Source of the DNA: Sulfurovum sp. UBA12169 | GTDB lineage: Bacteria; Campylobacterota; Campylobacteria; Campylobacterales; Sulfurovaceae | Assembly (NCBI GenBank): GCA_002742845.1 | Contig: DLUH01000001.1 | Coordinates: forward strand, 561,291-625,290 | Length of the DNA: 64,000 bases | Direction: 5' to 3' | In this document: positions 1 through 64,000 of the stretch, one piece after another | Layout: each line of letters begins with the position of its first letter | Numbering within the stretch: position 1 is the stretch's first letter | The notes under the pieces: generated by a model | What the model saw: only the letters and a program-made list of their open reading frames with translations | Database searches by the model: none | What the model was told of the DNA's origin: nothing | Made by a program: the position numbers and the translations under genes

Positions 1-91
1 TGCGGGCACTTGTCAATTTTAATTTTTTTTCTTCTATCAGTTTTTCTATTTGCATAAAATAATCTTAGCACTTTAAATCTTTATTGTATCT

Positions 92-122
92 GACTTAAAT
101 GCAACTAAGTTGCAATTAAGTC
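92..122. promoter_or_regulatory. 31-bp palindrome, candidate metal-regulator operator
   Basis: An inverted repeat with outer arms GACTTAA/TTAAGTC and core TGCAACTAAGTTGCA; 14 of 15 base pairs match around the centre at 107. It lies 39 bp upstream of a zinc-type binding protein gene, where a Fur-family (Zur-like) repressor would be expected to bind. The regulator is inferred from position only; the core is not a standard Fur box. Confidence 0.6.
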
Positions 123-161
123 GTCTGAAAGTACCATTCGTAAAACCATAAAAGGATCAGG

Positions 162-1022
162 ATGAAAAAAATAATATTTTTGCTGTGTAGCGTTCTGTAT
201 TCTCTTGCTTATGCAAAACCGAACATTATCGTGAGCATACCTCCGCAAAAAACATTTGTTCAAAAAATTGCAAAAGATAAAGCAGAAGTTACAGTGATGG
301 TAGAGCCGGGAAACTCTCCTCACTCGTATGAACCCAAACCTTCACAGATGATCTCTATTTCAAAAGCCGATCTCTATTTTTCCATAGGTGTTGAGTTTGA
401 AAATGTTTGGCTCGATAGATTTAAAGCACAAAATCCGAAACTAAAATTTGTAGACATGGACAACAAGGTACCTAAAATACAAATAGCAGAGCATCATCAA
501 CATGAAAACAAACATCCCGACAAAGGACATCATCACAACGGAACAGACCCCCATACTTGGACTTCACCAAAAAACGTAGCGATCATGGCAAAAAATATCT
601 ATACAGCCTTAGTGCAAACAGATCCTCAAAACGAACCGTTTTATAGATCCAATCTGGATAATTTCATAAAAGAGATTCAGGATACTGATACACAGATAAA
701 AAATGCACTTAAAGAGGTAGGGCCTAAAAGTAAATTTATGGTTTTTCACCCCTCATGGGGCTATTTTGCTCACGAATATGATCTGGTGCAAATCGCTGTT
801 GAAATAGAAGGCAAAACTCCAAAACCAAAAGAGATGATCAAAGTCATCAATGAAGCCAAAGAAGAAAAAGTAAAGGTGATTTTCACGCAGCCTGAATTTT
901 CAGACAAAAGCGCTCAAATCATAGCAAGAGAAACCGGTATAGTTGTCAAAAAAATCTCACCGCTTGATCCAAATTGGTCTGAAAATCTTATCAGCATAGC
1001 CCATGAAATCGGAAACAGATAG
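162..1022 (+). CDS. znuA: Zinc/manganese ABC transporter substrate-binding protein (ZnuA-like)
   Basis: This 286-residue cluster A-I (TroA-fold) binding protein would capture Zn2+ or Mn2+ in the periplasm. Residues 1-18 are a signal peptide ending LAYA. Expected metal ligands are H54 in PHSYE, H131 in DPHTW, H196 in FHPSW and an acidic residue near 269. A His-rich loop at about 111-126 is typical of zinc-specific members. GGATCAGG precedes the ATG. No permease or ATPase gene follows; the next genes are on the other strand, so znuB/znuC lie outside the window or elsewhere. Zinc rather than manganese is inferred from the His loop. The palindrome at 92-122 probably controls it. Confidence 0.85.
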   Translation: MKKIIFLLCSVLYSLAYAKPNIIVSIPPQKTFVQKIAKDKAEVTVMVEPGNSPHSYEPKPSQMISISKADLYFSIGVEFENVWLDRFKAQNPKLKFVDMDNKVPKIQIAEHHQHENKHPDKGHHHNGTDPHTWTSPKNVAIMAKNIYTALVQTDPQNEPFYRSNLDNFIKEIQDTDTQIKNALKEVGPKSKFMVFHPSWGYFAHEYDLVQIAVEIEGKTPKPKEMIKVINEAKEEKVKVIFTQPEFSDKSAQIIARETGIVVKKISPLDPNWSENLISIAHEIGNR

Positions 1023-1094
1023 CATATTCCAAACGATCAGCACCCAAAAAATAAATTCGATTGCTCCACAAAAAGGTCTTGGAAGCTGAGATTT

Positions 1095-1376
1095 TTATGA
1101 TTTTTCGATCTTTCCTATGGCGCAGGATACAAAACTTTTTGCTGTAGCGCCAATGCTTTGCAGCTTAGAAAGCTCATCGCTAACCAACGGATAGCCCAAA
1201 CTTCTTAGTTTGAGTTTCAACGCCTCGATCTTGCCATCCTCTATATCCAAGGTGATCTCTCTTGGGTCTGCTTCCAAATTGACCTCAATTTCGCCAAACT
1301 CTTTAAGCAACTCTTTTTTTAGTGTCCCTGCACACCCTCCGCACTTGACATTTCTTACTTTAAAAATCTGTTTCAT
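1095..1376 (-). CDS. Heavy-metal-associated (HMA) domain protein
   Basis: A 93-residue protein with an N-terminal HMA ferredoxin-like fold and the metal motif C12-G-G-C15, then about 25 further residues. Such proteins carry Cu+ or other soft metals, or act as small chaperones. GGAGGT precedes the ATG. It starts 30 nt after the end of the nitroreductase gene on the same strand, so the two are probably cotranscribed. No copper ATPase is adjacent, and the metal cannot be told from sequence. The motif CGGC differs from the MxCxxC of typical CopZ proteins because lysine precedes the first cysteine. Confidence 0.75.
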   Translation of the reverse strand: MKQIFKVRNVKCGGCAGTLKKELLKEFGEIEVNLEADPREITLDIEDGKIEALKLKLRSLGYPLVSDELSKLQSIGATAKSFVSCAIGKIEKS

Positions 1377-1406
1377 TCTGCACCTCCGGTACTCTATGCA
1401 AATATC

Positions 1407-2036
1407 TCATGAAATAAACTCAACTACCTCATCAAACGCCAATCTCAACTGTCCATACTGCTCTCCCGCACGATATCCAAAAGCAGACAGTACGCTTACC
1501 TGCCATTTGCTTGTATCCAAGCCGAGTATCTCTTCTACTCTTTCTTTCTCAAACCCTTCTATAGGACAGGAGTCTATGCCTATAAAGGCAGCGGCGGTCA
1601 TCATATTGGCCAAAGCAATGTACGTTTGTCTCGCCGTCCACGCAAACGTCTTTTCATCTGATTTCAGGGCCTCTTTGAGGTGATTTTCATACCGCACCAA
1701 GTAGGCATCTATCTGCTCCTGAGAAAGCGGACGTCTGGCAAATCTTTGAGAGGGTATGCCACTTTGAGGTTTGGCATTTTCAATGGCTGCAAGCAGAACC
1801 ACCAGATGCGAACAGGAAGTGATCTGCACTTGTTCCCAGCACTCCGGGCGCAGTTTTGCTCTGAGTGTTTCATTGGTGATGACCAAAAATTTCCACGGCT
1901 CCATCCCAAATGAAGAAGGAGATTTTCTCCCCGCTTCCAAAATGTAATGCATTTGATCATCTGGTATCTTTTTATGGTCGTCAAAGATCTTGCACGCATG
2001 TCTAAAATCCATCGCTTTGCTAAAATCGTTTTGCAT
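1407..2036 (-). CDS. Nitroreductase family protein (FMN-dependent NAD(P)H oxidoreductase)
   Basis: This 209-residue nitroreductase-fold protein would bind FMN as a dimer and reduce nitro compounds, quinones or flavin. Visible family signatures are FRHACKIFDD near the N-terminus, the GRKSPSSFGMEPW segment at about 36-48 that contacts FMN, and a C-terminal Gly-Tyr-Arg region. An upstream in-frame extension exists, but AAAGGATAACA directly precedes the ATG at 2036 and homology begins with MQNDFS, so I chose that start. The first 47 codons and about 65 bp of leader are repeated at 5823-6039 as a broken copy. The physiological substrate is unknown. Confidence 0.85.
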   Translation of the reverse strand: MQNDFSKAMDFRHACKIFDDHKKIPDDQMHYILEAGRKSPSSFGMEPWKFLVITNETLRAKLRPECWEQVQITSCSHLVVLLAAIENAKPQSGIPSQRFARRPLSQEQIDAYLVRYENHLKEALKSDEKTFAWTARQTYIALANMMTAAAFIGIDSCPIEGFEKERVEEILGLDTSKWQVSVLSAFGYRAGEQYGQLRLAFDEVVEFIS

Positions 2037-2103
2037 TGTTATCCTTTTTTCTTCTGCTTTCAAAACAATGTTTACAGCATTATGACACATTGCAGTTTAT
2101 TTT
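1886..2103. repeat. Direct repeat copy A (nitroreductase 5' end and leader)
   Basis: This stretch, covering the first codons and leader of the nitroreductase gene, is repeated in the same orientation at about 5823-6039. The copies differ by scattered substitutions and a 1-bp indel in a T run just upstream of the start codon. They enclose the P-type ATPase and universal stress genes. Confidence 0.85.
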
Positions 2104-2155
2104 GTCCGGTCTTGACAAACAAAAACATTATACAATATCTATCAAATTAATGATG

Positions 2156-4837
2156 TTAAAGCATTCCCTTTGCGACTCGTTTTCTCCACTTATAAAACTC
2201 ATGACTGGCAAAAAGTATAATTGGAAACGGCAACAATATCCAAAGGTCGCTTAGCGGTATATCGGCCGTATGAAAAATTTTTTGAACAGGCTCATATCCA
2301 AGCAGCATCAAAATCCAAAAAAACTCTAATGCCGTTGCACCCAGAAGCAGTTTGTTGCTCTTCCATCCAACACTCCACGCTGAGAATTCCCAGCTACGCA
2401 TAGTCCAAGCATTTACCATCTGACAACTAACGGCACCTAAGAGCGTCATGGTCATAGCCTGAGAGTGTAAAATAGGGTCTTTGAGATCAACCGTACCATA
2501 TTCCCACCCATGAATCAATAAAAAACCTATAAAGGCTACCATCGCAGCTGTCGCTTCAATAAGGCCTATAAAAAAGTAACCGCGCCTAAATACTTCCCTG
2601 TCCAATATCTTTTCATTTACTCCAACAGGAGGCCGCTTCATAATATTTTTTTCCGGTTTTTCACTTCCAAGTGCCAGCCCCGGTAACATATCGGAACCCA
2701 AATCAATAGAAAGTATCTGAATAACTGAAAGAGGCAGTGGAATTTTAAAGAAAAACTGAAGTATATACGGTACTATCTCCGGTACATTTGAAGAGAGAAT
2801 GTATGTAACAAATTTTTTAATATTAAAATAAACCGTCCTACCCTCTTCTATAGCAGAAACAATTGACTTAAAATTATTATCAAGTAAAATCATGTCAGCA
2901 GCTTCTTTTGCTACATCCGTACCTGTTCCCATGGCAATTCCTATATCAGCACGCTTAAGGGCAGGAGCATCATTCACACCATCGCCGGTCATTGCTATAA
3001 TTTCACCGCACTTTTGAAGAGCAGTAGCTATTTTTAGTTTTTGGCTGCTTGCCATTCGGGCAAACAGTATTGTCTCATCTTTAAGACGATTTTCCAACTC
3101 TTCATCACTTAAAAGTTCAACTTCTTCTCCTGTTAAAACCCCATCATAATTTAGACCGATTTTTTTTGCTATTGCTTGTGCTGTTTTCTGATTATCTCCG
3201 GTAATCATCATAATACGAATACAGGCTGTTTTGCACTGCTCTATTGCTTCTTTAATCTCCTCTCTTGGTAAATCCATAATAGCTACAAGACCTAAAAGTG
3301 TTAACCCATCTTCTTTGATATCTAAATTTTTTCCGATAGCCAAAACGCGATAAGCTTCATTTTCAAAAGCTTCGGCATAAGCCTGCATTCGTCTTTTAGC
3401 TTCTTCGTCAAAGGGTTGTATGTTTCCCATACTATCTATGTAGGTAGAAGATTTATCAAATATTACTTCTACTGCTCCTTTGGCATAAAGTATCTTTTCG
3501 CCGCTTTTTTCATAAATAGACGACATCATTTTTCTATCGCTGGTAAAAGGAATTTCATCTATTCTTATGTAGGGAACGGTATTTATACGGCGTTTACTTG
3601 ATGCGCTGACAATAGCAAGTTCTGTCGAGTCTCCAAAAAGTTTTTTATCTTCAATGGTTGCGCGAGAATTCAACACCCCGGCGAGCAAAAGTTCATCAAG
3701 ACGACTGTCGGATGTATCGTTATTTTTATCAAAATAAAACTTCCCCTCGCTGCTATATCCTTCTCCGCTTATTATTATATTTTCACCGCCTGCTAATTTT
3801 ATCTCTTTTAGTACCATCTCGTTACGCGTAAGAGTTCCTGTTTTATCCGTACATATAACGGTAACGCTTCCTAAAGTCTGTACGGAATTAAGATTTTTAA
3901 TAAGCGCATTACGTTGTGCCATACGCTGACTGACAAGAGATAAAGAGAGCGTAATAGTAGGCAAAAGCCCCTCGGGAACATTTGCTATAATTAACGACAG
4001 AGCAAAGATGGCAGTCACTAAAAGAGTCTGATCTGAAAATATGCCTAGTATAAAAAATATAACACCCATTGCCAAAGCAATAGCGGTGAAAATATGAACA
4101 ATACGAATTACCTCTTTTTGCATCGGGGCAAGAGTTTTTTCTATATTTCTGGTTAAAGTTGCGATTTTTCCAAACTCTGTTGCATAAGCCGTGGCAATTA
4201 CTATAGCTACTCCGCTTCCCGAAATAACAGAGGTCCCTGCGTAAACCATATTTCTGGCATCTAATGCCCTCGACACATTGCTGTCACACTCCAATTCACG
4301 CTTAGATGGCTTTGACTCTCCATTCAAAGTTGAGATATCTATATAAAGAGTATTGTTTTGGATTAAAACAGCATCGGCAGCAATCTTATCCCCCTCTTCA
4401 AGGATAATTATATCTCCGGGAACCAAATCTTTGGCATCAATTATTTCTACATTAGCGTTACGCATAGCTTTAACCATTGTAGGCATTAATCTCAAAAGTG
4501 CTTCCATAGCTTTATCAGCCTTATACTCCTGCCAAAAAGCAAAAGTAGCATTTATAAAAACGGCAGCAAAAATTGCATAGGCCAAGATATCATAGCCCGC
4601 ATTTGGCACATAAACGTTAGCTATAAAAGCCAGCATTGCTGCTACTTCAAGTAAAATTGCAAAAAAATGTATATACTGCTTTAAATATTCTTTTATATAG
4701 TTTTTCTTGTTGGTATCTCGAATCTCATTTAAACCAAAATTCGCAAGACGATTATGAGACTCCTTGGTGCTTAATCCATCTTCGCCGGTATGAAATTTTT
4801 CAAAAAGTTGTGATTTATTTAGTTTGAATGTCTGCAT
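2156..4837 (-). CDS. P2-type cation-transporting ATPase with Na+/K+-ATPase-like ion site
   Basis: An 893-residue inner-membrane pump. In order: N-terminal cation-ATPase domain (about 10-40), actuator loop with NGES at 172-175 (usually TGES), M4 with PEGL at 288-291, phosphorylation site D331 in DKTGTLT, nucleotide-binding KGA at 453-455, hinge TGDGVNDA from 617, then M5-M10. M5 has N684 and E687, and M6 has D712 and D716 in SIDLGSDM. The spacing equals the Na,K-ATPase set N776, E779, D804, D808, whereas Ca2+ pumps have Asn at the D804 position. A type IIC-like Na+/K+ or H+/K+ role is therefore inferred; calcium is less likely. It starts 2 nt after the stress-protein gene. No beta-subunit gene is visible. 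Confidence 0.85.
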   Translation of the reverse strand: MQTFKLNKSQLFEKFHTGEDGLSTKESHNRLANFGLNEIRDTNKKNYIKEYLKQYIHFFAILLEVAAMLAFIANVYVPNAGYDILAYAIFAAVFINATFAFWQEYKADKAMEALLRLMPTMVKAMRNANVEIIDAKDLVPGDIIILEEGDKIAADAVLIQNNTLYIDISTLNGESKPSKRELECDSNVSRALDARNMVYAGTSVISGSGVAIVIATAYATEFGKIATLTRNIEKTLAPMQKEVIRIVHIFTAIALAMGVIFFILGIFSDQTLLVTAIFALSLIIANVPEGLLPTITLSLSLVSQRMAQRNALIKNLNSVQTLGSVTVICTDKTGTLTRNEMVLKEIKLAGGENIIISGEGYSSEGKFYFDKNNDTSDSRLDELLLAGVLNSRATIEDKKLFGDSTELAIVSASSKRRINTVPYIRIDEIPFTSDRKMMSSIYEKSGEKILYAKGAVEVIFDKSSTYIDSMGNIQPFDEEAKRRMQAYAEAFENEAYRVLAIGKNLDIKEDGLTLLGLVAIMDLPREEIKEAIEQCKTACIRIMMITGDNQKTAQAIAKKIGLNYDGVLTGEEVELLSDEELENRLKDETILFARMASSQKLKIATALQKCGEIIAMTGDGVNDAPALKRADIGIAMGTGTDVAKEAADMILLDNNFKSIVSAIEEGRTVYFNIKKFVTYILSSNVPEIVPYILQFFFKIPLPLSVIQILSIDLGSDMLPGLALGSEKPEKNIMKRPPVGVNEKILDREVFRRGYFFIGLIEATAAMVAFIGFLLIHGWEYGTVDLKDPILHSQAMTMTLLGAVSCQMVNAWTMRSWEFSAWSVGWKSNKLLLGATALEFFWILMLLGYEPVQKIFHTADIPLSDLWILLPFPIILFASHEFYKWRKRVAKGML

Positions 4838-4839
4838 TA

Positions 4840-5658
4840 CTAATCTTCGTTTGTATAATAAGCGATAATATTTATAGATGCTTCACGCATTAATTTCTCT
4901 ATAGGCATCTCTTTTTTGAAAAATAATGTCCCAGATAGCCGCTTTGCGCCGACTATAACTAAGTTAGTGTTTGATTTTACGATATGCATAAGAATACTAT
5001 CGGCCTCATCATAAGTAAAATCATGTTTAATATGAATATTAAACGACATAAGATTCGCTAATTTCATGTAGTGCTTAAGATTATAGTTTATAGCACTAAG
5101 TCGCTCTCTGGCCTCATGCATATCAACTATGGATAACTTTTGTCTTGATATGCTGGATAATGAATAGATTTCTCCATCAGCCTTATAAGCAGATGCTAAA
5201 GTCGCAAAAAAAGTAAATTTTTTTACCGAAAGTTTGTCCTCATTTATAGATAGTGTTATATTGCTTAAGTCCATTATATTATTTATATTTACGATATGTA
5301 CAACTGCTATATCAACATTAAGATTTATTTTTATTAACAGCTCGCTAAATGAGTCTGTTGTAAATTTTTTATTTCTTCTTGTGCTGCAAAAAATAGTATC
5401 TACATGCACGCTTGAAATAAATTTTTTAATTGCTTGTTTTGGTAAACCATGAAGAAATACACTTTCAATTTTTATATCTTGAGAATATGCTAATGTTGTT
5501 ATTCGCTTTATACTTGCTTCAACATCATCTAAATTATCTTTTTTATTTTCTATGTGCAATAAAACGAGAGTTAGATTTTGAACTTGTGCATACTTAAGCA
5601 CATAAAAGGCCATGCTCTCTGCGGCGATCGAACCATTAATTGCAGCTATAACTTTCAT
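4840..5658 (-). CDS. Tandem universal stress protein (UspA-like)
   Basis: A 272-residue cytoplasmic protein of two Usp-like halves. The first begins MKVIAAINGS, a typical Usp strand 1. The second ends with LVIVGAKRLSG then a serine/threonine-type loop, resembling the ATP-binding Gx2Gx9G region in degenerate form. The ATG at 5658 is chosen because GGAGG lies 8 nt upstream; a TTG two codons earlier would have no spacing to that site. The gene is markedly AT-rich relative to its neighbours and sits 2 nt ahead of the P-type ATPase, so the pair is one transcription unit and the Usp protein may modulate the pump. Function beyond the fold is not known. Confidence 0.75.
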   Translation of the reverse strand: MKVIAAINGSIAAESMAFYVLKYAQVQNLTLVLLHIENKKDNLDDVEASIKRITTLAYSQDIKIESVFLHGLPKQAIKKFISSVHVDTIFCSTRRNKKFTTDSFSELLIKINLNVDIAVVHIVNINNIMDLSNITLSINEDKLSVKKFTFFATLASAYKADGEIYSLSSISRQKLSIVDMHEARERLSAINYNLKHYMKLANLMSFNIHIKHDFTYDEADSILMHIVKSNTNLVIVGAKRLSGTLFFKKEMPIEKLMREASINIIAYYTNED

Positions 5659-5734
5659 AAGCAACCTCCACTTAATAGATTAATCAACGACCGGATATCC
5701 TATCGAAATTTATACTGACACAAATTTTTCTTTT

Positions 5735-5820
5735 CGTTCCCACAATTTTGTGGAAATGCATACAACAGCAACAAAAAGACGATTATATTATGCATTTCCA
5801 AGCTTTAACTTGAGAACGAG
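5735..5820. repeat. REP-like double-hairpin element
   Basis: Two imperfect hairpins face each other. The left half starts CGTTCCCACAA and closes TTGTGGAAATGCA; the right half begins TGCATTTCCAAGC and ends CTTGAGAACGAG. The right half is approximately the reverse complement of the left, giving the inverted pair arrangement of REP doublets. A related single hairpin with CGTTCCCA lies at 9083-9114. The truncated nitroreductase copy starts within about 3 bp of the right edge. Confidence 0.6.
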
Positions 5821-5822
5821 GG

Positions 5823-6039
5823 AAAAATTCTACGGCTCCATACCAAATGAAGAAGGAGATTTTCTCCCCGCTTCCAAAATGTAACGCATCTGATCCTGGG
5901 GTATCTTTTTGTGCTTGTCAAAAATCTTGCACGCATGCCTAAAATCAATCGCTCTGCTAAAATCGTTTTGCATTGTTGTCCTTTTTCTTCTGCTTTCAAA
6001 ACAATGTTTACAGCATTATGACACACTATGGTTTATTTT
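5823..6039. repeat. Direct repeat copy B (nitroreductase 5' end and leader)
   Basis: Second copy of the segment at 1886-2103, offset by about 3,937 bp. It contains the start region and leader of a nitroreductase gene and stops abruptly at the edge of the REP-like element. The 47 aligned residues differ at five positions, so it is a diverged paralogue and not a recent exact duplication. Confidence 0.85.
5830..5973 (-). pseudogene. Truncated nitroreductase paralogue
   Basis: Only codons 1-47 remain, beginning MQNDFSRAIDFRHA and ending GMEP, followed by TAG where the intact gene at 1407-2036 encodes Trp. Beyond the stop, similarity is lost within a few bases at the REP-like element. GTCC with a short T run still precedes the ATG, as in the intact copy. 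The five amino-acid differences are K7R, M9I, D19K, D26Q and H30R. A reading from further upstream is out of frame because of a 1-bp deletion in the leader. No functional product is expected. Confidence 0.85.
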
Positions 6040-6089
6040 AGATCGTTCCGTATCGGGAGATATGGAACGAAAAGGCTGTCTGCCTGTTT

Positions 6090-6530
6090 CTATGCAAATA
6101 ACTGCCGGGTTACTTTTGCCAGTTCACTGAGTTTTTTGCGTGTATTCTCCTCTGTCGGGTTTTGTTTGATCTTCTCTACCATGCCTATAAGCTGATCATA
6201 ACTTTTAAAATCCAACTTCTGTTTGTGCAATGCTGCCTGACCAAGATATGCCAATACTTCTTCTCTGGTCACGATATCATGATTTTCAAGAAGGCAGATC
6301 ACCATTTCCAACAGACTGTTCTCTTCTTCACTCACAAATTCCGAAGCGATTGCCTTTGCGGCATCCTCTTCCAGCCCGCGATTATGCAAAACCTTTGCTA
6401 TGCTTGATACTACGGAATGATGATTTACTGTACTGAACCCTATTCTGCGTTCTGCTGTTTCACCCATAACAGGATTCAGTGCCAACCCGGTAATGATAAG
6501 CGTTACCGTGATAAAGTTTTGTTTATGCAT
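6090..6530 (-). CDS. Exported hypothetical protein
   Basis: I do not recognise this 146-residue protein. The ATG at 6530 is preceded by AAAGGAATCAAC and opens a signal peptide (MHKQNF, a hydrophobic run, cleavage after about VMG), so this start is preferred over one 25 codons upstream. The rest is helical and charged, with no cysteines apart from one near the middle and no membrane segment. It is a single-gene unit between the nitroreductase remnant and a divergent MBL gene. A periplasmic role is likely from the signal peptide only. Confidence 0.6.
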   Translation of the reverse strand: MHKQNFITVTLIITGLALNPVMGETAERRIGFSTVNHHSVVSSIAKVLHNRGLEEDAAKAIASEFVSEEENSLLEMVICLLENHDIVTREEVLAYLGQAALHKQKLDFKSYDQLIGMVEKIKQNPTEENTRKKLSELAKVTRQLFA

Positions 6531-6755
6531 GTTGATTCCTTTGGCTATCATAACTTTATCTCTATCATAGATAAATAAGGTTAACAAACAATTACGCAAT
6601 TGCATATGTAAGCTGATAATTCAATTCGTTTCATGTCAGAAAATATAGGGTATTGAAAATATTTGTGCTATTATTGAAAAAAACGGGTGCCAAAAACCTG
6701 CTCAAAACTACCGATACTATGGTTGTTTTTACACTATTATCCGGAGGAGTCCTAA

Positions 6756-7583
6756 ATGTGCTGCCATAAACCTAAAAAAGCTCTTTTTATTTTTGCATGG
6801 TTTTTTATAACGTTGTTGTGCAGAGCAGAAGAGCAGCATGCTATAAAGGAGGAAAGCATGGATACCCCGATCATCACCATCGTTTTTGATAACAATCCCT
6901 ACAAAAAGGGCCTGCAGAGCGGATGGGGATTTTCATGCCTGATCGAGGGAATGGAAAAAACTGTTTTATTTGATACCGGTGCAGACGGACATATGCTGCT
7001 GAATAATATGCAGAAGCAGAGAATCACTCCTGAAACGATAGACATCATTGTGCTCTCCCATGCACATTCCGATCATATCGGCGGCGTATATGATCTCTTG
7101 GAAAAAAACAATCATTTGACCGTATATGTACCCGCATCATTCCCGGAAAGCCTCAAAGATAAGATCAAGCGCTATGGCGCCCACACCATTGAAGTAAAAA
7201 AATCAATAGAACTTTTCAATGGAGTTTACTCAACCGGCGAGATGGATGGCTGGATAGAAGAGCAATCACTGATCATTCGAATACCCGAAGGTATGGTCAT
7301 CATCACAGGATGCGCCCATCCGGGCATCGTCAACATCGTAAAAAGAGCCAAAGAGATATTGGATGATGAAGTACTGCTTGTGATGGGAGGGTTCCACCTA
7401 AAAAGCAAAAGCGAAGGAGAAATCAAAACGATCATCTCAGATCTGCAGAAACTAGGCGTACGCTATGTGGGCCCGTGTCACTGCAGCGGTGAGAGGGCAA
7501 GGGATCTGTTCCGAGAAGTTTACGGGGAGCATTATATCCCTGTCGGGGCAGGAAAAAGAATCAACACGAATGAATTGAAGTGA
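6756..7583 (+). CDS. MBL-fold metallohydrolase (COG1237-like), exported and internal starts
   Basis: A 275-residue metallo-beta-lactamase-fold enzyme. Metal motif H102-A-H104-S-D106-H107, then ITGCAHPG, GGFHL and a C-terminal PCHC segment resemble the family of 7,8-dihydropterin-6-methyl-4-(ribofuranosyl)-aminobenzene phosphate synthase homologues. The substrate is unknown here. GGAGGAG precedes the first ATG, giving a signal-peptide-like N-terminus (KKALFIFAWFFITLLC). A second strong site, AAAGGAGG, precedes an in-frame ATG at 6858 and would give a 241-residue cytoplasmic form starting MDTPII. Both sites look usable. A weak inverted repeat (AGAGTGA...TCACTCT, 7604-7634) follows the stop without a T tract. 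Confidence 0.8.
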   Translation: MCCHKPKKALFIFAWFFITLLCRAEEQHAIKEESMDTPIITIVFDNNPYKKGLQSGWGFSCLIEGMEKTVLFDTGADGHMLLNNMQKQRITPETIDIIVLSHAHSDHIGGVYDLLEKNNHLTVYVPASFPESLKDKIKRYGAHTIEVKKSIELFNGVYSTGEMDGWIEEQSLIIRIPEGMVIITGCAHPGIVNIVKRAKEILDDEVLLVMGGFHLKSKSEGEIKTIISDLQKLGVRYVGPCHCSGERARDLFREVYGEHYIPVGAGKRINTNELK

Positions 7584-7681
7584 AATGTTGTTTTTGACTC
7601 GCTAGAGTGATGATCATTTATTTTATTTCACTCTAATATGCAGTTTAAAAGTCATGCAAAATATTTTTTCATGCTCCCTGC

Positions 7682-8749
7682 TCAAGAAGGCAATAAAGAG
7701 TGAAATGTCTTTTTGTAAATATTTAAAATTGTATCTAAAAGTGCTGCGATCACGGGACCTATAATGATCCCTACCGGCCCAAAAGATGCGATTCCACCAA
7801 AAATCGATATAAATATAACAAGATCAGGCAATTTTGAATCATTCCCGATGATCCGTGGGCGCAAGAGATTGTCAACCAACCCTACGGCCAACACTCCCCA
7901 TACAATAAGCGCTATTCCCCATCCGGTACTGCCTGTAACTATAAGATAGACTGCCGCCGGCAGCCAAATCAACGATGCGCCCAATCCCGGGATAGCAGCA
8001 AGAAGAAAAACAACACTTCCCCAAAATGCAGACCCTTCGATCCCTGTAACCAAAAATGCCGACCCGACCAATACCCCCTCAATGAACCCTATAATCAATA
8101 TACCTTTCAGGGATGCTCTCGTCACCATCAAGCCGCGGTTCATCACTTCAGTGCGATCCTCTTCGCAAAGAGGCAGTAAAGATGCCAGCGAACGCAGCAT
8201 CTGCTGTCCATGTATCAAAAAATAAAACATTGCATAAAACACAACAAACAGGCTGATAAAAAAGCCGACTGTTCCTTTGGTAGCACTGGACAAACTTGAA
8301 ACAAGCCAGCTTCCTGTTGCACTGATCGCTTCGGAGGCTTTCTTGACCATCGTCTCATTAAACGGTTCAAGCTTCTCTTTCATGGGCAGCCAGTCAGGTA
8401 TTTTTTCACTCAAAGAGAGATTATTGTCGAAGGCTTCTTGTACGATGGGGCGTGCTTTTTTGCTGATTTGTATCGCTTCGCTTGTCACCATGCCTGCAAG
8501 TCCTGCCAGCGGCAAACCGACAGCAAATGCAGATATGATCAGTGTAGCGCCGGCCGCCAGGGCAGCTCTGTTGTTTAGACGGTAAAGGATATGGCGGTAG
8601 AAAGGATAAAGAAGCCCCGCAAATATCGCAGCGAGGACAAGTGCGATCAGAAACTCATGGATCATTCCGATAAAGCCTATCAGCGCCATAAACACTAAAA
8701 GCAGTATAAACCCCTGCTGAAATTTCGCAGCCATCTCTTTTTTCATCAT
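7682..8749 (-). CDS. AI-2E family transporter (PerM/YdiK-type permease)
   Basis: A 355-residue inner-membrane protein with about eight hydrophobic segments and the family's soluble domain after the third (about 80-150). The C-terminal half has the typical small-residue-rich region LAAIPGLGASLIWLPA and the GPVGIIIGPVIAALL end. Members are variously described as autoinducer-2 exporters or Na+/H+ antiporters, so the substrate is not assigned. AGAGGAG precedes the first of two adjacent ATGs. It lies 30 bp downstream of chaB on the same strand, suggesting cotranscription. Confidence 0.85.
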   Translation of the reverse strand: MMKKEMAAKFQQGFILLLVFMALIGFIGMIHEFLIALVLAAIFAGLLYPFYRHILYRLNNRAALAAGATLIISAFAVGLPLAGLAGMVTSEAIQISKKARPIVQEAFDNNLSLSEKIPDWLPMKEKLEPFNETMVKKASEAISATGSWLVSSLSSATKGTVGFFISLFVVFYAMFYFLIHGQQMLRSLASLLPLCEEDRTEVMNRGLMVTRASLKGILIIGFIEGVLVGSAFLVTGIEGSAFWGSVVFLLAAIPGLGASLIWLPAAVYLIVTGSTGWGIALIVWGVLAVGLVDNLLRPRIIGNDSKLPDLVIFISIFGGIASFGPVGIIIGPVIAALLDTILNIYKKTFHSLLPS

Positions 8750-8779
8750 TTATCTCCTCTTGTACACCAGGGGTTGAAT

Positions 8780-9004
8780 CTATTTTTTAACCCACTTGCC
8801 GTCTTTTTTTTCATAACTGTGCTTTACGGCTGCCCAAGCAACCTTATGCGCTGTCTCTTCACGGCTTTCATTCCCGCGTCTCTTTTTGGGATCTGCATAC
8901 TCCTCCCATGCACTGTTAAAAGCTTCTTTGTAGATCTCTTGTGCATGTTTCTGGAGATTCTCTCTTACCGGCGCAGGAAGTTCATCCAATGTATCATAAG
9001 GCAT
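8780..9004 (-). CDS. chaB: ChaB family protein
   Basis: A 74-residue ChaB-fold protein: MPYDTLDELPAPVRENL is the family's N-terminal signature, followed by the A(F/W)NSAWEEY helix and the ETAHKVAWAAVKHSYEK segment. ChaB was first linked to cation transport beside the antiporter ChaA, but its activity is not established. No chaA is seen; the neighbour downstream is an AI-2E type permease, some of which act as Na+/H+ antiporters. AAAGGAG precedes the ATG. Confidence 0.85.
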   Translation of the reverse strand: MPYDTLDELPAPVRENLQKHAQEIYKEAFNSAWEEYADPKKRRGNESREETAHKVAWAAVKHSYEKKDGKWVKK

Positions 9005-9282
9005 CGTTTCTCCTTTTTTTGCCCTACCGTCATGATGGGAACAAAAACAAACGGCTGCATGACAGCACTTTTAGGGAAACTCTTTTTCTCGTTCCCATAA
9101 TTTGGCGAGAAAAAAATTCTGATACTGCATACCCTCTCCTCTTCACTCTTCACCATCGAACTGATTTAATTATATACTATCCCGATATAAAAGTAAATCT
9201 CTGATGTGCATTCTTTTGAGCATACCAAGCATACCACACAAGCAGTACTTTTATAAAAAGCACCCCCCTGCTTAACCCCGCC
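9005..9282. other. Non-coding stretch with one inverted repeat
   Basis: No convincing gene is visible. The only structure is TTTTTCTCG (9083-9091) pairing with CGAGAAAAA (9106-9114) around a 14-nt loop that contains CGTTCCCA, as in the REP-like doublet at 5735-5820. Confidence 0.4.
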
Positions 9283-9561
9283 GTCATGCTGACCTTGATT
9301 TGGCATCTTTTTATTTATGTGGATTCCGGATCAAGTCCGGAATGACGGGGGTTGTCATCCTCGCGAAGGCGGGGATCCATACCGTGTCATCCTTGCGCTT
9401 GAAACAGGGATCCATGAAGTCATGGTTGCATGTGGATTCCTGCTTTCGCAGGAATGACGATGGTTTGTCATCCTCGCGAAGGCGGGGATCCATACCGTGT
9501 CATCCTCAGGCTCGACCTGGGGATCCATACCCGTGTCATCCTTGCGAAGGCGGGGATCCAT
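9283..9561. repeat. Cluster of eight REP-like palindromic units
   Basis: Eight related units of 25-30 bp with ends GTCATnC and GGATCCA occur at 9283-9307, 9320-9346, 9354-9380, 9386-9415, 9433-9458, 9467-9493, 9499-9528 and 9535-9561. The second and fifth are inverted relative to the rest. Each is an imperfect hairpin. The 9354 and 9467 units are identical. Spacers are short (5-17 bp) and not conserved, which excludes CRISPR. Five units carry GGATCC and one more carries GGATC. A degenerate ninth unit is at 55289-55315. Translated reading frames across the block are artefacts of the repeat. Confidence 0.85.
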
Positions 9562-9619
9562 GGCTTATTTCGGCAAAAAGTAAACCTATGACTCGCTTGA
9601 CTCTGATGTGGTGGTTGAT

Positions 9620-9784
9620 ATGCACCCCAAAAAGCAAAAGATTATGGTTGGGTATAAAACCCCTAACGGGGTCGAATGGTATTCGAATAAAGAAGCTTTA
9701 ACCGTGTGGGAAATACTAATCCAAAATGAAACATTGGTCAGGGCTGAATTATGGAAATATCATTGTGAGGATTTGGCGTTTTGA
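9620..9784 (+). CDS. Possible small protein or gene remnant
   Basis: A 54-residue frame beginning MHPKKQKIMVGYKTP and ending EDLAF. It stays open for 11 further codons upstream before a stop. Only a weak GGTGG site precedes the ATG. Composition is protein-like (several Trp/Tyr, EALTVWEIL), but I recognise no family. It sits between the REP cluster and the restriction-modification genes, 104 bp ahead of the methyltransferase and in the same direction. It may be a small accessory gene of that system or a decayed gene end. Confidence 0.35.
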   Translation: MHPKKQKIMVGYKTPNGVEWYSNKEALTVWEILIQNETLVRAELWKYHCEDLAF

Positions 9785-9888
9785 TTAACCATTATACAAA
9801 CAGAGTAATGAATAATTGTCATTTTTCAGCTTAACAAAGATATATAACTGTAAAATATTTAATGATTTTTTAAGAGAGCTGGTATATC

Positions 9889-11808
9889 GTGACATCTTTA
9901 CAAACAAATAGAATTTTGAACACTAACATGTATAGCAAAGTTCAACAAGATGCAAAACCAATTCTAAAATGGGCAGGCGGGAAAACCCAAATGCTTGACG
10001 TTTTACTCCCTAAAATTCCCCAAAAATATAACAAGTATATTGAACCATTTTTTGGTGGCGGTGCTTTTTTTTATGCTGTTAATCCAGATGAAGCAATTAT
10101 TGCTGATTCAAATCCCGAGCTTGTCAATTTATACAGAAGTGTTGCAAACAATCTTGACGAAGTGATTTTTTTTCTTTCTCAACATCATAATGACAAAGAT
10201 TACTTTTATGAAATTCGTTCGTTAGATTGGAACCAGCTTTCAGCACCAGAAGCCGCCGCAAGAACAATTTTTTTAAATAAAACTTGTTTTAATGGTTTGT
10301 ATAGAGTTAATAAAAGCGGGGGTTTCAATGTTCCATTTGGAAATTATAAAAACCCTAAAATTTGCGATATATCTAATTTAACTGCGGCATCGGAACAATT
10401 AAAAAAATCTATAATCGTTGAAGGTGATTATAAAAATGTTTTAAAAGAATATGCTGAACCTGGTGATTTGATTTTTCTTGACCCTCCATATCTTCCTATC
10501 TCAGAATACTCAGATTTTCAACGATACACCAAAGAACAATTTTATGAAGAAGACCATGTAGATTTAGCTCAAGAAGTGAAGCGACTTTCTGATTTAGGTT
10601 GCCATGTTATTTTAACCAATTCAAATCATCCCCTCGTCCATGAATTGTATGACTACTACAACATTGAAGTGTATCAAACCAAGAGATATATCAATAAAGA
10701 CTCTAATAAAAGAACGGGTGAAGATGTTGTCGTTACTGCTCATCCTAAAAAGTTTATAATTGGTTCTGAATGTCCTACACCCATATCTAAACAAGCAGAA
10801 AAATACCCTCCTACAAGATATATGGGCTCAAAATCAAAACTTTTGCCACATATAAAAGAAGTAATATCTCATTTTGATTGCAAAACAGTTCTTGACCTTT
10901 TTTCGGGGTCAGGTGTAGTCGGGTATATGCTCAAAGCAGAAGGAAAAGAAGTTATTAGTAATGATTATATGGCTATGGGAGCTACCTTTACAAAAGCCAT
11001 GATAGAAAACAATAATGTTACTCTTTCAGAAGTGAAGACAAAACAATTATTACTCCCAAATGAACATAATAACTGTTTCGTTCAGAATACTTTTAAAGAT
11101 ATTTATTACAGTGATGCAGATAATCAGCTCATTGATACCATCCGAGCTAATATTAAACTACTAGAAAACCCTTATGAAAAAGCAATTGCTACTTCTGCGC
11201 TCATAAGAGCATGTCTTAAAAAAAGACCAAGAGGAATTTTCACTTATACTGGTGATAGATATGATGATGGAAGGAAAGACCTTTTGCTTTCGTTAGAAGA
11301 ACAATTTTTAAATGCTGTTACAGTAATCAATGATGCAGTTTTTTCTAACAACCAAAATAATAAATCTCGTAGAGGTGATGCTATGGATATCCGAGTCAAA
11401 CCGGATTTGGTTTATATGGACCCTCCTTATTACAGTCCTCATTCTGACAACGAGTATGTTCGCCGATATCATTTTGTTGAAGGGATAGCATGTGATTGGC
11501 AAGGTGTTGAAATGCAGTGGCACACCAAAACTAAAAAATTCAAAAGTTATCCTACTCCTTTTTCATCACGCATTGGTGCTTCTGATGCTTTCGATAAGCT
11601 TTTTAAAAAATTCAAAGATTCAATCATTGTAGTTTCTTACTCTTCTAATTCTTTACCAACATTAGACGAAATGGTATCATTGATGTCAAAATACAAACAG
11701 CATGTCGAAGTTATTTCAATAAACCATAAATATTCATTTGGAAATCAAAGTCACAAAATCAATGACAACAATAATAATGTTCTTGAATATTTGTTCGTGG
11801 GGTTCTAA
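9889..11808 (+). CDS. Two-domain N6-adenine DNA methyltransferase (type IIS system)
   Basis: A 639-residue fusion of two D12-class adenine methyltransferase domains. Domain 1: W28-A-G-G-K, E52-PFFGGGA (AdoMet site) and DPPY at 198. Domain 2: RYMGSKSKL from about 311, DLFSGSG at 336 and DPPYYSP at 511. Fused pairs of this kind (M.FokI is the classic case) modify the two strands of an asymmetric site separately, one domain per strand. It would protect host DNA from the nuclease encoded next. The start is GTG with a distant AAGAGAGC site; an ATG 13 codons later lacks any site. The stop overlaps the nuclease start as TAATG. The gene is AT-rich relative to flanking core genes. Confidence 0.85.
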   Translation: MTSLQTNRILNTNMYSKVQQDAKPILKWAGGKTQMLDVLLPKIPQKYNKYIEPFFGGGAFFYAVNPDEAIIADSNPELVNLYRSVANNLDEVIFFLSQHHNDKDYFYEIRSLDWNQLSAPEAAARTIFLNKTCFNGLYRVNKSGGFNVPFGNYKNPKICDISNLTAASEQLKKSIIVEGDYKNVLKEYAEPGDLIFLDPPYLPISEYSDFQRYTKEQFYEEDHVDLAQEVKRLSDLGCHVILTNSNHPLVHELYDYYNIEVYQTKRYINKDSNKRTGEDVVVTAHPKKFIIGSECPTPISKQAEKYPPTRYMGSKSKLLPHIKEVISHFDCKTVLDLFSGSGVVGYMLKAEGKEVISNDYMAMGATFTKAMIENNNVTLSEVKTKQLLLPNEHNNCFVQNTFKDIYYSDADNQLIDTIRANIKLLENPYEKAIATSALIRACLKKRPRGIFTYTGDRYDDGRKDLLLSLEEQFLNAVTVINDAVFSNNQNNKSRRGDAMDIRVKPDLVYMDPPYYSPHSDNEYVRRYHFVEGIACDWQGVEMQWHTKTKKFKSYPTPFSSRIGASDAFDKLFKKFKDSIIVVSYSSNSLPTLDEMVSLMSKYKQHVEVISINHKYSFGNQSHKINDNNNNVLEYLFVGF

Positions 11809-13541
11809 TGGCGTATAAACCTTGGTATATTGGCAATACTACTGTTCGGAATCCATTTAGATTGAAGCTAGGGCTGGAAGCACTTTATAAATCTTCTTTA
11901 CATGGAAATTTAAGTGGCAGAGAAAATGAACAAGCTTTTGCAGAACTTTTACATGAATCAGAAGTCGTTTCAGTAGCTCGACTAGAAGCAGACTCTGAAA
12001 ATCAGGATGCTTCTGATGTAGGTAGAAAATGGAGAGCCGCACTTTCTCAATTAGGTTTTATAGTCCATGAAAATGCTGCCGAAATAAATGTAAAATTCAA
12101 GCCTTATACAATCACACAAAATGGTAAGAATCTATTAAGTGCAGATAATATTTCCGCTGTCAATGAATGTTTTCTTCGTGCATTATCCGCTTACTATATT
12201 CCCTCTGTTATTGAATCCTATAATTATTATGAAGTTTTCTCTCCTTTACGACATGTATTGAATGTCATGCTTCAACTCAAACATGTGACAGGAAATACGC
12301 ATTTATATCAACGCGAAATAGGCATGTTTGTTCAAACTACAAGCGCTCAAAATGATATTGACGCAATTATTCAAAACATATTGGATTATCGCACCAATCG
12401 AGATGGAGCTATCAATAAAAAAGCATTTGACCGTGAGATGTATCAACGAATGGCTGAACCGACTACGGTAAAAGGTGAAACTCTTAAAGACTATGCTGAT
12501 TCAAATATTCGATACCTCAAAGCAACGGGTCTTTTTCAAAGCAGAGGACGAGGAATTGTAATCATTCCAGAAAAAGAACTTTTAGCCAAACAACTTGTTG
12601 CTGACGATAAAAGACCAAGTTCGGATGAAGATTATTTAATACAACTTTTTAATGGTGCAGAACTACCGTCCGATGATATTCTACATGCTCAAGAACTTTT
12701 AGAAGACCTAAAACAGCAGGTAGAAAACAAGGGATTAACTGTTGATACAACGGCTGTTGATTACTCAAATGTTCAAAGTATCAACTCTCTACGCTACACA
12801 CTGGAACAGCAGTTATTTATGCAGAAGGAAATTGATTATTCACGACAACAAAAAGAACAATGGCAAGATATTATAGCTTATATGGATGCGATTATAAAAC
12901 GCAACAGCAAAACTTTTATTTTGCCATATAGTCAAGAAGAGGGGCAGGTTCCAAAAGAAGAATTCCCAGCTTACTTTGAATGGATTGTATGGCGCTCTTT
13001 TTTAGCAATCAACAGACTCAAAAATCAGCCATACGAAGCTAGAAGTTTTCAACTTGACCAAGATTTTCTTCCAGTAAATACAGCACCAGGAGGAAGAGCA
13101 GATGCTGTATTTGAATTTGATGATTATGTTTTAGTATTAGAAGTTACTCTGACAGAAAATTCCCGACAAGAAGCCGCAGAAGGTGAACCGGTTCGACGCC
13201 ATGTTGCAAAATATCAGATGGAATATTCTTCCTATGGAAAGCCTGCATATGGTCTGTTTCTTGCAAATAAGGTAGATACCAATACCATCGAAACATTTAG
13301 AAATGGATTGTGGTATGCTACTAATGACGAGAAAATGTATCTAAAAATTGTGCCTATGACTCTTGAAGATTACAAAAATATTTTTACTGCATTATTTGAA
13401 AGCGGTCAAATTGACAATATTCACATTAAAAATCTACTTGACTCAGTTCTTTTGGGGAAAGAAAATTATGATGCTCCATGTTGGCGCACTTGTATTACAA
13501 ATGCGACTGCACATTATCTTCAAGGAATTCTCGTCAAATAA
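11808..13541 (+). CDS. AlwI-family type IIS restriction endonuclease
   Basis: A 577-residue protein whose N-terminus (KPWYIGNTTVRNPFR) matches the AlwI family. A PD-(D/E)xK-type core lies near the C-terminus: D432 in GGRADAVFEF and E445-V-T447 in VLVLEVTLTEN, so the usual lysine of E-x-K is replaced by Thr. The family cuts outside asymmetric sites; AlwI itself recognises GGATC, but this enzyme's site cannot be read from sequence. It is translationally coupled to the methyltransferase (TAATG). The 3' end overlaps the convergent integrase remnant by 8 bp. No control-protein gene is evident. Confidence 0.8.
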   Translation: MAYKPWYIGNTTVRNPFRLKLGLEALYKSSLHGNLSGRENEQAFAELLHESEVVSVARLEADSENQDASDVGRKWRAALSQLGFIVHENAAEINVKFKPYTITQNGKNLLSADNISAVNECFLRALSAYYIPSVIESYNYYEVFSPLRHVLNVMLQLKHVTGNTHLYQREIGMFVQTTSAQNDIDAIIQNILDYRTNRDGAINKKAFDREMYQRMAEPTTVKGETLKDYADSNIRYLKATGLFQSRGRGIVIIPEKELLAKQLVADDKRPSSDEDYLIQLFNGAELPSDDILHAQELLEDLKQQVENKGLTVDTTAVDYSNVQSINSLRYTLEQQLFMQKEIDYSRQQKEQWQDIIAYMDAIIKRNSKTFILPYSQEEGQVPKEEFPAYFEWIVWRSFLAINRLKNQPYEARSFQLDQDFLPVNTAPGGRADAVFEFDDYVLVLEVTLTENSRQEAAEGEPVRRHVAKYQMEYSSYGKPAYGLFLANKVDTNTIETFRNGLWYATNDEKMYLKIVPMTLEDYKNIFTALFESGQIDNIHIKNLLDSVLLGKENYDAPCWRTCITNATAHYLQGILVK

Positions 13542-13779
13542 GCCCATAAGGTTTGACAAGTCCCTTTCGTTGTATTTTTTGAACAATTGTATCCACAAAA
13601 CGATTATTTGTGATGAAACCATTGTTCAAGCCCAACAAAATTATATTTCTAAGATTTTGTACTGTTTCGATGTTTTCAGTCTTTAACGAATACTTTAAAA
13701 GCGTTTTTCTGGACAATCTGATTACAAAATAATAGGTTTTATTCCGGAATTCCAGATGCTTGGTATCACAAGAAGGCAT
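13534..13779 (-). pseudogene. Truncated site-specific integrase (N-terminal part)
   Basis: An 81-codon frame with the N-terminal pattern of tyrosine recombinases: H-LEFRNKTYYFVIRLS, then YSLKTENIETVQNLRNIIL, resembling the arm/core-binding start of phage-type integrases. The catalytic domain is absent; the frame ends at the tail of the nuclease gene. No ribosome site precedes the ATG. It lies about 90 bp beyond the 3' end of a tRNA fragment and in the same orientation, the usual tRNA-int layout of integrative elements. The family call rests on short similarity. Confidence 0.5.
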
Positions 13780-13869
13780 GAAAGGAGGTATAACAAAAGT
13801 ATGACAAACTTTATCTTCTGTCTTTTTTGTTGTTTGGAAGTCTCTTAAATAGGGAGTTTGTGCTTTCGA

Positions 13870-13906
13870 TGGTGGCGGGGGGACTCGAACCCTCGACCTC
13901 CGGCTT
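13870..13906 (-). other. tRNA 3'-half fragment, probable integration scar
   Basis: On the minus strand the segment reads as a tRNA from the anticodon loop onward: TTAA, anticodon-stem half GCCGG, variable AGGTC, T arm GAGGG-TTCGAGT-CCCCC (one A-C mismatch), acceptor half CGCCACC and A73. No matching D arm or 5' acceptor strand (GGTGGCG) is found upstream, so it is not a complete tRNA. The loop ending NTT-AA would fit Lys or Asn. Breakage at the anticodon loop is typical of integrase attachment sites. Confidence 0.6.
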
Positions 13907-13980
13907 AAATGGCTGTACTAACTTTACCTCACTCCTAAGCCATGGAACGAAAAAACAGGCTGCCGTACTTGAGTCCGATA

Positions 13981-14154
13981 TCAGTTTTTTGGCTTCTCTT
14001 CCTTGGGAAGGAACTTTCCGCACCCTTTTTGGGGTGTGCCACCGAAACTTTTTACCTCTCTTGCCGTGCCGTTTTTGTAGATCACCGCCCGTTGGCAATT
14101 GGGCGACTCGACACATTTGTCATTATCGCATCCTACATCTTTAGGTACTTTCAT
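13981..14154 (-). CDS. Small Cys-rich protein (57 residues)
   Basis: A short frame with a good ribosome site, AAGGAGAGCAA, directly before ATG. The protein begins MKVPKDVGCDND and has cysteines at 9, 14, 20 and 45 (C-x4-C-x5-C ... C), with CVESPNCQRAV and GTPQKGCGKFLPK segments. It is soluble and basic with no signal peptide, and the Cys spacing suggests a small metal site. It is 112 bp downstream of thiE on the same strand and could be the last gene of the gltBD-accD-thiE run or independent. I do not recognise the family. Confidence 0.6.
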   Translation of the reverse strand: MKVPKDVGCDNDKCVESPNCQRAVIYKNGTAREVKSFGGTPQKGCGKFLPKEEKPKN

Positions 14155-14266
14155 TTGCTCTCCTTTTTGTAGTTATTTTTTCAGAATGCTTTGTTTTGTC
14201 CCCATCAATCACGATAGAAACAAAACTTTTGGCGATTTGGCCGTATAAAATGCGGTTGTCTTCATT

Positions 14267-14833
14267 TCAAGCCAGCCCCGCATAGAGGTCTGATCCTATC
14301 ACCTTATAGACGATCGGCGCTTCAAATGCATCTTCCAGCCTCACCCCGCCGATGATGCCGACGGGATGTTTGGAGTATTTGGCGATCTCAAGCAGCGCCT
14401 CACCGCTTACTTTTGCCTCTTTTTTCGTGCCGGTAGGCCGGTAAGCTCCCAAACCTATGTAGTCAAGATCCAGAGTGTTGGCTTGGAGAATTTCCTCTTT
14501 GTCGTGGGTGGAAAGCCCGAGGATTTTGTTTCCTATCTGCCGGCGTATCTGACTGAGAGCCAGATACAAATCTTCATCATAAAGACGTATATCTTCCTGT
14601 CCCAAATGCAAACCGTCCGCATAGCGTATAAGTTCGATATTATCGTTGATGATCACTATCCCCTGATAGTATTTTCGTATCGTAAAAAGATCTGTTTTTT
14701 TCTCTTCTGCGGAACCTGTTTTGTTGCGGTATTGAAGTATAGGGGCGTTAAAAGACCGGATATGCTGCAGCAGCACAGGCAAAGAAACTCCTTTTGAAAT
14801 GAGTGTTTCTTTATCTACTAAGGCGTATATCAT
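14267..14833 (-). CDS. thiE: Thiamine-phosphate synthase family protein (ThiE/TenI-like)
   Basis: A 188-residue TIM-barrel protein that would join the thiazole and pyrimidine moieties of thiamine. Family landmarks in order are QYRNK near 35, IINDN (usually INDR) near 62, DGLHLGQED, GLSTH, and YIGLGAYRPTGTKK (canonical YIGxGPIFPTxTK). The INDR arginine is Asn here, and the protein is shorter than E. coli ThiE, so a TenI-like role is possible. It overlaps accD by 4 bp (ATGA), showing translational coupling. No other thi gene is nearby. Confidence 0.75.
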   Translation of the reverse strand: MIYALVDKETLISKGVSLPVLLQHIRSFNAPILQYRNKTGSAEEKKTDLFTIRKYYQGIVIINDNIELIRYADGLHLGQEDIRLYDEDLYLALSQIRRQIGNKILGLSTHDKEEILQANTLDLDYIGLGAYRPTGTKKEAKVSGEALLEIAKYSKHPVGIIGGVRLEDAFEAPIVYKVIGSDLYAGLA

Positions 14834-15669
14834 GCACTTTTTTTGTCAAAAAGTTTAAGCAAACCTGACAACGTATTTTTCATCTCGGTACGATCCACGA
14901 TCATATCTATCAATCCATGTTCCAGTAAAAACTCCGAACGCTGAAACCCTTCGGGAAGATCCACCCCTACGGTTTGCTTGATAACCCTTTGGCCTGCAAA
15001 ACCTATTAATGCATCCGGCTCAGCCATGATTATGTCTCCAAGCATGGCAAAAGAAGCACTCACGCCCCCCATCGTAGGATCTGTCAATATAGAAATATAG
15101 GGCAATCCTTTATGGTGCAGCTTGTTAAGCGCTGCGGAAGTTTTGCTCATCTGTAAAAGCGAATAGGTACTCTCTTGCATCCTTGCACCGCCGCTCGCAC
15201 TGACAATAATCACGCCGCACTCTTTAGCAATGGCCCTATTTACTGCACGAACGATCTTTTCTCCCTCTACTGATCCCAAACTTCCTCCCATAAAAGAAAA
15301 ATCAAAAATCACCAACTCAACCTCTTGTCCGTGTATGGTGCATGAGCCGCTCACCACAGAAGAGGTTTTGCCTGTTTGCGCCTTGGCTTCTTCTAGTCGT
15401 TTTTTATAAGATTTTTTATCAACAAATTTCAACGGATCAATCGGCGTAAGAGACGCATCATGCTCTACAAAGCTTCCCTCGTCACACAATGAAGCAATAC
15501 GCTTATCTGCATCGATACGAAAATGATGGTTGCATTTGGGGCAGACATTTTGTTTTGCTTCCACTTCTTTATAATACATCAACGCATTGCATTTGGGACA
15601 TTTTATCCACTGATTGGGGGTTTCCTGGGTCGTTTCGTGCTTTATTCTTCCAAAAAGATTTCCAAACAT
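14830..15669 (-). CDS. accD: Acetyl-CoA carboxylase carboxyltransferase subunit beta
   Basis: A 279-residue AccD that transfers carboxyl from biotin to acetyl-CoA with AccA to make malonyl-CoA. The N-terminal zinc ribbon is visible as KCPKC near 24 and CPKC near 43. The crotonase-fold carboxyltransferase follows, with GSLGSVEGEK and SGGARMQES oxyanion and CoA loops. Length is normal. It abuts the phosphatase gene with no gap and overlaps thiE by 4 bp. No promoter is seen inside this run. Confidence 0.95.
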   Translation of the reverse strand: MFGNLFGRIKHETTQETPNQWIKCPKCNALMYYKEVEAKQNVCPKCNHHFRIDADKRIASLCDEGSFVEHDASLTPIDPLKFVDKKSYKKRLEEAKAQTGKTSSVVSGSCTIHGQEVELVIFDFSFMGGSLGSVEGEKIVRAVNRAIAKECGVIIVSASGGARMQESTYSLLQMSKTSAALNKLHHKGLPYISILTDPTMGGVSASFAMLGDIIMAEPDALIGFAGQRVIKQTVGVDLPEGFQRSEFLLEHGLIDMIVDRTEMKNTLSGLLKLFDKKSA

Positions 15670-16413
15670 TTATTCGGCTCTCCTATTTTTTAAGTCTTTT
15701 AATAATGCTTCAATTTGATAAGCTACTTCTCTTTCTTTTGATACTATAACATAATCCGCCTCAACGATTACTTCAAGTCCTTCGCAAAGCGCCAAACCTG
15801 CTGCAAAATCGTAAATACGAAAAGCCCCCACATACAGCACATACTGTACATTTCGTGCATACGCTAAAGACAAAGCCACTGCTCCGGGCGCTCTAAATTT
15901 CAACTTTGCATCATTTAACGCTTTCACTACATCAAAATGGGCATAGGCTTTTTCAAAAAGTCCTATTTTGGAATATAAAGAAACGGAGGGCGCTTGAAAC
16001 TCCGAACAAAAAAGTTTACCCTGCAGCACTTCATTTTGATCCGACTTAAGAAAGATATCGCCATTGGCAAGATTGCAAACAACTGCTGCATCAAGGATGC
16101 CATCGGCATTGATTTTGGCAACCGATGTGCCGTAAAAAGGAAACAAAGCAAGAGCATTGTCGCTGCCGTCAATGGGATCTAAGATAATGGTTTCTTCGCC
16201 TTCGCCTATGATCCCGGACTCTTCGGACTCAATTTGCCCAAAAGAGGACAAATATTTGACAAATACAGCTTCTGCCATCAAGTCAAATCCCGAACTTATA
16301 TCGCCGCCTGCGCCCTTTTGTGTCTTTTCAAACCACGAAGATTCAAATCCTCTTTCAAGTTTTAATGCGATCTCTTCATTGGCTTTGATACAAGCTTGTA
16401 AAAATGGGGTCAT
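15670..16413 (-). CDS. Inositol monophosphatase family phosphatase
   Basis: A 247-residue Mg2+-dependent phosphatase of the IMPase/FBPase/CysQ superfamily. Metal motifs are E-E-S in IESEESG at about 62-66 and DPIDGSDN near 80, with a second acidic site (YDFAAG) near the C-terminus where the canonical motif is WD.AAG. The substrate, whether inositol phosphate, PAP or a sugar bisphosphate, cannot be told. It is 2 nt after gltD and directly abuts accD, so it is in the same operon. Confidence 0.8.
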   Translation of the reverse strand: MTPFLQACIKANEEIALKLERGFESSWFEKTQKGAGGDISSGFDLMAEAVFVKYLSSFGQIESEESGIIGEGEETIILDPIDGSDNALALFPFYGTSVAKINADGILDAAVVCNLANGDIFLKSDQNEVLQGKLFCSEFQAPSVSLYSKIGLFEKAYAHFDVVKALNDAKLKFRAPGAVALSLAYARNVQYVLYVGAFRIYDFAAGLALCEGLEVIVEADYVIVSKEREVAYQIEALLKDLKNRRAE

Positions 16414-16415
16414 TT

Positions 16416-17798
16416 TTAGGCAAGCAACTTTTTTACGATTGCTTTGGCTGCATCTCGTCCATCGCGTACGGCCGTAACCACCAGGTCTGCGCCACGGTGG
16501 CAGTCTCCTCCCGCATAGATGCCTGCCTTGGTGGTTTGATAATTTTTATCCACCGCTATACCGCCCCACTTGTCCGTTTCTATGCCGTTGCTTGCAAAGA
16601 AAGGATACTTGACCGCATCAAAACCAAGCGCAAAGATGACGACATCTGCATCTACCCTATATTCGCTTTTTGCTATCTCTTCAACGCTTTGTCTGCCTGA
16701 TGCATCAGGTTCACCCAGTTTTGTTTTGATCATTTCAATAGCAACAATTTCACCGTTTTCGTTAACAATTAATGTTTTGGGGGAGACATAGAACTCGAAT
16801 TCAACGCCTTCTTCTTTGGCATTGATATACTCTTTTTTGCTTCCGGGCATATTGTGCGCATCACGTCTATAAAGACATTTGACAGATTTTGCATTTTCAC
16901 GCAATGAAGTACGCACGCAGTCCATGGCAGTATCTCCGCCCCCTATCACTACAACATTTTTATCTTTCACCTCAATCTTTTTTTCTCTTGGTTCATTAAA
17001 AATCTTTTTTTGGATATCTACCAAAAACTCCATCGCCAAATAGGCATTTTTCGCATCTTCGCCGGTCAAACCGGGTTTTTTTCCTTTTGTCGCGCCTACA
17101 CCGATGAAAACGGCATCAAAATTTTCTGTAAGCTCTTCAAAGCTTTTGTCTTTACCTATCTCTACATTTTGATGAAATACTGCTCCCGCCTCTTTAAGGA
17201 GTTTCACCCTGCGATTGACCACATTCTTATCAAGTTTGAATCCGGGAATTCCATACGTCAGCAATCCGCCTGGCCTTGCCTGTTTATCAAAAATCTCTAC
17301 ATCCACCCCCTCTCTTAACAAAAAGGTAGCAGCAGAGAGTCCTGCGGGTCCTGCACCGACGATAGCGACTTTTTTGCCTATTTTCTCATTGGCAAAAGCC
17401 GGTCTGAATCCTTTTTTAAAACCTTCTTCGCTGATAAATGTTTCTATGGAACCTATTGTAATTGCGCCGTGGCCGTCATTAAGTGTACATGCGCCTTCAC
17501 AAAGCCTGTCATGCGGACAGATACGCCCCATCACTTCAGGAAAAGGGGAACTTTCATTCGAAAGCCTAAAAGCAAATTCCAAATCATTACCGGCAGTAGC
17601 TTTAAGCCACTGGGGGATAAAATTGTGAAGAGGGCATCCGTTATGGCAATACGGATCACCACACTGAATACATCTATCAGCCTGCTCAGAACTTTTTTCG
17701 GGTTTAAAAATTTCATAAATCTCGTCAAAATCTTTTGTTCTTTCAACAACGTCCCTTTTTTTGGCATCTATTCTTTCCAAATCATAAAATCGTAACAT
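16416..17798 (-). CDS. gltD: Glutamate synthase (NADPH) small subunit
   Basis: A 460-residue GltD that passes electrons from NADPH through FAD and two 4Fe-4S clusters to GltB. N-terminal cluster cysteines occur in RCIQCGDPYCHNGCP (about 42-55) and again in CPHDRLCEGAC near 95-105. FAD-binding VAIVGAGPAGLSAA follows at about 146, then the NAD(P) fold with VVIGGGDTAMDC. It starts 1 nt after the gltB stop, the usual order for equal expression. All cluster cysteines expected are present. Confidence 0.95.
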   Translation of the reverse strand: MLRFYDLERIDAKKRDVVERTKDFDEIYEIFKPEKSSEQADRCIQCGDPYCHNGCPLHNFIPQWLKATAGNDLEFAFRLSNESSPFPEVMGRICPHDRLCEGACTLNDGHGAITIGSIETFISEEGFKKGFRPAFANEKIGKKVAIVGAGPAGLSAATFLLREGVDVEIFDKQARPGGLLTYGIPGFKLDKNVVNRRVKLLKEAGAVFHQNVEIGKDKSFEELTENFDAVFIGVGATKGKKPGLTGEDAKNAYLAMEFLVDIQKKIFNEPREKKIEVKDKNVVVIGGGDTAMDCVRTSLRENAKSVKCLYRRDAHNMPGSKKEYINAKEEGVEFEFYVSPKTLIVNENGEIVAIEMIKTKLGEPDASGRQSVEEIAKSEYRVDADVVIFALGFDAVKYPFFASNGIETDKWGGIAVDKNYQTTKAGIYAGGDCHRGADLVVTAVRDGRDAAKAIVKKLLA

Positions 17799-17799
17799 C

Positions 17800-20700
17800 T
17801 TATTCTCCTTCCTCTATCTTTAAAGGGCCTTTCATGTCTTTTGGTCTTACTAGCCAAAAATTTCGTATCTCTACTCTAAAGTTGTCCAATATCTTTTTTG
17901 CTTTCTGGCTTTTTGTCTCTTTATAATAATCCTTGAGCAGTTTTTTAAGATAATACCTTTCAATATCCGTATCCTCTGTGTCTATACGTCTTGGCTCGAC
18001 AAGTTCTTGATTGATATTCTCTGCAAATTCATGCTCGACATCATAAACAAACGCTACGCCGCCTGTCATACCTGCACCGAAATTTACTCCCGTTTTGCCC
18101 AAAATAACCACAGCGCCGCCTGTCATATATTCACAAGGATGATCCCCTGTTCCCTCTACGATAGCAATCGCTCCGGAGTTACGGACACCAAAGCGCTCAC
18201 CCACTTGACCGCTGATATAAAGTTTGCCGCCGGTTGCGCCATACAAACAGGTATTTCCGCCCAAAGCAAAATCTGAATTTTTCTTCTGTGCGGTGATAAT
18301 GATACGCCCTCCGCTCATTCCTTTGCCGATATAGTCATTTCCCGCACCGCTGATATGGATGCTGACACCGTGAATGAGAAAAGCGCCCAATGATTGGCCT
18401 GCTATGCCTGTAAGTCTAAGATCGATGGTGCCGTCAGGAAACCCTTTGTCCCCATAATACTTTGCAATTTCTCCGGAAATTCGTGTACCAAAACTTCTAT
18501 TGAGATTGGTAATCTCTTTTTCCAGTACGATAGAAGTATCCGGATTTTTAATCGTCGGCATCAATTCGGCCAAAATCTCTTTTTCATATTCATTGCTGTC
18601 ATAAGGTTCATTGGACTCAACCTGGTGTGTATTTACACCGTCAAGTTTGTAAAGTAAATTTTCAAAAGAGAATTTTTTGGCAAATTCATCATCAATGACC
18701 TGCAGCAACTCATTTCTTCCGACAATTTCTTCAATTGAACTATAGCCCAATTTTGCAAGAATTTCTCTTACGTCTTCTGCAAGCAATGTAAAATAGTTGA
18801 TAACCCGTTCCACAGAACCCTTATAAAACGTTCTTAGTTTTTCATCTTGCGTTGCAATGCCCACTGAACATTTATTGAGATGGCAGATACGAAGAAGCTT
18901 GCATCCGACAACCGTTAGAATACCTGTACCAAAAGCATAACTTTCAGCACCAAAAATAGCTGCCTTAACAACATCCAGTCCCGTTTTGAGACCGCCGTCT
19001 GTCTCCAGCAAAACCTGCCCTCTGAGATTGTTGGCTTTAAGCGCATTGTGCGCTTCTATGAGCCCTAGCTCCCAAGGATTTCCTGCAAACTTGATAGATC
19101 CGATAGGCGCCGCGCCCGTACCGCCGTCTGCACCGGAGATAATAATCTTGTCTGCATAGGCTTTTGCGACTCCCGCAGCGATCGTTCCTACGCCGGCGGT
19201 TGATACAAGCTTCACGGCAATTTTTGCCTCAGGATTGACCTGCTTAAGATCGAAAATAAGTTGTGCCAAATCTTCGATAGAGTAGATATCATGGTGCGGA
19301 GGAGGAGAGATCAGTGTTACTCCCGGCACCGTATGTCTAAGTCTAGCAATCAGGGGACTCACCTTGTGACCGGGAAGCTGACCTCCTTCTCCCGGTTTTG
19401 CTCCCTGGGCTACTTTGATCTGAAGCTCTTTAGCCGAACGCAAATACTCAGGAGTGACCCCGAAGCGCCCTGAGGCAACCTGCTTGATTGCAGAGTTTTT
19501 AATGGTGCCAAAACGCGCGGCATCTTCCCCTCCTTCGCCTGAGTTGCTTTGTCCGCCGATAATATTCATCGCTTCAGCCAAACATTCATGTGCCTCAGGA
19601 GAGATAGACCCCAAACTCATCGCTGCAGTAGAAAAACGCTTAAAGATTTCACTCAGCGGTTCGACTGCATCTATAGCGATAGGCTTTCTGTCGCTTTTGA
19701 GTTCAAAAAAGTCGCGGATGAATTTTTTACCTCTTTTGTCTATAAGTGATTTAAGATGTTCAAAATCCTCTTTTTTTCCTGTCTCAGAAAGTGTATGGAT
19801 CGCATGCACTGTTGCAGGCGCATAGTCATGGTACTCTCCTCCGTCAAGATATTTATAGTATCCTCCGATATTAAGAGGAAAGATGCGATGCGTAGTCTCT
19901 ACATCATAAGCCTGCTTGTGTGCTCTGGCGATACGCTCTTCGATATCCTCATACCCTAGCCCCGAAAGCAAACATGTTGCACCGGAAAAACACTCAGAGA
20001 CGATCTCCTCGCTCAATCCTATCACATCAAAAAGTTTCGAGTTTCTATAGCTTGAAATCGTCGCAATACCCATTTTGGACATAACCTTAAGCAGACCGGC
20101 ATTGATAGATTTGCGTACTTTTTTGAGTATCGGCGCAAGATCGACATTTTCATCTTTTCTTCTCTCTATCATAGCTACTGTTTGGTACAGCATGTACGGA
20201 TAGATTGCCGCGACACCAAAAGCAAGCATTGATGCAGCCATATGAGAATCATAAGCCTCTCCTGTAACCGCAACCATGCTCGTAAGATGACGGACTCCCG
20301 CCTCAAGAAAGACCTGGTTAAGACGTCCCACAACCATAAGCATTGGCATTACTTTGGTTTGTGCACTTAATGCCCTATCATCCAGAATAACGGTACGAAC
20401 ACCTTCATTCTTCACATCAGAGACAATCTGTTCTGCCAACGAAGCCAAAGAGGACTTTAAATCACTCTCAAATGCAGTGGAATACACCTTCGCTTTATAA
20501 ATTTTGTCATATTTTGGATTTTTTTCATCGCCAAATTCCTGAAGAAGATTTAGCTTCTCAAGAGATAAAATCGGGGAAATAGATTTAAGTCTTTTGGCAT
20601 GCGCAGCATCGTCAGCCAGTATGTTTCTTACTTCGCCAAAACCGGTATTGAGACTCATCACCAATTTTTCACGGATAGGATCTATCGGCGGATTGGTTAC

Positions 20701-22221
20701 CTGTGCAAATTTCTGTTTAAAAAAGTCGGAAAAATTTCTTTGTTTATCAGAAAAAGCCGCCAACGGTGTATCGTCACCCATAGCAGCAGTAGCCTCTTTT
20801 CCTTCTTTTACCATAGATTCAAAGACTTGCTCAATCACTTCAAGCGTAATATTAAAGAAGCGCTGCTTTGCCTCCATAGTAGTTTTCTCGGGAATATCTA
20901 CCGTAGAAAAGGGATCACTCATCTGCTCTTGCAGATAAATCATATTTTCATTAAGCCACTTGTCATAAGGATCTATATTTTTGAGATATTCGTTGATATC
21001 CTCATTTTTAAGTACTTTTCCGTATTTTAAATCCACACCCATCATTTCGCCCGATTGGAGTCTTCCTCTTTCGAGTATCTCCTCCTCGGGAGTTTGAAGT
21101 ACGCCATACTCAGACGCAATCAAGAGTCTATTATCAGTAGTGATAATGTATTTGGATGGCCTAAGTCCATTTCGATCAAGCACGCAGCCAATATAGCGGC
21201 CGTCTGTCATACTTACTGCCGCAGGACCGTCCCATGGCTCAAAACAGGTACTTGCATATTCATAAAAAGCTCTTAATTTTGCATCCATATGCGGAGAGTT
21301 TTGCCATGGTGCAGGCAAAAGTGACCGTGCCGCTTTAAAGAAATCCATGCCATTGATACGCAAAAATTCAAAGAAGTTATCCAAGCTTGCAGAATCGCTC
21401 ATCTGTAACTGTATGATAGGCAAAAGTCTTTTAAGTTCATCGGGGGAAAATACGTTACTTTCAAGTGCACTGCTTTTTGCGGCCACGTTAAATCTGTTGG
21501 CGGTCACAGAGTTGATCTCGCCATTGTGTGCAATCATTCTAAAGGGTTGCGCCAGTCTCCATTCGGGAAGCGTATTGGTAGAAAATCGCTGATGAAAAAG
21601 ACAAAATGAAATTTTAAATGCTTTATCATTCAAATCTTTATAGAAATGCTTGATATGGGTAGGCATCACAAGGCCCTTATATGAAATAACCGAAGTTGAA
21701 AAAGAAGGAATATAAAAATCTCTATCGTCTGACAGCCTCGCTTCTATCTCTTTACGGGAGAGATAGACGAGTGCATCAAATCTTCTTGCCCCCATTAAAG
21801 AATACGGGGAAACAAAAACCTGTTTAATATTAGGAAGTTTGGCAAGTGCCTGCTCGCCTAAGGCTTCCGTATCTATCGGTACGGTACGGCTATAAATTAC
21901 TTTAAGATCATTGTTCTTGCATATTTCTTTGATGATGTCAAAATCTTTTTCATTTTTTGAAAAAATCATCCCTACAGCGTACATATCAGGAAGAGTGATC
22001 CCCTCTTTTTTTGCTTCTTTGGCAAAAAACTCTTTTGGAATCGAAAGCAAAAGCCCGGAACCGTCCCCCGTTTTTCCGTCCGCGGCCACGGCCCCTCTGT
22101 GCATCATGCGAGACAATGCGGTTACGCCGTCTTCTACGTTTTTATGTGTAGGAATATTATCTATGGAAGCGAGCAATCCAAATCCGCAATTATCCTTAAA
22201 TGAGGTAAATAAGTCTCTCAT
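17800..22221 (-). CDS. gltB: Glutamate synthase large subunit
   Basis: A 1,473-residue GltB. It hydrolyses glutamine and channels ammonia to 2-oxoglutarate. An 11-residue propeptide (MRDLFTSFKDN) precedes Cys12, the catalytic nucleophile of the class II amidotransferase domain (CGFGLL). The FMN synthase domain follows, with the loop GEGGQLPGHKV, the 3Fe-4S ligands CKLLRICHLNKC (C-x5-C-x4-C), and the C-terminal GXGXG beta-helix domain with repeated G-rich turns. AAAGG precedes the ATG. A TATAAT at 22281-22286 on this strand is the likely promoter of the gltB-gltD-phosphatase-accD-thiE run. Confidence 0.95.
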   Translation of the reverse strand: MRDLFTSFKDNCGFGLLASIDNIPTHKNVEDGVTALSRMMHRGAVAADGKTGDGSGLLLSIPKEFFAKEAKKEGITLPDMYAVGMIFSKNEKDFDIIKEICKNNDLKVIYSRTVPIDTEALGEQALAKLPNIKQVFVSPYSLMGARRFDALVYLSRKEIEARLSDDRDFYIPSFSTSVISYKGLVMPTHIKHFYKDLNDKAFKISFCLFHQRFSTNTLPEWRLAQPFRMIAHNGEINSVTANRFNVAAKSSALESNVFSPDELKRLLPIIQLQMSDSASLDNFFEFLRINGMDFFKAARSLLPAPWQNSPHMDAKLRAFYEYASTCFEPWDGPAAVSMTDGRYIGCVLDRNGLRPSKYIITTDNRLLIASEYGVLQTPEEEILERGRLQSGEMMGVDLKYGKVLKNEDINEYLKNIDPYDKWLNENMIYLQEQMSDPFSTVDIPEKTTMEAKQRFFNITLEVIEQVFESMVKEGKEATAAMGDDTPLAAFSDKQRNFSDFFKQKFAQVTNPPIDPIREKLVMSLNTGFGEVRNILADDAAHAKRLKSISPILSLEKLNLLQEFGDEKNPKYDKIYKAKVYSTAFESDLKSSLASLAEQIVSDVKNEGVRTVILDDRALSAQTKVMPMLMVVGRLNQVFLEAGVRHLTSMVAVTGEAYDSHMAASMLAFGVAAIYPYMLYQTVAMIERRKDENVDLAPILKKVRKSINAGLLKVMSKMGIATISSYRNSKLFDVIGLSEEIVSECFSGATCLLSGLGYEDIEERIARAHKQAYDVETTHRIFPLNIGGYYKYLDGGEYHDYAPATVHAIHTLSETGKKEDFEHLKSLIDKRGKKFIRDFFELKSDRKPIAIDAVEPLSEIFKRFSTAAMSLGSISPEAHECLAEAMNIIGGQSNSGEGGEDAARFGTIKNSAIKQVASGRFGVTPEYLRSAKELQIKVAQGAKPGEGGQLPGHKVSPLIARLRHTVPGVTLISPPPHHDIYSIEDLAQLIFDLKQVNPEAKIAVKLVSTAGVGTIAAGVAKAYADKIIISGADGGTGAAPIGSIKFAGNPWELGLIEAHNALKANNLRGQVLLETDGGLKTGLDVVKAAIFGAESYAFGTGILTVVGCKLLRICHLNKCSVGIATQDEKLRTFYKGSVERVINYFTLLAEDVREILAKLGYSSIEEIVGRNELLQVIDDEFAKKFSFENLLYKLDGVNTHQVESNEPYDSNEYEKEILAELMPTIKNPDTSIVLEKEITNLNRSFGTRISGEIAKYYGDKGFPDGTIDLRLTGIAGQSLGAFLIHGVSIHISGAGNDYIGKGMSGGRIIITAQKKNSDFALGGNTCLYGATGGKLYISGQVGERFGVRNSGAIAIVEGTGDHPCEYMTGGAVVILGKTGVNFGAGMTGGVAFVYDVEHEFAENINQELVEPRRIDTEDTDIERYYLKKLLKDYYKETKSQKAKKILDNFRVEIRNFWLVRPKDMKGPLKIEEGE

Positions 22222-22280
22222 AAGCCAACCTTTAGTTTAGTTTTGCTAGGGTTTTGAAAAATGCCCTATAAGTGGGGTCG

Positions 22281-22286
22281 ATTATA
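22281..22286 (-). promoter_or_regulatory. Candidate -10 box for gltB
   Basis: TATAAT on the minus strand, 60 bp before the gltB start; no clear -35. An A/T-rich stretch lies upstream, as is usual for sigma70 promoters in this phylum. Confidence 0.5.
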
Positions 22287-22372
22287 CTAAACTAACAATT
22301 AAAGTTTAATTATAAAATAAAAATTTGGATTTTATTTTGGATTTTTCCAATGTTCTTTAATTTTATTTTGAC

Positions 22373-22378
22373 TATAAT
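22373..22378 (+). promoter_or_regulatory. Candidate -10 box for recO, with leader hairpin
   Basis: TATAAT in TTGACTATAATG, about 88 bp ahead of the recO start. The leader then carries a short imperfect hairpin, AGCTCATC...GATGGGCT (22397-22417). No known riboswitch is recognised in it. Confidence 0.45.
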
Positions 22379-22465
22379 GTATTTAAAAAAACAAATAGCT
22401 CATCTATCCGATGGGCTGGCGGTAATGGTGTTTAAATTCTCCATAAATGGAAAAAAGGAAGCGCG

Positions 22466-23083
22466 ATAAAAGGATTTGTACTCAGTCTTCGAAAAGTTAA
22501 AAATGAAGATTCTGTTGCCATCATACTTAGCGACAAAGAGATAAAAACGTATTATCGTTTTTTTGGTGCAAGACACTCTATTTTACAGTTGGGCAATTTG
22601 GTTGACTTTGAAACAGAAGGAGAAGGAAGTTATTTTCTTCCGCGTTTAAGAAATCTTTCACAAATCAATTTTCCTTGGCTCTTTGACAAAAATAAACTTT
22701 TGCTTTGGCACAACTTCATCAAATGTTTTGAACCTCATCTTAAAGAGACCGAAGAGATAGAGACGTTTTATTACGAGCTGCTTCTTAATGCGGCCAAAAA
22801 ATGGCATAAGCAAAATCCAAAACGTATTGTATGCGAAAGTTATTTGGCACTATTGGCCCACGAAGGAAGGCTGCATGATGAAGAGATTTGTTACATCTGC
22901 GAACACCCCATAAAGGAACACATAGCGCTTATGCGTGCTTTTATTCCGGCACATCCCGAATGTCTTTATAGCGCTTCTCTACCCAAAGAAAAAATACGTA
23001 CTTTTTTAAAAACAAAAAAAACTATACATTTGGAAGATGATGAAGTGGCGTATCTTTATGATATCGTCATGAAAGGATTTTAA
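22466..23083 (+). CDS. recO: Recombination mediator RecO, apparent AUA start
   Basis: A 205-residue RecO-type protein of the short Campylobacterota form, which helps load RecA on SSB-coated DNA. The conserved beginning (I/M)KGFVLSLRKVKNED, an OB-fold strand, follows codon ATA at 22466, with AAAAAAGGA 6 nt upstream. No ATG, GTG or TTG occurs in frame between the upstream stop (22433) and this position; the first in-frame TTG is far inside the conserved OB fold (near 22589) and would remove about 41 residues. The C-terminal zinc-like pair CYICEHP is present. Either AUA is used as start or a base differs from ATG through error or mutation. Confidence 0.8.
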   Translation: MKGFVLSLRKVKNEDSVAIILSDKEIKTYYRFFGARHSILQLGNLVDFETEGEGSYFLPRLRNLSQINFPWLFDKNKLLLWHNFIKCFEPHLKETEEIETFYYELLLNAAKKWHKQNPKRIVCESYLALLAHEGRLHDEEICYICEHPIKEHIALMRAFIPAHPECLYSASLPKEKIRTFLKTKKTIHLEDDEVAYLYDIVMKGF

Positions 23084-23129
23084 TCTATTGATTTTAGGGC
23101 AAAACTATCATTTTTTGCTAAAAAAATGT

Positions 23130-23408
23130 TTACCGTTTTGTTTTGTGTGCAAGATAAAATTTTTCTATCTTTGTTCGTGCCCATGGTGTTTTACGAAAAA
23201 ACTTCAAACAGGAGCTGATGTTTGGATTGTTTTTGAAACAGTTAACATTCAGTTTTTCAGCCAAACCGTCCCATCCGTATGCACTTTGCAATTCAACGAT
23301 GATCTTTTCTAGCGTAATGCCGTGAAGCGGATTGTTTGGCTGTTCTTTTATCACAATTTTCTCTTTTTTCTGTTTTGATTCAAAGCAATCTTTTGCAATA
23401 AAAATCAC
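23130..23408 (-). CDS. VF530 family DNA-binding protein
   Basis: A protein of up to 92 residues containing the VF530 (DUF2132) domain: NNPLHGITLEKI, then YGWDGLAEKLNVNCF and SCLKFFRKTPWAR. A Vibrio member has a solved fold and binds DNA; the cellular role is unknown. The start is uncertain: GTG at 23408 has no ribosome site, while a GTG at 23354 (VIKEQPNN) has a weak AAGAGA and would fit the usual family start better. It converges with recO and lies 16 bp after the PhnA-type gene. Confidence 0.8.
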   Translation of the reverse strand: MIFIAKDCFESKQKKEKIVIKEQPNNPLHGITLEKIIVELQSAYGWDGLAEKLNVNCFKNNPNISSCLKFFRKTPWARTKIEKFYLAHKTKR

Positions 23409-23424
23409 TTTGAATTGTAGGCGT

Positions 23425-23964
23425 TTATGCTTTTTTTAGAAACTTGGAAAGCAAAAAGATTTTTGTACCGTTGACGCGACCCTCTATCATCGTATTGTCA
23501 TCGCAAAGATGAATATTTTTGACCGTTGTACCCTGTTTTGCCGTAAAACCCGCACCCTTTACAGGCAAATCTTTAATGATGGTTACCGTGTCGCCCTCCG
23601 CCAATATCGTTCCATTGCTGTCTTGCGTGGGTTCGCTGCTAGATACTTCATTCATGCCGGCCTGCGCCCATTCTTGCACCTCAGGCTCGAGATAAAGCAT
23701 ATCAAGCTGATCTTGTGCGCCCAGTTTTGCAAGCAGCCTATATGCCATCACCTGCACGGCAGGCTCCGCACTCCACATGCTGTCTGACAAACAATGCCAA
23801 TGATTCGCATCCTGTGTCGGATCCTCGATAGAAGCGCTGCATGTACTGCAAATTACAATAGCTTCATCTTTGGGCGCCACTTCATAGGCCATCAAATTTT
23901 CCTGCGAACCGCAAAGTTCACACTTGCCACCGCTTCTTTGCATTAATGCTTTATCTATATTCAT
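23425..23964 (-). CDS. PhnA/YjdM family zinc-ribbon protein
   Basis: A 179-residue protein with an N-terminal zinc ribbon (CELCG at about 15-19 and CSTC near 39) and the C-terminal PhnA domain, an SH3-like barrel carrying DSNGTILAEGDTV, DLPVKGAGF, and GRVNGTKIFLLSKFLKK. Despite the name it is not needed for phosphonate use; the role is unknown. AAAGGAT precedes the ATG. The middle section, about 60-105, is the extra helical part found in longer members. Confidence 0.85.
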   Translation of the reverse strand: MNIDKALMQRSGGKCELCGSQENLMAYEVAPKDEAIVICSTCSASIEDPTQDANHWHCLSDSMWSAEPAVQVMAYRLLAKLGAQDQLDMLYLEPEVQEWAQAGMNEVSSSEPTQDSNGTILAEGDTVTIIKDLPVKGAGFTAKQGTTVKNIHLCDDNTMIEGRVNGTKIFLLSKFLKKA

Positions 23965-24030
23965 AAATTATCCTTTAGTCGTCTTGAAGCGTATTTTACT
24001 CTTTTTCTTATAAATTATAGAAAAAGCTCT

Positions 24031-24534
24031 CTATTTGACCGCCATCATACGGGCAAGCAATCCTGCGGTAGTGGTGTATCCCACTTCGGTAAATTGCAAT
24101 TTGCCTTTACTGTCATAGATAAAAGTAGTAGGAAAGACTTCCACATTGAATGCTGCTTTCCATTTTCCTTCGTTGTCATTGATCACTTTAAAGTTTAAAT
24201 CTTTTTCGTTCATGTATTGTTTGATCTGTTCGTCACTTCCCGAATTGACTGCAATGCTTAGCACCCGGTATTTTTTTGAAACGGCTTGGATATTGGAGGC
24301 TTCAAGTTTGCATGTCGGACACCATGTACCCCAAAAATGCACAATCAGGGGTTTTTTTAGCACATCATCTTGATTCAATATACTTCCATCAATCAGTCTG
24401 CTTTGCATATTGGGCAATCTGTCGCTTGGAAGTGATGGTTTACGCAAAAAACTGATCACATTGCCCGCTACAAAAACGACCGACATTACTATGATTGCTT
24501 CTTTGAGTATTTTTTTGATGTTCCAAGATCCCAT
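24031..24534 (-). CDS. TlpA/DsbE-like membrane-anchored thioredoxin
   Basis: A 167-residue periplasmic thiol oxidoreductase. Residues about 12-30 form an uncleaved anchor; the thioredoxin fold has the redox motif W-C-P-T-C-K near 72 and the cis-Pro loop VFPTTFIYD. It resembles ResA/CcmG/ScsD types that reduce or oxidise exported thiols, for example for cytochrome c maturation. No ccm/ccs gene is adjacent, so the partner is unknown. AAGGAT precedes the ATG. Confidence 0.85.
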   Translation of the reverse strand: MGSWNIKKILKEAIIVMSVVFVAGNVISFLRKPSLPSDRLPNMQSRLIDGSILNQDDVLKKPLIVHFWGTWCPTCKLEASNIQAVSKKYRVLSIAVNSGSDEQIKQYMNEKDLNFKVINDNEGKWKAAFNVEVFPTTFIYDSKGKLQFTEVGYTTTAGLLARMMAVK

Positions 24535-24623
24535 GATTTTATCCTTCTAGACTCTTCAATAATATTGTATTTTTTATCAATCTGCCCCAAGATGATACAA
24601 AAATAATTCCGGATTCAATTTAT

Positions 24624-25598
24624 TTAGGCAGGAAGCGGCACTTGTTTTAAAATGATATCTATGATATCGTCATTGCTATTGTCATCAAAACTGCTATTGC
24701 CGCTTTTGATAAGCCGATGGCGAAAAACATCATGAATGACCGCTTGTACATCCTCTACCGTCGTGTAATCCCGTCCCCTCATCCAGGCAATAACGCGGGT
24801 ACACTGATCTAGCGCCAAAGAAGCCCTGGGGCTTACACCCACATCTATCATGATATCAAGCTGTTTGCTGTATCTCAGCGGATACCGTGTGGCAAATACC
24901 AACTCAACAATATAGCGTTCAATATCATCACTCATTTTCACCTTTTCTATCTCATCGCGCGCAGCAAATATCATCTCTTGCGGGATTTTCTCTTTGTTTG
25001 CTTCTAGCAATTTATTTGCATTTTTTCTTTCGTGTGCTTGCTGTATGATTTTAAACTCTGATTCCATATCGACATACGAGATATTCACATGCATCAAAAA
25101 ACGATCTTTTTGTGCTTCCGGAAGTCTGTATGTTCCTTCTTCTTCAAGAGGATTCTGCGTTGCCATCACAATAAAAAGCTTAGGAAGTTTGTAGGTTTTT
25201 CCTGCAACCGTCACCTGTCTTTCTTCCATGGCTTCGAGCATTGCTGATTGCACTTTGGCGGGAGCACGGTTTATCTCATCGGCCAAAATAATATTGCCAA
25301 AAATTGGACCCGGCTCAAAACGAAACTTATGCGCCCCGTTCTCTTCATACATATTTTCAACCCCAATAATATCCGAAGGAACCAAATCCGGTGTAAATTG
25401 AATCCTGGAAAATTTTGAATCTATAATTTCTGCCATGGTGCGCACTGTTTTTGTTTTAGCAAGTCCGGGCAAGCCCTCTACTAAAATATTGCCATCTGCG
25501 AGTAATCCTATAATAAATCTCTCGACTATACGCTCTTGACCAATGATCGCTTCGTTCATCTTTTGTTGTAAAATTTCAATAGACTGTCGGGCTGTCAT
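24624..25598 (-). CDS. MoxR-family AAA+ ATPase
   Basis: A 324-residue MoxR-type chaperone ATPase. Walker A is GLPGLAKTKTV near 40, Walker B ILADEINRA near 103, with the MoxR signatures MEERQVTV, ATQNPLEEEGTYRLPEAQKDRF and the sensor 2 region SPRAS. MoxR proteins normally act with VWA-domain partners to insert cofactors or mature enzymes; no DUF58 or VWA gene is adjacent here, so its client is not evident. The ribosome site is weak (GAGAG). Confidence 0.9.
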   Translation of the reverse strand: MTARQSIEILQQKMNEAIIGQERIVERFIIGLLADGNILVEGLPGLAKTKTVRTMAEIIDSKFSRIQFTPDLVPSDIIGVENMYEENGAHKFRFEPGPIFGNIILADEINRAPAKVQSAMLEAMEERQVTVAGKTYKLPKLFIVMATQNPLEEEGTYRLPEAQKDRFLMHVNISYVDMESEFKIIQQAHERKNANKLLEANKEKIPQEMIFAARDEIEKVKMSDDIERYIVELVFATRYPLRYSKQLDIMIDVGVSPRASLALDQCTRVIAWMRGRDYTTVEDVQAVIHDVFRHRLIKSGNSSFDDNSNDDIIDIILKQVPLPA

Positions 25599-25739
25599 GC
25601 TTATCTCTCATTCATTTGTTTTATTGTACCGCACAGTAATATAGCAGATTAATATATTATTTTTACCTTCAATCATATGGTCAAGACGATACAGTGTCAG
25701 GCATTTCCAAAAAAGATGCAAAAAAATTCATTCGCTGCC

Positions 25740-25958
25740 TTAAAAATCTAACCCGTCCCAAAACTCATCAAAATCAAGATTGGTCATCATGGTTTCATCA
25801 TCGTTGTTTTTCTCAAGCAGTTTTTTTCGTTCACGCTCAAAATACTGATCCAATGCCTCCTCAAGAAGCGTGTTGATATCTTTGCCAAGAAGTGAAGAGA
25901 AGGTTTGCAAATTTTCTACTGTACTGTGTTTAAATTCAATATTTATATGTTTTTCCAT
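25740..25958 (-). CDS. Small ribbon-helix-helix-like protein
   Basis: A 72-residue protein beginning MEKHINIEFKHSTVENL, followed by LLGKDINTLLEEALDQYFERE, which fits a beta-strand plus two helices of the ribbon-helix-helix/CopG class, then an acidic tail. The start at 25958 has no ribosome site, but TACAAT lies 6 nt upstream, which suggests a leaderless transcript. A longer reading frame upstream is low-complexity and unlikely. Similar proteins are antitoxins or repressors; no toxin gene is paired with it. Confidence 0.55.
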   Translation of the reverse strand: MEKHINIEFKHSTVENLQTFSSLLGKDINTLLEEALDQYFERERKKLLEKNNDDETMMTNLDFDEFWDGLDF

Positions 25959-25964
25959 GGGGGT

Positions 25965-25970
25965 ATTGTA
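25965..25970 (-). promoter_or_regulatory. -10 box with 6-nt spacing to ATG (leaderless candidate)
   Basis: TACAAT on the minus strand ends 6 nt before the ATG of the ribbon-helix-helix gene, so transcription would start at or next to the start codon. No Shine-Dalgarno sequence is present. Confidence 0.45.
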
Positions 25971-26061
25971 CACTAAGCCGTCTATTTTTTTCTTTTTTAT
26001 GCGATAAGGAGGAGGTTTTGATATACTGCTATCATAAAAACAGGGAATAAAGGAGCAGATC

Positions 26062-26448
26062 ATGACACCGGAAAAACTCATCCGGGCAGCGCGTAAAATT
26101 GTTGGACAATTTGAACTGAGCCATGCTGATTTTTCTGCCGGAAAAGTAGGAGCAGCACTTTTAAGCGCAAAAGGAAATATTTATACCGGAATCAACATTG
26201 AACTAGCATGCGGTATCGGATTTTGCGCAGAACATTCAGCAATTGCTGAAATGTTAAAAAACAGAGAAACCCAAATCGACATGATCGTTGCAACAAATAA
26301 CAAATCTATCATTCCTCCATGCGGACGATGCAGGGAACTTATGTTTCAAGTTAATCGCAGCAACATGAATACAAAAATATATCTCACCGGTGACCGCTAT
26401 ATGACCCTTGCTGAATTATTGCCCAATCCCTGGGAGCCAAGCCTGTGA
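26062..26448 (+). CDS. Cytidine deaminase-like protein
   Basis: A 128-residue zinc hydrolase of the CDA/blasticidin deaminase family. Zinc and catalytic motifs are C-A-E in GFCAEHSAIAE near 54 and P-C-G-R-C near 94. Cytidine deaminase itself is tetrameric and about this size; blasticidin-S deaminase-like proteins share the same layout, so the substrate is open. AAAGGAG precedes the ATG. It is transcribed divergently from the ribbon-helix-helix gene and converges with the TRAP permease. Confidence 0.8.
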   Translation: MTPEKLIRAARKIVGQFELSHADFSAGKVGAALLSAKGNIYTGINIELACGIGFCAEHSAIAEMLKNRETQIDMIVATNNKSIIPPCGRCRELMFQVNRSNMNTKIYLTGDRYMTLAELLPNPWEPSL

Positions 26449-26476
26449 CACTTTGGGTTGAGAGCTTTTCGACCGC

Positions 26477-28357
26477 TCACTTTCCAAACAAATAGATCAA
26501 ATCAGGATAAATTACAATAATCAGCAAAGCCAAGAGTTGCAGTAAAATAAACGGCACGACTCCCCTGTAGATAGTTCCCGTACCAATCTTATCTCCGGCC
26601 GCCCCCTTGAGATAAAACAGTGCAAACCCAAAGGGAGGGGTAAGAAAAGAGGATTGCAGGTTCATCGCGACAAGAACAGCAAACCATACAGGATCAATCC
26701 CAAACGATGCAACGATGGGCACCAAAATCGGTACAACCACAAATGCAATCTCTATAAAGTCAATAAAAAAACCTAAAATAAAAATGGCTGCCATCGCGAT
26801 AAGGATAAACATCCATTTGCTTCCCAAATCTTGTGAAAAAAACTCCAGTGCCATATCGCCGCCGCCAAGCTCATTGAATACCAGCGAAAAAGCCGTCGCA
26901 CCGATGAGTATCATGAAGATCATCGCTGTGAGTTTAACTGTCTCTATGCTTGCATAACGAAGCAATGCATACGAAAAAGTTTTCTTGCCCGCAGACAGCG
27001 CCACTGCTCCAAGCACACCGATTGCCGCCGATTCAGTCGCCGAAGCAATCCCCGTGAAAATGGAGCCCAACACTACGCCTATGAGCAACAAGGGGGAGAC
27101 AATCTCTCTTGCTGCTGTTTTAAGCACTGCGCGATAAGGTTCATCCAATACAATAGCCGGAGCGATATCTTTGTTCAGCCATGAAACAATGACAATATAA
27201 AGCACATAAAGTACAATGAGCAGCATTCCGGGCACTACGGCCGCACGAAAAAGATCGCCTACACTCAGATGCATCTGATCTCCAAGCACAATAAGCACAA
27301 CAGAGGGCGGAATCAGCTGCCCCAATGTTCCGCTGGCTGCAATAGTACCTGCAGCCAAGGAAGGCGAATAGCCGTGTTTGAGCATCAAAGGCAGTGCGAT
27401 GAGGCTCATCATCACCACTGAAGCCCCTACGATTCCAGTACTTGCTGCGAGTATCGCCCCTACAATTACCACTGAAATAGCCAATCCTCCACGTAAATTT
27501 CTAAAAAGTTTTCCCAACGAAAACATCAAACCTTCCGCCATCTTTGACTTTTCAAGTATCAGCCCCATAAAAACAAACAAAGGTACAGCCATCAGTGTAG
27601 CATTATCCATAATGCCATACGTACGATAAGGAAGCATCTGGAAAGTTTGAAGCGATACCTCGTCACTAATAAGTGCAAAAAAAAGTGCCGAACCTGCAAA
27701 GACAAATGCCACCTGAAATCCCGCCATCAGAAGCACAAAACTCAAAGCAAACATCAAAAATACAGGATCTAAAAGAAATGCTACTCTATTGAACCATAAT
27801 GCATATACTGCTGTGCCCAAAAATACCGCCACTCCAAGCGCCAGCCACAAAAAAGTTTTATTTTCGACCTTGTGATACGCTTTGAGCACTTCGCTGACCG
27901 CCTGGATAAGCAATAAAATAAATGCCACAATCAGCATACTCTTGATCAGATACCGATGCGTCAATCCCCCCGGATCAGAAGAGACTTCACGCTGAATATA
28001 GCTCTGGTAGGTCATATCCAAAGCATCATTCAAAAAAAATAAAGAAAAAGGTATCAGCAAAAGAAGCATAGAGAGTATCTGCACGATCGCCTTAGTCTGC
28101 ACAGAATATCTCTCAAAAAAGATATCCACTCTCACATGTTTGTCATGTTTAAGCGCATAACTAAGCCCCAGCAAAAAAATAATATCAAACAGATGCCACT
28201 CCAACTCCTGCAGGGCAACAGAACCTGCCGAAAAAAGATACCTTGCTGCGGCATCATAGGCCACAAGGAGCGAAAGCATAACAACGAGCACCGCAGCTAT
28301 GTACCCTGAGTGTTTGGAGAGACGGTCCACGTAATACGAAAGATCTATTAATTTCAT
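26477..28357 (-). CDS. Fused TRAP transporter permease (DctQ-DctM)
   Basis: A 626-residue inner-membrane protein. Residues about 1-160 are the four-helix DctQ small subunit (WHLFDIIFLLGLSYALKHDKHVRVD is its signature region). After a linker helix, residues about 190-626 are the DctM large permease, with GASVVMMSLIALPLMLKHGYSP, TIAASGTLGQLIPPS and a Pro-rich loop near the end (FLTPPFGFALFYLKG). TRAP systems import carboxylates or other organics with Na+. No substrate-binding DctP gene is adjacent, so the substrate is unknown. The ribosome site is poor. Confidence 0.9.
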   Translation of the reverse strand: MKLIDLSYYVDRLSKHSGYIAAVLVVMLSLLVAYDAAARYLFSAGSVALQELEWHLFDIIFLLGLSYALKHDKHVRVDIFFERYSVQTKAIVQILSMLLLLIPFSLFFLNDALDMTYQSYIQREVSSDPGGLTHRYLIKSMLIVAFILLLIQAVSEVLKAYHKVENKTFLWLALGVAVFLGTAVYALWFNRVAFLLDPVFLMFALSFVLLMAGFQVAFVFAGSALFFALISDEVSLQTFQMLPYRTYGIMDNATLMAVPLFVFMGLILEKSKMAEGLMFSLGKLFRNLRGGLAISVVIVGAILAASTGIVGASVVMMSLIALPLMLKHGYSPSLAAGTIAASGTLGQLIPPSVVLIVLGDQMHLSVGDLFRAAVVPGMLLIVLYVLYIVIVSWLNKDIAPAIVLDEPYRAVLKTAAREIVSPLLLIGVVLGSIFTGIASATESAAIGVLGAVALSAGKKTFSYALLRYASIETVKLTAMIFMILIGATAFSLVFNELGGGDMALEFFSQDLGSKWMFILIAMAAIFILGFFIDFIEIAFVVVPILVPIVASFGIDPVWFAVLVAMNLQSSFLTPPFGFALFYLKGAAGDKIGTGTIYRGVVPFILLQLLALLIIVIYPDLIYLFGK

Positions 28358-28521
28358 TTATTGCTATCTTTTCTACTCATTTTAGAAAGGAGATTGTTTT
28401 TGTTTATTTTACCCGCTCCCAACTTCATCATCCCGCACATGTGCTTATCGCCTCTCTCGTATCCAAACGTAATCAAATATATTTTTACCCCTCGTTACCG
28501 ATAGTATTTATCTCAAAAAAA

Positions 28522-29346
28522 CTATTTCCAGTACGTATCAAGTCTCACAAACCATCCCTTGCGCCAACGCTCTTCGCCCCGCGCAGGGGGCGAATTTCTG
28601 ATGCGTCTATCAAGCATCGCTTTGGCGGCATCGGCAAAAGCTTTAAGCTTATAGGGTTCTTTTGGATCCATATGCTCAAGCACTTGCAAAAGCCCCCATC
28701 CTTCTCCTTTGTAGCGTTCACTTTCCAAGGTACCCTCGCCTTTAAAATTAGTATAATCCAAAAGCACATAAATCCCTCGCTCATTGACAGAACCGTCAGG
28801 GTGGCGCATCACCTCATCAAAACGTTTCCTGATAAGAGCTTTTTGCTTAGGATCATTTAAAGTTTCAAGCATTTGAGGTAAAGCCTCATTGAGTCGTTTT
28901 GCCATAAATCTTGCTTGATGGGATTGTGTCTCTTTCAGAAAAGCAAATAACTCCCTATATTGCTTGCTCTTGGTATTTTTGGCATGAAAAAATGATTCTT
29001 TATTGCCCCAAGGCAGAGGCGTTTTACTGTTAAGCCATGGGGGCATCTTCACACCCTTATGTTCCAGATACGCCAACACCATCGGAAAGACTTCACGGAA
29101 GCGCTCACTATGCCCTGCGCTAAACCAAATAAAATGTCCGATCCCTACAGAGGCAAAATCTTCTCCGTCATTCCAATGCACAAGATATTTATCCTGCCCG
29201 GCCCCTTCATTTTGCCATACTTTTTGCGCGATATATTCCGCTTGCCTATCTGTAAGTTTTACTTCTGAGGCCAAAGCTACAGCAAATCCAAACAATATCA
29301 TCCCTGCCGCAATGCGCATCGGCCAGCCTTTCTTGCTATATTTCAT
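28522..29346 (-). CDS. Exported protein with lysozyme-like motif, function unknown
   Basis: A 274-residue protein with a signal peptide (about 10-27, AAGMILFGFAVALAS). The most conserved-looking part is WQNEGAGQDKYLVHWNDGE followed by SVGIGHFIWF, reminiscent of catalytic Glu plus glycine loop regions in lysozyme-like muramidases. No known domain is certain. The ATG overlaps the murF stop (ATGA), so it is translationally coupled to a peptidoglycan precursor gene, which supports a wall-related role by inference. The alternative start MRIAAG nine codons in lacks a better site. Confidence 0.6.
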   Translation of the reverse strand: MKYSKKGWPMRIAAGMILFGFAVALASEVKLTDRQAEYIAQKVWQNEGAGQDKYLVHWNDGEDFASVGIGHFIWFSAGHSERFREVFPMVLAYLEHKGVKMPPWLNSKTPLPWGNKESFFHAKNTKSKQYRELFAFLKETQSHQARFMAKRLNEALPQMLETLNDPKQKALIRKRFDEVMRHPDGSVNERGIYVLLDYTNFKGEGTLESERYKGEGWGLLQVLEHMDPKEPYKLKAFADAAKAMLDRRIRNSPPARGEERWRKGWFVRLDTYWK

Positions 29347-30752
29347 ATAAAACTCGGAGCATCATTGGCAAAAAGTATCAGATCACCCGGACGCGTCTGC
29401 TCTATCAGCATTGCTTCCATCTCGCTTTTGGCAGAAAGTTTTACCAGTTTATCTGCATCTACACAGGTTTTAAATATCCCATAATTGAGATCACCCGTCA
29501 CCACCACCACATCAAATACTTCGTTGGCTTTTTGTGCCACTTGGATGTTCAGTGCATCATCCGCCTCAACAAGTCCCGGGGTAATAACCACCTTTCTTCC
29601 TTTATGAGTGCTTGCTAAATCGAATGACGCCATCATCCCGTCGATGTTGCCATTGAAGCTGTCATCAAGAATTATTTTACCTCCCGCATCGATGCGCTGC
29701 AATCTGTGATCGACCGATTTGAGTGTGCTTAATTTTTGCTGTATCTGCGCATCACTCAATCCAAATGCTTTGGCTACTTTCACTGCCGCCGCAAGATTCA
29801 TCGCATTAAATGCACCCAAGATACCGGCCGTATAGCGTACACCCTCAAGCGTAAAACTCGTCCCCTCGAGGGTTGCTTCAATTTCCGTAATATCTGGACC
29901 AAAAGAGTGAATATTTTCTTGAGGTTCTACCCTCACACTTTCATGTATCCATGCCTCTTTGAGTCTGTTTGTCCGAAGAATTTCCATCTTGGTATTGCGG
30001 ATATTTTCAAGTGTCTTGAAATACTCAATATGTGCAGGACCGATCTTGCCTACAACCACATAATGAGGATTGACAAAAGTGCTGATTTCTGCAATATCCC
30101 CCTCGCCTCTGGCACCCATCTCCACCACATACACTTCTGTATCTTCAGGAAGATCATCATTGATATCCTTCAGCACTCCCCCCAGAGTATTAACCGAACG
30201 AGGTGTTGCATAGGTTTTATACTTGGCTTTAAGAAGATGCTCTACATAATTTTTGATACTTGTTTTTCCGTAGCTTGCAGTAATACCCACTACTGTGAGG
30301 TTTTTCATCGATTCTATCTTCTTTTTTGCCTTCAGTTTAAACCCGCTGAAAAGCATTTTCTCAATGAACGATGAAACAAAGTATGCAATCAAAAGCGGGA
30401 TAATAACTCCAAAATGATGAAACACTAAAACAATAAAAAAGGCCACAAAAAAGAGTACGGCAAAAAAGCGTTTAACTCTTCCGGTAAACACCAAAGGTTT
30501 GTCCAGCCCCCTATACCAACCATACAGCGCACCCAGATATATCGCAACGACAACAAAGGCATATGAAGTCGTATAGTGTATAAGCATGTAAATCGCAAAC
30601 GGTATAAGAAAATAGACAAAATGCCACCATGTTTTTGTATGATGCAGCACCACACGTTCAAGCTTATAGCTATACCACTGGAGATTGGTGATCACATAAT
30701 ATCCCATTGCTGCGATGAACAGCGCATAGGCAAAAATATCAAGAAGTATCAT
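29343..30752 (-). CDS. murF: UDP-MurNAc-tripeptide D-Ala-D-Ala ligase, membrane-anchored form
   Basis: A 469-residue Mur ligase. It adds D-Ala-D-Ala to UDP-MurNAc-tripeptide with ATP. As in other Campylobacterota, an N-terminal region with about four membrane helices (1-145) precedes the ligase. The ATP loop is GITASYGKTSIK near 155, followed by VEMGARGEGDIAEI, NAMNLAAAVKVA and DDSFNGN. The ATG at 30752 overlaps the hydrolase stop (ATGA) and has AAGGA upstream; an ATG six codons earlier has no site. Confidence 0.9.
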   Translation of the reverse strand: MILLDIFAYALFIAAMGYYVITNLQWYSYKLERVVLHHTKTWWHFVYFLIPFAIYMLIHYTTSYAFVVVAIYLGALYGWYRGLDKPLVFTGRVKRFFAVLFFVAFFIVLVFHHFGVIIPLLIAYFVSSFIEKMLFSGFKLKAKKKIESMKNLTVVGITASYGKTSIKNYVEHLLKAKYKTYATPRSVNTLGGVLKDINDDLPEDTEVYVVEMGARGEGDIAEISTFVNPHYVVVGKIGPAHIEYFKTLENIRNTKMEILRTNRLKEAWIHESVRVEPQENIHSFGPDITEIEATLEGTSFTLEGVRYTAGILGAFNAMNLAAAVKVAKAFGLSDAQIQQKLSTLKSVDHRLQRIDAGGKIILDDSFNGNIDGMMASFDLASTHKGRKVVITPGLVEADDALNIQVAQKANEVFDVVVVTGDLNYGIFKTCVDADKLVKLSAKSEMEAMLIEQTRPGDLILFANDAPSFI

Positions 30753-31480
30753 AGGTGTGTTTCCTTGCATTGTGTTTCTATGGTCTGTGCGATAAAGGTA
30801 CCGTGTTTTAAAAAAAAGAAATGGTCCCCCTCAAGCGGATAAAGCGAACTTTTGGGTATTAGGCTTTTTATTTTTTCGGCTGTCCATAACGGTGTTGCCG
30901 TATCTTTTTTGCCCCAAAAAAGAAGTGTTTTGCTTTGAGTTTTTGCAAAATTGGCTTCAAAATCTTCGTTCACCACGTTTTTAAAGGTTTCGTACATCTC
31001 GTGATTCATCCCTTTGGCATCATCACTGACAAATATTTGACGCAATTTTTGTATCCCTAGCGGCTTGAGCAATTTAAAGAGTGCGATTTTTATTCGCACG
31101 TTCCAGGGCTTTGGCACAAGCACCCCCGAAGAGGAAAGCAAAACCAAACAAGGAGAATCCAGCAGCACAGAAACCTTCCCGCCAAAAGAGTGACCCATAA
31201 TAATCTTTGGAGAAACCCGCAACTCCATCAAAAAAAGCTTCACAATCTGTGCATAATCTTTGGTTGTCAATATAGAGTTGTTGGAGCTTTTGCCAAAACC
31301 GGGCATATCCAGATAGATATGTTTGTACATCTTGAGCGTTTGCCCAAATGCTTGCTTCATGATCTCTTTACTGCTTCCCCATCCATGAAGCACAAGAAAA
31401 ACATCCTGCTCACTCGGATTTGCCAACTCATAAGAGAGTTGATAGCTATTGTTTTTGTAAATAATTTCTTTAGATGCCAT
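30749..31480 (-). CDS. Alpha/beta hydrolase
   Basis: A 243-residue alpha/beta-hydrolase-fold enzyme. Oxyanion region LHGWGSS, nucleophile elbow GHSFGG near 96, acid in WGKKDTATP and a C-terminal histidine in EGDHFFFL form the triad. The substrate is unknown. The same gene lies upstream of murF in C. jejuni (Cj0796c, from memory), and the 4-bp overlap with murF suggests a link to wall or lipid metabolism. Confidence 0.85.
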   Translation of the reverse strand: MASKEIIYKNNSYQLSYELANPSEQDVFLVLHGWGSSKEIMKQAFGQTLKMYKHIYLDMPGFGKSSNNSILTTKDYAQIVKLFLMELRVSPKIIMGHSFGGKVSVLLDSPCLVLLSSSGVLVPKPWNVRIKIALFKLLKPLGIQKLRQIFVSDDAKGMNHEMYETFKNVVNEDFEANFAKTQSKTLLFWGKKDTATPLWTAEKIKSLIPKSSLYPLEGDHFFFLKHGTFIAQTIETQCKETHL

Positions 31481-31511
31481 AATATACCATTGTATTTTAA
31501 TTTTTGTGATT

Positions 31512-32654
31512 TTATCTTTTAATTTTTAACGATTTAGCGCAGTTGTAAGCACTTGAAAATGCCCACTGAAAATTATATCCGCCAAGTCTTCCTGTCACAT
31601 CAAGCACTTCCCCGATAAAATACAACCCGTCGCTTTTCAGGCTCATCATCGTATTTGCATCCACTTCATCGGTACATACACCGCCTCTGGTCACCTCGGC
31701 CTTGCTGTATCCAAATGTGCCTGCCGGTGCAAAACTGTAATGACTCAAGGTCTCCAACCGTTTTAATTCATCCAGACTGAGTTTGGAGCCCATTTTATCT
31801 TCGATTCCCAATTGTATCAAAAATGCCTTGGCAACCCGTTTAGGAAAAGGAAAAATAGAAGTGAGCTGCTTTTTGCTTGAGCGTACAGTGCTCCAGGAAA
31901 ATCCGGGTAAAAAGTCTATAGTGATATTTCCTTTTTCCCAATACAAAGAAGCATCCAAAATCGCCGGACCACTGATGCCTTTATGGGCGAAAAGAAGCGG
32001 CCCCCTGCAAAGCTGATCTGCCACCTTGATCTCCACCTCTACCGAAGTACCGCTGAGTTCTTTGAAAAAAAACTGTTCTTTTTGTACAGTAAACCCTACC
32101 AATGCCGGCGCTGTTTTTACAATCGTATGCCCAAAAGAAGCTGCAATTTCATATCCGATAGAACTTGCGCCAAGAATGGGATAACTCAATCCGCCCGATG
32201 CCACCACGACAATCTTGGAGGTTAGCACTCTTTTGTCGGTTTTAACACTAAAATAGTCTCCCCTTTTGCTGACTTTTAATACTTTTTCATCCAAAAGTAT
32301 CGTTTGTTTTTTGCTTTCTTTGTTAAAAATTTCCAAAAGTTCTTTAGCGCTGTTGGGACAAAAGTACTGGCCCTCTTTTTTTACAACAGGATCAATGCCT
32401 CGCTGTTTTATCCATGCCAAAAGAGCTTTTTGATCAAATGCCCTGAGACTTTGTTTGATAAAACTGTCTCTTCCTGCATAAAAAGCACTGTCCATCCTCT
32501 GGTTGGTGATATTGCATTTCCCCCCGCCGGAGACCAGCATCTTGGCTCCTGCTTTGCCATTAGCCTCTATCAGTAGTGCCGATTGCCTCGGAAGCACGGA
32601 AGCGAGCATCAATGCGCTTGCTCCTCCGCCTATAATAATGAGCTCTTTATCCAT
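31512..32654 (-). CDS. BaiN/HI0933-like flavoprotein
   Basis: A 380-residue NAD(P)/FAD-dependent oxidoreductase of the HI0933/YhiN family. FAD-binding IIIGGGASALM at the N-terminus, the family signature GGGKCNITN near 43, VASGGLSYPILG near 150, and a C-terminal TRGGV..DEV and GEVLDVTGRLGGYN region. The reaction is not established for this lineage. The ATG has no ribosome site, but TATAAT ends 6 nt upstream, suggesting a leaderless mRNA. It diverges from the NlpC/P60 gene. Confidence 0.85.
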   Translation of the reverse strand: MDKELIIIGGGASALMLASVLPRQSALLIEANGKAGAKMLVSGGGKCNITNQRMDSAFYAGRDSFIKQSLRAFDQKALLAWIKQRGIDPVVKKEGQYFCPNSAKELLEIFNKESKKQTILLDEKVLKVSKRGDYFSVKTDKRVLTSKIVVVASGGLSYPILGASSIGYEIAASFGHTIVKTAPALVGFTVQKEQFFFKELSGTSVEVEIKVADQLCRGPLLFAHKGISGPAILDASLYWEKGNITIDFLPGFSWSTVRSSKKQLTSIFPFPKRVAKAFLIQLGIEDKMGSKLSLDELKRLETLSHYSFAPAGTFGYSKAEVTRGGVCTDEVDANTMMSLKSDGLYFIGEVLDVTGRLGGYNFQWAFSSAYNCAKSLKIKR

Positions 32655-32660
32655 GATGAC

Positions 32661-32666
32661 ATTATA
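32661..32666 (-). promoter_or_regulatory. -10 box with 6-nt spacing to ATG (leaderless candidate)
   Basis: Perfect TATAAT on the minus strand in GGCTATAATGTCATC-ATG, 6 nt from the start of the BaiN-type gene, with no Shine-Dalgarno sequence. The geometry matches that at 25965-25970. Confidence 0.55.
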
Positions 32667-32713
32667 GCCAATTGCATCACATAAACCTGCTCTTTGTCTT
32701 TGATTTTCTGTGC

Positions 32714-32719
32714 TATAAT
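32714..32719 (+). promoter_or_regulatory. Extended -10 promoter for the NlpC/P60 gene
   Basis: TGCTATAAT, the extended -10 form common in Campylobacterota, 25 bp upstream of the ATG at 32745. Confidence 0.6.
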
Positions 32720-32744
32720 TATAAAAAAGACAGAGAATGAGAAA

Positions 32745-33419
32745 ATGAGGGTTTTAGTTGCTTTTTTGCTTTTTTATTCTTTAGCGTATAGCAATCTCTT
32801 TGTGATAACAGACAAAAACGGAAAAATACTTCATAGCAAAAATCTTCAACATACTGAAAATGCTTTTATCAACCAAAAAACAACCGAATACTCTCTTCAG
32901 GCTATCTATGACGAACTTCATCGTGCCGAAAATCTTGCCCGAATGGCACAAGCCGCACGAGCAAGAGAAGAACGTATTGCCCATGAAAAAGCAGAAGCCA
33001 AAAAAGCAGGCAAAACCTATCATCTCTCTGAGTCCGACAAAAAACAGCTTTTAAAAGATGCCAAATACTACAAGGGAGGGCGCTATATATGGGGAGGTAC
33101 CACTCCGCAAGGGTTTGACTGCTCAGGATATGTACAGTATCTTTATAAAAAACACCGTATTGATCTTCCCCGGACAGCCTATGCCCAATCTAAAAAAGGC
33201 CAACCGATTGATATCAATAGCCTTCAAAAAGGAGATCTTCTTTTCTTTTTAACCGATAAAAAACGCGGCATACCTGTTACGCATGTGGGTATCTATATCG
33301 GAGAAGGAAAGTTTATCCATGCCGCCTCCAAAAAAGACGGCATTATTGTCTCTCCCATTACACATGGAACTTACAGAGAAAAATTTGTTGAAGCGCGAAG
33401 AGTGGTAACGCAAACTTGA
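32745..33419 (+). CDS. NlpC/P60 family peptidoglycan hydrolase
   Basis: A 224-residue exported D,L-endopeptidase-type enzyme. The start MRVLVAFLLFYSLAYS is a signal peptide, so the ATG at 32745 is preferred over one 17 codons upstream. A charged coiled segment (about 55-95) leads to the NlpC/P60 domain, with catalytic Cys in FDCSGYVQYLY near 127, the QKGDLLFF segment, His in THVGIYIGEGKFIHAA, and a last polar residue near 208. It probably cleaves within stem peptides of peptidoglycan. Confidence 0.88.
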   Translation: MRVLVAFLLFYSLAYSNLFVITDKNGKILHSKNLQHTENAFINQKTTEYSLQAIYDELHRAENLARMAQAARAREERIAHEKAEAKKAGKTYHLSESDKKQLLKDAKYYKGGRYIWGGTTPQGFDCSGYVQYLYKKHRIDLPRTAYAQSKKGQPIDINSLQKGDLLFFLTDKKRGIPVTHVGIYIGEGKFIHAASKKDGIIVSPITHGTYREKFVEARRVVTQT

Positions 33420-33508
33420 TGTTTGGCAAGCCTATCGCAACAAAATCAAACAGGGATTTTTTGTCATAAGAAAATGAAATATTTATTATAAAATCAATAC
33501 TCCAATGC

Positions 33509-33514
33509 TATAAT
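33509..33514 (+). promoter_or_regulatory. Extended -10 promoter for the DUF89 gene
   Basis: ATGCTATAAT, with the TATAAT ending 28 bp before the TTG start at 33543; no -35 is recognisable. Confidence 0.55.
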
Positions 33515-33542
33515 AATTCCATACAACCAAGAAGGGAAAATT

Positions 33543-34370
33543 TTGAATATTAAACCCGATTGCATTACCTGTCTGCTTAACCAGGCATTAAAAGTTTCAA
33601 AACTCTTAGATCTGGATGACACTGAAACCAAAAAAGTTCTTAACAAAGCGGCACAGATCCTTATAGATCGCGATATGTCACATACACCGCCTCAAATTGC
33701 CAAAGATATTTATCATGCTATCTCCGAAATTACCCAAAATGATGACCCTGTATTATTGTCTAAAATATATGCTACAAAAGAAGCGCTCAAAGTAGATACC
33801 TCCTTTGTCAAAACCATCAGCGATGCCATTAAACTATCGGCGATCGGAAATGTGATTGATTTTGGCGCACAAAAACAGTTTGATCTCAAAGAGATGATTC
33901 AAAATCATTTCAGTCAGCCGTTTGCCATTGATGATTTTTCCTTATTTGAACAAGAGTTAAAAAAAGCAAAAGAGATGGTCATTATCGGCGACAACGCGGG
34001 AGAACACATCTTTGATAAACTGCTCATAGAAACAATCAAAGAGCACTACCATATCAAAATATACTATTTTGTCAGAGGAAAACCCATCATTAATGATATA
34101 ACAAAAAATGAAGCCGTTCTCTTGGCTGATTGCGCCAATATTGTCGACACGGGCGTTCAGACTCCAGGTTATGATTTAAAAGAATCCAATACGAAAGCCA
34201 AAGAGATCTTCGACCGTGCCGATATCGTACTTGCCAAAGGAATGGGGAACTTTGAAAGTCTTTATCAAACAGCCAACCGTGCAATCTATTTTCTTTTTAT
34301 CGTCAAATGTGATGTTGTGGGCCAGATAATAGGCCAAGATGTCAAATCAATGATTTTTAAGCGTGGATAA
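33543..34370 (+). CDS. DUF89 (ARMT1-like) family protein
   Basis: A 275-residue protein of the DUF89 damage-control phosphatase superfamily, prokaryotic subgroup with an N-terminal Cys pair (C8-I-T-C11). The core motif is VIIGDNAGEHIFDKLLIE near 141-157, where the Asp-Asn bind metal, followed by VRGKPIINDIT and LAKGMGNFE. Such enzymes are metal-dependent phosphatases acting on reactive sugar phosphates in other organisms; the substrate here is unknown. The start is TTG with AAGGGA at normal spacing; no ATG is available. Confidence 0.8.
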   Translation: MNIKPDCITCLLNQALKVSKLLDLDDTETKKVLNKAAQILIDRDMSHTPPQIAKDIYHAISEITQNDDPVLLSKIYATKEALKVDTSFVKTISDAIKLSAIGNVIDFGAQKQFDLKEMIQNHFSQPFAIDDFSLFEQELKKAKEMVIIGDNAGEHIFDKLLIETIKEHYHIKIYYFVRGKPIINDITKNEAVLLADCANIVDTGVQTPGYDLKESNTKAKEIFDRADIVLAKGMGNFESLYQTANRAIYFLFIVKCDVVGQIIGQDVKSMIFKRG

Positions 34371-34400
34371 TGAGGATAAACTCTAAAAATACACTTCTTT

Positions 34401-34958
34401 TTAAAGCCGCTGAAGCTTTTTAAGTCCTTCTTTTACTATAGTGCTTGTATCACCGCTGCAGCCGCTGAGTGCTTTTTGGATCGCATCTTTTTTGAAGCCC
34501 AGACTTTCCAGCGCCATCATCGCTTCTGCCATGGCCGTTGAGCTGTTTTCGTCTGCATTGCCGTCACTAATAAAATCTGCCAATTCAACTAAAATACGAC
34601 TTGCTGCTTTGGGTCCGATGCCCGGAACACGCTTGAGCATACCCACATCTTTGGAAGAGACTACTTTGGCAAATGTCTCAGGGGTAAAAGTAGAACAGAT
34701 TGCCAATCCGACTTTGGGTCCTACCCCGTTTATCTTGAGCACGGTATCAAACATTTTTTTCTCACCCATCTGCATAAACCCAAAAAGCAGGTGGGCATCT
34801 TCTCGTATAATCTGTGTCACAAAAAGTTTTACATTTTTTTCTTTGATAGCATTTGAAGTATGGATCGATACCATTACCTCATAGATGATTCCCTGCACAT
34901 TAAGATGCACAAAAGTGGGGTCTTTTCTTTCCAGAGTTCCTTCGATGCCTACAATCAT
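34401..34958 (-). CDS. ruvA: Holliday junction DNA helicase subunit RuvA
   Basis: A 185-residue RuvA, which binds four-way junctions and directs RuvB. N-terminal OB fold ([21 protein letters not shown]), two helix-hairpin-helix motifs ([12 protein letters not shown] near 74 and [12 protein letters not shown] near 110) and the C-terminal domain III (about 140-185) that contacts RuvB. AAAAGGAAAG precedes the ATG. In C. jejuni ddlA lies just downstream; here a DUF89 gene converges on it instead. Confidence 0.95.
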
Positions 34959-35155
34959 TTCTTTCCTTTTAAATCACCCCCGAGATTCTCAGGGGCATAA
35001 AAAATAAATCAAAGAAGTATACCAAGAGTTTTTTCCGGTCTGTATAAAATATGTCAAATTGACCCATTTTGTTCATTTTGTGTCCATTAAACTGTTTCAG
35101 AATGACAATAACACTTTTAAGATAAAATACGTTTCATTTCACACAAAAGAAGAGC

Positions 35156-36562
35156 ATGCGACTCAAATCTATATTTACCAACAGTTTCGGTATCCTTGTT
35201 TCACGCGTTACGGGCTTGGGTCGTGACGTACTCATGGCTTCAGCACTTGGGGCTTCTTTGTGGAGTGATATCTTTTTCATTGCTTTTAAACTTCCCAATC
35301 TTTTTCGCCGTATCTTTGCAGAAGGTGCATTTACCCAAGCGTTTATGCCTTCTTTTGTCGCTTCAAAACAAAAGGGGGTTTTTGCTACGGCTATTTTTTT
35401 AAGGTTTTTACTTTTTCTTACTCTTGCCTCTCTTCTTATCACGCTTTTTCCGACTCCCGTAACCAAACTTCTTGCATGGGGATGGAGCAGTGAGCAGATA
35501 GCACAAACAGGGCCGCTCACCGCAATCAACTTTTGGTATCTGGATCTGATTTTTATCGTTACGTTTATCGGCACCCTGCTTCAATACAAAGAACATTTTG
35601 CCACCACGGCGATGTCAACCGCCCTACTCAACCTCTCCATGATCGGGGCACTGCTTCTTTTTATGCATGAGGACCCAAAAACGGTGGCCTATGCTTTAAG
35701 TTTTTCAGTACTTGTCGGGGGTGTCTTGCAAGTTGTCACGCATATAGTTTCACTTAAGCATCTTAACTTGCAGCGAATGCTTCTGGGCGGATGGCATTAC
35801 AGGAATAAGAAAGATATCGCGGAAGAAAAACAAAATTTTAATAAACTTTTCATTCCTGCGGTGTGGGGAAGCTCTACTGCACAGATCAACAGTTTCATCG
35901 ATACCATGCTGGCAACTTTTCTGATATCAGGTTCCGTATCTTATCTTTTTTATGCCAATCGTGTATTTCAGCTTCCCCTTGCCATTATTGCGATAGCTAC
36001 AACTACGGCACTTTTTCCTTCGATATCAAAAGCTGTCAAAAACGGACGCAGCGAAGAAGCTTACCTTAATTTAAATAATGCGTTTTGGCTTTTGGCTTTT
36101 GCGCTGGGGATTGCGACTGCGGGAGGCATCATGTTGGCAGAACCCATCATATGGCTTTTATTTGAAAGAGGGAAGTTTGCACAAGCAAATACAATGGAAA
36201 CCTCCTATGTACTTATAATGTATCTTGTCGGGCTGCTGCCTTTCGGTCTGGCTAAACTTTTTTCGCTTTTTTTATATGCCTCTCATCGCCAAGCTGCAGC
36301 CGCAAAGATCGCTACCGTTTCGCTTCTTCTCAACATCATCGCTTCTTTGCTGCTCATTAAACCGCTTGGCGCCATGGGTTTAGCTTTGGCGGGAAGTATT
36401 GGGGGATGGGTGCTCTTTATTCTGACGGTACGCGAAGTAGGGATGAATAGGTTTTGGGAGATCACCAATACAATCAGAACGCTTTATTGGATAATGTGCA
36501 TGGCCGGATCGCTTTTAGTTTTCTATTTTATCAATCTTTGGCTGATTGGATTGATCCGTTAA
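35156..36562 (+). CDS. murJ: Lipid II flippase MurJ
   Basis: A 468-residue MOP-superfamily membrane protein with about 13-14 helices that moves lipid II to the periplasmic face. Family signatures include SRVTGLGRDVLMA near 16, FRRIFAEGAFTQAFMPSF near 48-65, the central HYRNKKDIAEEKQ cytoplasmic loop, and FYANRVFQLPLAIIA. Essential charged residues of the central cavity (R18, R24 and the FRR arginines) are present. GAAGAG precedes the ATG. The gene converges with the PAS gene with 1 bp between them. Confidence 0.93.
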   Translation: MRLKSIFTNSFGILVSRVTGLGRDVLMASALGASLWSDIFFIAFKLPNLFRRIFAEGAFTQAFMPSFVASKQKGVFATAIFLRFLLFLTLASLLITLFPTPVTKLLAWGWSSEQIAQTGPLTAINFWYLDLIFIVTFIGTLLQYKEHFATTAMSTALLNLSMIGALLLFMHEDPKTVAYALSFSVLVGGVLQVVTHIVSLKHLNLQRMLLGGWHYRNKKDIAEEKQNFNKLFIPAVWGSSTAQINSFIDTMLATFLISGSVSYLFYANRVFQLPLAIIAIATTTALFPSISKAVKNGRSEEAYLNLNNAFWLLAFALGIATAGGIMLAEPIIWLLFERGKFAQANTMETSYVLIMYLVGLLPFGLAKLFSLFLYASHRQAAAAKIATVSLLLNIIASLLLIKPLGAMGLALAGSIGGWVLFILTVREVGMNRFWEITNTIRTLYWIMCMAGSLLVFYFINLWLIGLIR

Positions 36563-36563
36563 A

Positions 36564-37088
36564 TTATCCCCTTCTGGCAATTCCTTCACCATGATAAAGT
36601 TCTCCTTTTGCAAAATAGGGGTCATCAATAAAACTCTCATCAAAAAGCTCTTTGTACTTGATTTCTATCTCTATAAGCGACTGAGGATAAGCTTCTCTTC
36701 TGCTTGCAATGAATCCTGCGATCTCATTATTGTTATCAAATCTTGGTTGTATATAAACTAGTGACCAAAAATATCTTCCGTCTTTTCTGAGATTTTTGAT
36801 ATACCCCCGCCATACTCTTCCTTCTTGTATTGTTTTCCATAAACCTCTAAAAAGCCCTTGGGGCATATCCGGATGACGCACAACACTATGCGGTGAGCCT
36901 ATAAGTTCTTCTTTTGAATACCCGCTCATCTTGACAAAATCCCGGCTTGCATAGGTTAGGATACCGTTAAGATCTGTTTCTGTAATCATGGCACCTCCCT
37001 CATAAGGAGCACCCTTGTCCATGGGTGTATTGCGGCGAATCTCTTCTTTTGTGATTGTATTGTAAATTGTTTTTGTCGTCTTTTCCAT
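36564..37088 (-). CDS. PAS-domain signalling protein (Aer-like sensor)
   Basis: A 174-residue cytoplasmic protein that is essentially one PAS domain: ITETDLNGILTYASRDFVKMSGYS, then the Aer-type motif VRHPDMPQGLFRGLW and KNLRKDGRYFWSLVYIQPRFD. The HPDMP motif is typical of FAD-binding redox or energy taxis sensors. No output domain is fused, so it probably signals through a partner such as a chemoreceptor or histidine kinase. The start follows a G-rich run (GGGGGG). Confidence 0.82.
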   Translation of the reverse strand: MEKTTKTIYNTITKEEIRRNTPMDKGAPYEGGAMITETDLNGILTYASRDFVKMSGYSKEELIGSPHSVVRHPDMPQGLFRGLWKTIQEGRVWRGYIKNLRKDGRYFWSLVYIQPRFDNNNEIAGFIASRREAYPQSLIEIEIKYKELFDESFIDDPYFAKGELYHGEGIARRG

Positions 37089-37204
37089 CCAATACCCCCC
37101 CCTTAAAATTTATCATTTATCCATACAGCGTATGTTCCATTTAACAAATAATAGTATCTTATTTTTATAAAAAACTAAATAATCTATCCTAATTAACATT
37201 TGGC

Positions 37205-37210
37205 TATAAT
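37205..37210 (+). promoter_or_regulatory. Candidate -10 box for cysS
   Basis: TATAAT in TTTGGCTATAATCAC, 32 bp upstream of the cysS start. A second TATAAT at 37219-37224 is closer to the gene. It likely drives cysS and the coupled ABC exporter. Confidence 0.5.
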
Positions 37211-37241
37211 CACAGCACTATAATTTTAGAAGGTCAATCCC

Positions 37242-38642
37242 ATGTTTATCTATGACAGTGTACAAAAAACCAAACTTCAACTGGTTCCCATAAAAGCAGG
37301 AGAAGTATCTATCTATGTGTGCGGTCCCACTGTCTATGACGATGCCCATTTGGGACATGCCAGGAGTGCTTTGGCCTTTGATTTGCTCTCCCGCACTCTT
37401 AAAAATCTCGGTTATAAAGTTACTATGGCAAAAAATTTTACCGATATTGACGACAAGATCATCAAAAAAATAGAGGCCACAGGCAAAAGCATGCAGGAAA
37501 TCACCTCTTTCTATACCGACAGATACCTTCAAGAGATGGGTGCTCTTGGCGTTGGACGTGCCGACATAGAGCCCAAGGCCACCGAGTCCCTCGAAGCTAT
37601 CGAAACAATGATACAAACACTTATAAACAAAGGATTTGCCTACAGGGTATCTAACGGAGATGTCTATTTTGATACCTCCAAAGACAGTCATTACGGAGAC
37701 ATTTCCCATCGTGTGAACGAAAATGAAGAAAACCAAAGCCGCATCACGCACACAGACGAAAAAAAGAACCCCAAAGATTTTGCGTTGTGGAAAGCATGCA
37801 AAGGCAATGAGGATATTTGTTTTGAAACTGCATTTTCTTCAGGACGTCCGGGATGGCATATTGAGTGTTCGGCCATGATAGAAAAGCATTTTTGCGGCAA
37901 CAATGAATACAGTATTGATATCCATGGAGGAGGTGCTGATCTGCTTTTTCCTCACCATGAAAATGAAGCCGCCCAAAGCAGATGCGCTACAGGACATGAG
38001 CTTGCCAAGTACTGGATGCATAACGGTTTTGTTCAAATCGATGGCGAAAAGATGAGCAAAAGTCTTGGCAATAGCTTTTTTCTTAAAGATGCGCTTCGCG
38101 TCTATGACGGTGAAGTCTTGCGCTACTATCTCAACTCTGTACACTACCGTAATGATTTTAACTTCAATGAAGAAGATCTGCTTGCGGCCAAAAAAAGACT
38201 GGATAAACTTTACAGACTCAAAAAACGTGTGATCCCAAGCCAATCTTCCGCACCGGACACTACATTCAAAACTGCCCTGCTCGAAGCTCTATCGGATGAT
38301 CTAAATGTTTCTATGGCACTTTCCGTTATCGATGAGATGGTTGCACAAAACAATGAAAAACTAGATCTTAACCCAAAAGATAAAGAACTCAAAAGCAAAA
38401 TTACTGCCAATATTGATTTTATAGACAGCCTGCTTGGTTTTGGAGGCAAAGAGCCGTTTGAGTATTTTCAAATCGGTATAGATGAAGTGCTTAAAAATAA
38501 AATAGAAACACTTCTTGCCACGCGCACCGAGGCCAAAAAAGCCAAAAACTTTACGCTCTCGGACGCCATTCGGGATGAACTCATAGCCATGGGGATATCC
38601 ATTATGGATACGCCCGGCGGCACTGTATGGGAAAAAGCCTGA
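37242..38642 (+). CDS. cysS: Cysteinyl-tRNA synthetase
   Basis: A 466-residue class I synthetase charging tRNA-Cys. The HIGH box is HLGH in DDAHLGHARS near 36, the zinc/active-site Cys is C28 in YVCGPTVYD, further zinc ligands occur in HIECSAM and HHENEAAQ, and the KMSKS loop is GEKMSKSLG near 270. AGAAGG precedes the ATG. Its TGA overlaps the next start (TGATG). Confidence 0.96.
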   Translation: MFIYDSVQKTKLQLVPIKAGEVSIYVCGPTVYDDAHLGHARSALAFDLLSRTLKNLGYKVTMAKNFTDIDDKIIKKIEATGKSMQEITSFYTDRYLQEMGALGVGRADIEPKATESLEAIETMIQTLINKGFAYRVSNGDVYFDTSKDSHYGDISHRVNENEENQSRITHTDEKKNPKDFALWKACKGNEDICFETAFSSGRPGWHIECSAMIEKHFCGNNEYSIDIHGGGADLLFPHHENEAAQSRCATGHELAKYWMHNGFVQIDGEKMSKSLGNSFFLKDALRVYDGEVLRYYLNSVHYRNDFNFNEEDLLAAKKRLDKLYRLKKRVIPSQSSAPDTTFKTALLEALSDDLNVSMALSVIDEMVAQNNEKLDLNPKDKELKSKITANIDFIDSLLGFGGKEPFEYFQIGIDEVLKNKIETLLATRTEAKKAKNFTLSDAIRDELIAMGISIMDTPGGTVWEKA

Positions 38643-40345
38643 TGAAAGAATTGCTTAGACAGTATCTTCCTTATTTGGCTGGCTATAAAAAACATTTTTT
38701 CTTTGCCGTACTGGGGATGATTGCCGTTGCTGCAGGAACCGCAGGAACGGCGCAGCTTATCAAGCCGGTATTGGATGATATTTTTATCAATAAAGACAAA
38801 GAGATGCTTTTGCTGATGCCTTTTTTGCTCTTTGGTGTTTTTGCTCTTAAAGGAATAGGAAAATATATCCAAACCTACTACACTTCTTTTATCGGACAAG
38901 ACGTTGTTCGAAAGCTTCGCGACAGATTGGTAGAGCATCTAACTTATCTTGATATAGATTTTTTCAGACGCATGCATACAGGAGAGATACTTTCTCGTGT
39001 TACCAATGATATTTCCCGCATTCAAATGGTGGTCGCAGGCATTATTCCCGATCTCATGCGTGAAACAATGACTATCATTGCGCTTACAGGATATGTGATC
39101 TATGAAAGCCCTAAATTGGCATTTTATTTTCTTATCATTATGCCTTTGGCTATTTTTCCTCTTTCAAAATTGGCTAAAAAAATGCGAAGATATTCCAAAC
39201 TCTCCCAGGAAAGTACCGCGGATATGACGGCAAGGCTGGGAGAAATCCTTGCCAATATCGAAATCATCAAATCCAATTCATCACAAAAGTATGAAAAAAA
39301 CCGCTTCGCCAAAGAAAACCAAAATGTTTTCAAATTTATTATGAAACAAGTAAGAACCAATGCGCTTACCTCTCCCGTCATGGAGCTTCTAGGCTCGATA
39401 GCGATAGGAATTGTTATCTACATAGGCGGCAAAGAGGTGATCGAAGGGCGGATGAGCGTGGGGTCTTTTTTTGCCTTTGCAACTGCACTTTTCATGCTTT
39501 ATGATCCCGTCAAACGTCTCTCTGCCCTTTACAACAGAGCGCAGGATGCCATCACAGCAAACACCCGCATGCATGAACTTTTAGCCAAACAGCCTCGTAT
39601 CATATCAGGAGATAAAGTGCTTACAGGAAGCATACAAACCATCATGCTCCAAAATGTTTCACTTGCATACGGCCGCATACCTGCGCTTAACAATATTTCA
39701 TTTGAGGCAAAAAGAGGCCAGTCTATTGCTCTTGTGGGAGACAGCGGTGCGGGCAAAAGTTCTTTGGTCAGCCTGCTTGTACGCTTTTATGATCCGACTG
39801 AAGGAAAAATTCTTATCAATGGCACAGATTATACTGATTTTACACTTCCCTCTTTGCATCGCAAGATCGCTTATGTAACACAACGTATCTATATTTTTAA
39901 CGATACCATCGCAGCCAATGTCGCCTATGGCGAAGAGATAGATCAAGAGAGGGTTATCCGGGCACTTAAAAAAGCTTATGCAATGGAGTTTGTAGAAAAA
40001 TTTGAAGAGGGAATTTTTACACTTTTGTCCGAAAACGGCAATAATCTCTCAGGAGGACAAAGGCAACGTATCGCTCTTGCCAGAGCACTTTATAAAAATC
40101 CGGATATCCTTATTCTTGATGAAGCTACTTCTGCGCTCGATAATATAAGCGAAGCGCTTATACAGCAAGCGCTTAAAGCGCTAAAACCCCACATGATTAC
40201 TTTCACTGTTGCCCACAGATTGAGCACTATTGAAGAGTCCGATACTATTTTGGTGTTTGAAAAAGGAGAAATCATCTGCAGGGGTTCGCATACTGATTTG
40301 CTGCAACAATGCAAAACCTACAGCAAGCTCTGTAAAACAACCTAA
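38642..40345 (+). CDS. msbA: ABC exporter, lipid A flippase type (MsbA-like)
   Basis: A 567-residue half-transporter: six membrane helices (about 1-310) and an ATPase domain. Walker A GDSGAGKSSLV near 374, Q loop in AYVTQRIYIF, signature LSGGQRQRIALA, Walker B ILILDEATSALD and H loop VAHRLST are intact. The position after cysS is where C. jejuni has msbA (Cj0803, from memory), supporting lipid A or lipooligosaccharide core flipping. The ATG overlaps the cysS stop, so translation is coupled; an upstream in-frame ATG lies inside cysS. Confidence 0.88.
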   Translation: MKELLRQYLPYLAGYKKHFFFAVLGMIAVAAGTAGTAQLIKPVLDDIFINKDKEMLLLMPFLLFGVFALKGIGKYIQTYYTSFIGQDVVRKLRDRLVEHLTYLDIDFFRRMHTGEILSRVTNDISRIQMVVAGIIPDLMRETMTIIALTGYVIYESPKLAFYFLIIMPLAIFPLSKLAKKMRRYSKLSQESTADMTARLGEILANIEIIKSNSSQKYEKNRFAKENQNVFKFIMKQVRTNALTSPVMELLGSIAIGIVIYIGGKEVIEGRMSVGSFFAFATALFMLYDPVKRLSALYNRAQDAITANTRMHELLAKQPRIISGDKVLTGSIQTIMLQNVSLAYGRIPALNNISFEAKRGQSIALVGDSGAGKSSLVSLLVRFYDPTEGKILINGTDYTDFTLPSLHRKIAYVTQRIYIFNDTIAANVAYGEEIDQERVIRALKKAYAMEFVEKFEEGIFTLLSENGNNLSGGQRQRIALARALYKNPDILILDEATSALDNISEALIQQALKALKPHMITFTVAHRLSTIEESDTILVFEKGEIICRGSHTDLLQQCKTYSKLCKTT

Positions 40346-40441
40346 ACTATGATTTTGCAATAAAAAATAGTTTAAAAACGAAATTAAAAAATTGTTCTCT
40401 CGGGCAAGAAGATTGCGTGTACACTACTTTTATTGATAATT

Positions 40442-40450
40442 TGCTATACT
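40442..40450 (+). promoter_or_regulatory. Extended -10 promoter for pyrD
   Basis: TGCTATACT, extended -10 style, about 120 bp ahead of the pyrD start. Before it, AAACTAT...ATAGTTT (about 40345-40372) could be a weak terminator of the cysS-msbA unit. The leader between contains no further recognised element. Confidence 0.45.
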
Positions 40451-40573
40451 ATTGTTTATAGTGTGCATATGAGACAAAAATTTATATTTCATGCCCATAC
40501 TAAACTTTTTTAACGGTAAGCTTTTTGGTTTGCTGCTTTTTAGAATATAAACTATTTGTAAATGGAGAGCGTA

Positions 40574-41638
40574 GTGTCACTTTTTTCTTATCAAAATCTT
40601 AAAAAAATTCTCTTTAAACTAGATCCCGAAACTGCTCACACTTTTGCCGGGTTTGGATTGATGACTATAGCTCATTGTCCTCTGCTGTTACGCTTTGTTA
40701 AAAATAAATACTTTGTCACTCACCCCATGCTTCAGCAGAAAATCTTTGGACAAACTTTTCAAAATCCTGTAGGTTTAGGCGCAGGGTTTGATAAAAACGC
40801 TCAATACATCGCTGCAACGCCTATCTTGGGATTTGGATTTACAGAAGTAGGAACAGTAACACCAAGACCTCAAGACGGCAACCCAAAACCAAGACTTTTC
40901 AGACTGATTGAAGAAAATTCCATACAAAATGCCATGGGGTTTAACAACAAGGGAAGCTACTATATGCTTCAGCAGCTTAAAAAGCTCTACTTTTTTGATT
41001 ATCCTGTCGGTATCAATATAGGCAAAAATAAGATCACTCCTGAAACCGAAGCGCTTAGAGACTATGAAACGCTTTTTAGGGCATTTAAAGAGTATGGCGA
41101 TTATATAGTGATCAATATCTCCTCGCCCAACACCCCCGGACTCAGAAATCTGCAAAATGAAACCTTTGTCAAGACTATTTTTGAGATGGCAAAAACAATC
41201 ACTTCTCAGCCCGTCTTGCTCAAAATTGCACCCGATATGGATCCGAAGGAGGCTATTGCGCTTTGCAAGAGTGCGGTTGAAGCAGGAGCAGCAGGCATTA
41301 TCGCAACCAATACAACCATAGACTACTCCCTTACTCCTCATGCCAAGGATTTTGGGGGCATCAGCGGAGCATTGCTAAAAGAAAAGAGTTACGAACTCTT
41401 CAAAGCCATAGGTAAAGAATTTTACGGAAAAACGGTGCTTATTTCTGTAGGCGGTATCGATTCGGCCGAAGAAGCTTATAAACGCATTAAAGCGGGCGCT
41501 TCTTTGGTCCAAGTTTACAGCATGCTTATTTTCAAAGGACCCGCCCTCATTAAAGAAATCAATGAAGGACTTTTGATGCTCTTACAAAAAGACGGATACA
41601 GCCATATCAGCGAAGCTGTCGGTGCAGATTATAAATAA
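40574..41638 (+). CDS. pyrD: Dihydroorotate dehydrogenase (quinone)
   Basis: A 354-residue class 2, membrane-associated PyrD that oxidises dihydroorotate to orotate with quinone and FMN. N-terminal amphipathic helices (KKILFKLDPETAHTF), GLGAGFDKNA, the catalytic Ser region NISSPNTPGLR, KIAPD, and ATNTTIDYS are visible. GTG at 40574 is chosen because GGAGAG lies 5 nt upstream; an ATG 12 nt earlier has no site. Confidence 0.95.
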   Translation: MSLFSYQNLKKILFKLDPETAHTFAGFGLMTIAHCPLLLRFVKNKYFVTHPMLQQKIFGQTFQNPVGLGAGFDKNAQYIAATPILGFGFTEVGTVTPRPQDGNPKPRLFRLIEENSIQNAMGFNNKGSYYMLQQLKKLYFFDYPVGINIGKNKITPETEALRDYETLFRAFKEYGDYIVINISSPNTPGLRNLQNETFVKTIFEMAKTITSQPVLLKIAPDMDPKEAIALCKSAVEAGAAGIIATNTTIDYSLTPHAKDFGGISGALLKEKSYELFKAIGKEFYGKTVLISVGGIDSAEEAYKRIKAGASLVQVYSMLIFKGPALIKEINEGLLMLLQKDGYSHISEAVGADYK

Positions 41639-41672
41639 ATTCACATACAAAAGAGCAGAAGGCAGCAAGGCA

Positions 41673-43055
41673 ATGCAAAGCTTGATACAAACAGATTTCA
41701 AACTGTCGTTTTTGATTAATCGTTTAAAATTAAAAATTTCACTAGCGTGTATGCTAGCTTTTTCAGGGATTCTCATGGCAAATTCTTTACCAAAACATTT
41801 TACCGAAACACTAGATAACGGGTTGCAAGTTGTTGTTATTCCTATAAAAAATAACTCAGGCGTTATCACTACGGACATTTACTACAAAGTAGGCAGCAGG
41901 AATGAGGTGATGGGCAAAAGCGGTATGGCGCATATGCTTGAACATTTAAGCTTTAAATCCACAGACAAACTCAAAGCAGGCGATTTTGATGTGATCGTCA
42001 AAGGGCATGGAGGTGTAGATAATGCAGCGACAGGTTTTGACAAAACGCACTACTACATCAAAACCGCCAGCAAAAATCTAAGTATGACTTTCGAGCTTTT
42101 TAGTGAGCTTATGAGTAGCCTTCTTCTTAAAGATGATGAGTTTCAAAAAGAAAGGGATGTTGTGGCGGAAGAGCGTCGTTTGCGTACAGACAATAGTCCT
42201 ATGGGCTATCTTTATTTTCGCCTTTTCAATACACATTTTACCTACCACCCTTACCACTGGCTCCCTATAGGGTTTATGGAGGATATTTTAAACTGGAAAA
42301 TAGAAGATATACGCACTTTTTATAAGCATTACTATCAGCCAAACAACGCTATTTTGGTAGTGGCCGGGGATATAGCTCCGCAAGAGGTATTTATTCAAGC
42401 AAAGAAATATTTTGGCGACATCAAAAACAATTATGACATACCTGAGGTAATCGCAGTTGAGCCCAAGATAGATGGCGCTAAAAGGGCTATCCTGCATAAA
42501 GAAAGCAATCAGGTGGATACATTAGCCATAGCCTACCCTATTCCCAACTTTGAAGATAGCGACCAAATTGTACTCTCTGCCATCAGCCACATTTTAAGTG
42601 CCGGAAAAAGCAGTCGTTTTGAAAAAAAACTGGTGCAGGAAAAACAGCTTGCCAATCAAATCTATGGGTATAACATGGAACTAAAAGATCCCGGCGTATT
42701 TCTCATTATGGCACTATGCGCTCAAGATGCAGCCCCGGAAACAGTAGAAAAAGAGATTCTTTTAGAACTTGAAAAACTCAAAAACGGCGATGTCACACAA
42801 TCCGAACTAGACAAAGTTAAAATCAATACAAAAGCAGAATTTATCTACTCTCTGGAGAGTTCCAGCTCTGTAGCAGAACTCTACGGAGACTATTACGTCA
42901 AAGGGAATATCGAGCCTTTGCTTAAATATGAAGAGAATTTGGATAAAATTACGCTTGACGATATTAGCCGTGTGGCTAAAAAATATTTTGACCATTCATA
43001 TTCGACCACCGTGATACTCAAAAAACAAGAAACATCTACAGGACAACGCCCATGA
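41673..43055 (+). CDS. M16-family zinc peptidase, exported
   Basis: A 460-residue insulinase-type peptidase. The inverted zinc motif H-x-x-E-H is in AHMLEHLSFKST, with the distal Glu in DVVAEERRLRTD. The N-terminus carries a hydrophobic export signal ending near LMANSLP. Both M16 halves are present; the second is the non-catalytic half with YGDYYVKGN. An in-frame GTG at 41622 would overlap pyrD by 17 bp; the ATG at 41673 has only AAGG nearby, so the start is not certain. It overlaps dapA by 4 bp. Gene order matches C. jejuni Cj0805. Confidence 0.88.
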   Translation: MQSLIQTDFKLSFLINRLKLKISLACMLAFSGILMANSLPKHFTETLDNGLQVVVIPIKNNSGVITTDIYYKVGSRNEVMGKSGMAHMLEHLSFKSTDKLKAGDFDVIVKGHGGVDNAATGFDKTHYYIKTASKNLSMTFELFSELMSSLLLKDDEFQKERDVVAEERRLRTDNSPMGYLYFRLFNTHFTYHPYHWLPIGFMEDILNWKIEDIRTFYKHYYQPNNAILVVAGDIAPQEVFIQAKKYFGDIKNNYDIPEVIAVEPKIDGAKRAILHKESNQVDTLAIAYPIPNFEDSDQIVLSAISHILSAGKSSRFEKKLVQEKQLANQIYGYNMELKDPGVFLIMALCAQDAAPETVEKEILLELEKLKNGDVTQSELDKVKINTKAEFIYSLESSSSVAELYGDYYVKGNIEPLLKYEENLDKITLDDISRVAKKYFDHSYSTTVILKKQETSTGQRP

Positions 43056-43948
43056 GTGACTATATAACAGGTGCAACCACTGCACTGATCACTCCTTTTA
43101 AAAAAGGAAAGCTGGATGAAGCCACATTTGCAAAACTCATCCAAAGACAAATCGACAACGGTATTGATGCTGTTTGCCCGGTAGGGACGACAGGTGAAAG
43201 CGCAACGCTTAGTTACGAAGAAGACAAAAGGTGCATAGAAATTGCTGTTGAAGTCTGCAAGGGCACTAAAACAAAAGTGCTCGCAGGAGCAGGAAGCAAC
43301 GCAACGCATGAGGCCATAGAGATAGCAAAACATGCTCAAGCTTGCGGTGCAGATGCCATCTTTTCTGTGAGCCCCTACTACAACAAGCCCTCCCAAGAAG
43401 GACTCTATCAGCACTATAAAGCTATTGCATCAGCAGTAAGTGTTCCTTTTATGCTCTACAATGTTCCGGGCAGAACCGGAGTTGATATTTTGCCGGACAC
43501 TGTCAAACGGCTTTTTGATGATGTTCCAAATATCATGGGCATCAAAGAAGCGACGGGTTCCATTGAAAGGACGGTTGAACTTTTGGCAAAAATACCGGAC
43601 CTTTACGTATTTAGCGGGGATGACGCCATCGATTTTCCTATTTTGGCCAGCGGAGGCAAAGGAGTCACTTCGGTTACCTCCAATCTTTTGCCGGACATAA
43701 AAAGCAAACTTGTACATGCCGCACTTGAAGGTGATTTCAAAACTTCCAAAGCCATTAACGATGCTCTTTTCGAGATCAACAAAATACTCTTTTGCGAAAG
43801 CAATCCCATCCCGATCAAAGCGGCTATGTATATAGCAGGTCTCATTGATACACTGGAGTACCGACTGCCTTTGGTGGAACCAAGCGCTGAGAATATGAAA
43901 AAAATAGAAAATGTAATGAAGCATTACCAAATAGCAGGAGTGAATTGA
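43052..43948 (+). CDS. dapA: 4-hydroxy-tetrahydrodipicolinate synthase
   Basis: A 298-residue DapA that condenses pyruvate and aspartate semialdehyde in the lysine/diaminopimelate pathway. VGTTGES near 42-48, the catalytic Tyr in YNVPGRTG near 135, and the Schiff-base Lys in MGIKEATG near 163 are present. ATGA overlap with the peptidase and TGATG overlap with the reductase show tight coupling. Confidence 0.96.
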   Translation: MSDYITGATTALITPFKKGKLDEATFAKLIQRQIDNGIDAVCPVGTTGESATLSYEEDKRCIEIAVEVCKGTKTKVLAGAGSNATHEAIEIAKHAQACGADAIFSVSPYYNKPSQEGLYQHYKAIASAVSVPFMLYNVPGRTGVDILPDTVKRLFDDVPNIMGIKEATGSIERTVELLAKIPDLYVFSGDDAIDFPILASGGKGVTSVTSNLLPDIKSKLVHAALEGDFKTSKAINDALFEINKILFCESNPIPIKAAMYIAGLIDTLEYRLPLVEPSAENMKKIENVMKHYQIAGVN

Positions 43949-44724
43949 TGTCTCAAATGAAAGGAAAAACACTGGTTGTCACAGGAGCAACCAAAGGAAT
44001 TGGTGAAGCCATTGCAGAAAAATTTGCCCAAAATGGTGCCAATATCGCATTCACTTACAACAGCAATGAGCAGGCTGCAAACGAACTCGCCAAAAAATGG
44101 GAAGAGGCCTATAAGGTTAAAGCCAAAGCCTATCCGCTTAATATTTTAGAGCCCGATGAATTCAAGCCTCTTTTTGAAGCGATTGATCAAGATTTTGACA
44201 GAGTAGATTTTTTTGTAAGCAATGCTATGATCTATGGCCGCCCCGTTGTCGGCGGATATGGAAAATTTATGCGGCTTAAACCAAAAGGTCTTAACAATAT
44301 CTATACAGCAACCGTTAATGCGTTTGTTGTAGGCACCCAAGAGGCTGCAAAACGTATGGAAAAAGTAGGCGGAGGCGCCGTAGTCACGATGTCGAGTACG
44401 GGAAATCTTATTTATATTGAAAACTATGCCGGACACGGGACCAACAAAGCAGCCGTAGAAGCAATGAGCCGCTATGCTGCCGTAGAGCTAGGAGAGATGA
44501 ATATCCGTGTCAATGCAGTTTCCGGCGGTCCTATAGACACAGACGCCCTGAAAGCATTTACCAACTATGAAGAGGTAAAAGCAGAGACTATCAAGCGTTC
44601 CGCGGTCAACAGAATGGGTACCCCCAAAGATATCGCAGGGGCTGTTTACTTTCTTTGCACCGACGAAGCAAGCTGGATCACAGGACAAACCATCGTGGTA
44701 GACGGAGGAACTACTTTTCGTTAA
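43948..44724 (+). CDS. fabL: Enoyl-ACP reductase III-like SDR (FabL-like)
   Basis: A 258-residue short-chain dehydrogenase. NAD(P) motif TGATKGIGEA near 12 and active-site Y-x6-K in NYAGHGTNKAAVEA, the spacing of enoyl-ACP reductases and not the Y-x3-K of ordinary SDRs. The segments QEAAKRMEKVGGG, IDTDALKAFTNYEE and GQTIVVDGG closely resemble Bacillus FabL as I remember it. It would therefore reduce enoyl-ACP in fatty acid elongation; a broader SDR role is the alternative. Start is the ATG overlapping the dapA stop. Confidence 0.8.
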   Translation: MSQMKGKTLVVTGATKGIGEAIAEKFAQNGANIAFTYNSNEQAANELAKKWEEAYKVKAKAYPLNILEPDEFKPLFEAIDQDFDRVDFFVSNAMIYGRPVVGGYGKFMRLKPKGLNNIYTATVNAFVVGTQEAAKRMEKVGGGAVVTMSSTGNLIYIENYAGHGTNKAAVEAMSRYAAVELGEMNIRVNAVSGGPIDTDALKAFTNYEEVKAETIKRSAVNRMGTPKDIAGAVYFLCTDEASWITGQTIVVDGGTTFR

Positions 44725-44813
44725 GAAAAGAGGTGTCTTTGTCTTTTGGGTAAATTTGGTTAAAATATTTTGATTTTTTAACTTTTTATTGTTTATAGTA
44801 ACAAGGATGATAT

Positions 44814-45374
44814 GTGTCGGCCTCTCAACTCTTTAATGTACCAAATATTTTAGCATTTATCCGCCTTCTGCTGGCTCCTTTAATGTTTTTTTTACTGGTC
44901 GACCGCGACAATTCTCTTTTGGCAGATATTCACTTCAGTTGGCTCGATTATATGGCTGCTTTTATTTTTGTTATTGCAAGCGCTACAGATTTTTTTGATG
45001 GGTATATTGCCCGTACATTTAACCAGATAACCACTCTGGGAAAGATACTTGATCCTTTGGCCGATAAAATGCTTACGCTTGCGGGTTTTTTAGGTCTAAT
45101 GATGCTTGATCGCGCTTCAGAATGGGCGATATTTCTTATCATTACACGTGAACTTTTTATCACCGGCCTTCGAGTCTCAGCCGCAGGCGAAGGGTTGGAT
45201 ATTGCTGCCTCATGGATGGGAAAAGTAAAAACTGTTGCACAAATGATAGCGATTGGTTTCTTGCTCATGCAGTGGCCCGGCGGAGAAATACTTTTATGGG
45301 CAGCGGTAATTCTTACCCTCTACTCCGGCTATGAATACGCTAAAGGCTTCTTAAAACATGCCTCAATGCATTAA
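44814..45374 (+). CDS. pgsA: CDP-diacylglycerol-glycerol-3-phosphate 3-phosphatidyltransferase
   Basis: A 186-residue inner-membrane enzyme making phosphatidylglycerophosphate. The CDP-alcohol phosphotransferase motif D-G-x2-A-R-x8-G-x3-D-x3-D is complete in DGYIARTFNQITTL-G-KIL-D-PLA-D near 64-87, with about five helices. It starts with GTG behind AAGGATGAT. In C. jejuni the next gene is the rseP homologue (from memory); here a porin-feo-porin block lies between. Confidence 0.93.
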   Translation: MSASQLFNVPNILAFIRLLLAPLMFFLLVDRDNSLLADIHFSWLDYMAAFIFVIASATDFFDGYIARTFNQITTLGKILDPLADKMLTLAGFLGLMMLDRASEWAIFLIITRELFITGLRVSAAGEGLDIAASWMGKVKTVAQMIAIGFLLMQWPGGEILLWAAVILTLYSGYEYAKGFLKHASMH

Positions 45375-45477
45375 AAATCACTTGAAACACTAATTGCCTA
45401 TTTTTTAATCATTTTTTGACAACTTTTTGTTTATACCTGTGACATAATTGTTTTACCATATTAAAAAAGGGGAAAAC

Positions 45478-46599
45478 ATGCGATTCACAAAACTTAGTCT
45501 AATGGCAACGATCGCGGTAAGTGTTGCGGCAGGCGGCGGAAACATTGCTCCTGTAGAGCCTGTTATTGAAACTCCGGCAACCCTAAACACCACAACTATA
45601 AGCGGTAAATTAACAGGATATTACATTACCGATGATTCGTCAGATGATATATTTGGAGATCATCATCAGCTTGCATTGGGTGCAGCACTGGAGGTATCGC
45701 ACAAATTTGCTGATTGGTTAAGTGCAAACTTTTCTGCTGTAGGATATCTCAATACGCTTGGGACGGGAGACTCAACCTACGGTTATTTTGAAGATAATAA
45801 AAAGGGGGCTTACTTCAACATAGCAAACCTTACGGCAACCTACTCCGACACTACATTGGTGGCGGGAAGACAGCTTCTTGGTACACCGATGCTTCAAGGA
45901 TATGATTGGCTGCTTGCACCGGGATCTTTTGAAGCCTATACGCTTACGAATAATTCTATCGAAAATGTGACGTTTGCAGGATCCTATGTAACCAAATGGC
46001 GGCCAAACAACAGCGGCGAATTTGACGATGATCTTTTGGGAGATAATTTTGCGTTCGGCGGAATGTATGATGACAAAGCCCTCAGCGGCAGCATTTGGTT
46101 CTACAATGTAGATGCAGGGGATTATACCCAAGTATATGCGGACCTAGGGTACGATTTTGGTGAGGCAAAAGTAGAAGGACAATTTGTCAATACCGACTTT
46201 GATACAGGAGATGATGCAACTGCGTTTGGCGCCAAAGTCTCCACTTCGCTTTCAGGGGTTGAGTTAAGTGCTGCATACAACCGTCTTGCAGATAATGGTA
46301 CGGCATATATTGGCTGGAATAATCTCTACACCAACTCGTGGAACAGTTCTGTTGCAGATCAGTGGACACCGGGCGATATCAATGCGTTTAAAGTAGCCGC
46401 TTCAAAAACTTATAATGCACTTTCTGCCGAAGTGTCGTACGGAGATTACGACAATGACCGATATGAAACAGACGTGATCTTAGGATACGAACTCACCAAA
46501 TCCGTTGATCTTGGCATGGTGTATTCCAATACACAAAGTGCAGCTACGGGCGACACTAGTGTAAATCAATTTGAATTGTATGCGATTTACAAATTCTAG
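45478..46599 (+). CDS. Outer-membrane porin-like beta-barrel protein
   Basis: A 373-residue exported protein with an N-terminal signal (MRFTKLSLMATIAVSVAAG), alternating beta-strand patterns throughout and a C-terminal ELYAIYKF ending in Phe, the outer-membrane insertion signal. GRQLLGTPM and the aromatic-girdle spacing resemble the major porins of Campylobacterota. GGGGAAAAC precedes the ATG at 45478. The upstream region has TTGACA (45416) and CATAAT (45443) as a possible promoter. It ends at a strong hairpin terminator, so it is a single-gene unit. Confidence 0.8.
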   Translation: MRFTKLSLMATIAVSVAAGGGNIAPVEPVIETPATLNTTTISGKLTGYYITDDSSDDIFGDHHQLALGAALEVSHKFADWLSANFSAVGYLNTLGTGDSTYGYFEDNKKGAYFNIANLTATYSDTTLVAGRQLLGTPMLQGYDWLLAPGSFEAYTLTNNSIENVTFAGSYVTKWRPNNSGEFDDDLLGDNFAFGGMYDDKALSGSIWFYNVDAGDYTQVYADLGYDFGEAKVEGQFVNTDFDTGDDATAFGAKVSTSLSGVELSAAYNRLADNGTAYIGWNNLYTNSWNSSVADQWTPGDINAFKVAASKTYNALSAEVSYGDYDNDRYETDVILGYELTKSVDLGMVYSNTQSAATGDTSVNQFELYAIYKF

Positions 46600-46628
46600 C
46601 CTCATGCACGCTTCAAGCTTTTAAACAT

Positions 46629-46661
46629 AACACTCTTTTGCAATAGAAGAGTGTTTGCTTT
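46629..46661 (+). terminator. Rho-independent terminator after the porin gene
   Basis: A 9-bp perfect stem AACACTCTT/AAGAGTGTT with a 9-nt loop, followed by a T-rich tail (TGCTTTTTCTC). Confidence 0.85.
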
Positions 46662-46692
46662 TTCTCTTTATTTTTTCCATTATTTATTTTAT

Positions 46693-46711
46693 GATAATGA
46701 CTATCAATTTA
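46693..46711 (+). promoter_or_regulatory. Fur box of the feo operon
   Basis: GATAATGACTATCAATT matches most of the GATAATGATAATCATTATC consensus. It lies about 100 bp ahead of feoB; a second half-site (GTTATCATTT) occurs near 46767-46776. Iron repression of feoB, feoA and the following porin is inferred. Confidence 0.65.
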
Positions 46712-46809
46712 ACATAATTTAAGAATCAAAGCTGTATTATGCCGTATTGAAATATAAATGAAAGCAGTTATCATTTATATTTTTAAAAAACCATAAGGAT
46801 TTTCTATCT

Positions 46810-48927
46810 ATGAAACCAATTATAGTGGCGCTTGCGGGGCAACCTAATGTCGGCAAAAGCTCCCTGATCAATGCCATCTCTAATGCCAAACTAAAAGTAG
46901 GCAACTTTCCGGGTGTTACTGTCGATAAAATAGAAGTTTCTTTTAGAATATGTGATGAAATCGAGTGTAAAGATTTTGACGTAAGAATCATAGATTTACC
47001 CGGTGCATACTCTTTGACAGACTATACGATAGAAGAAAAAGTCACTAAAAGCTTCTTGCTTAGTGACGAGTACGACATCATAGTAAATGTTGTAGATGCA
47101 ACCAATCTGCAAAGAAATCTTCTTTTTACAACGCAACTTCTTGAAACAGGTAAAAAGGTGATTGTAGTTCTCAATATGATCGATGAAGCTAAAAAAGAAG
47201 GAATTGAAATCGATGAAAAGCAGCTCTCAAAGATCCTTGGAGTTCCTTGCATCAAAACAAGTGCAACAACCAAAGAAGGGGTTGAAGCGCTAAAGCATGC
47301 CATTGTCAAAGCCTATCAAACAAAAAGCATATCAGCAAAGGTGATTTACAGTGATCCTATCGAAGAAGAGATCGCACAAATCACATCTTTTCTTGTTGAA
47401 AAAAAATATCAAAGCACTATGCCGTTAAGACAACTTGCCGTAAGACTTTTACAAGAAAACAAAGAAGTCTACAAAAAAATGCACGATGAACCTATTTGGA
47501 TCGAACTTCTGCCGACAATCAGAGAAGCGTTAAGCCATATCTATCTACACAATGAAACCAAAGATTTGGAACAGATTTTTGCAGATGAACATTTTGCTTT
47601 TGCCAAAGGTGCCAAGATGGAGGTAATGTCGGTCAAGTCCATGAAAGCTAAAAATTTGACACAAAAGATAGACAACCTGCTTATCAATAAATTTTTAGGT
47701 ATTCCTTTGTTTCTTTTCTTTATGTGGGGGCTTTTTCAGCTTACTTTCGAATTGGGTTCACTGCCTATGGATTATATTGATACTGTTTTTGTTTGGCTGG
47801 GAGAGCAAACAAAAAACATACTTGGCGAAGGCATTTTGGGATCATTAATCGCAGATGGTGCCATCGCCGGAGTGGGTGCCGTTGTAATGTTTTTGCCCAA
47901 TATTGTGATTCTTTTTATTGGTATCGCATTGCTTGAAACTACAGGCTACATGAGTCGGGTTGCTTTTTTGCTTGATGGTTTTTTTCATAAATTTGGACTT
48001 CACGGAAAAAGTTTTATCCCCTTGGTAACAGGTTTTGGATGCTCTGTTCCGGCCTACATGGCAGCTAGAGCCTTGAAAAATGAAAAAGACAGACTCATAA
48101 CACTCTTTATCATTGGATTCATGAGTTGCGGAGCCAGACTGCCTATCTATGTGCTTTTTGCGGGAGCTTTTTTTGCAGAAGATGAAGCAGGAAGCATCTT
48201 GTTTCTTATTTATATTTCCGGCGCGATTTTAGGATTGTTTGCAGCAAAAGCGTTAAAACTTTTTGTGTTTAAAGGAGAAGATGAACCTTTTGTTATGGAG
48301 ATGCCAAAATACCGCTTGCCCTCTTTAAAACTTATTTGGCACACCGTATACGGACAGGCCAAAAGCTATCTCAAAAAAGCAGGGACTTTCATTTTGGCAG
48401 CTTCCATGCTGATCTGGTTTGCAAGCAATTATCCCAAAAACGAGGCCTTAGAAGAGGCCTATGCCGCCAAGATAGAACTGGCAGCAGACGAAGCAGCCAA
48501 GACACAGCTTAGCAACGAACTTACAAGCAAACTGCTCGAAGAAAGTTATCTGGGGCGGATCGGTCATGCAACAGCCCCATTTTTTGCTCCGCTTGGATTT
48601 GACTGGCGCATGTCGATTGCACTTGAAGCAGGACTTGCAGCAAAAGAAGTGGTTGTTTCTACGCTTGGGGTACTCTACGCATTGGGCGATGACGTGGACG
48701 AAGGAAACAAAGGCCTTGTGGCACAAATCAAAGCCAATATACCTTTTGCTTCAGCCATAGCCTTTATCGTATTTGTAATGATTTACTTGCCTTGTTTGGC
48801 TGCATCCATGGTTTTCGCAAAAGAAGCAGGCGGATGGAAATATCTGCTTTACTTGTTTGTGATGACTACCTCAACGGCATGGATATTGAGCTTTATTGCA
48901 TATCGTGTTACATTATTAATCATCTAG
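46810..48927 (+). CDS. feoB: Ferrous iron transporter FeoB
   Basis: A 705-residue Fe2+ transporter. The N-terminal G protein has G1 GQPNVGKS at 10-17, GVT (G2), DLPGAYSL (G3) and NMIDE (G4), followed by the GDI-like helical region. The membrane part (about 280-705) carries the two gate motifs with Cys: VTGFGCSVPAYMAAR and the later CGARLPIYV region, and a late PCLAA. AAGGA lies 10 nt before the ATG. FeoA is encoded 8 bp downstream, the reverse of the order in E. coli. Confidence 0.96.
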   Translation: MKPIIVALAGQPNVGKSSLINAISNAKLKVGNFPGVTVDKIEVSFRICDEIECKDFDVRIIDLPGAYSLTDYTIEEKVTKSFLLSDEYDIIVNVVDATNLQRNLLFTTQLLETGKKVIVVLNMIDEAKKEGIEIDEKQLSKILGVPCIKTSATTKEGVEALKHAIVKAYQTKSISAKVIYSDPIEEEIAQITSFLVEKKYQSTMPLRQLAVRLLQENKEVYKKMHDEPIWIELLPTIREALSHIYLHNETKDLEQIFADEHFAFAKGAKMEVMSVKSMKAKNLTQKIDNLLINKFLGIPLFLFFMWGLFQLTFELGSLPMDYIDTVFVWLGEQTKNILGEGILGSLIADGAIAGVGAVVMFLPNIVILFIGIALLETTGYMSRVAFLLDGFFHKFGLHGKSFIPLVTGFGCSVPAYMAARALKNEKDRLITLFIIGFMSCGARLPIYVLFAGAFFAEDEAGSILFLIYISGAILGLFAAKALKLFVFKGEDEPFVMEMPKYRLPSLKLIWHTVYGQAKSYLKKAGTFILAASMLIWFASNYPKNEALEEAYAAKIELAADEAAKTQLSNELTSKLLEESYLGRIGHATAPFFAPLGFDWRMSIALEAGLAAKEVVVSTLGVLYALGDDVDEGNKGLVAQIKANIPFASAIAFIVFVMIYLPCLAASMVFAKEAGGWKYLLYLFVMTTSTAWILSFIAYRVTLLII

Positions 48928-48935
48928 GAGAGAGT

Positions 48936-49160
48936 ATGTTACTTAGTCAATTACACAAAGGGGACCGGGCGCAAATAGTTAAAATTAACGCAAACAAAAT
49001 ACTCAAAGATCGTTTTGTTTCGTTTGGCATCATACCCGGCGAAACACTCGCTGTTAAAACATGTTCTATGGCAAAACAAACCATGGAGATAGAGATAGAA
49101 GGCACACATATTGCCCTAAGAGCCGTAGAAGCCAATAAAATAGAAATTATCAAACTATAA
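48936..49160 (+). CDS. feoA: FeoA-domain protein
   Basis: A 74-residue SH3-like FeoA protein: LSQLHKGDRAQIVKI at the start, LKDRFVSFGIIPGE in the middle and GTHIALRAVEANKIEI at the end. It binds FeoB and supports Fe2+ uptake. GGAGAG precedes the ATG at 48936; longer frames run back into feoB and are not credible. The porin follows 21 bp later. Confidence 0.93.
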   Translation: MLLSQLHKGDRAQIVKINANKILKDRFVSFGIIPGETLAVKTCSMAKQTMEIEIEGTHIALRAVEANKIEIIKL

Positions 49161-49181
49161 ATAAAAAGGAGGAAATAAAAA

Positions 49182-50324
49182 ATGAAGTCCAGACTATTTT
49201 TTGCTAATGTATTATTGATATCAACTCTTGATATCATTCATGCCGATACGTTCATTGACACGGTTGAGGGCTATGTTCGATCAGGCGTTCAAACAACTGA
49301 TATCAAACATGACGACACCTACACAGATATAGCGTTGGGAGGGAAACTCCATATAGATACGCAATCGTTTTACACGATAAGTGCAGGTGTAAGTCTCTAC
49401 ACTACCAATGCGCTTGGCAAACAAGAAGGAAACGGGATACCTTTTTTTGATACAGCCAATCACTCTTATACGATTTTAGGAGAAGCGTACCTGAAGGGAA
49501 AATGGGAAAACGCCACATTAACCATTGGCCGCCAGGAGATCGACACCCCTTTTGCCGATACGGATGATATCGGCATGATACCCAATACGTTTGAAGCAGC
49601 AATGCTTGTAAGCCAAATAACAGAAGCTGCGACGATTACACTTGGTCATTTGCACAAAATGGCCGGCGTTGATGCACCCAATCCTTCTGAGTTTACGCGC
49701 ATCAACGATGATGAAGGAGTGCAGCTCTTGGGCGTCAGCTATGAAGGCATAAGCAATCTTACTTTATCTGCATGGGACTATAGATTAAACCGTTACGAAA
49801 CAGACAACATCGCTTATTTTGAAGCCAACTACGAAAACACATATAATGATTTAACCTATAGTTTCAATCTGCAATATGCTCTGCAAAACGCTCAAATGCC
49901 GGGCACAGACAATGCCGATATTTATGGGATAGATGCTTCGGTCGGATTTGAGGATGCAGGGCTTGCGTTTGGGGTTGCCTACAATAAAAGCGAAGGCAAC
50001 GCTGCAGACAATGGCTTTGGCGGAGGACCATTTTTTACAAGTTCCGAACATCTGACGCTTGCCGAAGCAAACGGCGAAGGCGAAGCTTTTTTTTATACTG
50101 CAACCTGGGATGCCAAGAGCGTAGGTTTGGAAAATCTCTCATTCTTGATCGGAAAATTTATACTTGAAGACAACAGCGGCATTCAAAGCGATGAAATAGA
50201 CTTTGCAGCAAGCTACTCTTTTTCGGATGCCTTAAGCATTGAAGCATATATCAGCCACATCGATGACAAAATCAACGCAGCCAAATGCAAAAACACAAGA
50301 GTATTTCTTAACTATACATTTTGA
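49182..50324 (+). CDS. OprD-like outer-membrane porin in the feo operon
   Basis: A 380-residue beta-barrel protein with a signal peptide (cleavage after IIHA), GRQEIDTPFADTDDIGMIPNTFEA near 108-131, a motif typical of OprD-type porins of Campylobacterota, and C-terminal FLNYTF. AAGGAGG precedes the ATG. It is 21 bp after feoA with no promoter visible, so it should share Fur control and may admit Fe2+ or a small iron-binding solute. Two cysteine-free loops rich in Gly and Asp are visible; the lone Cys is near the C-terminus. Confidence 0.82.
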   Translation: MKSRLFFANVLLISTLDIIHADTFIDTVEGYVRSGVQTTDIKHDDTYTDIALGGKLHIDTQSFYTISAGVSLYTTNALGKQEGNGIPFFDTANHSYTILGEAYLKGKWENATLTIGRQEIDTPFADTDDIGMIPNTFEAAMLVSQITEAATITLGHLHKMAGVDAPNPSEFTRINDDEGVQLLGVSYEGISNLTLSAWDYRLNRYETDNIAYFEANYENTYNDLTYSFNLQYALQNAQMPGTDNADIYGIDASVGFEDAGLAFGVAYNKSEGNAADNGFGGGPFFTSSEHLTLAEANGEGEAFFYTATWDAKSVGLENLSFLIGKFILEDNSGIQSDEIDFAASYSFSDALSIEAYISHIDDKINAAKCKNTRVFLNYTF

Positions 50325-50344
50325 TTCATTTTGTATCGATATAG

Positions 50345-50365
50345 GGTGTCATATTGCTTGACACC
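50345..50365 (+). terminator. Probable terminator of the feo-porin unit
   Basis: A 7-bp stem GGTGTCA/TGACACC with a 7-nt loop, 20 bp after the porin stop. The T tract is poor (GGTCTTTCT), so efficiency is doubtful. Confidence 0.5.
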
Positions 50366-50398
50366 GGTCTTTCTAATCAAATCATCACCAACTTTTGC

Positions 50399-50404
50399 TA
50401 TAAT
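50399..50404 (+). promoter_or_regulatory. Extended -10 promoter for rseP-yggS
   Basis: TTGCTATAATC, 30 bp upstream of the rseP ATG, in the extended -10 style seen before several genes of the window. Confidence 0.6.
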
Positions 50405-50433
50405 CTTTATCTTAAACAGTACAGAGGAGTTTT

Positions 50434-51489
50434 ATGAGTTTTATTGTGGCACTTTTAGTTTTATCGGCATTGGTATTTTTCCACGAATTGGGGCACTTTG
50501 CCGCTGCACGCTTTTTGGGTGTGCATGTAGAGGTTTTTAGTATCGGATTTGGTAAAAAACTGTATTCAAAAATGATAGGCAAAACCCAGTGGAGCATTTC
50601 TGCCATTCCTCTGGGCGGTTATGTGAAAATGAAAGGGCAAGATGATGCTGATCCCGCCAAGAGCAGCTATGATACAGACAGCTACAGCAGCAAACAGCCT
50701 TGGCAACGCATCATTATTTTGCTTGCAGGGCCTTTTGCAAACTTTTTTTTAGCTTTTTTTCTCTATTTTGCCATCGCCAATCTTGGCGTGCCCAAACTTT
50801 TACCTTATGTGGGAGAGATAAGCCAAGGCACTCCGGCCCATAAGGCAGGACTTCAAAAAAATGACAAAATTATCAGTGTTAACGAACAAGAGATTGGATA
50901 CTGGGAAGAGATCGGCCGACAAATCAATGAAAGCACCGGCGATGTTGTATTGGAAGTCGAACGAAATTATCAAATAGTTACTCTCTGGCTTGCTCCAAAA
51001 CGTATCGAAGATAAGAATATTTTTGGCGAAACTGTTACCAGACGTATTATCGGTATCAGTCCTTCAGGAAAACAAGCAACGGTTTATTTTGGACTTATTG
51101 ATGGAGTAGCCTATGCCTGGGAGGAGACCAAAAAAGCCAGCCTGCTCATTATACAAAGCGTACAAAAACTGCTAACCGGCGTAGTGGGGGCAGACCAAGT
51201 GGGGGGAGTCATCACCATTGTAGATGTGACGGCACAAGCAAGCCATGCGGGATTGACTTCGCTTCTGTTTTTTGCTGCGCTTATTTCGGTCAATTTGGGC
51301 GTACTCAATCTGCTTCCGATCCCTGCACTTGACGGCGGGCACATTATATTTAATCTTTACGAATGGATCCGCAAAAAAGCGCCCAGTGAAATTGTCATGT
51401 ATCGTATGACGATTGCAGGATGGGGCATTTTGCTTGGGCTTATGCTGCTTGGACTATATAATGATATCAACAGATTATGGGGGAATTAA
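50434..51489 (+). CDS. rseP: Site-2 protease RseP (M50)
   Basis: A 351-residue intramembrane zinc protease. The H-E-L-G-H motif lies in the first helix near 19, a PDZ domain spans about 115-190 (AHKAGLQKNDKIISVNEQEI), and the third zinc ligand is in NLLPIPALDGGH near 290. It would cleave membrane-anchored anti-sigma factors or signal-peptide remnants. GAGGAG precedes the ATG, and its TAA overlaps the yggS start. Confidence 0.95.
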   Translation: MSFIVALLVLSALVFFHELGHFAAARFLGVHVEVFSIGFGKKLYSKMIGKTQWSISAIPLGGYVKMKGQDDADPAKSSYDTDSYSSKQPWQRIIILLAGPFANFFLAFFLYFAIANLGVPKLLPYVGEISQGTPAHKAGLQKNDKIISVNEQEIGYWEEIGRQINESTGDVVLEVERNYQIVTLWLAPKRIEDKNIFGETVTRRIIGISPSGKQATVYFGLIDGVAYAWEETKKASLLIIQSVQKLLTGVVGADQVGGVITIVDVTAQASHAGLTSLLFFAALISVNLGVLNLLPIPALDGGHIIFNLYEWIRKKAPSEIVMYRMTIAGWGILLGLMLLGLYNDINRLWGN

Positions 51490-52178
51490 TGCAAATACTA
51501 GACAAGGAACAGCTTAGAAAAAATCTGGATGAAGTCATCTGGAATATTGAGCGGGCACGTATCAGTGTTAGCGAACACCACATTGTTAAACTGGTAACAG
51601 TCGCGAAATATACGGCGGTTGAAAATATTCACACACTTTATGAATTGGGACAGAGAGCATTTGGCGAAAATCAGGTTCAGCAACTCAAAGAACGTATGCT
51701 GGCACTAAAAGAGCTGCCTCTTGAATGGCATATGATAGGCACACTTCAAAAAAACAAGATTAACAACCTCATAGACCTTCATCCAAGCCTGATGCAGTCG
51801 CTTGACAGTATAGATTTGGCTATAGAGCTCAACAAAAGACTGGGAGCCAAAGCACAAACAATGCACTGCCTCCTTCAAATCAACAGTGCAAACGAAAAGA
51901 GCAAATCAGGATTTTTAGCACAACAAGCTATCGACGCATATCAGCAGATCAAAGAAAGCTGTCCGCATATCGCCCTTAAAGGCATCATGAGCATCGGCGC
52001 ACACAGCGATGACAATGCCATCATTCAAAAAAGTTTTGAAACAACATACCGCATCTTTGATGATTTAAAAAAAGAGGGAGCGACTGTCTGCTCGATGGGT
52101 ATGAGCGAAGATTATGAATTGGCCATTAAATGCGGATCAAATCTGGTGCGTGTCGGTTCAGCGCTCTTTAAATCATAG
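51489..52178 (+). CDS. yggS: PLP homeostasis protein (YggS/PLPBP)
   Basis: A 229-residue single-domain alanine-racemase-fold protein binding pyridoxal phosphate. VKLVTVAKY holds the PLP lysine, with FGENQVQQL, WHMIGTLQKNKI, SIGAHSDD and SMGMSEDYELA. It buffers PLP and has no racemase activity in studied members. Start is ATG overlapping the rseP stop (TAATG); an earlier in-frame ATG lies inside rseP. A strong bidirectional hairpin follows. Confidence 0.92.
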   Translation: MQILDKEQLRKNLDEVIWNIERARISVSEHHIVKLVTVAKYTAVENIHTLYELGQRAFGENQVQQLKERMLALKELPLEWHMIGTLQKNKINNLIDLHPSLMQSLDSIDLAIELNKRLGAKAQTMHCLLQINSANEKSKSGFLAQQAIDAYQQIKESCPHIALKGIMSIGAHSDDNAIIQKSFETTYRIFDDLKKEGATVCSMGMSEDYELAIKCGSNLVRVGSALFKS

Positions 52179-52191
52179 CTGTTTCATTTTT

Positions 52192-52226
52192 TGTTGTGCA
52201 AAAATTATTTTTGCACAACATTTTTA
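52192..52226. terminator. Bidirectional terminator between yggS and the Fur-family gene
   Basis: A 13-bp perfect stem, TGTTGTGCAAAAA (52192-52204) with TTTTTGCACAACA (52208-52220), loop TTA, flanked by T runs on both strands. The TAA stop of the convergent regulator gene occupies the loop and its last codons form one arm. Confidence 0.9.
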
Positions 52227-52633
52227 GATTGACAATGGGCGCAAATGCCGTACAGGTTGAATTGCTGCTTAACTAGCATAAAATGTACTTCCTTTGTAAG
52301 TGTCTCCAAGATTTGATTCATCTCCTTTGTACAAGAAAGATCTTCTACCTCTCCGCATTGCGTGCATACCATATGGATATGATCAAGTTTTGACAATTCA
52401 TATTTTGGCTTTCGTCCCATAATAGGAACTTCCACCAAAACGCCTTTTTCAACCATGATAATGATATTTTTATAAATTGTTGCCACAGAAAGAGAAGGAT
52501 GCACTTTAATAACCTTATCGTAAATCTCATCTATTGTCATATGTCCGTATTTATCTACCACTTCCAATATATGCAACCGCTGAAATGTTGCTTTAAGCTC
52601 ACTCTTCTTTAAAAGTGTTATGTAGCTTGTCAT
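52205..52633 (-). CDS. perR: Fur-family regulator, probably PerR
   Basis: A 142-residue Fur-fold repressor: winged helix (about 1-85, SVATIYKNIIIMVEKG recognition region), regulatory-site residues in KLDHIHMVC, and structural zinc CxxC pairs CTQCG near 92 and CAHC near 132. It sits next to a divergently unrelated but same-strand 2-Cys peroxiredoxin gene, which favours PerR over Fur or Zur by context. AAGGATAAG precedes the ATG. Confidence 0.75.
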   Translation of the reverse strand: MTSYITLLKKSELKATFQRLHILEVVDKYGHMTIDEIYDKVIKVHPSLSVATIYKNIIIMVEKGVLVEVPIMGRKPKYELSKLDHIHMVCTQCGEVEDLSCTKEMNQILETLTKEVHFMLVKQQFNLYGICAHCQSKNVVQK

Positions 52634-52715
52634 TCTTATCCTTTTTGACTCATATGGCGCAGCGCTATTGATTTTTAGCCATTGTTTTGTTTATTTTTGG
52701 AAACAGATCTAAAAA

Positions 52716-53312
52716 TTATAGTTCTTCTGCGTGTTTCTCTAAGTACTCTGCAACCCCTTGGGTACTTGCTTTCATACCCTCTTCTCCTTTGGCCCAACCG
52801 GCCGGACATACTTCACCGTGTTCATTTGTAAAGATCATTGCATCTGCCATTCTGATCATTTCATCAATATTTCTGCCAAGAGGAAGATCATTGATTACCG
52901 CATGTCTGACCGTACCGTCAGCATCAATAAGAAATGAGCCTCTCAACGCAACAGACTCACCAAAGAGTACATCATAATCTCTTGAAATTTGCTTGCTAAG
53001 ATCGGCAACAAGTGGGAATTTTACCCTTCCGATACCTCCTTTTTCTACAGGAGTCTCTCTCCATGCAAAGTGAGAAAACTGGCTATCCACAGAAACACCG
53101 ATTACGTTGATGTCCCTGCTTTTGAATTCTTCAATTCGGTGAGAAAATGCAATAATTTCCGAAGGACACACAAAAGTAAAATCCAACGGATAGAAAAAAA
53201 GAACCGCACCTTTTTCACCAAGATTATTCATAAGATTAAAATCTTCTACAATTGATCCATCTGCAAGTACAGCTGTTGCTGTAAAATCCGGAGCTTTTTT
53301 TGTAACTAACAT
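52716..53312 (-). CDS. Typical 2-Cys peroxiredoxin (AhpC/TSA)
   Basis: A 198-residue thiol peroxidase. Peroxidatic Cys in FYPLDFTFVCPSE near 48, resolving Cys in VCPAGW near 168, and the catalytic Arg in FLIDADGTVRH region. It reduces H2O2 and organic peroxides in the cytoplasm, usually fed by thioredoxin. The ATG at 53312 has AAGGAAA 6 nt upstream; an earlier start 11 codons upstream lacks this. A palindrome just upstream is a candidate PerR site. Confidence 0.93.
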   Translation of the reverse strand: MLVTKKAPDFTATAVLADGSIVEDFNLMNNLGEKGAVLFFYPLDFTFVCPSEIIAFSHRIEEFKSRDINVIGVSVDSQFSHFAWRETPVEKGGIGRVKFPLVADLSKQISRDYDVLFGESVALRGSFLIDADGTVRHAVINDLPLGRNIDEMIRMADAMIFTNEHGEVCPAGWAKGEEGMKASTQGVAEYLEKHAEEL

Positions 53313-53322
53313 ACTATTTTCC

Positions 53323-53342
53323 TTAATGATAATTTTTATTAA
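53323..53342. promoter_or_regulatory. Candidate PerR/Fur-type operator of the peroxiredoxin gene
   Basis: TTAATGATAATTTTTATTAA, an A/T-rich inverted repeat with 8 of 10 pairs matching, 10 bp upstream of the peroxiredoxin ATG and overlapping the region expected for its ribosome site or promoter. PerR boxes in related bacteria are also A/T palindromes of this size. Binding is inferred. Confidence 0.4.
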
Positions 53343-53386
53343 CAAATATATTTTATCACACTATCTTTAAACAAAATTGAAATGGG

Positions 53387-55213
53387 TTATTCATAAAATG
53401 GCAATAATCCAAATTTTTTAATAAATGCCTCATCGATATCAATCACCCTTTTTTTCTGCAGCCTGTCTAAAACTTCTTTGGTACAAAAAGTATCGCCCGG
53501 CCACTCTCTTTCATGGCGGTCATGCTTGTCTTTATTTGTTCCGTCTATGGCAATAAAAGGCTCAAGCACGATATCTCTTTGTGCATCTATGTTGTTGGCA
53601 ACCCTCCAAATAAGCATGTAAGGATTATCCAAAGCATTGTTTTCCTTATCCACAATTACTAAAAGTTTAATATGCGCCTTAAGCTCATGCAATTTTGAGA
53701 TCACATATTTTTGAGATTCTTTTTTTGTTACCGAGATAAAGCATACCGGCGTTTTTGTATGTATCATGTACTGTTTGACTTCACAGATGGTTTCATCTAT
53801 TTTTTGCATCCTCTCTAGAAGCCGGCTGTCATCCAGGGGGTGCTCTATTCCTTCGTCTATCTCATCTGCAGTGGCATCTATCCCCAGCTTACCGCCCACA
53901 AACTGTTCTGGCGAAGAATGATCAAGGTGATCTACAACCCCCTGGGTGATAAGAATCTTACTCTTATCTAGTCTGTTAAGTATGTGTTCGATAAGTTTTT
54001 CGCTTTCTTCCAAATCTGGTGCTTTTTCTCCCACAAAAACAGCATGTTTTACAAAACTCATCTGCCCTACTCCCCAAAACGCATGCATAAATTGCTGTGC
54101 ATGACCCTTGTAGAGAGTCTTCATCTTTGCAAGGATAAGATTATGAAAAACTCCATTTTCGGGCATATTGTAGTCTATAAGATCGGGCGCCATAGGTTTA
54201 AGCATCGGAAGAAAGATACGCTCTGTAGCCCATCCCATATATTTATCCTCCAAAGGAGGCTTGCCTACCACTGTTGCTTGGAAAACAGGGTTTTTCTTCA
54301 TAGTAACGGTATCTACTTCCATAACAGGAAAAGGTTCTCTAAGCGTATAATATCCGGTATGATCGCCAAACGGCCCTTCAATCTTCATCTTGACAGGATC
54401 AACAAATCCCTCAATCACTACATCCACATCGCGAGGGATATAGATATCGTTTGTAAGTGACTTGACCGTCTTTGCATTTTTGCCTCGCACAAAACCATAA
54501 AGTAAAAGTTCGAACATGCCATAGGGCATGGGAGCCTGTCCGCACCAGATATAAAGCGGATCACCTCCGATCGCAACTGTTACGGGCATTTTTTTACCTT
54601 CATTTTGATACTGGTCAAAAAAATGAGATGCATCTTTGTGGATCTGCCAATGCATACCGAGTCTTTTTTTATCATACTGCTGCAAACGATACATGCCAAG
54701 ATTTTGCGTTTTTCCATCAATGCTCTGCGTGTAAACCTGTCCCATAGTTATAAAAGGTCCGCCATCCTCTTCCCAGGTTTTCAAAATAGGCAATTTATCC
54801 AAATCCACCTCTTCTTTACTATACACAATCTCCTGGCATTCCCCTTTGCCTCTTAAACGTTTTGGAAATACATTTCTCAGTGCAAAAAGCTTTGGAATCA
54901 TCGCCAATTTTGCCCTAATGCCCCTAGGCGGTTTCAGTTTCATGAGTTCATCGATCCCCAAAGCGATCTGATCAGGATGCTTGCCAAAGATTTTTTGTGT
55001 AATCTCCTTGTTGGCAAAAATATTCATTAAAACAGGGATATCATATTCGATACCCTTGTTTTTATTGACAGGCTTGGTAAACAGCAACGGCCTAGAATCC
55101 TCTTTTTTAACCTCAATATACGCCACATGAGGTATTTCAAGTTCCACATCCAGCGGTTCTTCGATAATCTTTAAATTGCCATTTTCCTTCAACCATTTCA
55201 CCACATCCGTCAT
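53387..55213 (-). CDS. ubiD: UbiD-family decarboxylase (menaquinone pathway type)
   Basis: A 608-residue prenylated-FMN-dependent decarboxylase. Core motifs are LGMYRLQQYDKKRLGMHW, the metal/cofactor segment IEGPFGDHTGYYTLREPF near 270-290 and WGVGQMSFVKHAVFV. In Campylobacterota, which make menaquinone by the futalosine route, this homologue is assigned to late menaquinone synthesis. The ATG at 55213 has AAAGGAT 7 nt upstream; one three codons earlier has the site abutting it. The gene follows hemC on the same strand after a 372-bp gap. Confidence 0.88.
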   Translation of the reverse strand: MTDVVKWLKENGNLKIIEEPLDVELEIPHVAYIEVKKEDSRPLLFTKPVNKNKGIEYDIPVLMNIFANKEITQKIFGKHPDQIALGIDELMKLKPPRGIRAKLAMIPKLFALRNVFPKRLRGKGECQEIVYSKEEVDLDKLPILKTWEEDGGPFITMGQVYTQSIDGKTQNLGMYRLQQYDKKRLGMHWQIHKDASHFFDQYQNEGKKMPVTVAIGGDPLYIWCGQAPMPYGMFELLLYGFVRGKNAKTVKSLTNDIYIPRDVDVVIEGFVDPVKMKIEGPFGDHTGYYTLREPFPVMEVDTVTMKKNPVFQATVVGKPPLEDKYMGWATERIFLPMLKPMAPDLIDYNMPENGVFHNLILAKMKTLYKGHAQQFMHAFWGVGQMSFVKHAVFVGEKAPDLEESEKLIEHILNRLDKSKILITQGVVDHLDHSSPEQFVGGKLGIDATADEIDEGIEHPLDDSRLLERMQKIDETICEVKQYMIHTKTPVCFISVTKKESQKYVISKLHELKAHIKLLVIVDKENNALDNPYMLIWRVANNIDAQRDIVLEPFIAIDGTNKDKHDRHEREWPGDTFCTKEVLDRLQKKRVIDIDEAFIKKFGLLPFYE

Positions 55214-55585
55214 CTGCGTCATCCTTTACTTTTAAGAAATAAAATTTCTACTAATTGAACCCTCCAATACGTATTGGATCCTAAATCTGTCCTCCCGAAC
55301 TTGATTCAGGATCAAAATAACAGATTTTTCATCATCACAGTTCTTGATCCGCACTCTATTTTGTGATTTAATCAGGGGTTTCACTTACATGATTATAGCA
55401 AAAGCGAATTAGTTTTTACGGAAGAGATATAATGATTAGAACATCGTAAAACAACTTTACAAGCAGTAGTTTGAAAAATAAAAATACACCTGACTCTATT
55501 ATTTTTTATTTGCCTAAAATTACTGCCTTGCATCACCTTGTAACTTTATCGCGATGGTCTTTGATTGTTTGGAACACCAAAAAGA
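55214..55585. other. 372-bp intergenic region with one REP-like unit
   Basis: No gene is visible. At 55289-55315 lies a degenerate copy of the palindromic repeat clustered at 9283-9561 (GTCCTCCCGAACTTGATTCAGG...). GATATAAT near 55427-55434 could be a -10 box on the plus strand but leads to no open reading frame. Confidence 0.5.
55289..55315. repeat. Solitary degenerate REP-like unit
   Basis: An imperfect palindrome of the GTCATTCCGGACTTGATCC type, matching the 9320-9346 unit in reverse orientation with several substitutions. It carries GGATC once. Confidence 0.6.
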
Positions 55586-56539
55586 TTAAAGCCTTTGGGG
55601 CATCTCTTCCTTAAAGGCAATCTCTTCAGCTTTTGAAAGTATTTCCAGGGCACCATTTGCAATCATCCGCTCTGCAAGATGATCTCCTAAGCTATCGCAT
55701 GCCAAAAGCGGTGCGGAAAGCTCTTCTTGCATGATATGTGTACCATCGGGATAACCAAGCATAGACCTTATTGTCATGGTATCCCCCTCTATCACTGCAT
55801 TTACTGCCACAGGAGCAGAACATCCCGCGCCTATCTTGGAGACAAAGTCTCTTTCTAATTTGGTGCAAAGAAAACTTTTTTCATCATTGAGCGTCATAGC
55901 GATCTGGCGCACGTTCTCGTTGGAACTTATAATTTCTATGCCTAGGGCTGCCTGCCCCATAGGGGGTATCATAAAATCCAATTTTTGAACATAAGGAATA
56001 TCTTTAAGCAGATCAAGTCTATGAAGTCCTATATAAGCAAGTATAATAGCGTCATATTGACCCTCTTTGAGTTTTCTTAATCTTGTATTAACATTACCTC
56101 GCAAATCTTTTACTTTTAGATCCGGACGTTTTTGCAAAAGCTGCATACGTCTTCTTAAGCTTGTGGTGCCTACAATGGCACCCTTCGGAAGTTCTTTTAG
56201 ACTATCATAACGATGTGACAAAAAAACATCGCTCTGATCTTGACGCTGCGTAATAGCCACAAGCTCCAAACCCTCAGGAATATAGGTGGGAACATCTTTG
56301 AGCGAATGTACGGCAAGGTCTGCTTTTCCTGCAAGCATTTCATCCTCAAGCTCTTTGGTGAAATGTCCTTTTCCTCCAATCAGTGCCAATGGCTTATCCA
56401 AGATTTTGTCTCCCTGTGAAGTGATCTTATTGAGTTCTACTTTCACATGGGGAAACGTATTTTCTATTCTTTCTTTGATATGATATGCCTGCCATAATGC
56501 AAGATCACTTGCCCTGGTTGCTATAATTAATTTTTCCAT
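55586..56539 (-). CDS. hemC: Hydroxymethylbilane synthase (porphobilinogen deaminase)
   Basis: A 317-residue HemC that polymerises four porphobilinogens. IATRASDLALWQA at the start, TSLRRRMQLL, DLRGNVNTRL near 145, and dipyrromethane-bearing Cys in GAGCSAPVAVNA near 242. It starts 4 nt after the Dsb gene in the hemA-proS-hemC operon. Confidence 0.95.
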   Translation of the reverse strand: MEKLIIATRASDLALWQAYHIKERIENTFPHVKVELNKITSQGDKILDKPLALIGGKGHFTKELEDEMLAGKADLAVHSLKDVPTYIPEGLELVAITQRQDQSDVFLSHRYDSLKELPKGAIVGTTSLRRRMQLLQKRPDLKVKDLRGNVNTRLRKLKEGQYDAIILAYIGLHRLDLLKDIPYVQKLDFMIPPMGQAALGIEIISSNENVRQIAMTLNDEKSFLCTKLERDFVSKIGAGCSAPVAVNAVIEGDTMTIRSMLGYPDGTHIMQEELSAPLLACDSLGDHLAERMIANGALEILSKAEEIAFKEEMPQRL

Positions 56540-56543
56540 TTGA

Positions 56544-57377
56544 CTACTTTATAAATTTTTTATATCCATCTCTTGTTTTATCCCATTCACCGTCAATATA
56601 AACAGTTGGTGTACCTGTAACCATCATTCTAGCCGCATTTTCTTCATCAGACTCTAAGGCTTCTTTCACTTTGGGTTGATTGATTTGTGCTTCTGTCACT
56701 TCATAGCCTGTCTGTTTTTTGACCATTTCAAGCACTTTGGTTACGTTGTTTTCTCTTGGGTCTATCTGAAGCGAATACATTTTTGCAACCACATCCCTTT
56801 TGCCTGCTTCTTGCGCCACATGCATTATGCGCGTCAAAATACCCGAAACCGGATGAAGGCTTAAAAGAGGAAGATGATAATAGTAAACTGCCATTATTTC
56901 GGGATACTCTTGTGCTATGGTAAATATTTCAGGTACCGCCTCTTGGCAGAAAGGGCATAGCGGATCCGAAAAGATAAGGATCTTATGCTTGGCATCTTTG
57001 TTTCCAAAAAGAAGATGTGCGTCATTATACATACCCGCTGGAACTGTCGGCTTTATCTCGTCACGATAATCATTGCCTGTTTTCAAATCAACTAAATGTC
57101 CGGTAACAAGCCCATCCTTAACAAACATTGTTTCAGGCGCATGAATCTCTTTTCCCTGATAAACCAAATCCATAGTGGTAAAAAGCACTGTCCACCCGGG
57201 AAGAGCCTCAACGGTTTTACTCTCAACAACTCGCACCCCTTTTGCTTCAACCTGGGGATTTTTTACAATATTTTTTTTAACATATTTTAACAATAATTTA
57301 TTATCCGGTTGTGTATTTGCGCTAATTGCGATCGTCGCGACTGCTATACTCATCAATAATTTCAACATCAATGACAT
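56544..57377 (-). CDS. DsbC/DsbG-like periplasmic thiol-disulfide oxidoreductase
   Basis: A 277-residue exported thioredoxin-fold protein. The signal peptide is MSLMLKLLMSIAVATIAISA. An N-terminal domain (about 20-120) resembles the DsbC dimerisation part, then SDPLCPFCQEAVP holds the C-P-F-C site near 148, and the cis-Pro loop is TGTPTVYI. Start at 57377 is supported by AAGGAGAG, which makes the gene overlap fxsA by 56 bp. It may serve cytochrome or other exported Cys proteins; the haem operon setting is suggestive only. Confidence 0.85.
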   Translation of the reverse strand: MSLMLKLLMSIAVATIAISANTQPDNKLLLKYVKKNIVKNPQVEAKGVRVVESKTVEALPGWTVLFTTMDLVYQGKEIHAPETMFVKDGLVTGHLVDLKTGNDYRDEIKPTVPAGMYNDAHLLFGNKDAKHKILIFSDPLCPFCQEAVPEIFTIAQEYPEIMAVYYYHLPLLSLHPVSGILTRIMHVAQEAGKRDVVAKMYSLQIDPRENNVTKVLEMVKKQTGYEVTEAQINQPKVKEALESDEENAARMMVTGTPTVYIDGEWDKTRDGYKKFIK

Positions 57378-57753
57378 CTTTCTCTCCTTTATAAACATGA
57401 TTTGCATCATATGGTTTTTGTTCGGGTGTTATTTTAGCAATAAATTTCAAATAGAGTGTATAGCCCAAACAGACCATACCCATAAAATCACTCAAAACTC
57501 CAGGTATAATAAGCAGTATGGCCCCCACAAAATAGGCCGTAGCCGCATCATGAAAACTTTTCATACTCAACTTGCCTTTTGCTACAGAACTAAGATTGTT
57601 CATCATGGCAAACGGTGTAGACTGAAGCAGTCTTATTCCCGCGCCCATACTTACTAAAATCCATACAGCACTCCATACAAACCCTATCTTTTCGCCCACT
57701 TTAAGCGAAAGATAAAGCTCCAAAAGCAAAAGCGGTATGAGAATAATAATCAC
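57322..57753 (-). CDS. fxsA: FxsA family membrane protein
   Basis: A 143-residue FxsA-type protein with three to four membrane helices: LLLLELYLSLKVGEKIG, then WILVSMGAGIRLL and PGVLSDFMGMVCL, and an acidic cytoplasmic tail. E. coli FxsA affects phage exclusion when overproduced; its normal function is not known. It starts 2 nt after proS, and its last 56 bp overlap the start of the Dsb gene in another frame. Confidence 0.82.
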   Translation of the reverse strand: MIIILIPLLLLELYLSLKVGEKIGFVWSAVWILVSMGAGIRLLQSTPFAMMNNLSSVAKGKLSMKSFHDAATAYFVGAILLIIPGVLSDFMGMVCLGYTLYLKFIAKITPEQKPYDANHVYKGEKDVIDVEIIDEYSSRDDRN

Positions 57754-57755
57754 AG

Positions 57756-59462
57756 CTAAACCTTTTGATTTACAACATCTATAACAGCATCAATCAAAAC
57801 ATCTTCTGTATGCAACCCTTCCCTGCAAACAAACTCCACAAGACCGTCTTGCAATTTCTTTCCTATGATTATGGCATAGGGTATCCCTAGAAGTTCATAA
57901 TCTTTCATTTTGAAACCAAATCGCTCTTTTCTATCATCAAGCAGCACATCTTTGCCTTGTGTTTTTAATTTTTCATAAAGTTCTTCTCCCAACATTCTTT
58001 GCTCTTCGTCTTTAACGTTAGAAACGATGATCTGAAGATCAAACGGCGCAGACTCTTTAGTCCAGATACATCCTTTGTCATCATGATGCTGCTCGATAAT
58101 GGCTGCAAGCAAACGACTCACACCTATCCCATAGGTTCCCATCACCATCGGCTGCGCTTTGCCGTTTTCGTCCAAAAAAGTAGCCCCTAACGGTTCACTG
58201 TAACGTGTACCAAGCTGAAAAATGTGTCCTGCCTCTATCCCTTTGGTGTATCGTAATGGTTTACCGCAACAACTGCACAAATCTCCCTCTTGCACAGCAG
58301 CAAGATCAAAATATTCTGCCTCAATACCTGCAAGGTTTACACCCACTAAATGATAATCTTTTTCGTTGGCTCCGCAAATGAGAGAAGAGGCATTTTTAAG
58401 TGTATTATCCAAAACAACTCTTACCCCTTCCTGTGTTGCAGTTGGACCCATAAAGCCTGCAATTAAACCCGTTTGAGCCAATTCTTCTTCACTGATTTCT
58501 GCCAGATCATTAGCATCAACCGCATTGCACGCTTTAACTTCCTGAAGTTCGTCCGAACCTCTTAAGGCAAAAAGAACAACTTCGCTTCTGCCTTCATCAT
58601 AAAGTGCACGTTTGGCTACTGTTTTTACCAAATAATAGGGATCTACCCTAAAATACTCACTCAGAGCTTCTATCGTTTTTACATCGGGAGTATAAAATTT
58701 TGCAAAATTGGCCTCAGGCGCCTGGGCTTCACATTTTTTTTCTTTACGTACGGCCGCTTCTATATTGGCGCCATACTCACAAGCGTCACAAACCACAATG
58801 GTATCCTCTCCGCTTTCAGCAAGCACCATAAATTCTTTGCTTCCGCTTCCTCCTATGGCACCGCTGTCTGCCTCGACTACCCTAAACTCAAGTCCCAAAC
58901 GTGTAAATATTTTTTTATAAGTCTCTTCCATCAATGCAAATTCACGCTGCATATCTTCAGTAGAAGCATGGAAACTGTATCCATCCTTCATTAAAAACTC
59001 TCGTCCGCGCATCAAACCAAAACGCGGTCTGATCTCATCTCGAAACTTTAGATTGATCTGATACAGATTTAACGGCAGCTGCTTATAGCTTTGTACCGTT
59101 TGCCTGACGAGATTTACCATCATCTCTTCGTGGGTCGGACCCAAAATAAAATCATTCTCTTTACGGTCTTTGAAACGCAGCAGCTCTTTACCGTATTTTT
59201 CGAAACGTCCGCTCTCTTGCCAAAGCGATGCAGGAGTCACAAAGCTTAGACTTACCTCTTGACAACCTGCACAATCAAGCTCTTCCTTGACCACGCTATG
59301 TACTTTATCCAGTACTTTTTTTCCCAAAGGCAAAAAATTGTAAAGCCCGCTTCCTCCAACCGATTGGATAAATCCGCCTCTTACAAGATAAATGTGGCTT
59401 GCCAATGTTGCATCATTGGGTGTTTCTTTGGTAGTAGGTATCAATAATCTTGAAAATCTCAC
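57756..59462 (-). CDS. proS: Prolyl-tRNA synthetase, bacterial type
   Basis: A 568-residue class II synthetase with the bacterial editing insertion. Motif 1 is around [16 protein letters not shown], motif 2 [21 protein letters not shown] near 140-160, the INS editing domain about 225-385, and motif 3 [13 protein letters not shown] near 440. It starts with GTG behind AAAGGAT and overlaps the hemA stop (GTGA). Confidence 0.95.
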
Positions 59463-60766
59463 GCGCTGTATCCTTTTGTATGGTGATCATCTTTATATTG
59501 TTTAAAATCAATATGTTCTGTATTTATATTGAACATTTCTTTGACAGATTCAAGGCAATTTGCATTTTGTTTCTGCGCAGAAGAGTGTCTGAGGTTTTGG
59601 GTAGGGTCATGCAAGAAACGGTTAAACATTTGATACGCCATTTTTCTTATATTTTCTTCATATTCTGCCGGAACAAATCCTTTTTTGATCGCTCTTTGCA
59701 TTTCACGTTCTATGGCTGCTGATACATGTTCCCGCATTTGCTTAATAATCGGCTCCACGGAAAGCGCACGCAGCCATGCGTAAAATTCATCTTTATAGCG
59801 TTCTACGATCTCCGATGCTCTTACCGCCTGCTCTTCCCGTAAAGCGTGATTATCCTGTGATATACTCTGCAAATCATCGATACGGAACAACCGAAGCTTT
59901 TCTATATCCATATCTTCGATATCTCGGGGTATGGCCATATCAAACCAAAGTCTTGGAAGCATATCATTTTCTATCATTCCCTTGGTAATAATATATTCCG
60001 ATGAAGAGGTAGCCGAAAAAAGCAAACGGTATCTATTGAGATACTTATCCAGCTTGTCGCTTGTGTCGGCTTTAACATTTTCACCCAGACCCTGGGCAAT
60101 CTGCTGCACTTTTTCAAGATCTCTGCCCATAAGCACCACATCGCATCCCGCCCTAAGCAAATGCTTTGCAGCCAATACGCCTATTTCTCCTGTCCCCACA
60201 ACGACGGCGGTCATGCCAAGCATGTTTTCGCCTAGGATTTTCTGTGCCTGGGAGACCGCAACCGAAGCAATGGAGATAGGGTGTTCGGAAATATTGGTTT
60301 CATTCCGTACCTGAGCTGCACATTTGATTGCATAAGAGACTACGCGGTTAAGCTTGCGTCCTGCCGTGCCGTTTTCATAGGAAAATCTGAAAGCCTCTTT
60401 TACTTGGCCGGTAATTTGAGACTCACCCACAACTAAAGAGTCCAACGAAGAAACCACAGAAAAAATATGCCCGATCGCCTCTTCATCATCATAGCGTTTT
60501 GCCGTTGCTTTAATGTCATAAAAATTCAATGTGCTGTGTTGACTTACTAGGCCCAGTACCGTATGATAGCTTGAAAAATTATCACGCGTTGCCATCACGA
60601 TCTCTACTCTGTTGCATGTTGAGACGATAAACGCTTCATGAATAAAATCAAATTCGACTAACGCATTGAGCATTATTTTTTTTTCTTCATTATTGGCAAA
60701 CGCCAACTTCTCCCTCATGGCCAAATCACAATTTTTGTGAGAAAAACTTATCACTTGATAATACAT
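59459..60766 (-). CDS. hemA: Glutamyl-tRNA reductase
   Basis: A 435-residue HemA, the first step of C5 tetrapyrrole synthesis. The catalytic Cys is in [10 protein letters not shown] near 50, with [17 protein letters not shown] near 112, the NADPH fold [16 protein letters not shown] near 187 and the C-terminal dimer helix. It couples Glu-tRNA to glutamate semialdehyde. It lies 2 nt after the polyprenyl synthase gene. Confidence 0.96.
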
Positions 60767-60768
60767 GG

Positions 60769-61665
60769 TTAAAAATCCCTCTCTATCATCTCTTTGGCAA
60801 TACCTGAAAGTGCTTTTTCGCCTTGCTGTTCCATGAGCTCTATCGCTTCATCTATAAGTTTTCTGGCTTCCTGATAGGATTTTTCAACAATAAGGTGTTG
60901 TTGCATCTGCTCCAAGATCCATGTTTGCTCTTCAAGATTGAGTACCCTGCCGTGCAATGAACGAAGTTTTTGTTTTGATTGTTCGTCTAAAGCTTCATAA
61001 AGATAAATATAAGGCAAAGTGGTTTTCCCTTCGGCAAAATCATGCAATGCAGGTTTGCCTAGCGTTATACTGTCTGAGGTGATATCCAAAAGATCATCAA
61101 TCATTTGAAACGCAAGCCCCAAATTTCTTCCGTAGATCATATACGTTTCTTTAGGCTTTCCGGCCAACAATGCAGCTGCACCGGCACTTGCTTCTATCAA
61201 GGAGGCCGTTTTTTGGTAAATCATCCCCAGATAACTCTCTTTATTGTCATTAAACGCTACGGAAAGAGAAACATCTTTAAGCTCTCCCAGACTTAATTGC
61301 GTAACTGCATTGGAGATAAGCTTCGCTACGTCAGCGCCGATATTGTTTAGCTCAAAAAAACCTTTAGAGTAGAGTATATCTCCCAGCATAATAGCTGTTT
61401 TGTTGCCATAAATAGCATTAAGGGAAGGTTTGTTGCGGCGAGTATAGGCATCATCAATCACATCATCATGCAACAAACTGGCCGCATGTATCATTTCTAC
61501 CACAGCAGCCGTTTTCACAACGGAAAATCCGGTACCGGCAATTTTCAAAATAAGTTTGGCGCGAAGCCTTTTTCCTTGAGGAAGCTTCATGTACAATGAA
61601 GAAACATGCTTGTCATTTAAGTCAGCAACAAATTGTTCTATTTTTCTTTCAACAGCACTTAGCAA
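60769..61665 (-). CDS. Polyprenyl diphosphate synthase
   Basis: A 298-residue trans-prenyltransferase. First Asp-rich motif LLHDDVIDDAYTRR near 67, second MIDDLLDIT near 187, with KRLRAKLIL near 30. It is likely to make the octaprenyl or similar tail of menaquinone, though chain length cannot be read with confidence. It precedes hemA as in C. jejuni and follows DUF2018 by 8 bp. Confidence 0.9.
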   Translation of the reverse strand: MLSAVERKIEQFVADLNDKHVSSLYMKLPQGKRLRAKLILKIAGTGFSVVKTAAVVEMIHAASLLHDDVIDDAYTRRNKPSLNAIYGNKTAIMLGDILYSKGFFELNNIGADVAKLISNAVTQLSLGELKDVSLSVAFNDNKESYLGMIYQKTASLIEASAGAAALLAGKPKETYMIYGRNLGLAFQMIDDLLDITSDSITLGKPALHDFAEGKTTLPYIYLYEALDEQSKQKLRSLHGRVLNLEEQTWILEQMQQHLIVEKSYQEARKLIDEAIELMEQQGEKALSGIAKEMIERDF

Positions 61666-61673
61666 CTTTTATC

Positions 61674-61949
61674 CTATTCACACTGTGTCACAATATTTCC
61701 TACAAGCTCTATGAAGATGCTATTGGTTCTGTCTTCTAGTTCTTGTTCGATGATCATGCTTTTTAAAAGCATCTCATGCTCCTCTTCCAACCCTTTTTCT
61801 TCCAGCAATTTTTCTGCCACCGCCAAACGCTGAAATACCTTTTCAAGTTCCATCTCTACGATATTTTGATTGGCTGATCTTGCTATCCCAAAAAAATTGC
61901 TTCTAGGCGTTCCTACCAAAAAATCATCTTCATCATCAAATAGTCTCAT
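61674..61949 (-). CDS. DUF2018 family protein
   Basis: A 91-residue, largely helical, acidic protein (MRLFDDEDDFLVGTPR, then a KVFQRLAVAEKLLEEKG helix). The family is restricted to Campylobacterota and has a solved helical fold in Helicobacter, as I recall, but no known function. GGAGAG precedes the ATG; it begins the haem/proS operon. Confidence 0.8.
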   Translation of the reverse strand: MRLFDDEDDFLVGTPRSNFFGIARSANQNIVEMELEKVFQRLAVAEKLLEEKGLEEEHEMLLKSMIIEQELEDRTNSIFIELVGNIVTQCE

Positions 61950-61999
61950 CTGCTCTCCATTACTTTTTGTACTCTGCTCATTATAGGAAAAGTATTATA

Positions 62000-63892
62000 T
62001 CAAACTTTAATGAATTTCTCATACGCCTCGATTGGCTTAGGCTCACCCAGATAATATCCTTGTGCATATTCGATTTCCAACTCTTTGATTTGCTCATAAA
62101 TCATTTCATCGCAGACAAATTCAGCAACCAGTTTGTATTCAAAATCTTTAGCCAATTTTTGGATCGACTGAAGCACGATTTTAGTGCGCCGGAAAGAAGT
62201 ATGAAGCTGAGATATAAGATTTCCGTCTATTTTGATAATATCGATATCCAAATGTATCAAATAATAATAGTTTGCATAGCCGCTTCCAAAATCATCGATG
62301 GCAATTTTGGAACCGTAAGTTTTTAATTGCTGGAAAATCAATGCGACTTTGTCATAATCTTGTATTTCATGATATTCTAAAATCTCAAACGTCAATCGAT
62401 TTGCCACTTCCCTGTTTTTATGGAGATGTTTTGTGATCAGCTTCATCATATCGCTGCTGTACAGATCGTCAAGATCAAGATTGATGCTTACTTGGATATC
62501 TGAAAAAGTATGCAGAGTGCTAAAAACTTCCTCCAACACCAATTTGCTCATTTTGATGTATTGTGTGGTGCCTTTGATCACTTTTAAGAAATGATGAGGC
62601 GTGATCAGTTTTTTGTCATCTTCTTTGTCGATCAATCGCACCAAAGCCTCGTATTTGATGATTTGTTTTGTTTGGGTGCAAACGATGGGCTGATAAAGAC
62701 AGCATACTCTTTTTTCTTCCAGTGCTTCTTTGATATAGTTGATATCGCGGTATCTTAGATCATCGATGCTTTGCAGATCTAAAACGATAAAATTATTTTT
62801 CCCGCCGCTTTTCACCTCAAGAAGCTTTTCATCCAGTATCCTTTGTATAGACAGCAAAGAAGATGCGCCCTTCGGAATAACCATGGCGCTCATGGAGATA
62901 CTCAAAGAAACGATATTATTGCCCGTAAGGTATTTTTTTTCTTTCAGGATTTCAAACAGCTTTTGTGTCACTATCCCGATCTCGATCTCATTTTTTGGCA
63001 CAACGATAAAAAATTCTGTACCCCCTGTTCTTATGAGCTTTGCTTTTAAAGAAAGTTCGGCCAATACGGCCCGGACAAACTCTTTGATGATAGCATCTCC
63101 GGCATCATAACCGTATTTTTCATTGATCTCTTTAAATTCGTCTATATCGATTAGTATCGCATTGTATTCATCCAGTCTATTGCGGTTAAAAAATTCTTCC
63201 AGATAAAGTTTGGTATGTGCGCCCGTTAACATATCGTTTAAAATGCTTTGACGAAATTTATAGTAACGATACGCCATCAATCCCAGCAGCATCATACTCA
63301 CTATCAAAAAAACTTCCATTAAGCCGACAAGCATTTTCAAAGGAGAGTTGAAACTATTTAAATAATCGGCATATTCTTCTGAAAGATCGACAACCAAAAG
63401 TGCTTGCGTTTGCTCGTCTTCAACGATAGGATAAAGCAATGAAAGCCAAATTTTTTGGGTACCTTCCTGCTGTTTGGCTATGCCTGTTTTTTGCGTCTCA
63501 TACACCCGGTCAAATACACTGCTTTGCGGAAAAAAAATAGTTTTATATTCAACCGCATCTTCTTTTGATCCATCCAGCAAGAACCGGTAGTGCCCCTTGC
63601 TATCTTTTTTAAGCACAAAGATATACTGATACTTTTCATTTAAAAAAGCCTGCAGCACATCATTAAGCTGGCCTCTAAGCTTAGGACTGCTTGTGAGAGC
63701 CGACTCGATATGGTTGTTTGTTTTTGCTTGGAGGTACTGAGCTATTTTTTGGACATAATTTTCTGATTTTTGGATCTCGTCTTTTTTAAGTTTTTCTGTA
63801 TTTTCAACAATAGCATACTGCAAATACAAGGCAAAAAGGATAAGCAATCCTATGATGCCAAAAATAATTCGATTAAAGTATGGCTGCTTCAT
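62000..63892 (-). CDS. GGDEF/EAL protein with degenerate GGDEF site
   Basis: A 630-residue inner-membrane cyclic-di-GMP protein. Helices at about 9-28 and 186-210 bound a periplasmic sensor region. The GGDEF domain (about 215-370) has GGTEF at 290-294, lacking the catalytic acid, so cyclase activity is unlikely. The EAL domain keeps E415-A-L, the Asn in VSINLD, FEILE, IDDFGSG, the Lys in IIKIDG and AQGYYLG, so phosphodiesterase activity is plausible, with FVCDE where VE is usual. The ATG overlaps the preceding gene's stop (ATGA). Confidence 0.9.
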   Translation of the reverse strand: MKQPYFNRIIFGIIGLLILFALYLQYAIVENTEKLKKDEIQKSENYVQKIAQYLQAKTNNHIESALTSSPKLRGQLNDVLQAFLNEKYQYIFVLKKDSKGHYRFLLDGSKEDAVEYKTIFFPQSSVFDRVYETQKTGIAKQQEGTQKIWLSLLYPIVEDEQTQALLVVDLSEEYADYLNSFNSPLKMLVGLMEVFLIVSMMLLGLMAYRYYKFRQSILNDMLTGAHTKLYLEEFFNRNRLDEYNAILIDIDEFKEINEKYGYDAGDAIIKEFVRAVLAELSLKAKLIRTGGTEFFIVVPKNEIEIGIVTQKLFEILKEKKYLTGNNIVSLSISMSAMVIPKGASSLLSIQRILDEKLLEVKSGGKNNFIVLDLQSIDDLRYRDINYIKEALEEKRVCCLYQPIVCTQTKQIIKYEALVRLIDKEDDKKLITPHHFLKVIKGTTQYIKMSKLVLEEVFSTLHTFSDIQVSINLDLDDLYSSDMMKLITKHLHKNREVANRLTFEILEYHEIQDYDKVALIFQQLKTYGSKIAIDDFGSGYANYYYLIHLDIDIIKIDGNLISQLHTSFRRTKIVLQSIQKLAKDFEYKLVAEFVCDEMIYEQIKELEIEYAQGYYLGEPKPIEAYEKFIKV

Positions 63893-64000
63893 AGCTCATC
63901 TATGACAAACTGATCATAACGTTTGGGCACGACAATATGGTGTTTATCTAATCTCTTTTTCAAAAATAACAATTGAGACCGTCCTTTTCTCCAGTAAAAC
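63889..64000 (-). CDS. C-terminal end of an incomplete gene
   Basis: The last 36 codons of a gene running in from beyond the window, starting FYWRKGRSQLLFL and ending HHIVVPKRYDQFVIDEL. The TGA overlaps the GGDEF/EAL start, so the two are coupled and the missing gene may encode its signalling partner. The family cannot be named from this fragment. Confidence 0.7.
   Translation of the reverse strand, partial: FYWRKGRSQLLFLKKRLDKHHIVVPKRYDQFVIDEL

Follow-up and report, generated by a model that had tools for sequence, protein, structure and literature searches.

A predicted AlwI-type restriction-modification system inserted beside a pre-existing array of GGATC-rich repeats in Sulfurovum

The closest described relatives of the system considered here are AlwI, EacI, and GmeI, which are Type IIS restriction-modification (R-M) systems with the recognition site GGATC. 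The methyltransferases of these systems consist of two fused halves that produce N6-methyladenine (m6A) in GGATC and GATCC, and for the halves of M.GmeI there is SMRT evidence of methylation in GGATC and GATCC (PMC3526280; PMC4081073).

Here, we describe a locus of Sulfurovum sp. UBA12169 at which a predicted gene pair of comparable architecture lies directly beside an array of REP-like repeats rich in the same pentanucleotide. The locus is part of a 64,000-nt stretch of contig DLUH01000001.1, all of which was analysed and which we call the window. For this locus, we computed the family of the enzymes, the integrity of their motifs, the empty site in a relative, the order in which array and island arrived, and the repeat content of enzyme-free relatives. 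In the reading that we favour (with a probability of roughly 0.87), a Type IIS R-M system akin to AlwI, EacI, and GmeI was acquired horizontally and came to lie beside an array that already existed, and the GGATC sites of the array stem from the repeat consensus and are unconnected with the enzyme. The features are collected in Table 1.

Table 1. Features of the R-M island and the adjoining repeat array (window positions)
Feature	Position	Strand	Basis or remark
Array of eight REP-like units, both orientations	9283..9563		older than island, outside it
Degenerate REP-like unit	about 9283-9310		found by eye
REP-like unit, GGATC in loop and stem, not GGATCC	9317..9349	-	covariance model
REP-like unit, GGATCC	9351..9382	+	covariance model
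REP-like unit, GGATCC	9383..9417	+	covariance model
REP-like unit, GGAATCC type, no GGATC	9430..9461	-	covariance model
REP-like unit, GGATCC	9464..9495	+	covariance model
REP-like unit, GGATCC	9496..9530	+	covariance model
REP-like unit, GGATCC	9532..9563	+	covariance model
Inserted R-M island, 4.37 kb	9602..13967	+	empty site in G034; composition; site count
Fused two-domain adenine methyltransferase, predicted	9889..11808	+	639 aa; PF02086, two motif sets
AlwI-family Type IIS restriction endonuclease, predicted	11808..13541	+	577 aa; PF09491, N.BspD6I match, homologues
81-aa ORF, candidate integrase N-terminus remnant	13534..13779	-	DUF6538 E 0.15, below cut-off
tRNA 3'-end-like fragment	13868..13907	-	84% to tRNA-Met gene G000:C5:721614-721656

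The methyltransferase gene (M) and the nuclease gene (R) form a two-gene operon (9889-13541), the stop codon of the former and the start codon of the latter sharing one base (TAATG); an alternative ATG start of M is found at 9928. The N-terminal half of M is of the D12/Dam class (PF02086, 272.5 bits), and the second half has LFSGSG and DPPYY motifs of its own. Both halves are complete (FFGGG/DPPYL and LFSGSG/DPPYY at 54, 198, 337, and 511), and a PADLOC match spans the full length of M. R covers the entire RE_AlwI profile (PF09491, profile positions 1-441, 397.8 bits), and its residues D432, E445, E458, and H465, for which N.BspD6I has aligned counterparts, do not vary across seven homologues. 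Together with the repeats, which were located by a covariance model and by eye, these matches bear out the preliminary description of the locus, in which an AlwI-family nuclease and a two-domain methyltransferase adjoin eight REP-like units. Both enzymes are presumed to be active.

Among 78 same-genus genomes, the full M is found in this one only. Elsewhere, pairs homologous over their full length (M 60-65% and R 39-46% identical to those of the window) are plasmid-borne in Geobacillus, Acinetobacter (one of them A. lwoffii), Priestia, and an uncultured bacterium, and a pair from another family of the same order is 61% (M) and 43% (R) identical. The remaining AlwI-family proteins are 22-31% identical to the window R. 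An A. baumannii plasmid (L016, CP081145.1) carries a homologous M with no intact AlwI nuclease annotated alongside, possibly a methyltransferase that persists after the loss of its nuclease.

The limits of the island are given by a relative, G034, which is the nearest one by the neighbouring AI-2E transporter gene (90% identity). In G034, the gene order is conserved and the REP array stands at the same place, and the island is absent: the empty site is clean, with DNA matching window position 13968 onward following directly after the array. Because the array is present there without the R-M genes, it lies outside the island and does not need it, and the clean empty site dates the arrival of the island to a time when the array was already present. 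In another relative, G060, array and island are both missing at the locus. The extent of 9283-13906 previously given for the island is thus to be replaced by about 9602-13967, the left edge being uncertain by a few bases, and the repeats, previously taken to flank the R-M genes, do adjoin them, on the left side only.

The island has a GC content of 34.8%, as compared with 40.6% for the remaining window, and contains no GGATC at all. The low GC, the weak integrase remnant, and the tRNA-Met-like 3' fragment near the right end fit a decayed mobile element, although the assignment of the 81-aa ORF to an integrase N-terminus is a possible and weak one; an Rfam search of 8700-14400 returned no match. 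Elsewhere in the genome, a lone copy of the tRNA-Met 3' end at L072 (G000:C5:761685-761715), ~40 kb from the intact gene (C5:721614-721656 region, L071), resembles the distal attachment site that a different genomic island would have.

Recounting confirmed that six of the eight array units carry GGATC and five carry GGATCC; the covariance model detects seven units, and the eighth, a degenerate one, was recognized by eye. The local excess of GGATC is real: the array has 11 occurrences in its 288 bp (both strands) vs 1.47 per kb elsewhere, and the maximum per 300 bp is 4 in the remaining window and 6 in a genome sample of 400 kb (20 stretches, each of 20 kb, analysed in addition to the window; genome size 1.86 Mb). 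Part of this density looks like duplication, since the array contains two 67-nt segments, spaced 113 apart, that match at 87%. The site itself belongs to the repeat: the hairpin, which folds at -10 to -13 kcal/mol, has a 3' arm that ends in GGAT, and the next base is C.

This genome contains 24 copies, distributed over about 8 places, of the same repeat, an intergenic hairpin with a conserved head and stem; of 61 same-genus genomes, 20 have it. A RAYT-type transposase may be responsible for its spread. This genome has one RAYT-like gene, a 177-aa ORF (G000:C1:131350-131538; L127:1261-1794, - strand) with ENHMHLI and YIHQNPVKRGYV motifs and a Y1_Tnp match that, at 20.1 bits, falls short of the 23-bit cut-off; the repeat search of this genome found no repeat beside it. 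REP-like repeats also stand at the ends of two contigs (G000:C1:25-102 and G000:C2:159-366), where they probably broke the assembly, so that some arrays may have been lost or collapsed in it. In G034, a stretch dense in GGATC (L045:541-825, 10 occurrences) was considered as a second array and rejected, as no repeat match covers it.

As had been guessed before, the enzyme probably shares the AlwI site GGATC: the published fused GGATC/GATCC methyltransferases, the plasmid homologues, and the depletion of this site within the R-M genes all point to this specificity. The depletion test was devised after zero GGATC had been noticed in the island and covers eight mutually related systems (window 9889-13541 plus homologues L012-L017 and L178), in the R-M genes of which GGATC was observed 18 times vs 36.6 expected, with 0 of 300 synonymous-codon shuffles as low. 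Among 512 5-mers, GGATC ranked as the third most depleted in these genes. In neighbouring genes (40 kb), 57 occurrences were observed vs 62.8 expected, and the binomial comparison of R-M with neighbouring genes gave p = 0.013, or 0.038 when the expectation from the window's own genes was left out. As the test is post hoc, the systems are related, and GATC overall is also low in the R-M genes (O/E 0.69), the depletion supports GGATC without proving it. Genome-wide avoidance of GGATC was tried as a test of specificity and discarded as uninformative (O/E 0.86 here, 0.82 and 0.80 in two system-free relatives). In-gene depletion, a simple signal that backs a specificity where methylation data are lacking, may be a general guide to the specificity of uncharacterized R-M systems.

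Were the pair to read another site, such as GGATG, GAGTC, CCATC, or plain GATC, the GGATC of the repeats would be irrelevant. There are grounds for considering this, given that the AlwI family includes GAGTC enzymes, that R has one of them as its best relative of solved structure (N.BspD6I, E about 1e-24), that GGATG is served by fused methyltransferases of the FokI type, and that the R-M genes are low in GATC generally. Yet GGATG, GAGTC, and CCATC occur at expectation in the R-M genes of the eight systems, and the full-length likeness of M and R to the plasmid pairs, in which R clearly exceeds the identity of other AlwI-family proteins, speaks for the AlwI site. Moreover, among solved structures the N half of M is nearest to two GATC enzymes, DpnM first and E. 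coli Dam second, and all three share an NGLxR...FNVPFG segment, which we take, from EcoDam structures, to contain the GATC-reading residues. We therefore consider a different site improbable.

Still less probable is a functional tie between array and enzyme, whether as a cis substrate that stabilizes the island by being cut whenever methylation lapses or through repeat spread by cuts and repair. The preliminary description had suggested such a role for the array as a concentrated substrate, and it is true that the array adjoins the genes, is the densest GGATC stretch in the sampled genome, and exceeds the corresponding G034 array in GGATC (11 vs 3 occurrences). The suggestion fails, however, on the comparisons made here: G034 keeps its array without the enzyme, the repeats with their consensus GGATC are spread in genomes without it, and the GGATC share of repeat copies is not significantly raised at this locus (6/7 model-found copies here, 9/17 elsewhere in this genome, 42/62 in enzyme-free relatives; p = 0.43 and 0.19). 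No convincing repeat match was found at 36 further loci, almost all of which have AlwI-family or homologous M/R genes (one match was marginal, E 0.06), and with about 0.4% of the estimated 2740 genomic GGATC sites, the array is hardly a special substrate. It is likewise very improbable that selection retains or expands REP arrays with GGATC beside GGATC-specific R-M systems, with effects on stability or repeat spread, and the adjacency of array and enzyme is best read as coincidence. More credit, if still short of making it likely, is due to the idea that foreign DNA preferentially inserts at REP arrays, in which case the adjacency would not be due to chance and the specificity of the enzyme would not matter. 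Indeed, the G034 array is split by another insertion, the gene of a 397-aa AAA_14 ATPase (L141, G034:C7:102000-121999, 11216-12711) that has the first two repeat units copied on either side, and in the window the island joins about 40 bp past the last unit; but these are two events at one locus, the left end of the island lies outside the last unit, and the covariance model finds no repeats at its right end.

Under the favoured reading of a separate insertion beside an older array, one half of M would modify GGATC and the other GATCC, each by methylation of the adenine, thereby covering both strands, and R would cut just outside unmethylated GGATC, on unmodified incoming DNA. The R-M system would have inserted next to the existing REP-like array, whose GGATC sites, originating from the repeat hairpin consensus, would receive the same methylation as those elsewhere. 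A repeat array so rich in the probable site of its neighbour is thus explained by a hairpin consensus and a separate insertion, and the tempting association between the two is unsupported.

The repeats resemble REP/BIME repeats, which are likewise short GTC-headed hairpins in intergenic clusters, in both orientations and with many copies in some genomes; mobilization by a RAYT would, in this genome, fall to the one RAYT-like gene. With N.BspD6I and BstNBI (GAGTC), the window nuclease shares its family and the alignment of the catalytic residues, but the match reaches only an E of about 1e-24, and GAGTC is undepleted in the eight window-like systems. Acinetobacter plasmid copies have an HTH regulator gene upstream, whereas the window system has none. 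The likeness to AlwI (which cuts at 4/5), EacI, and GmeI is judged by architecture and plasmid homologues, and it is the closest of these comparisons: a fused two-domain methyltransferase, with a Dam-like N half in the window M, stands beside an AlwI-family nuclease, and the pair has full-length homologues on plasmids, one of them in A. lwoffii.
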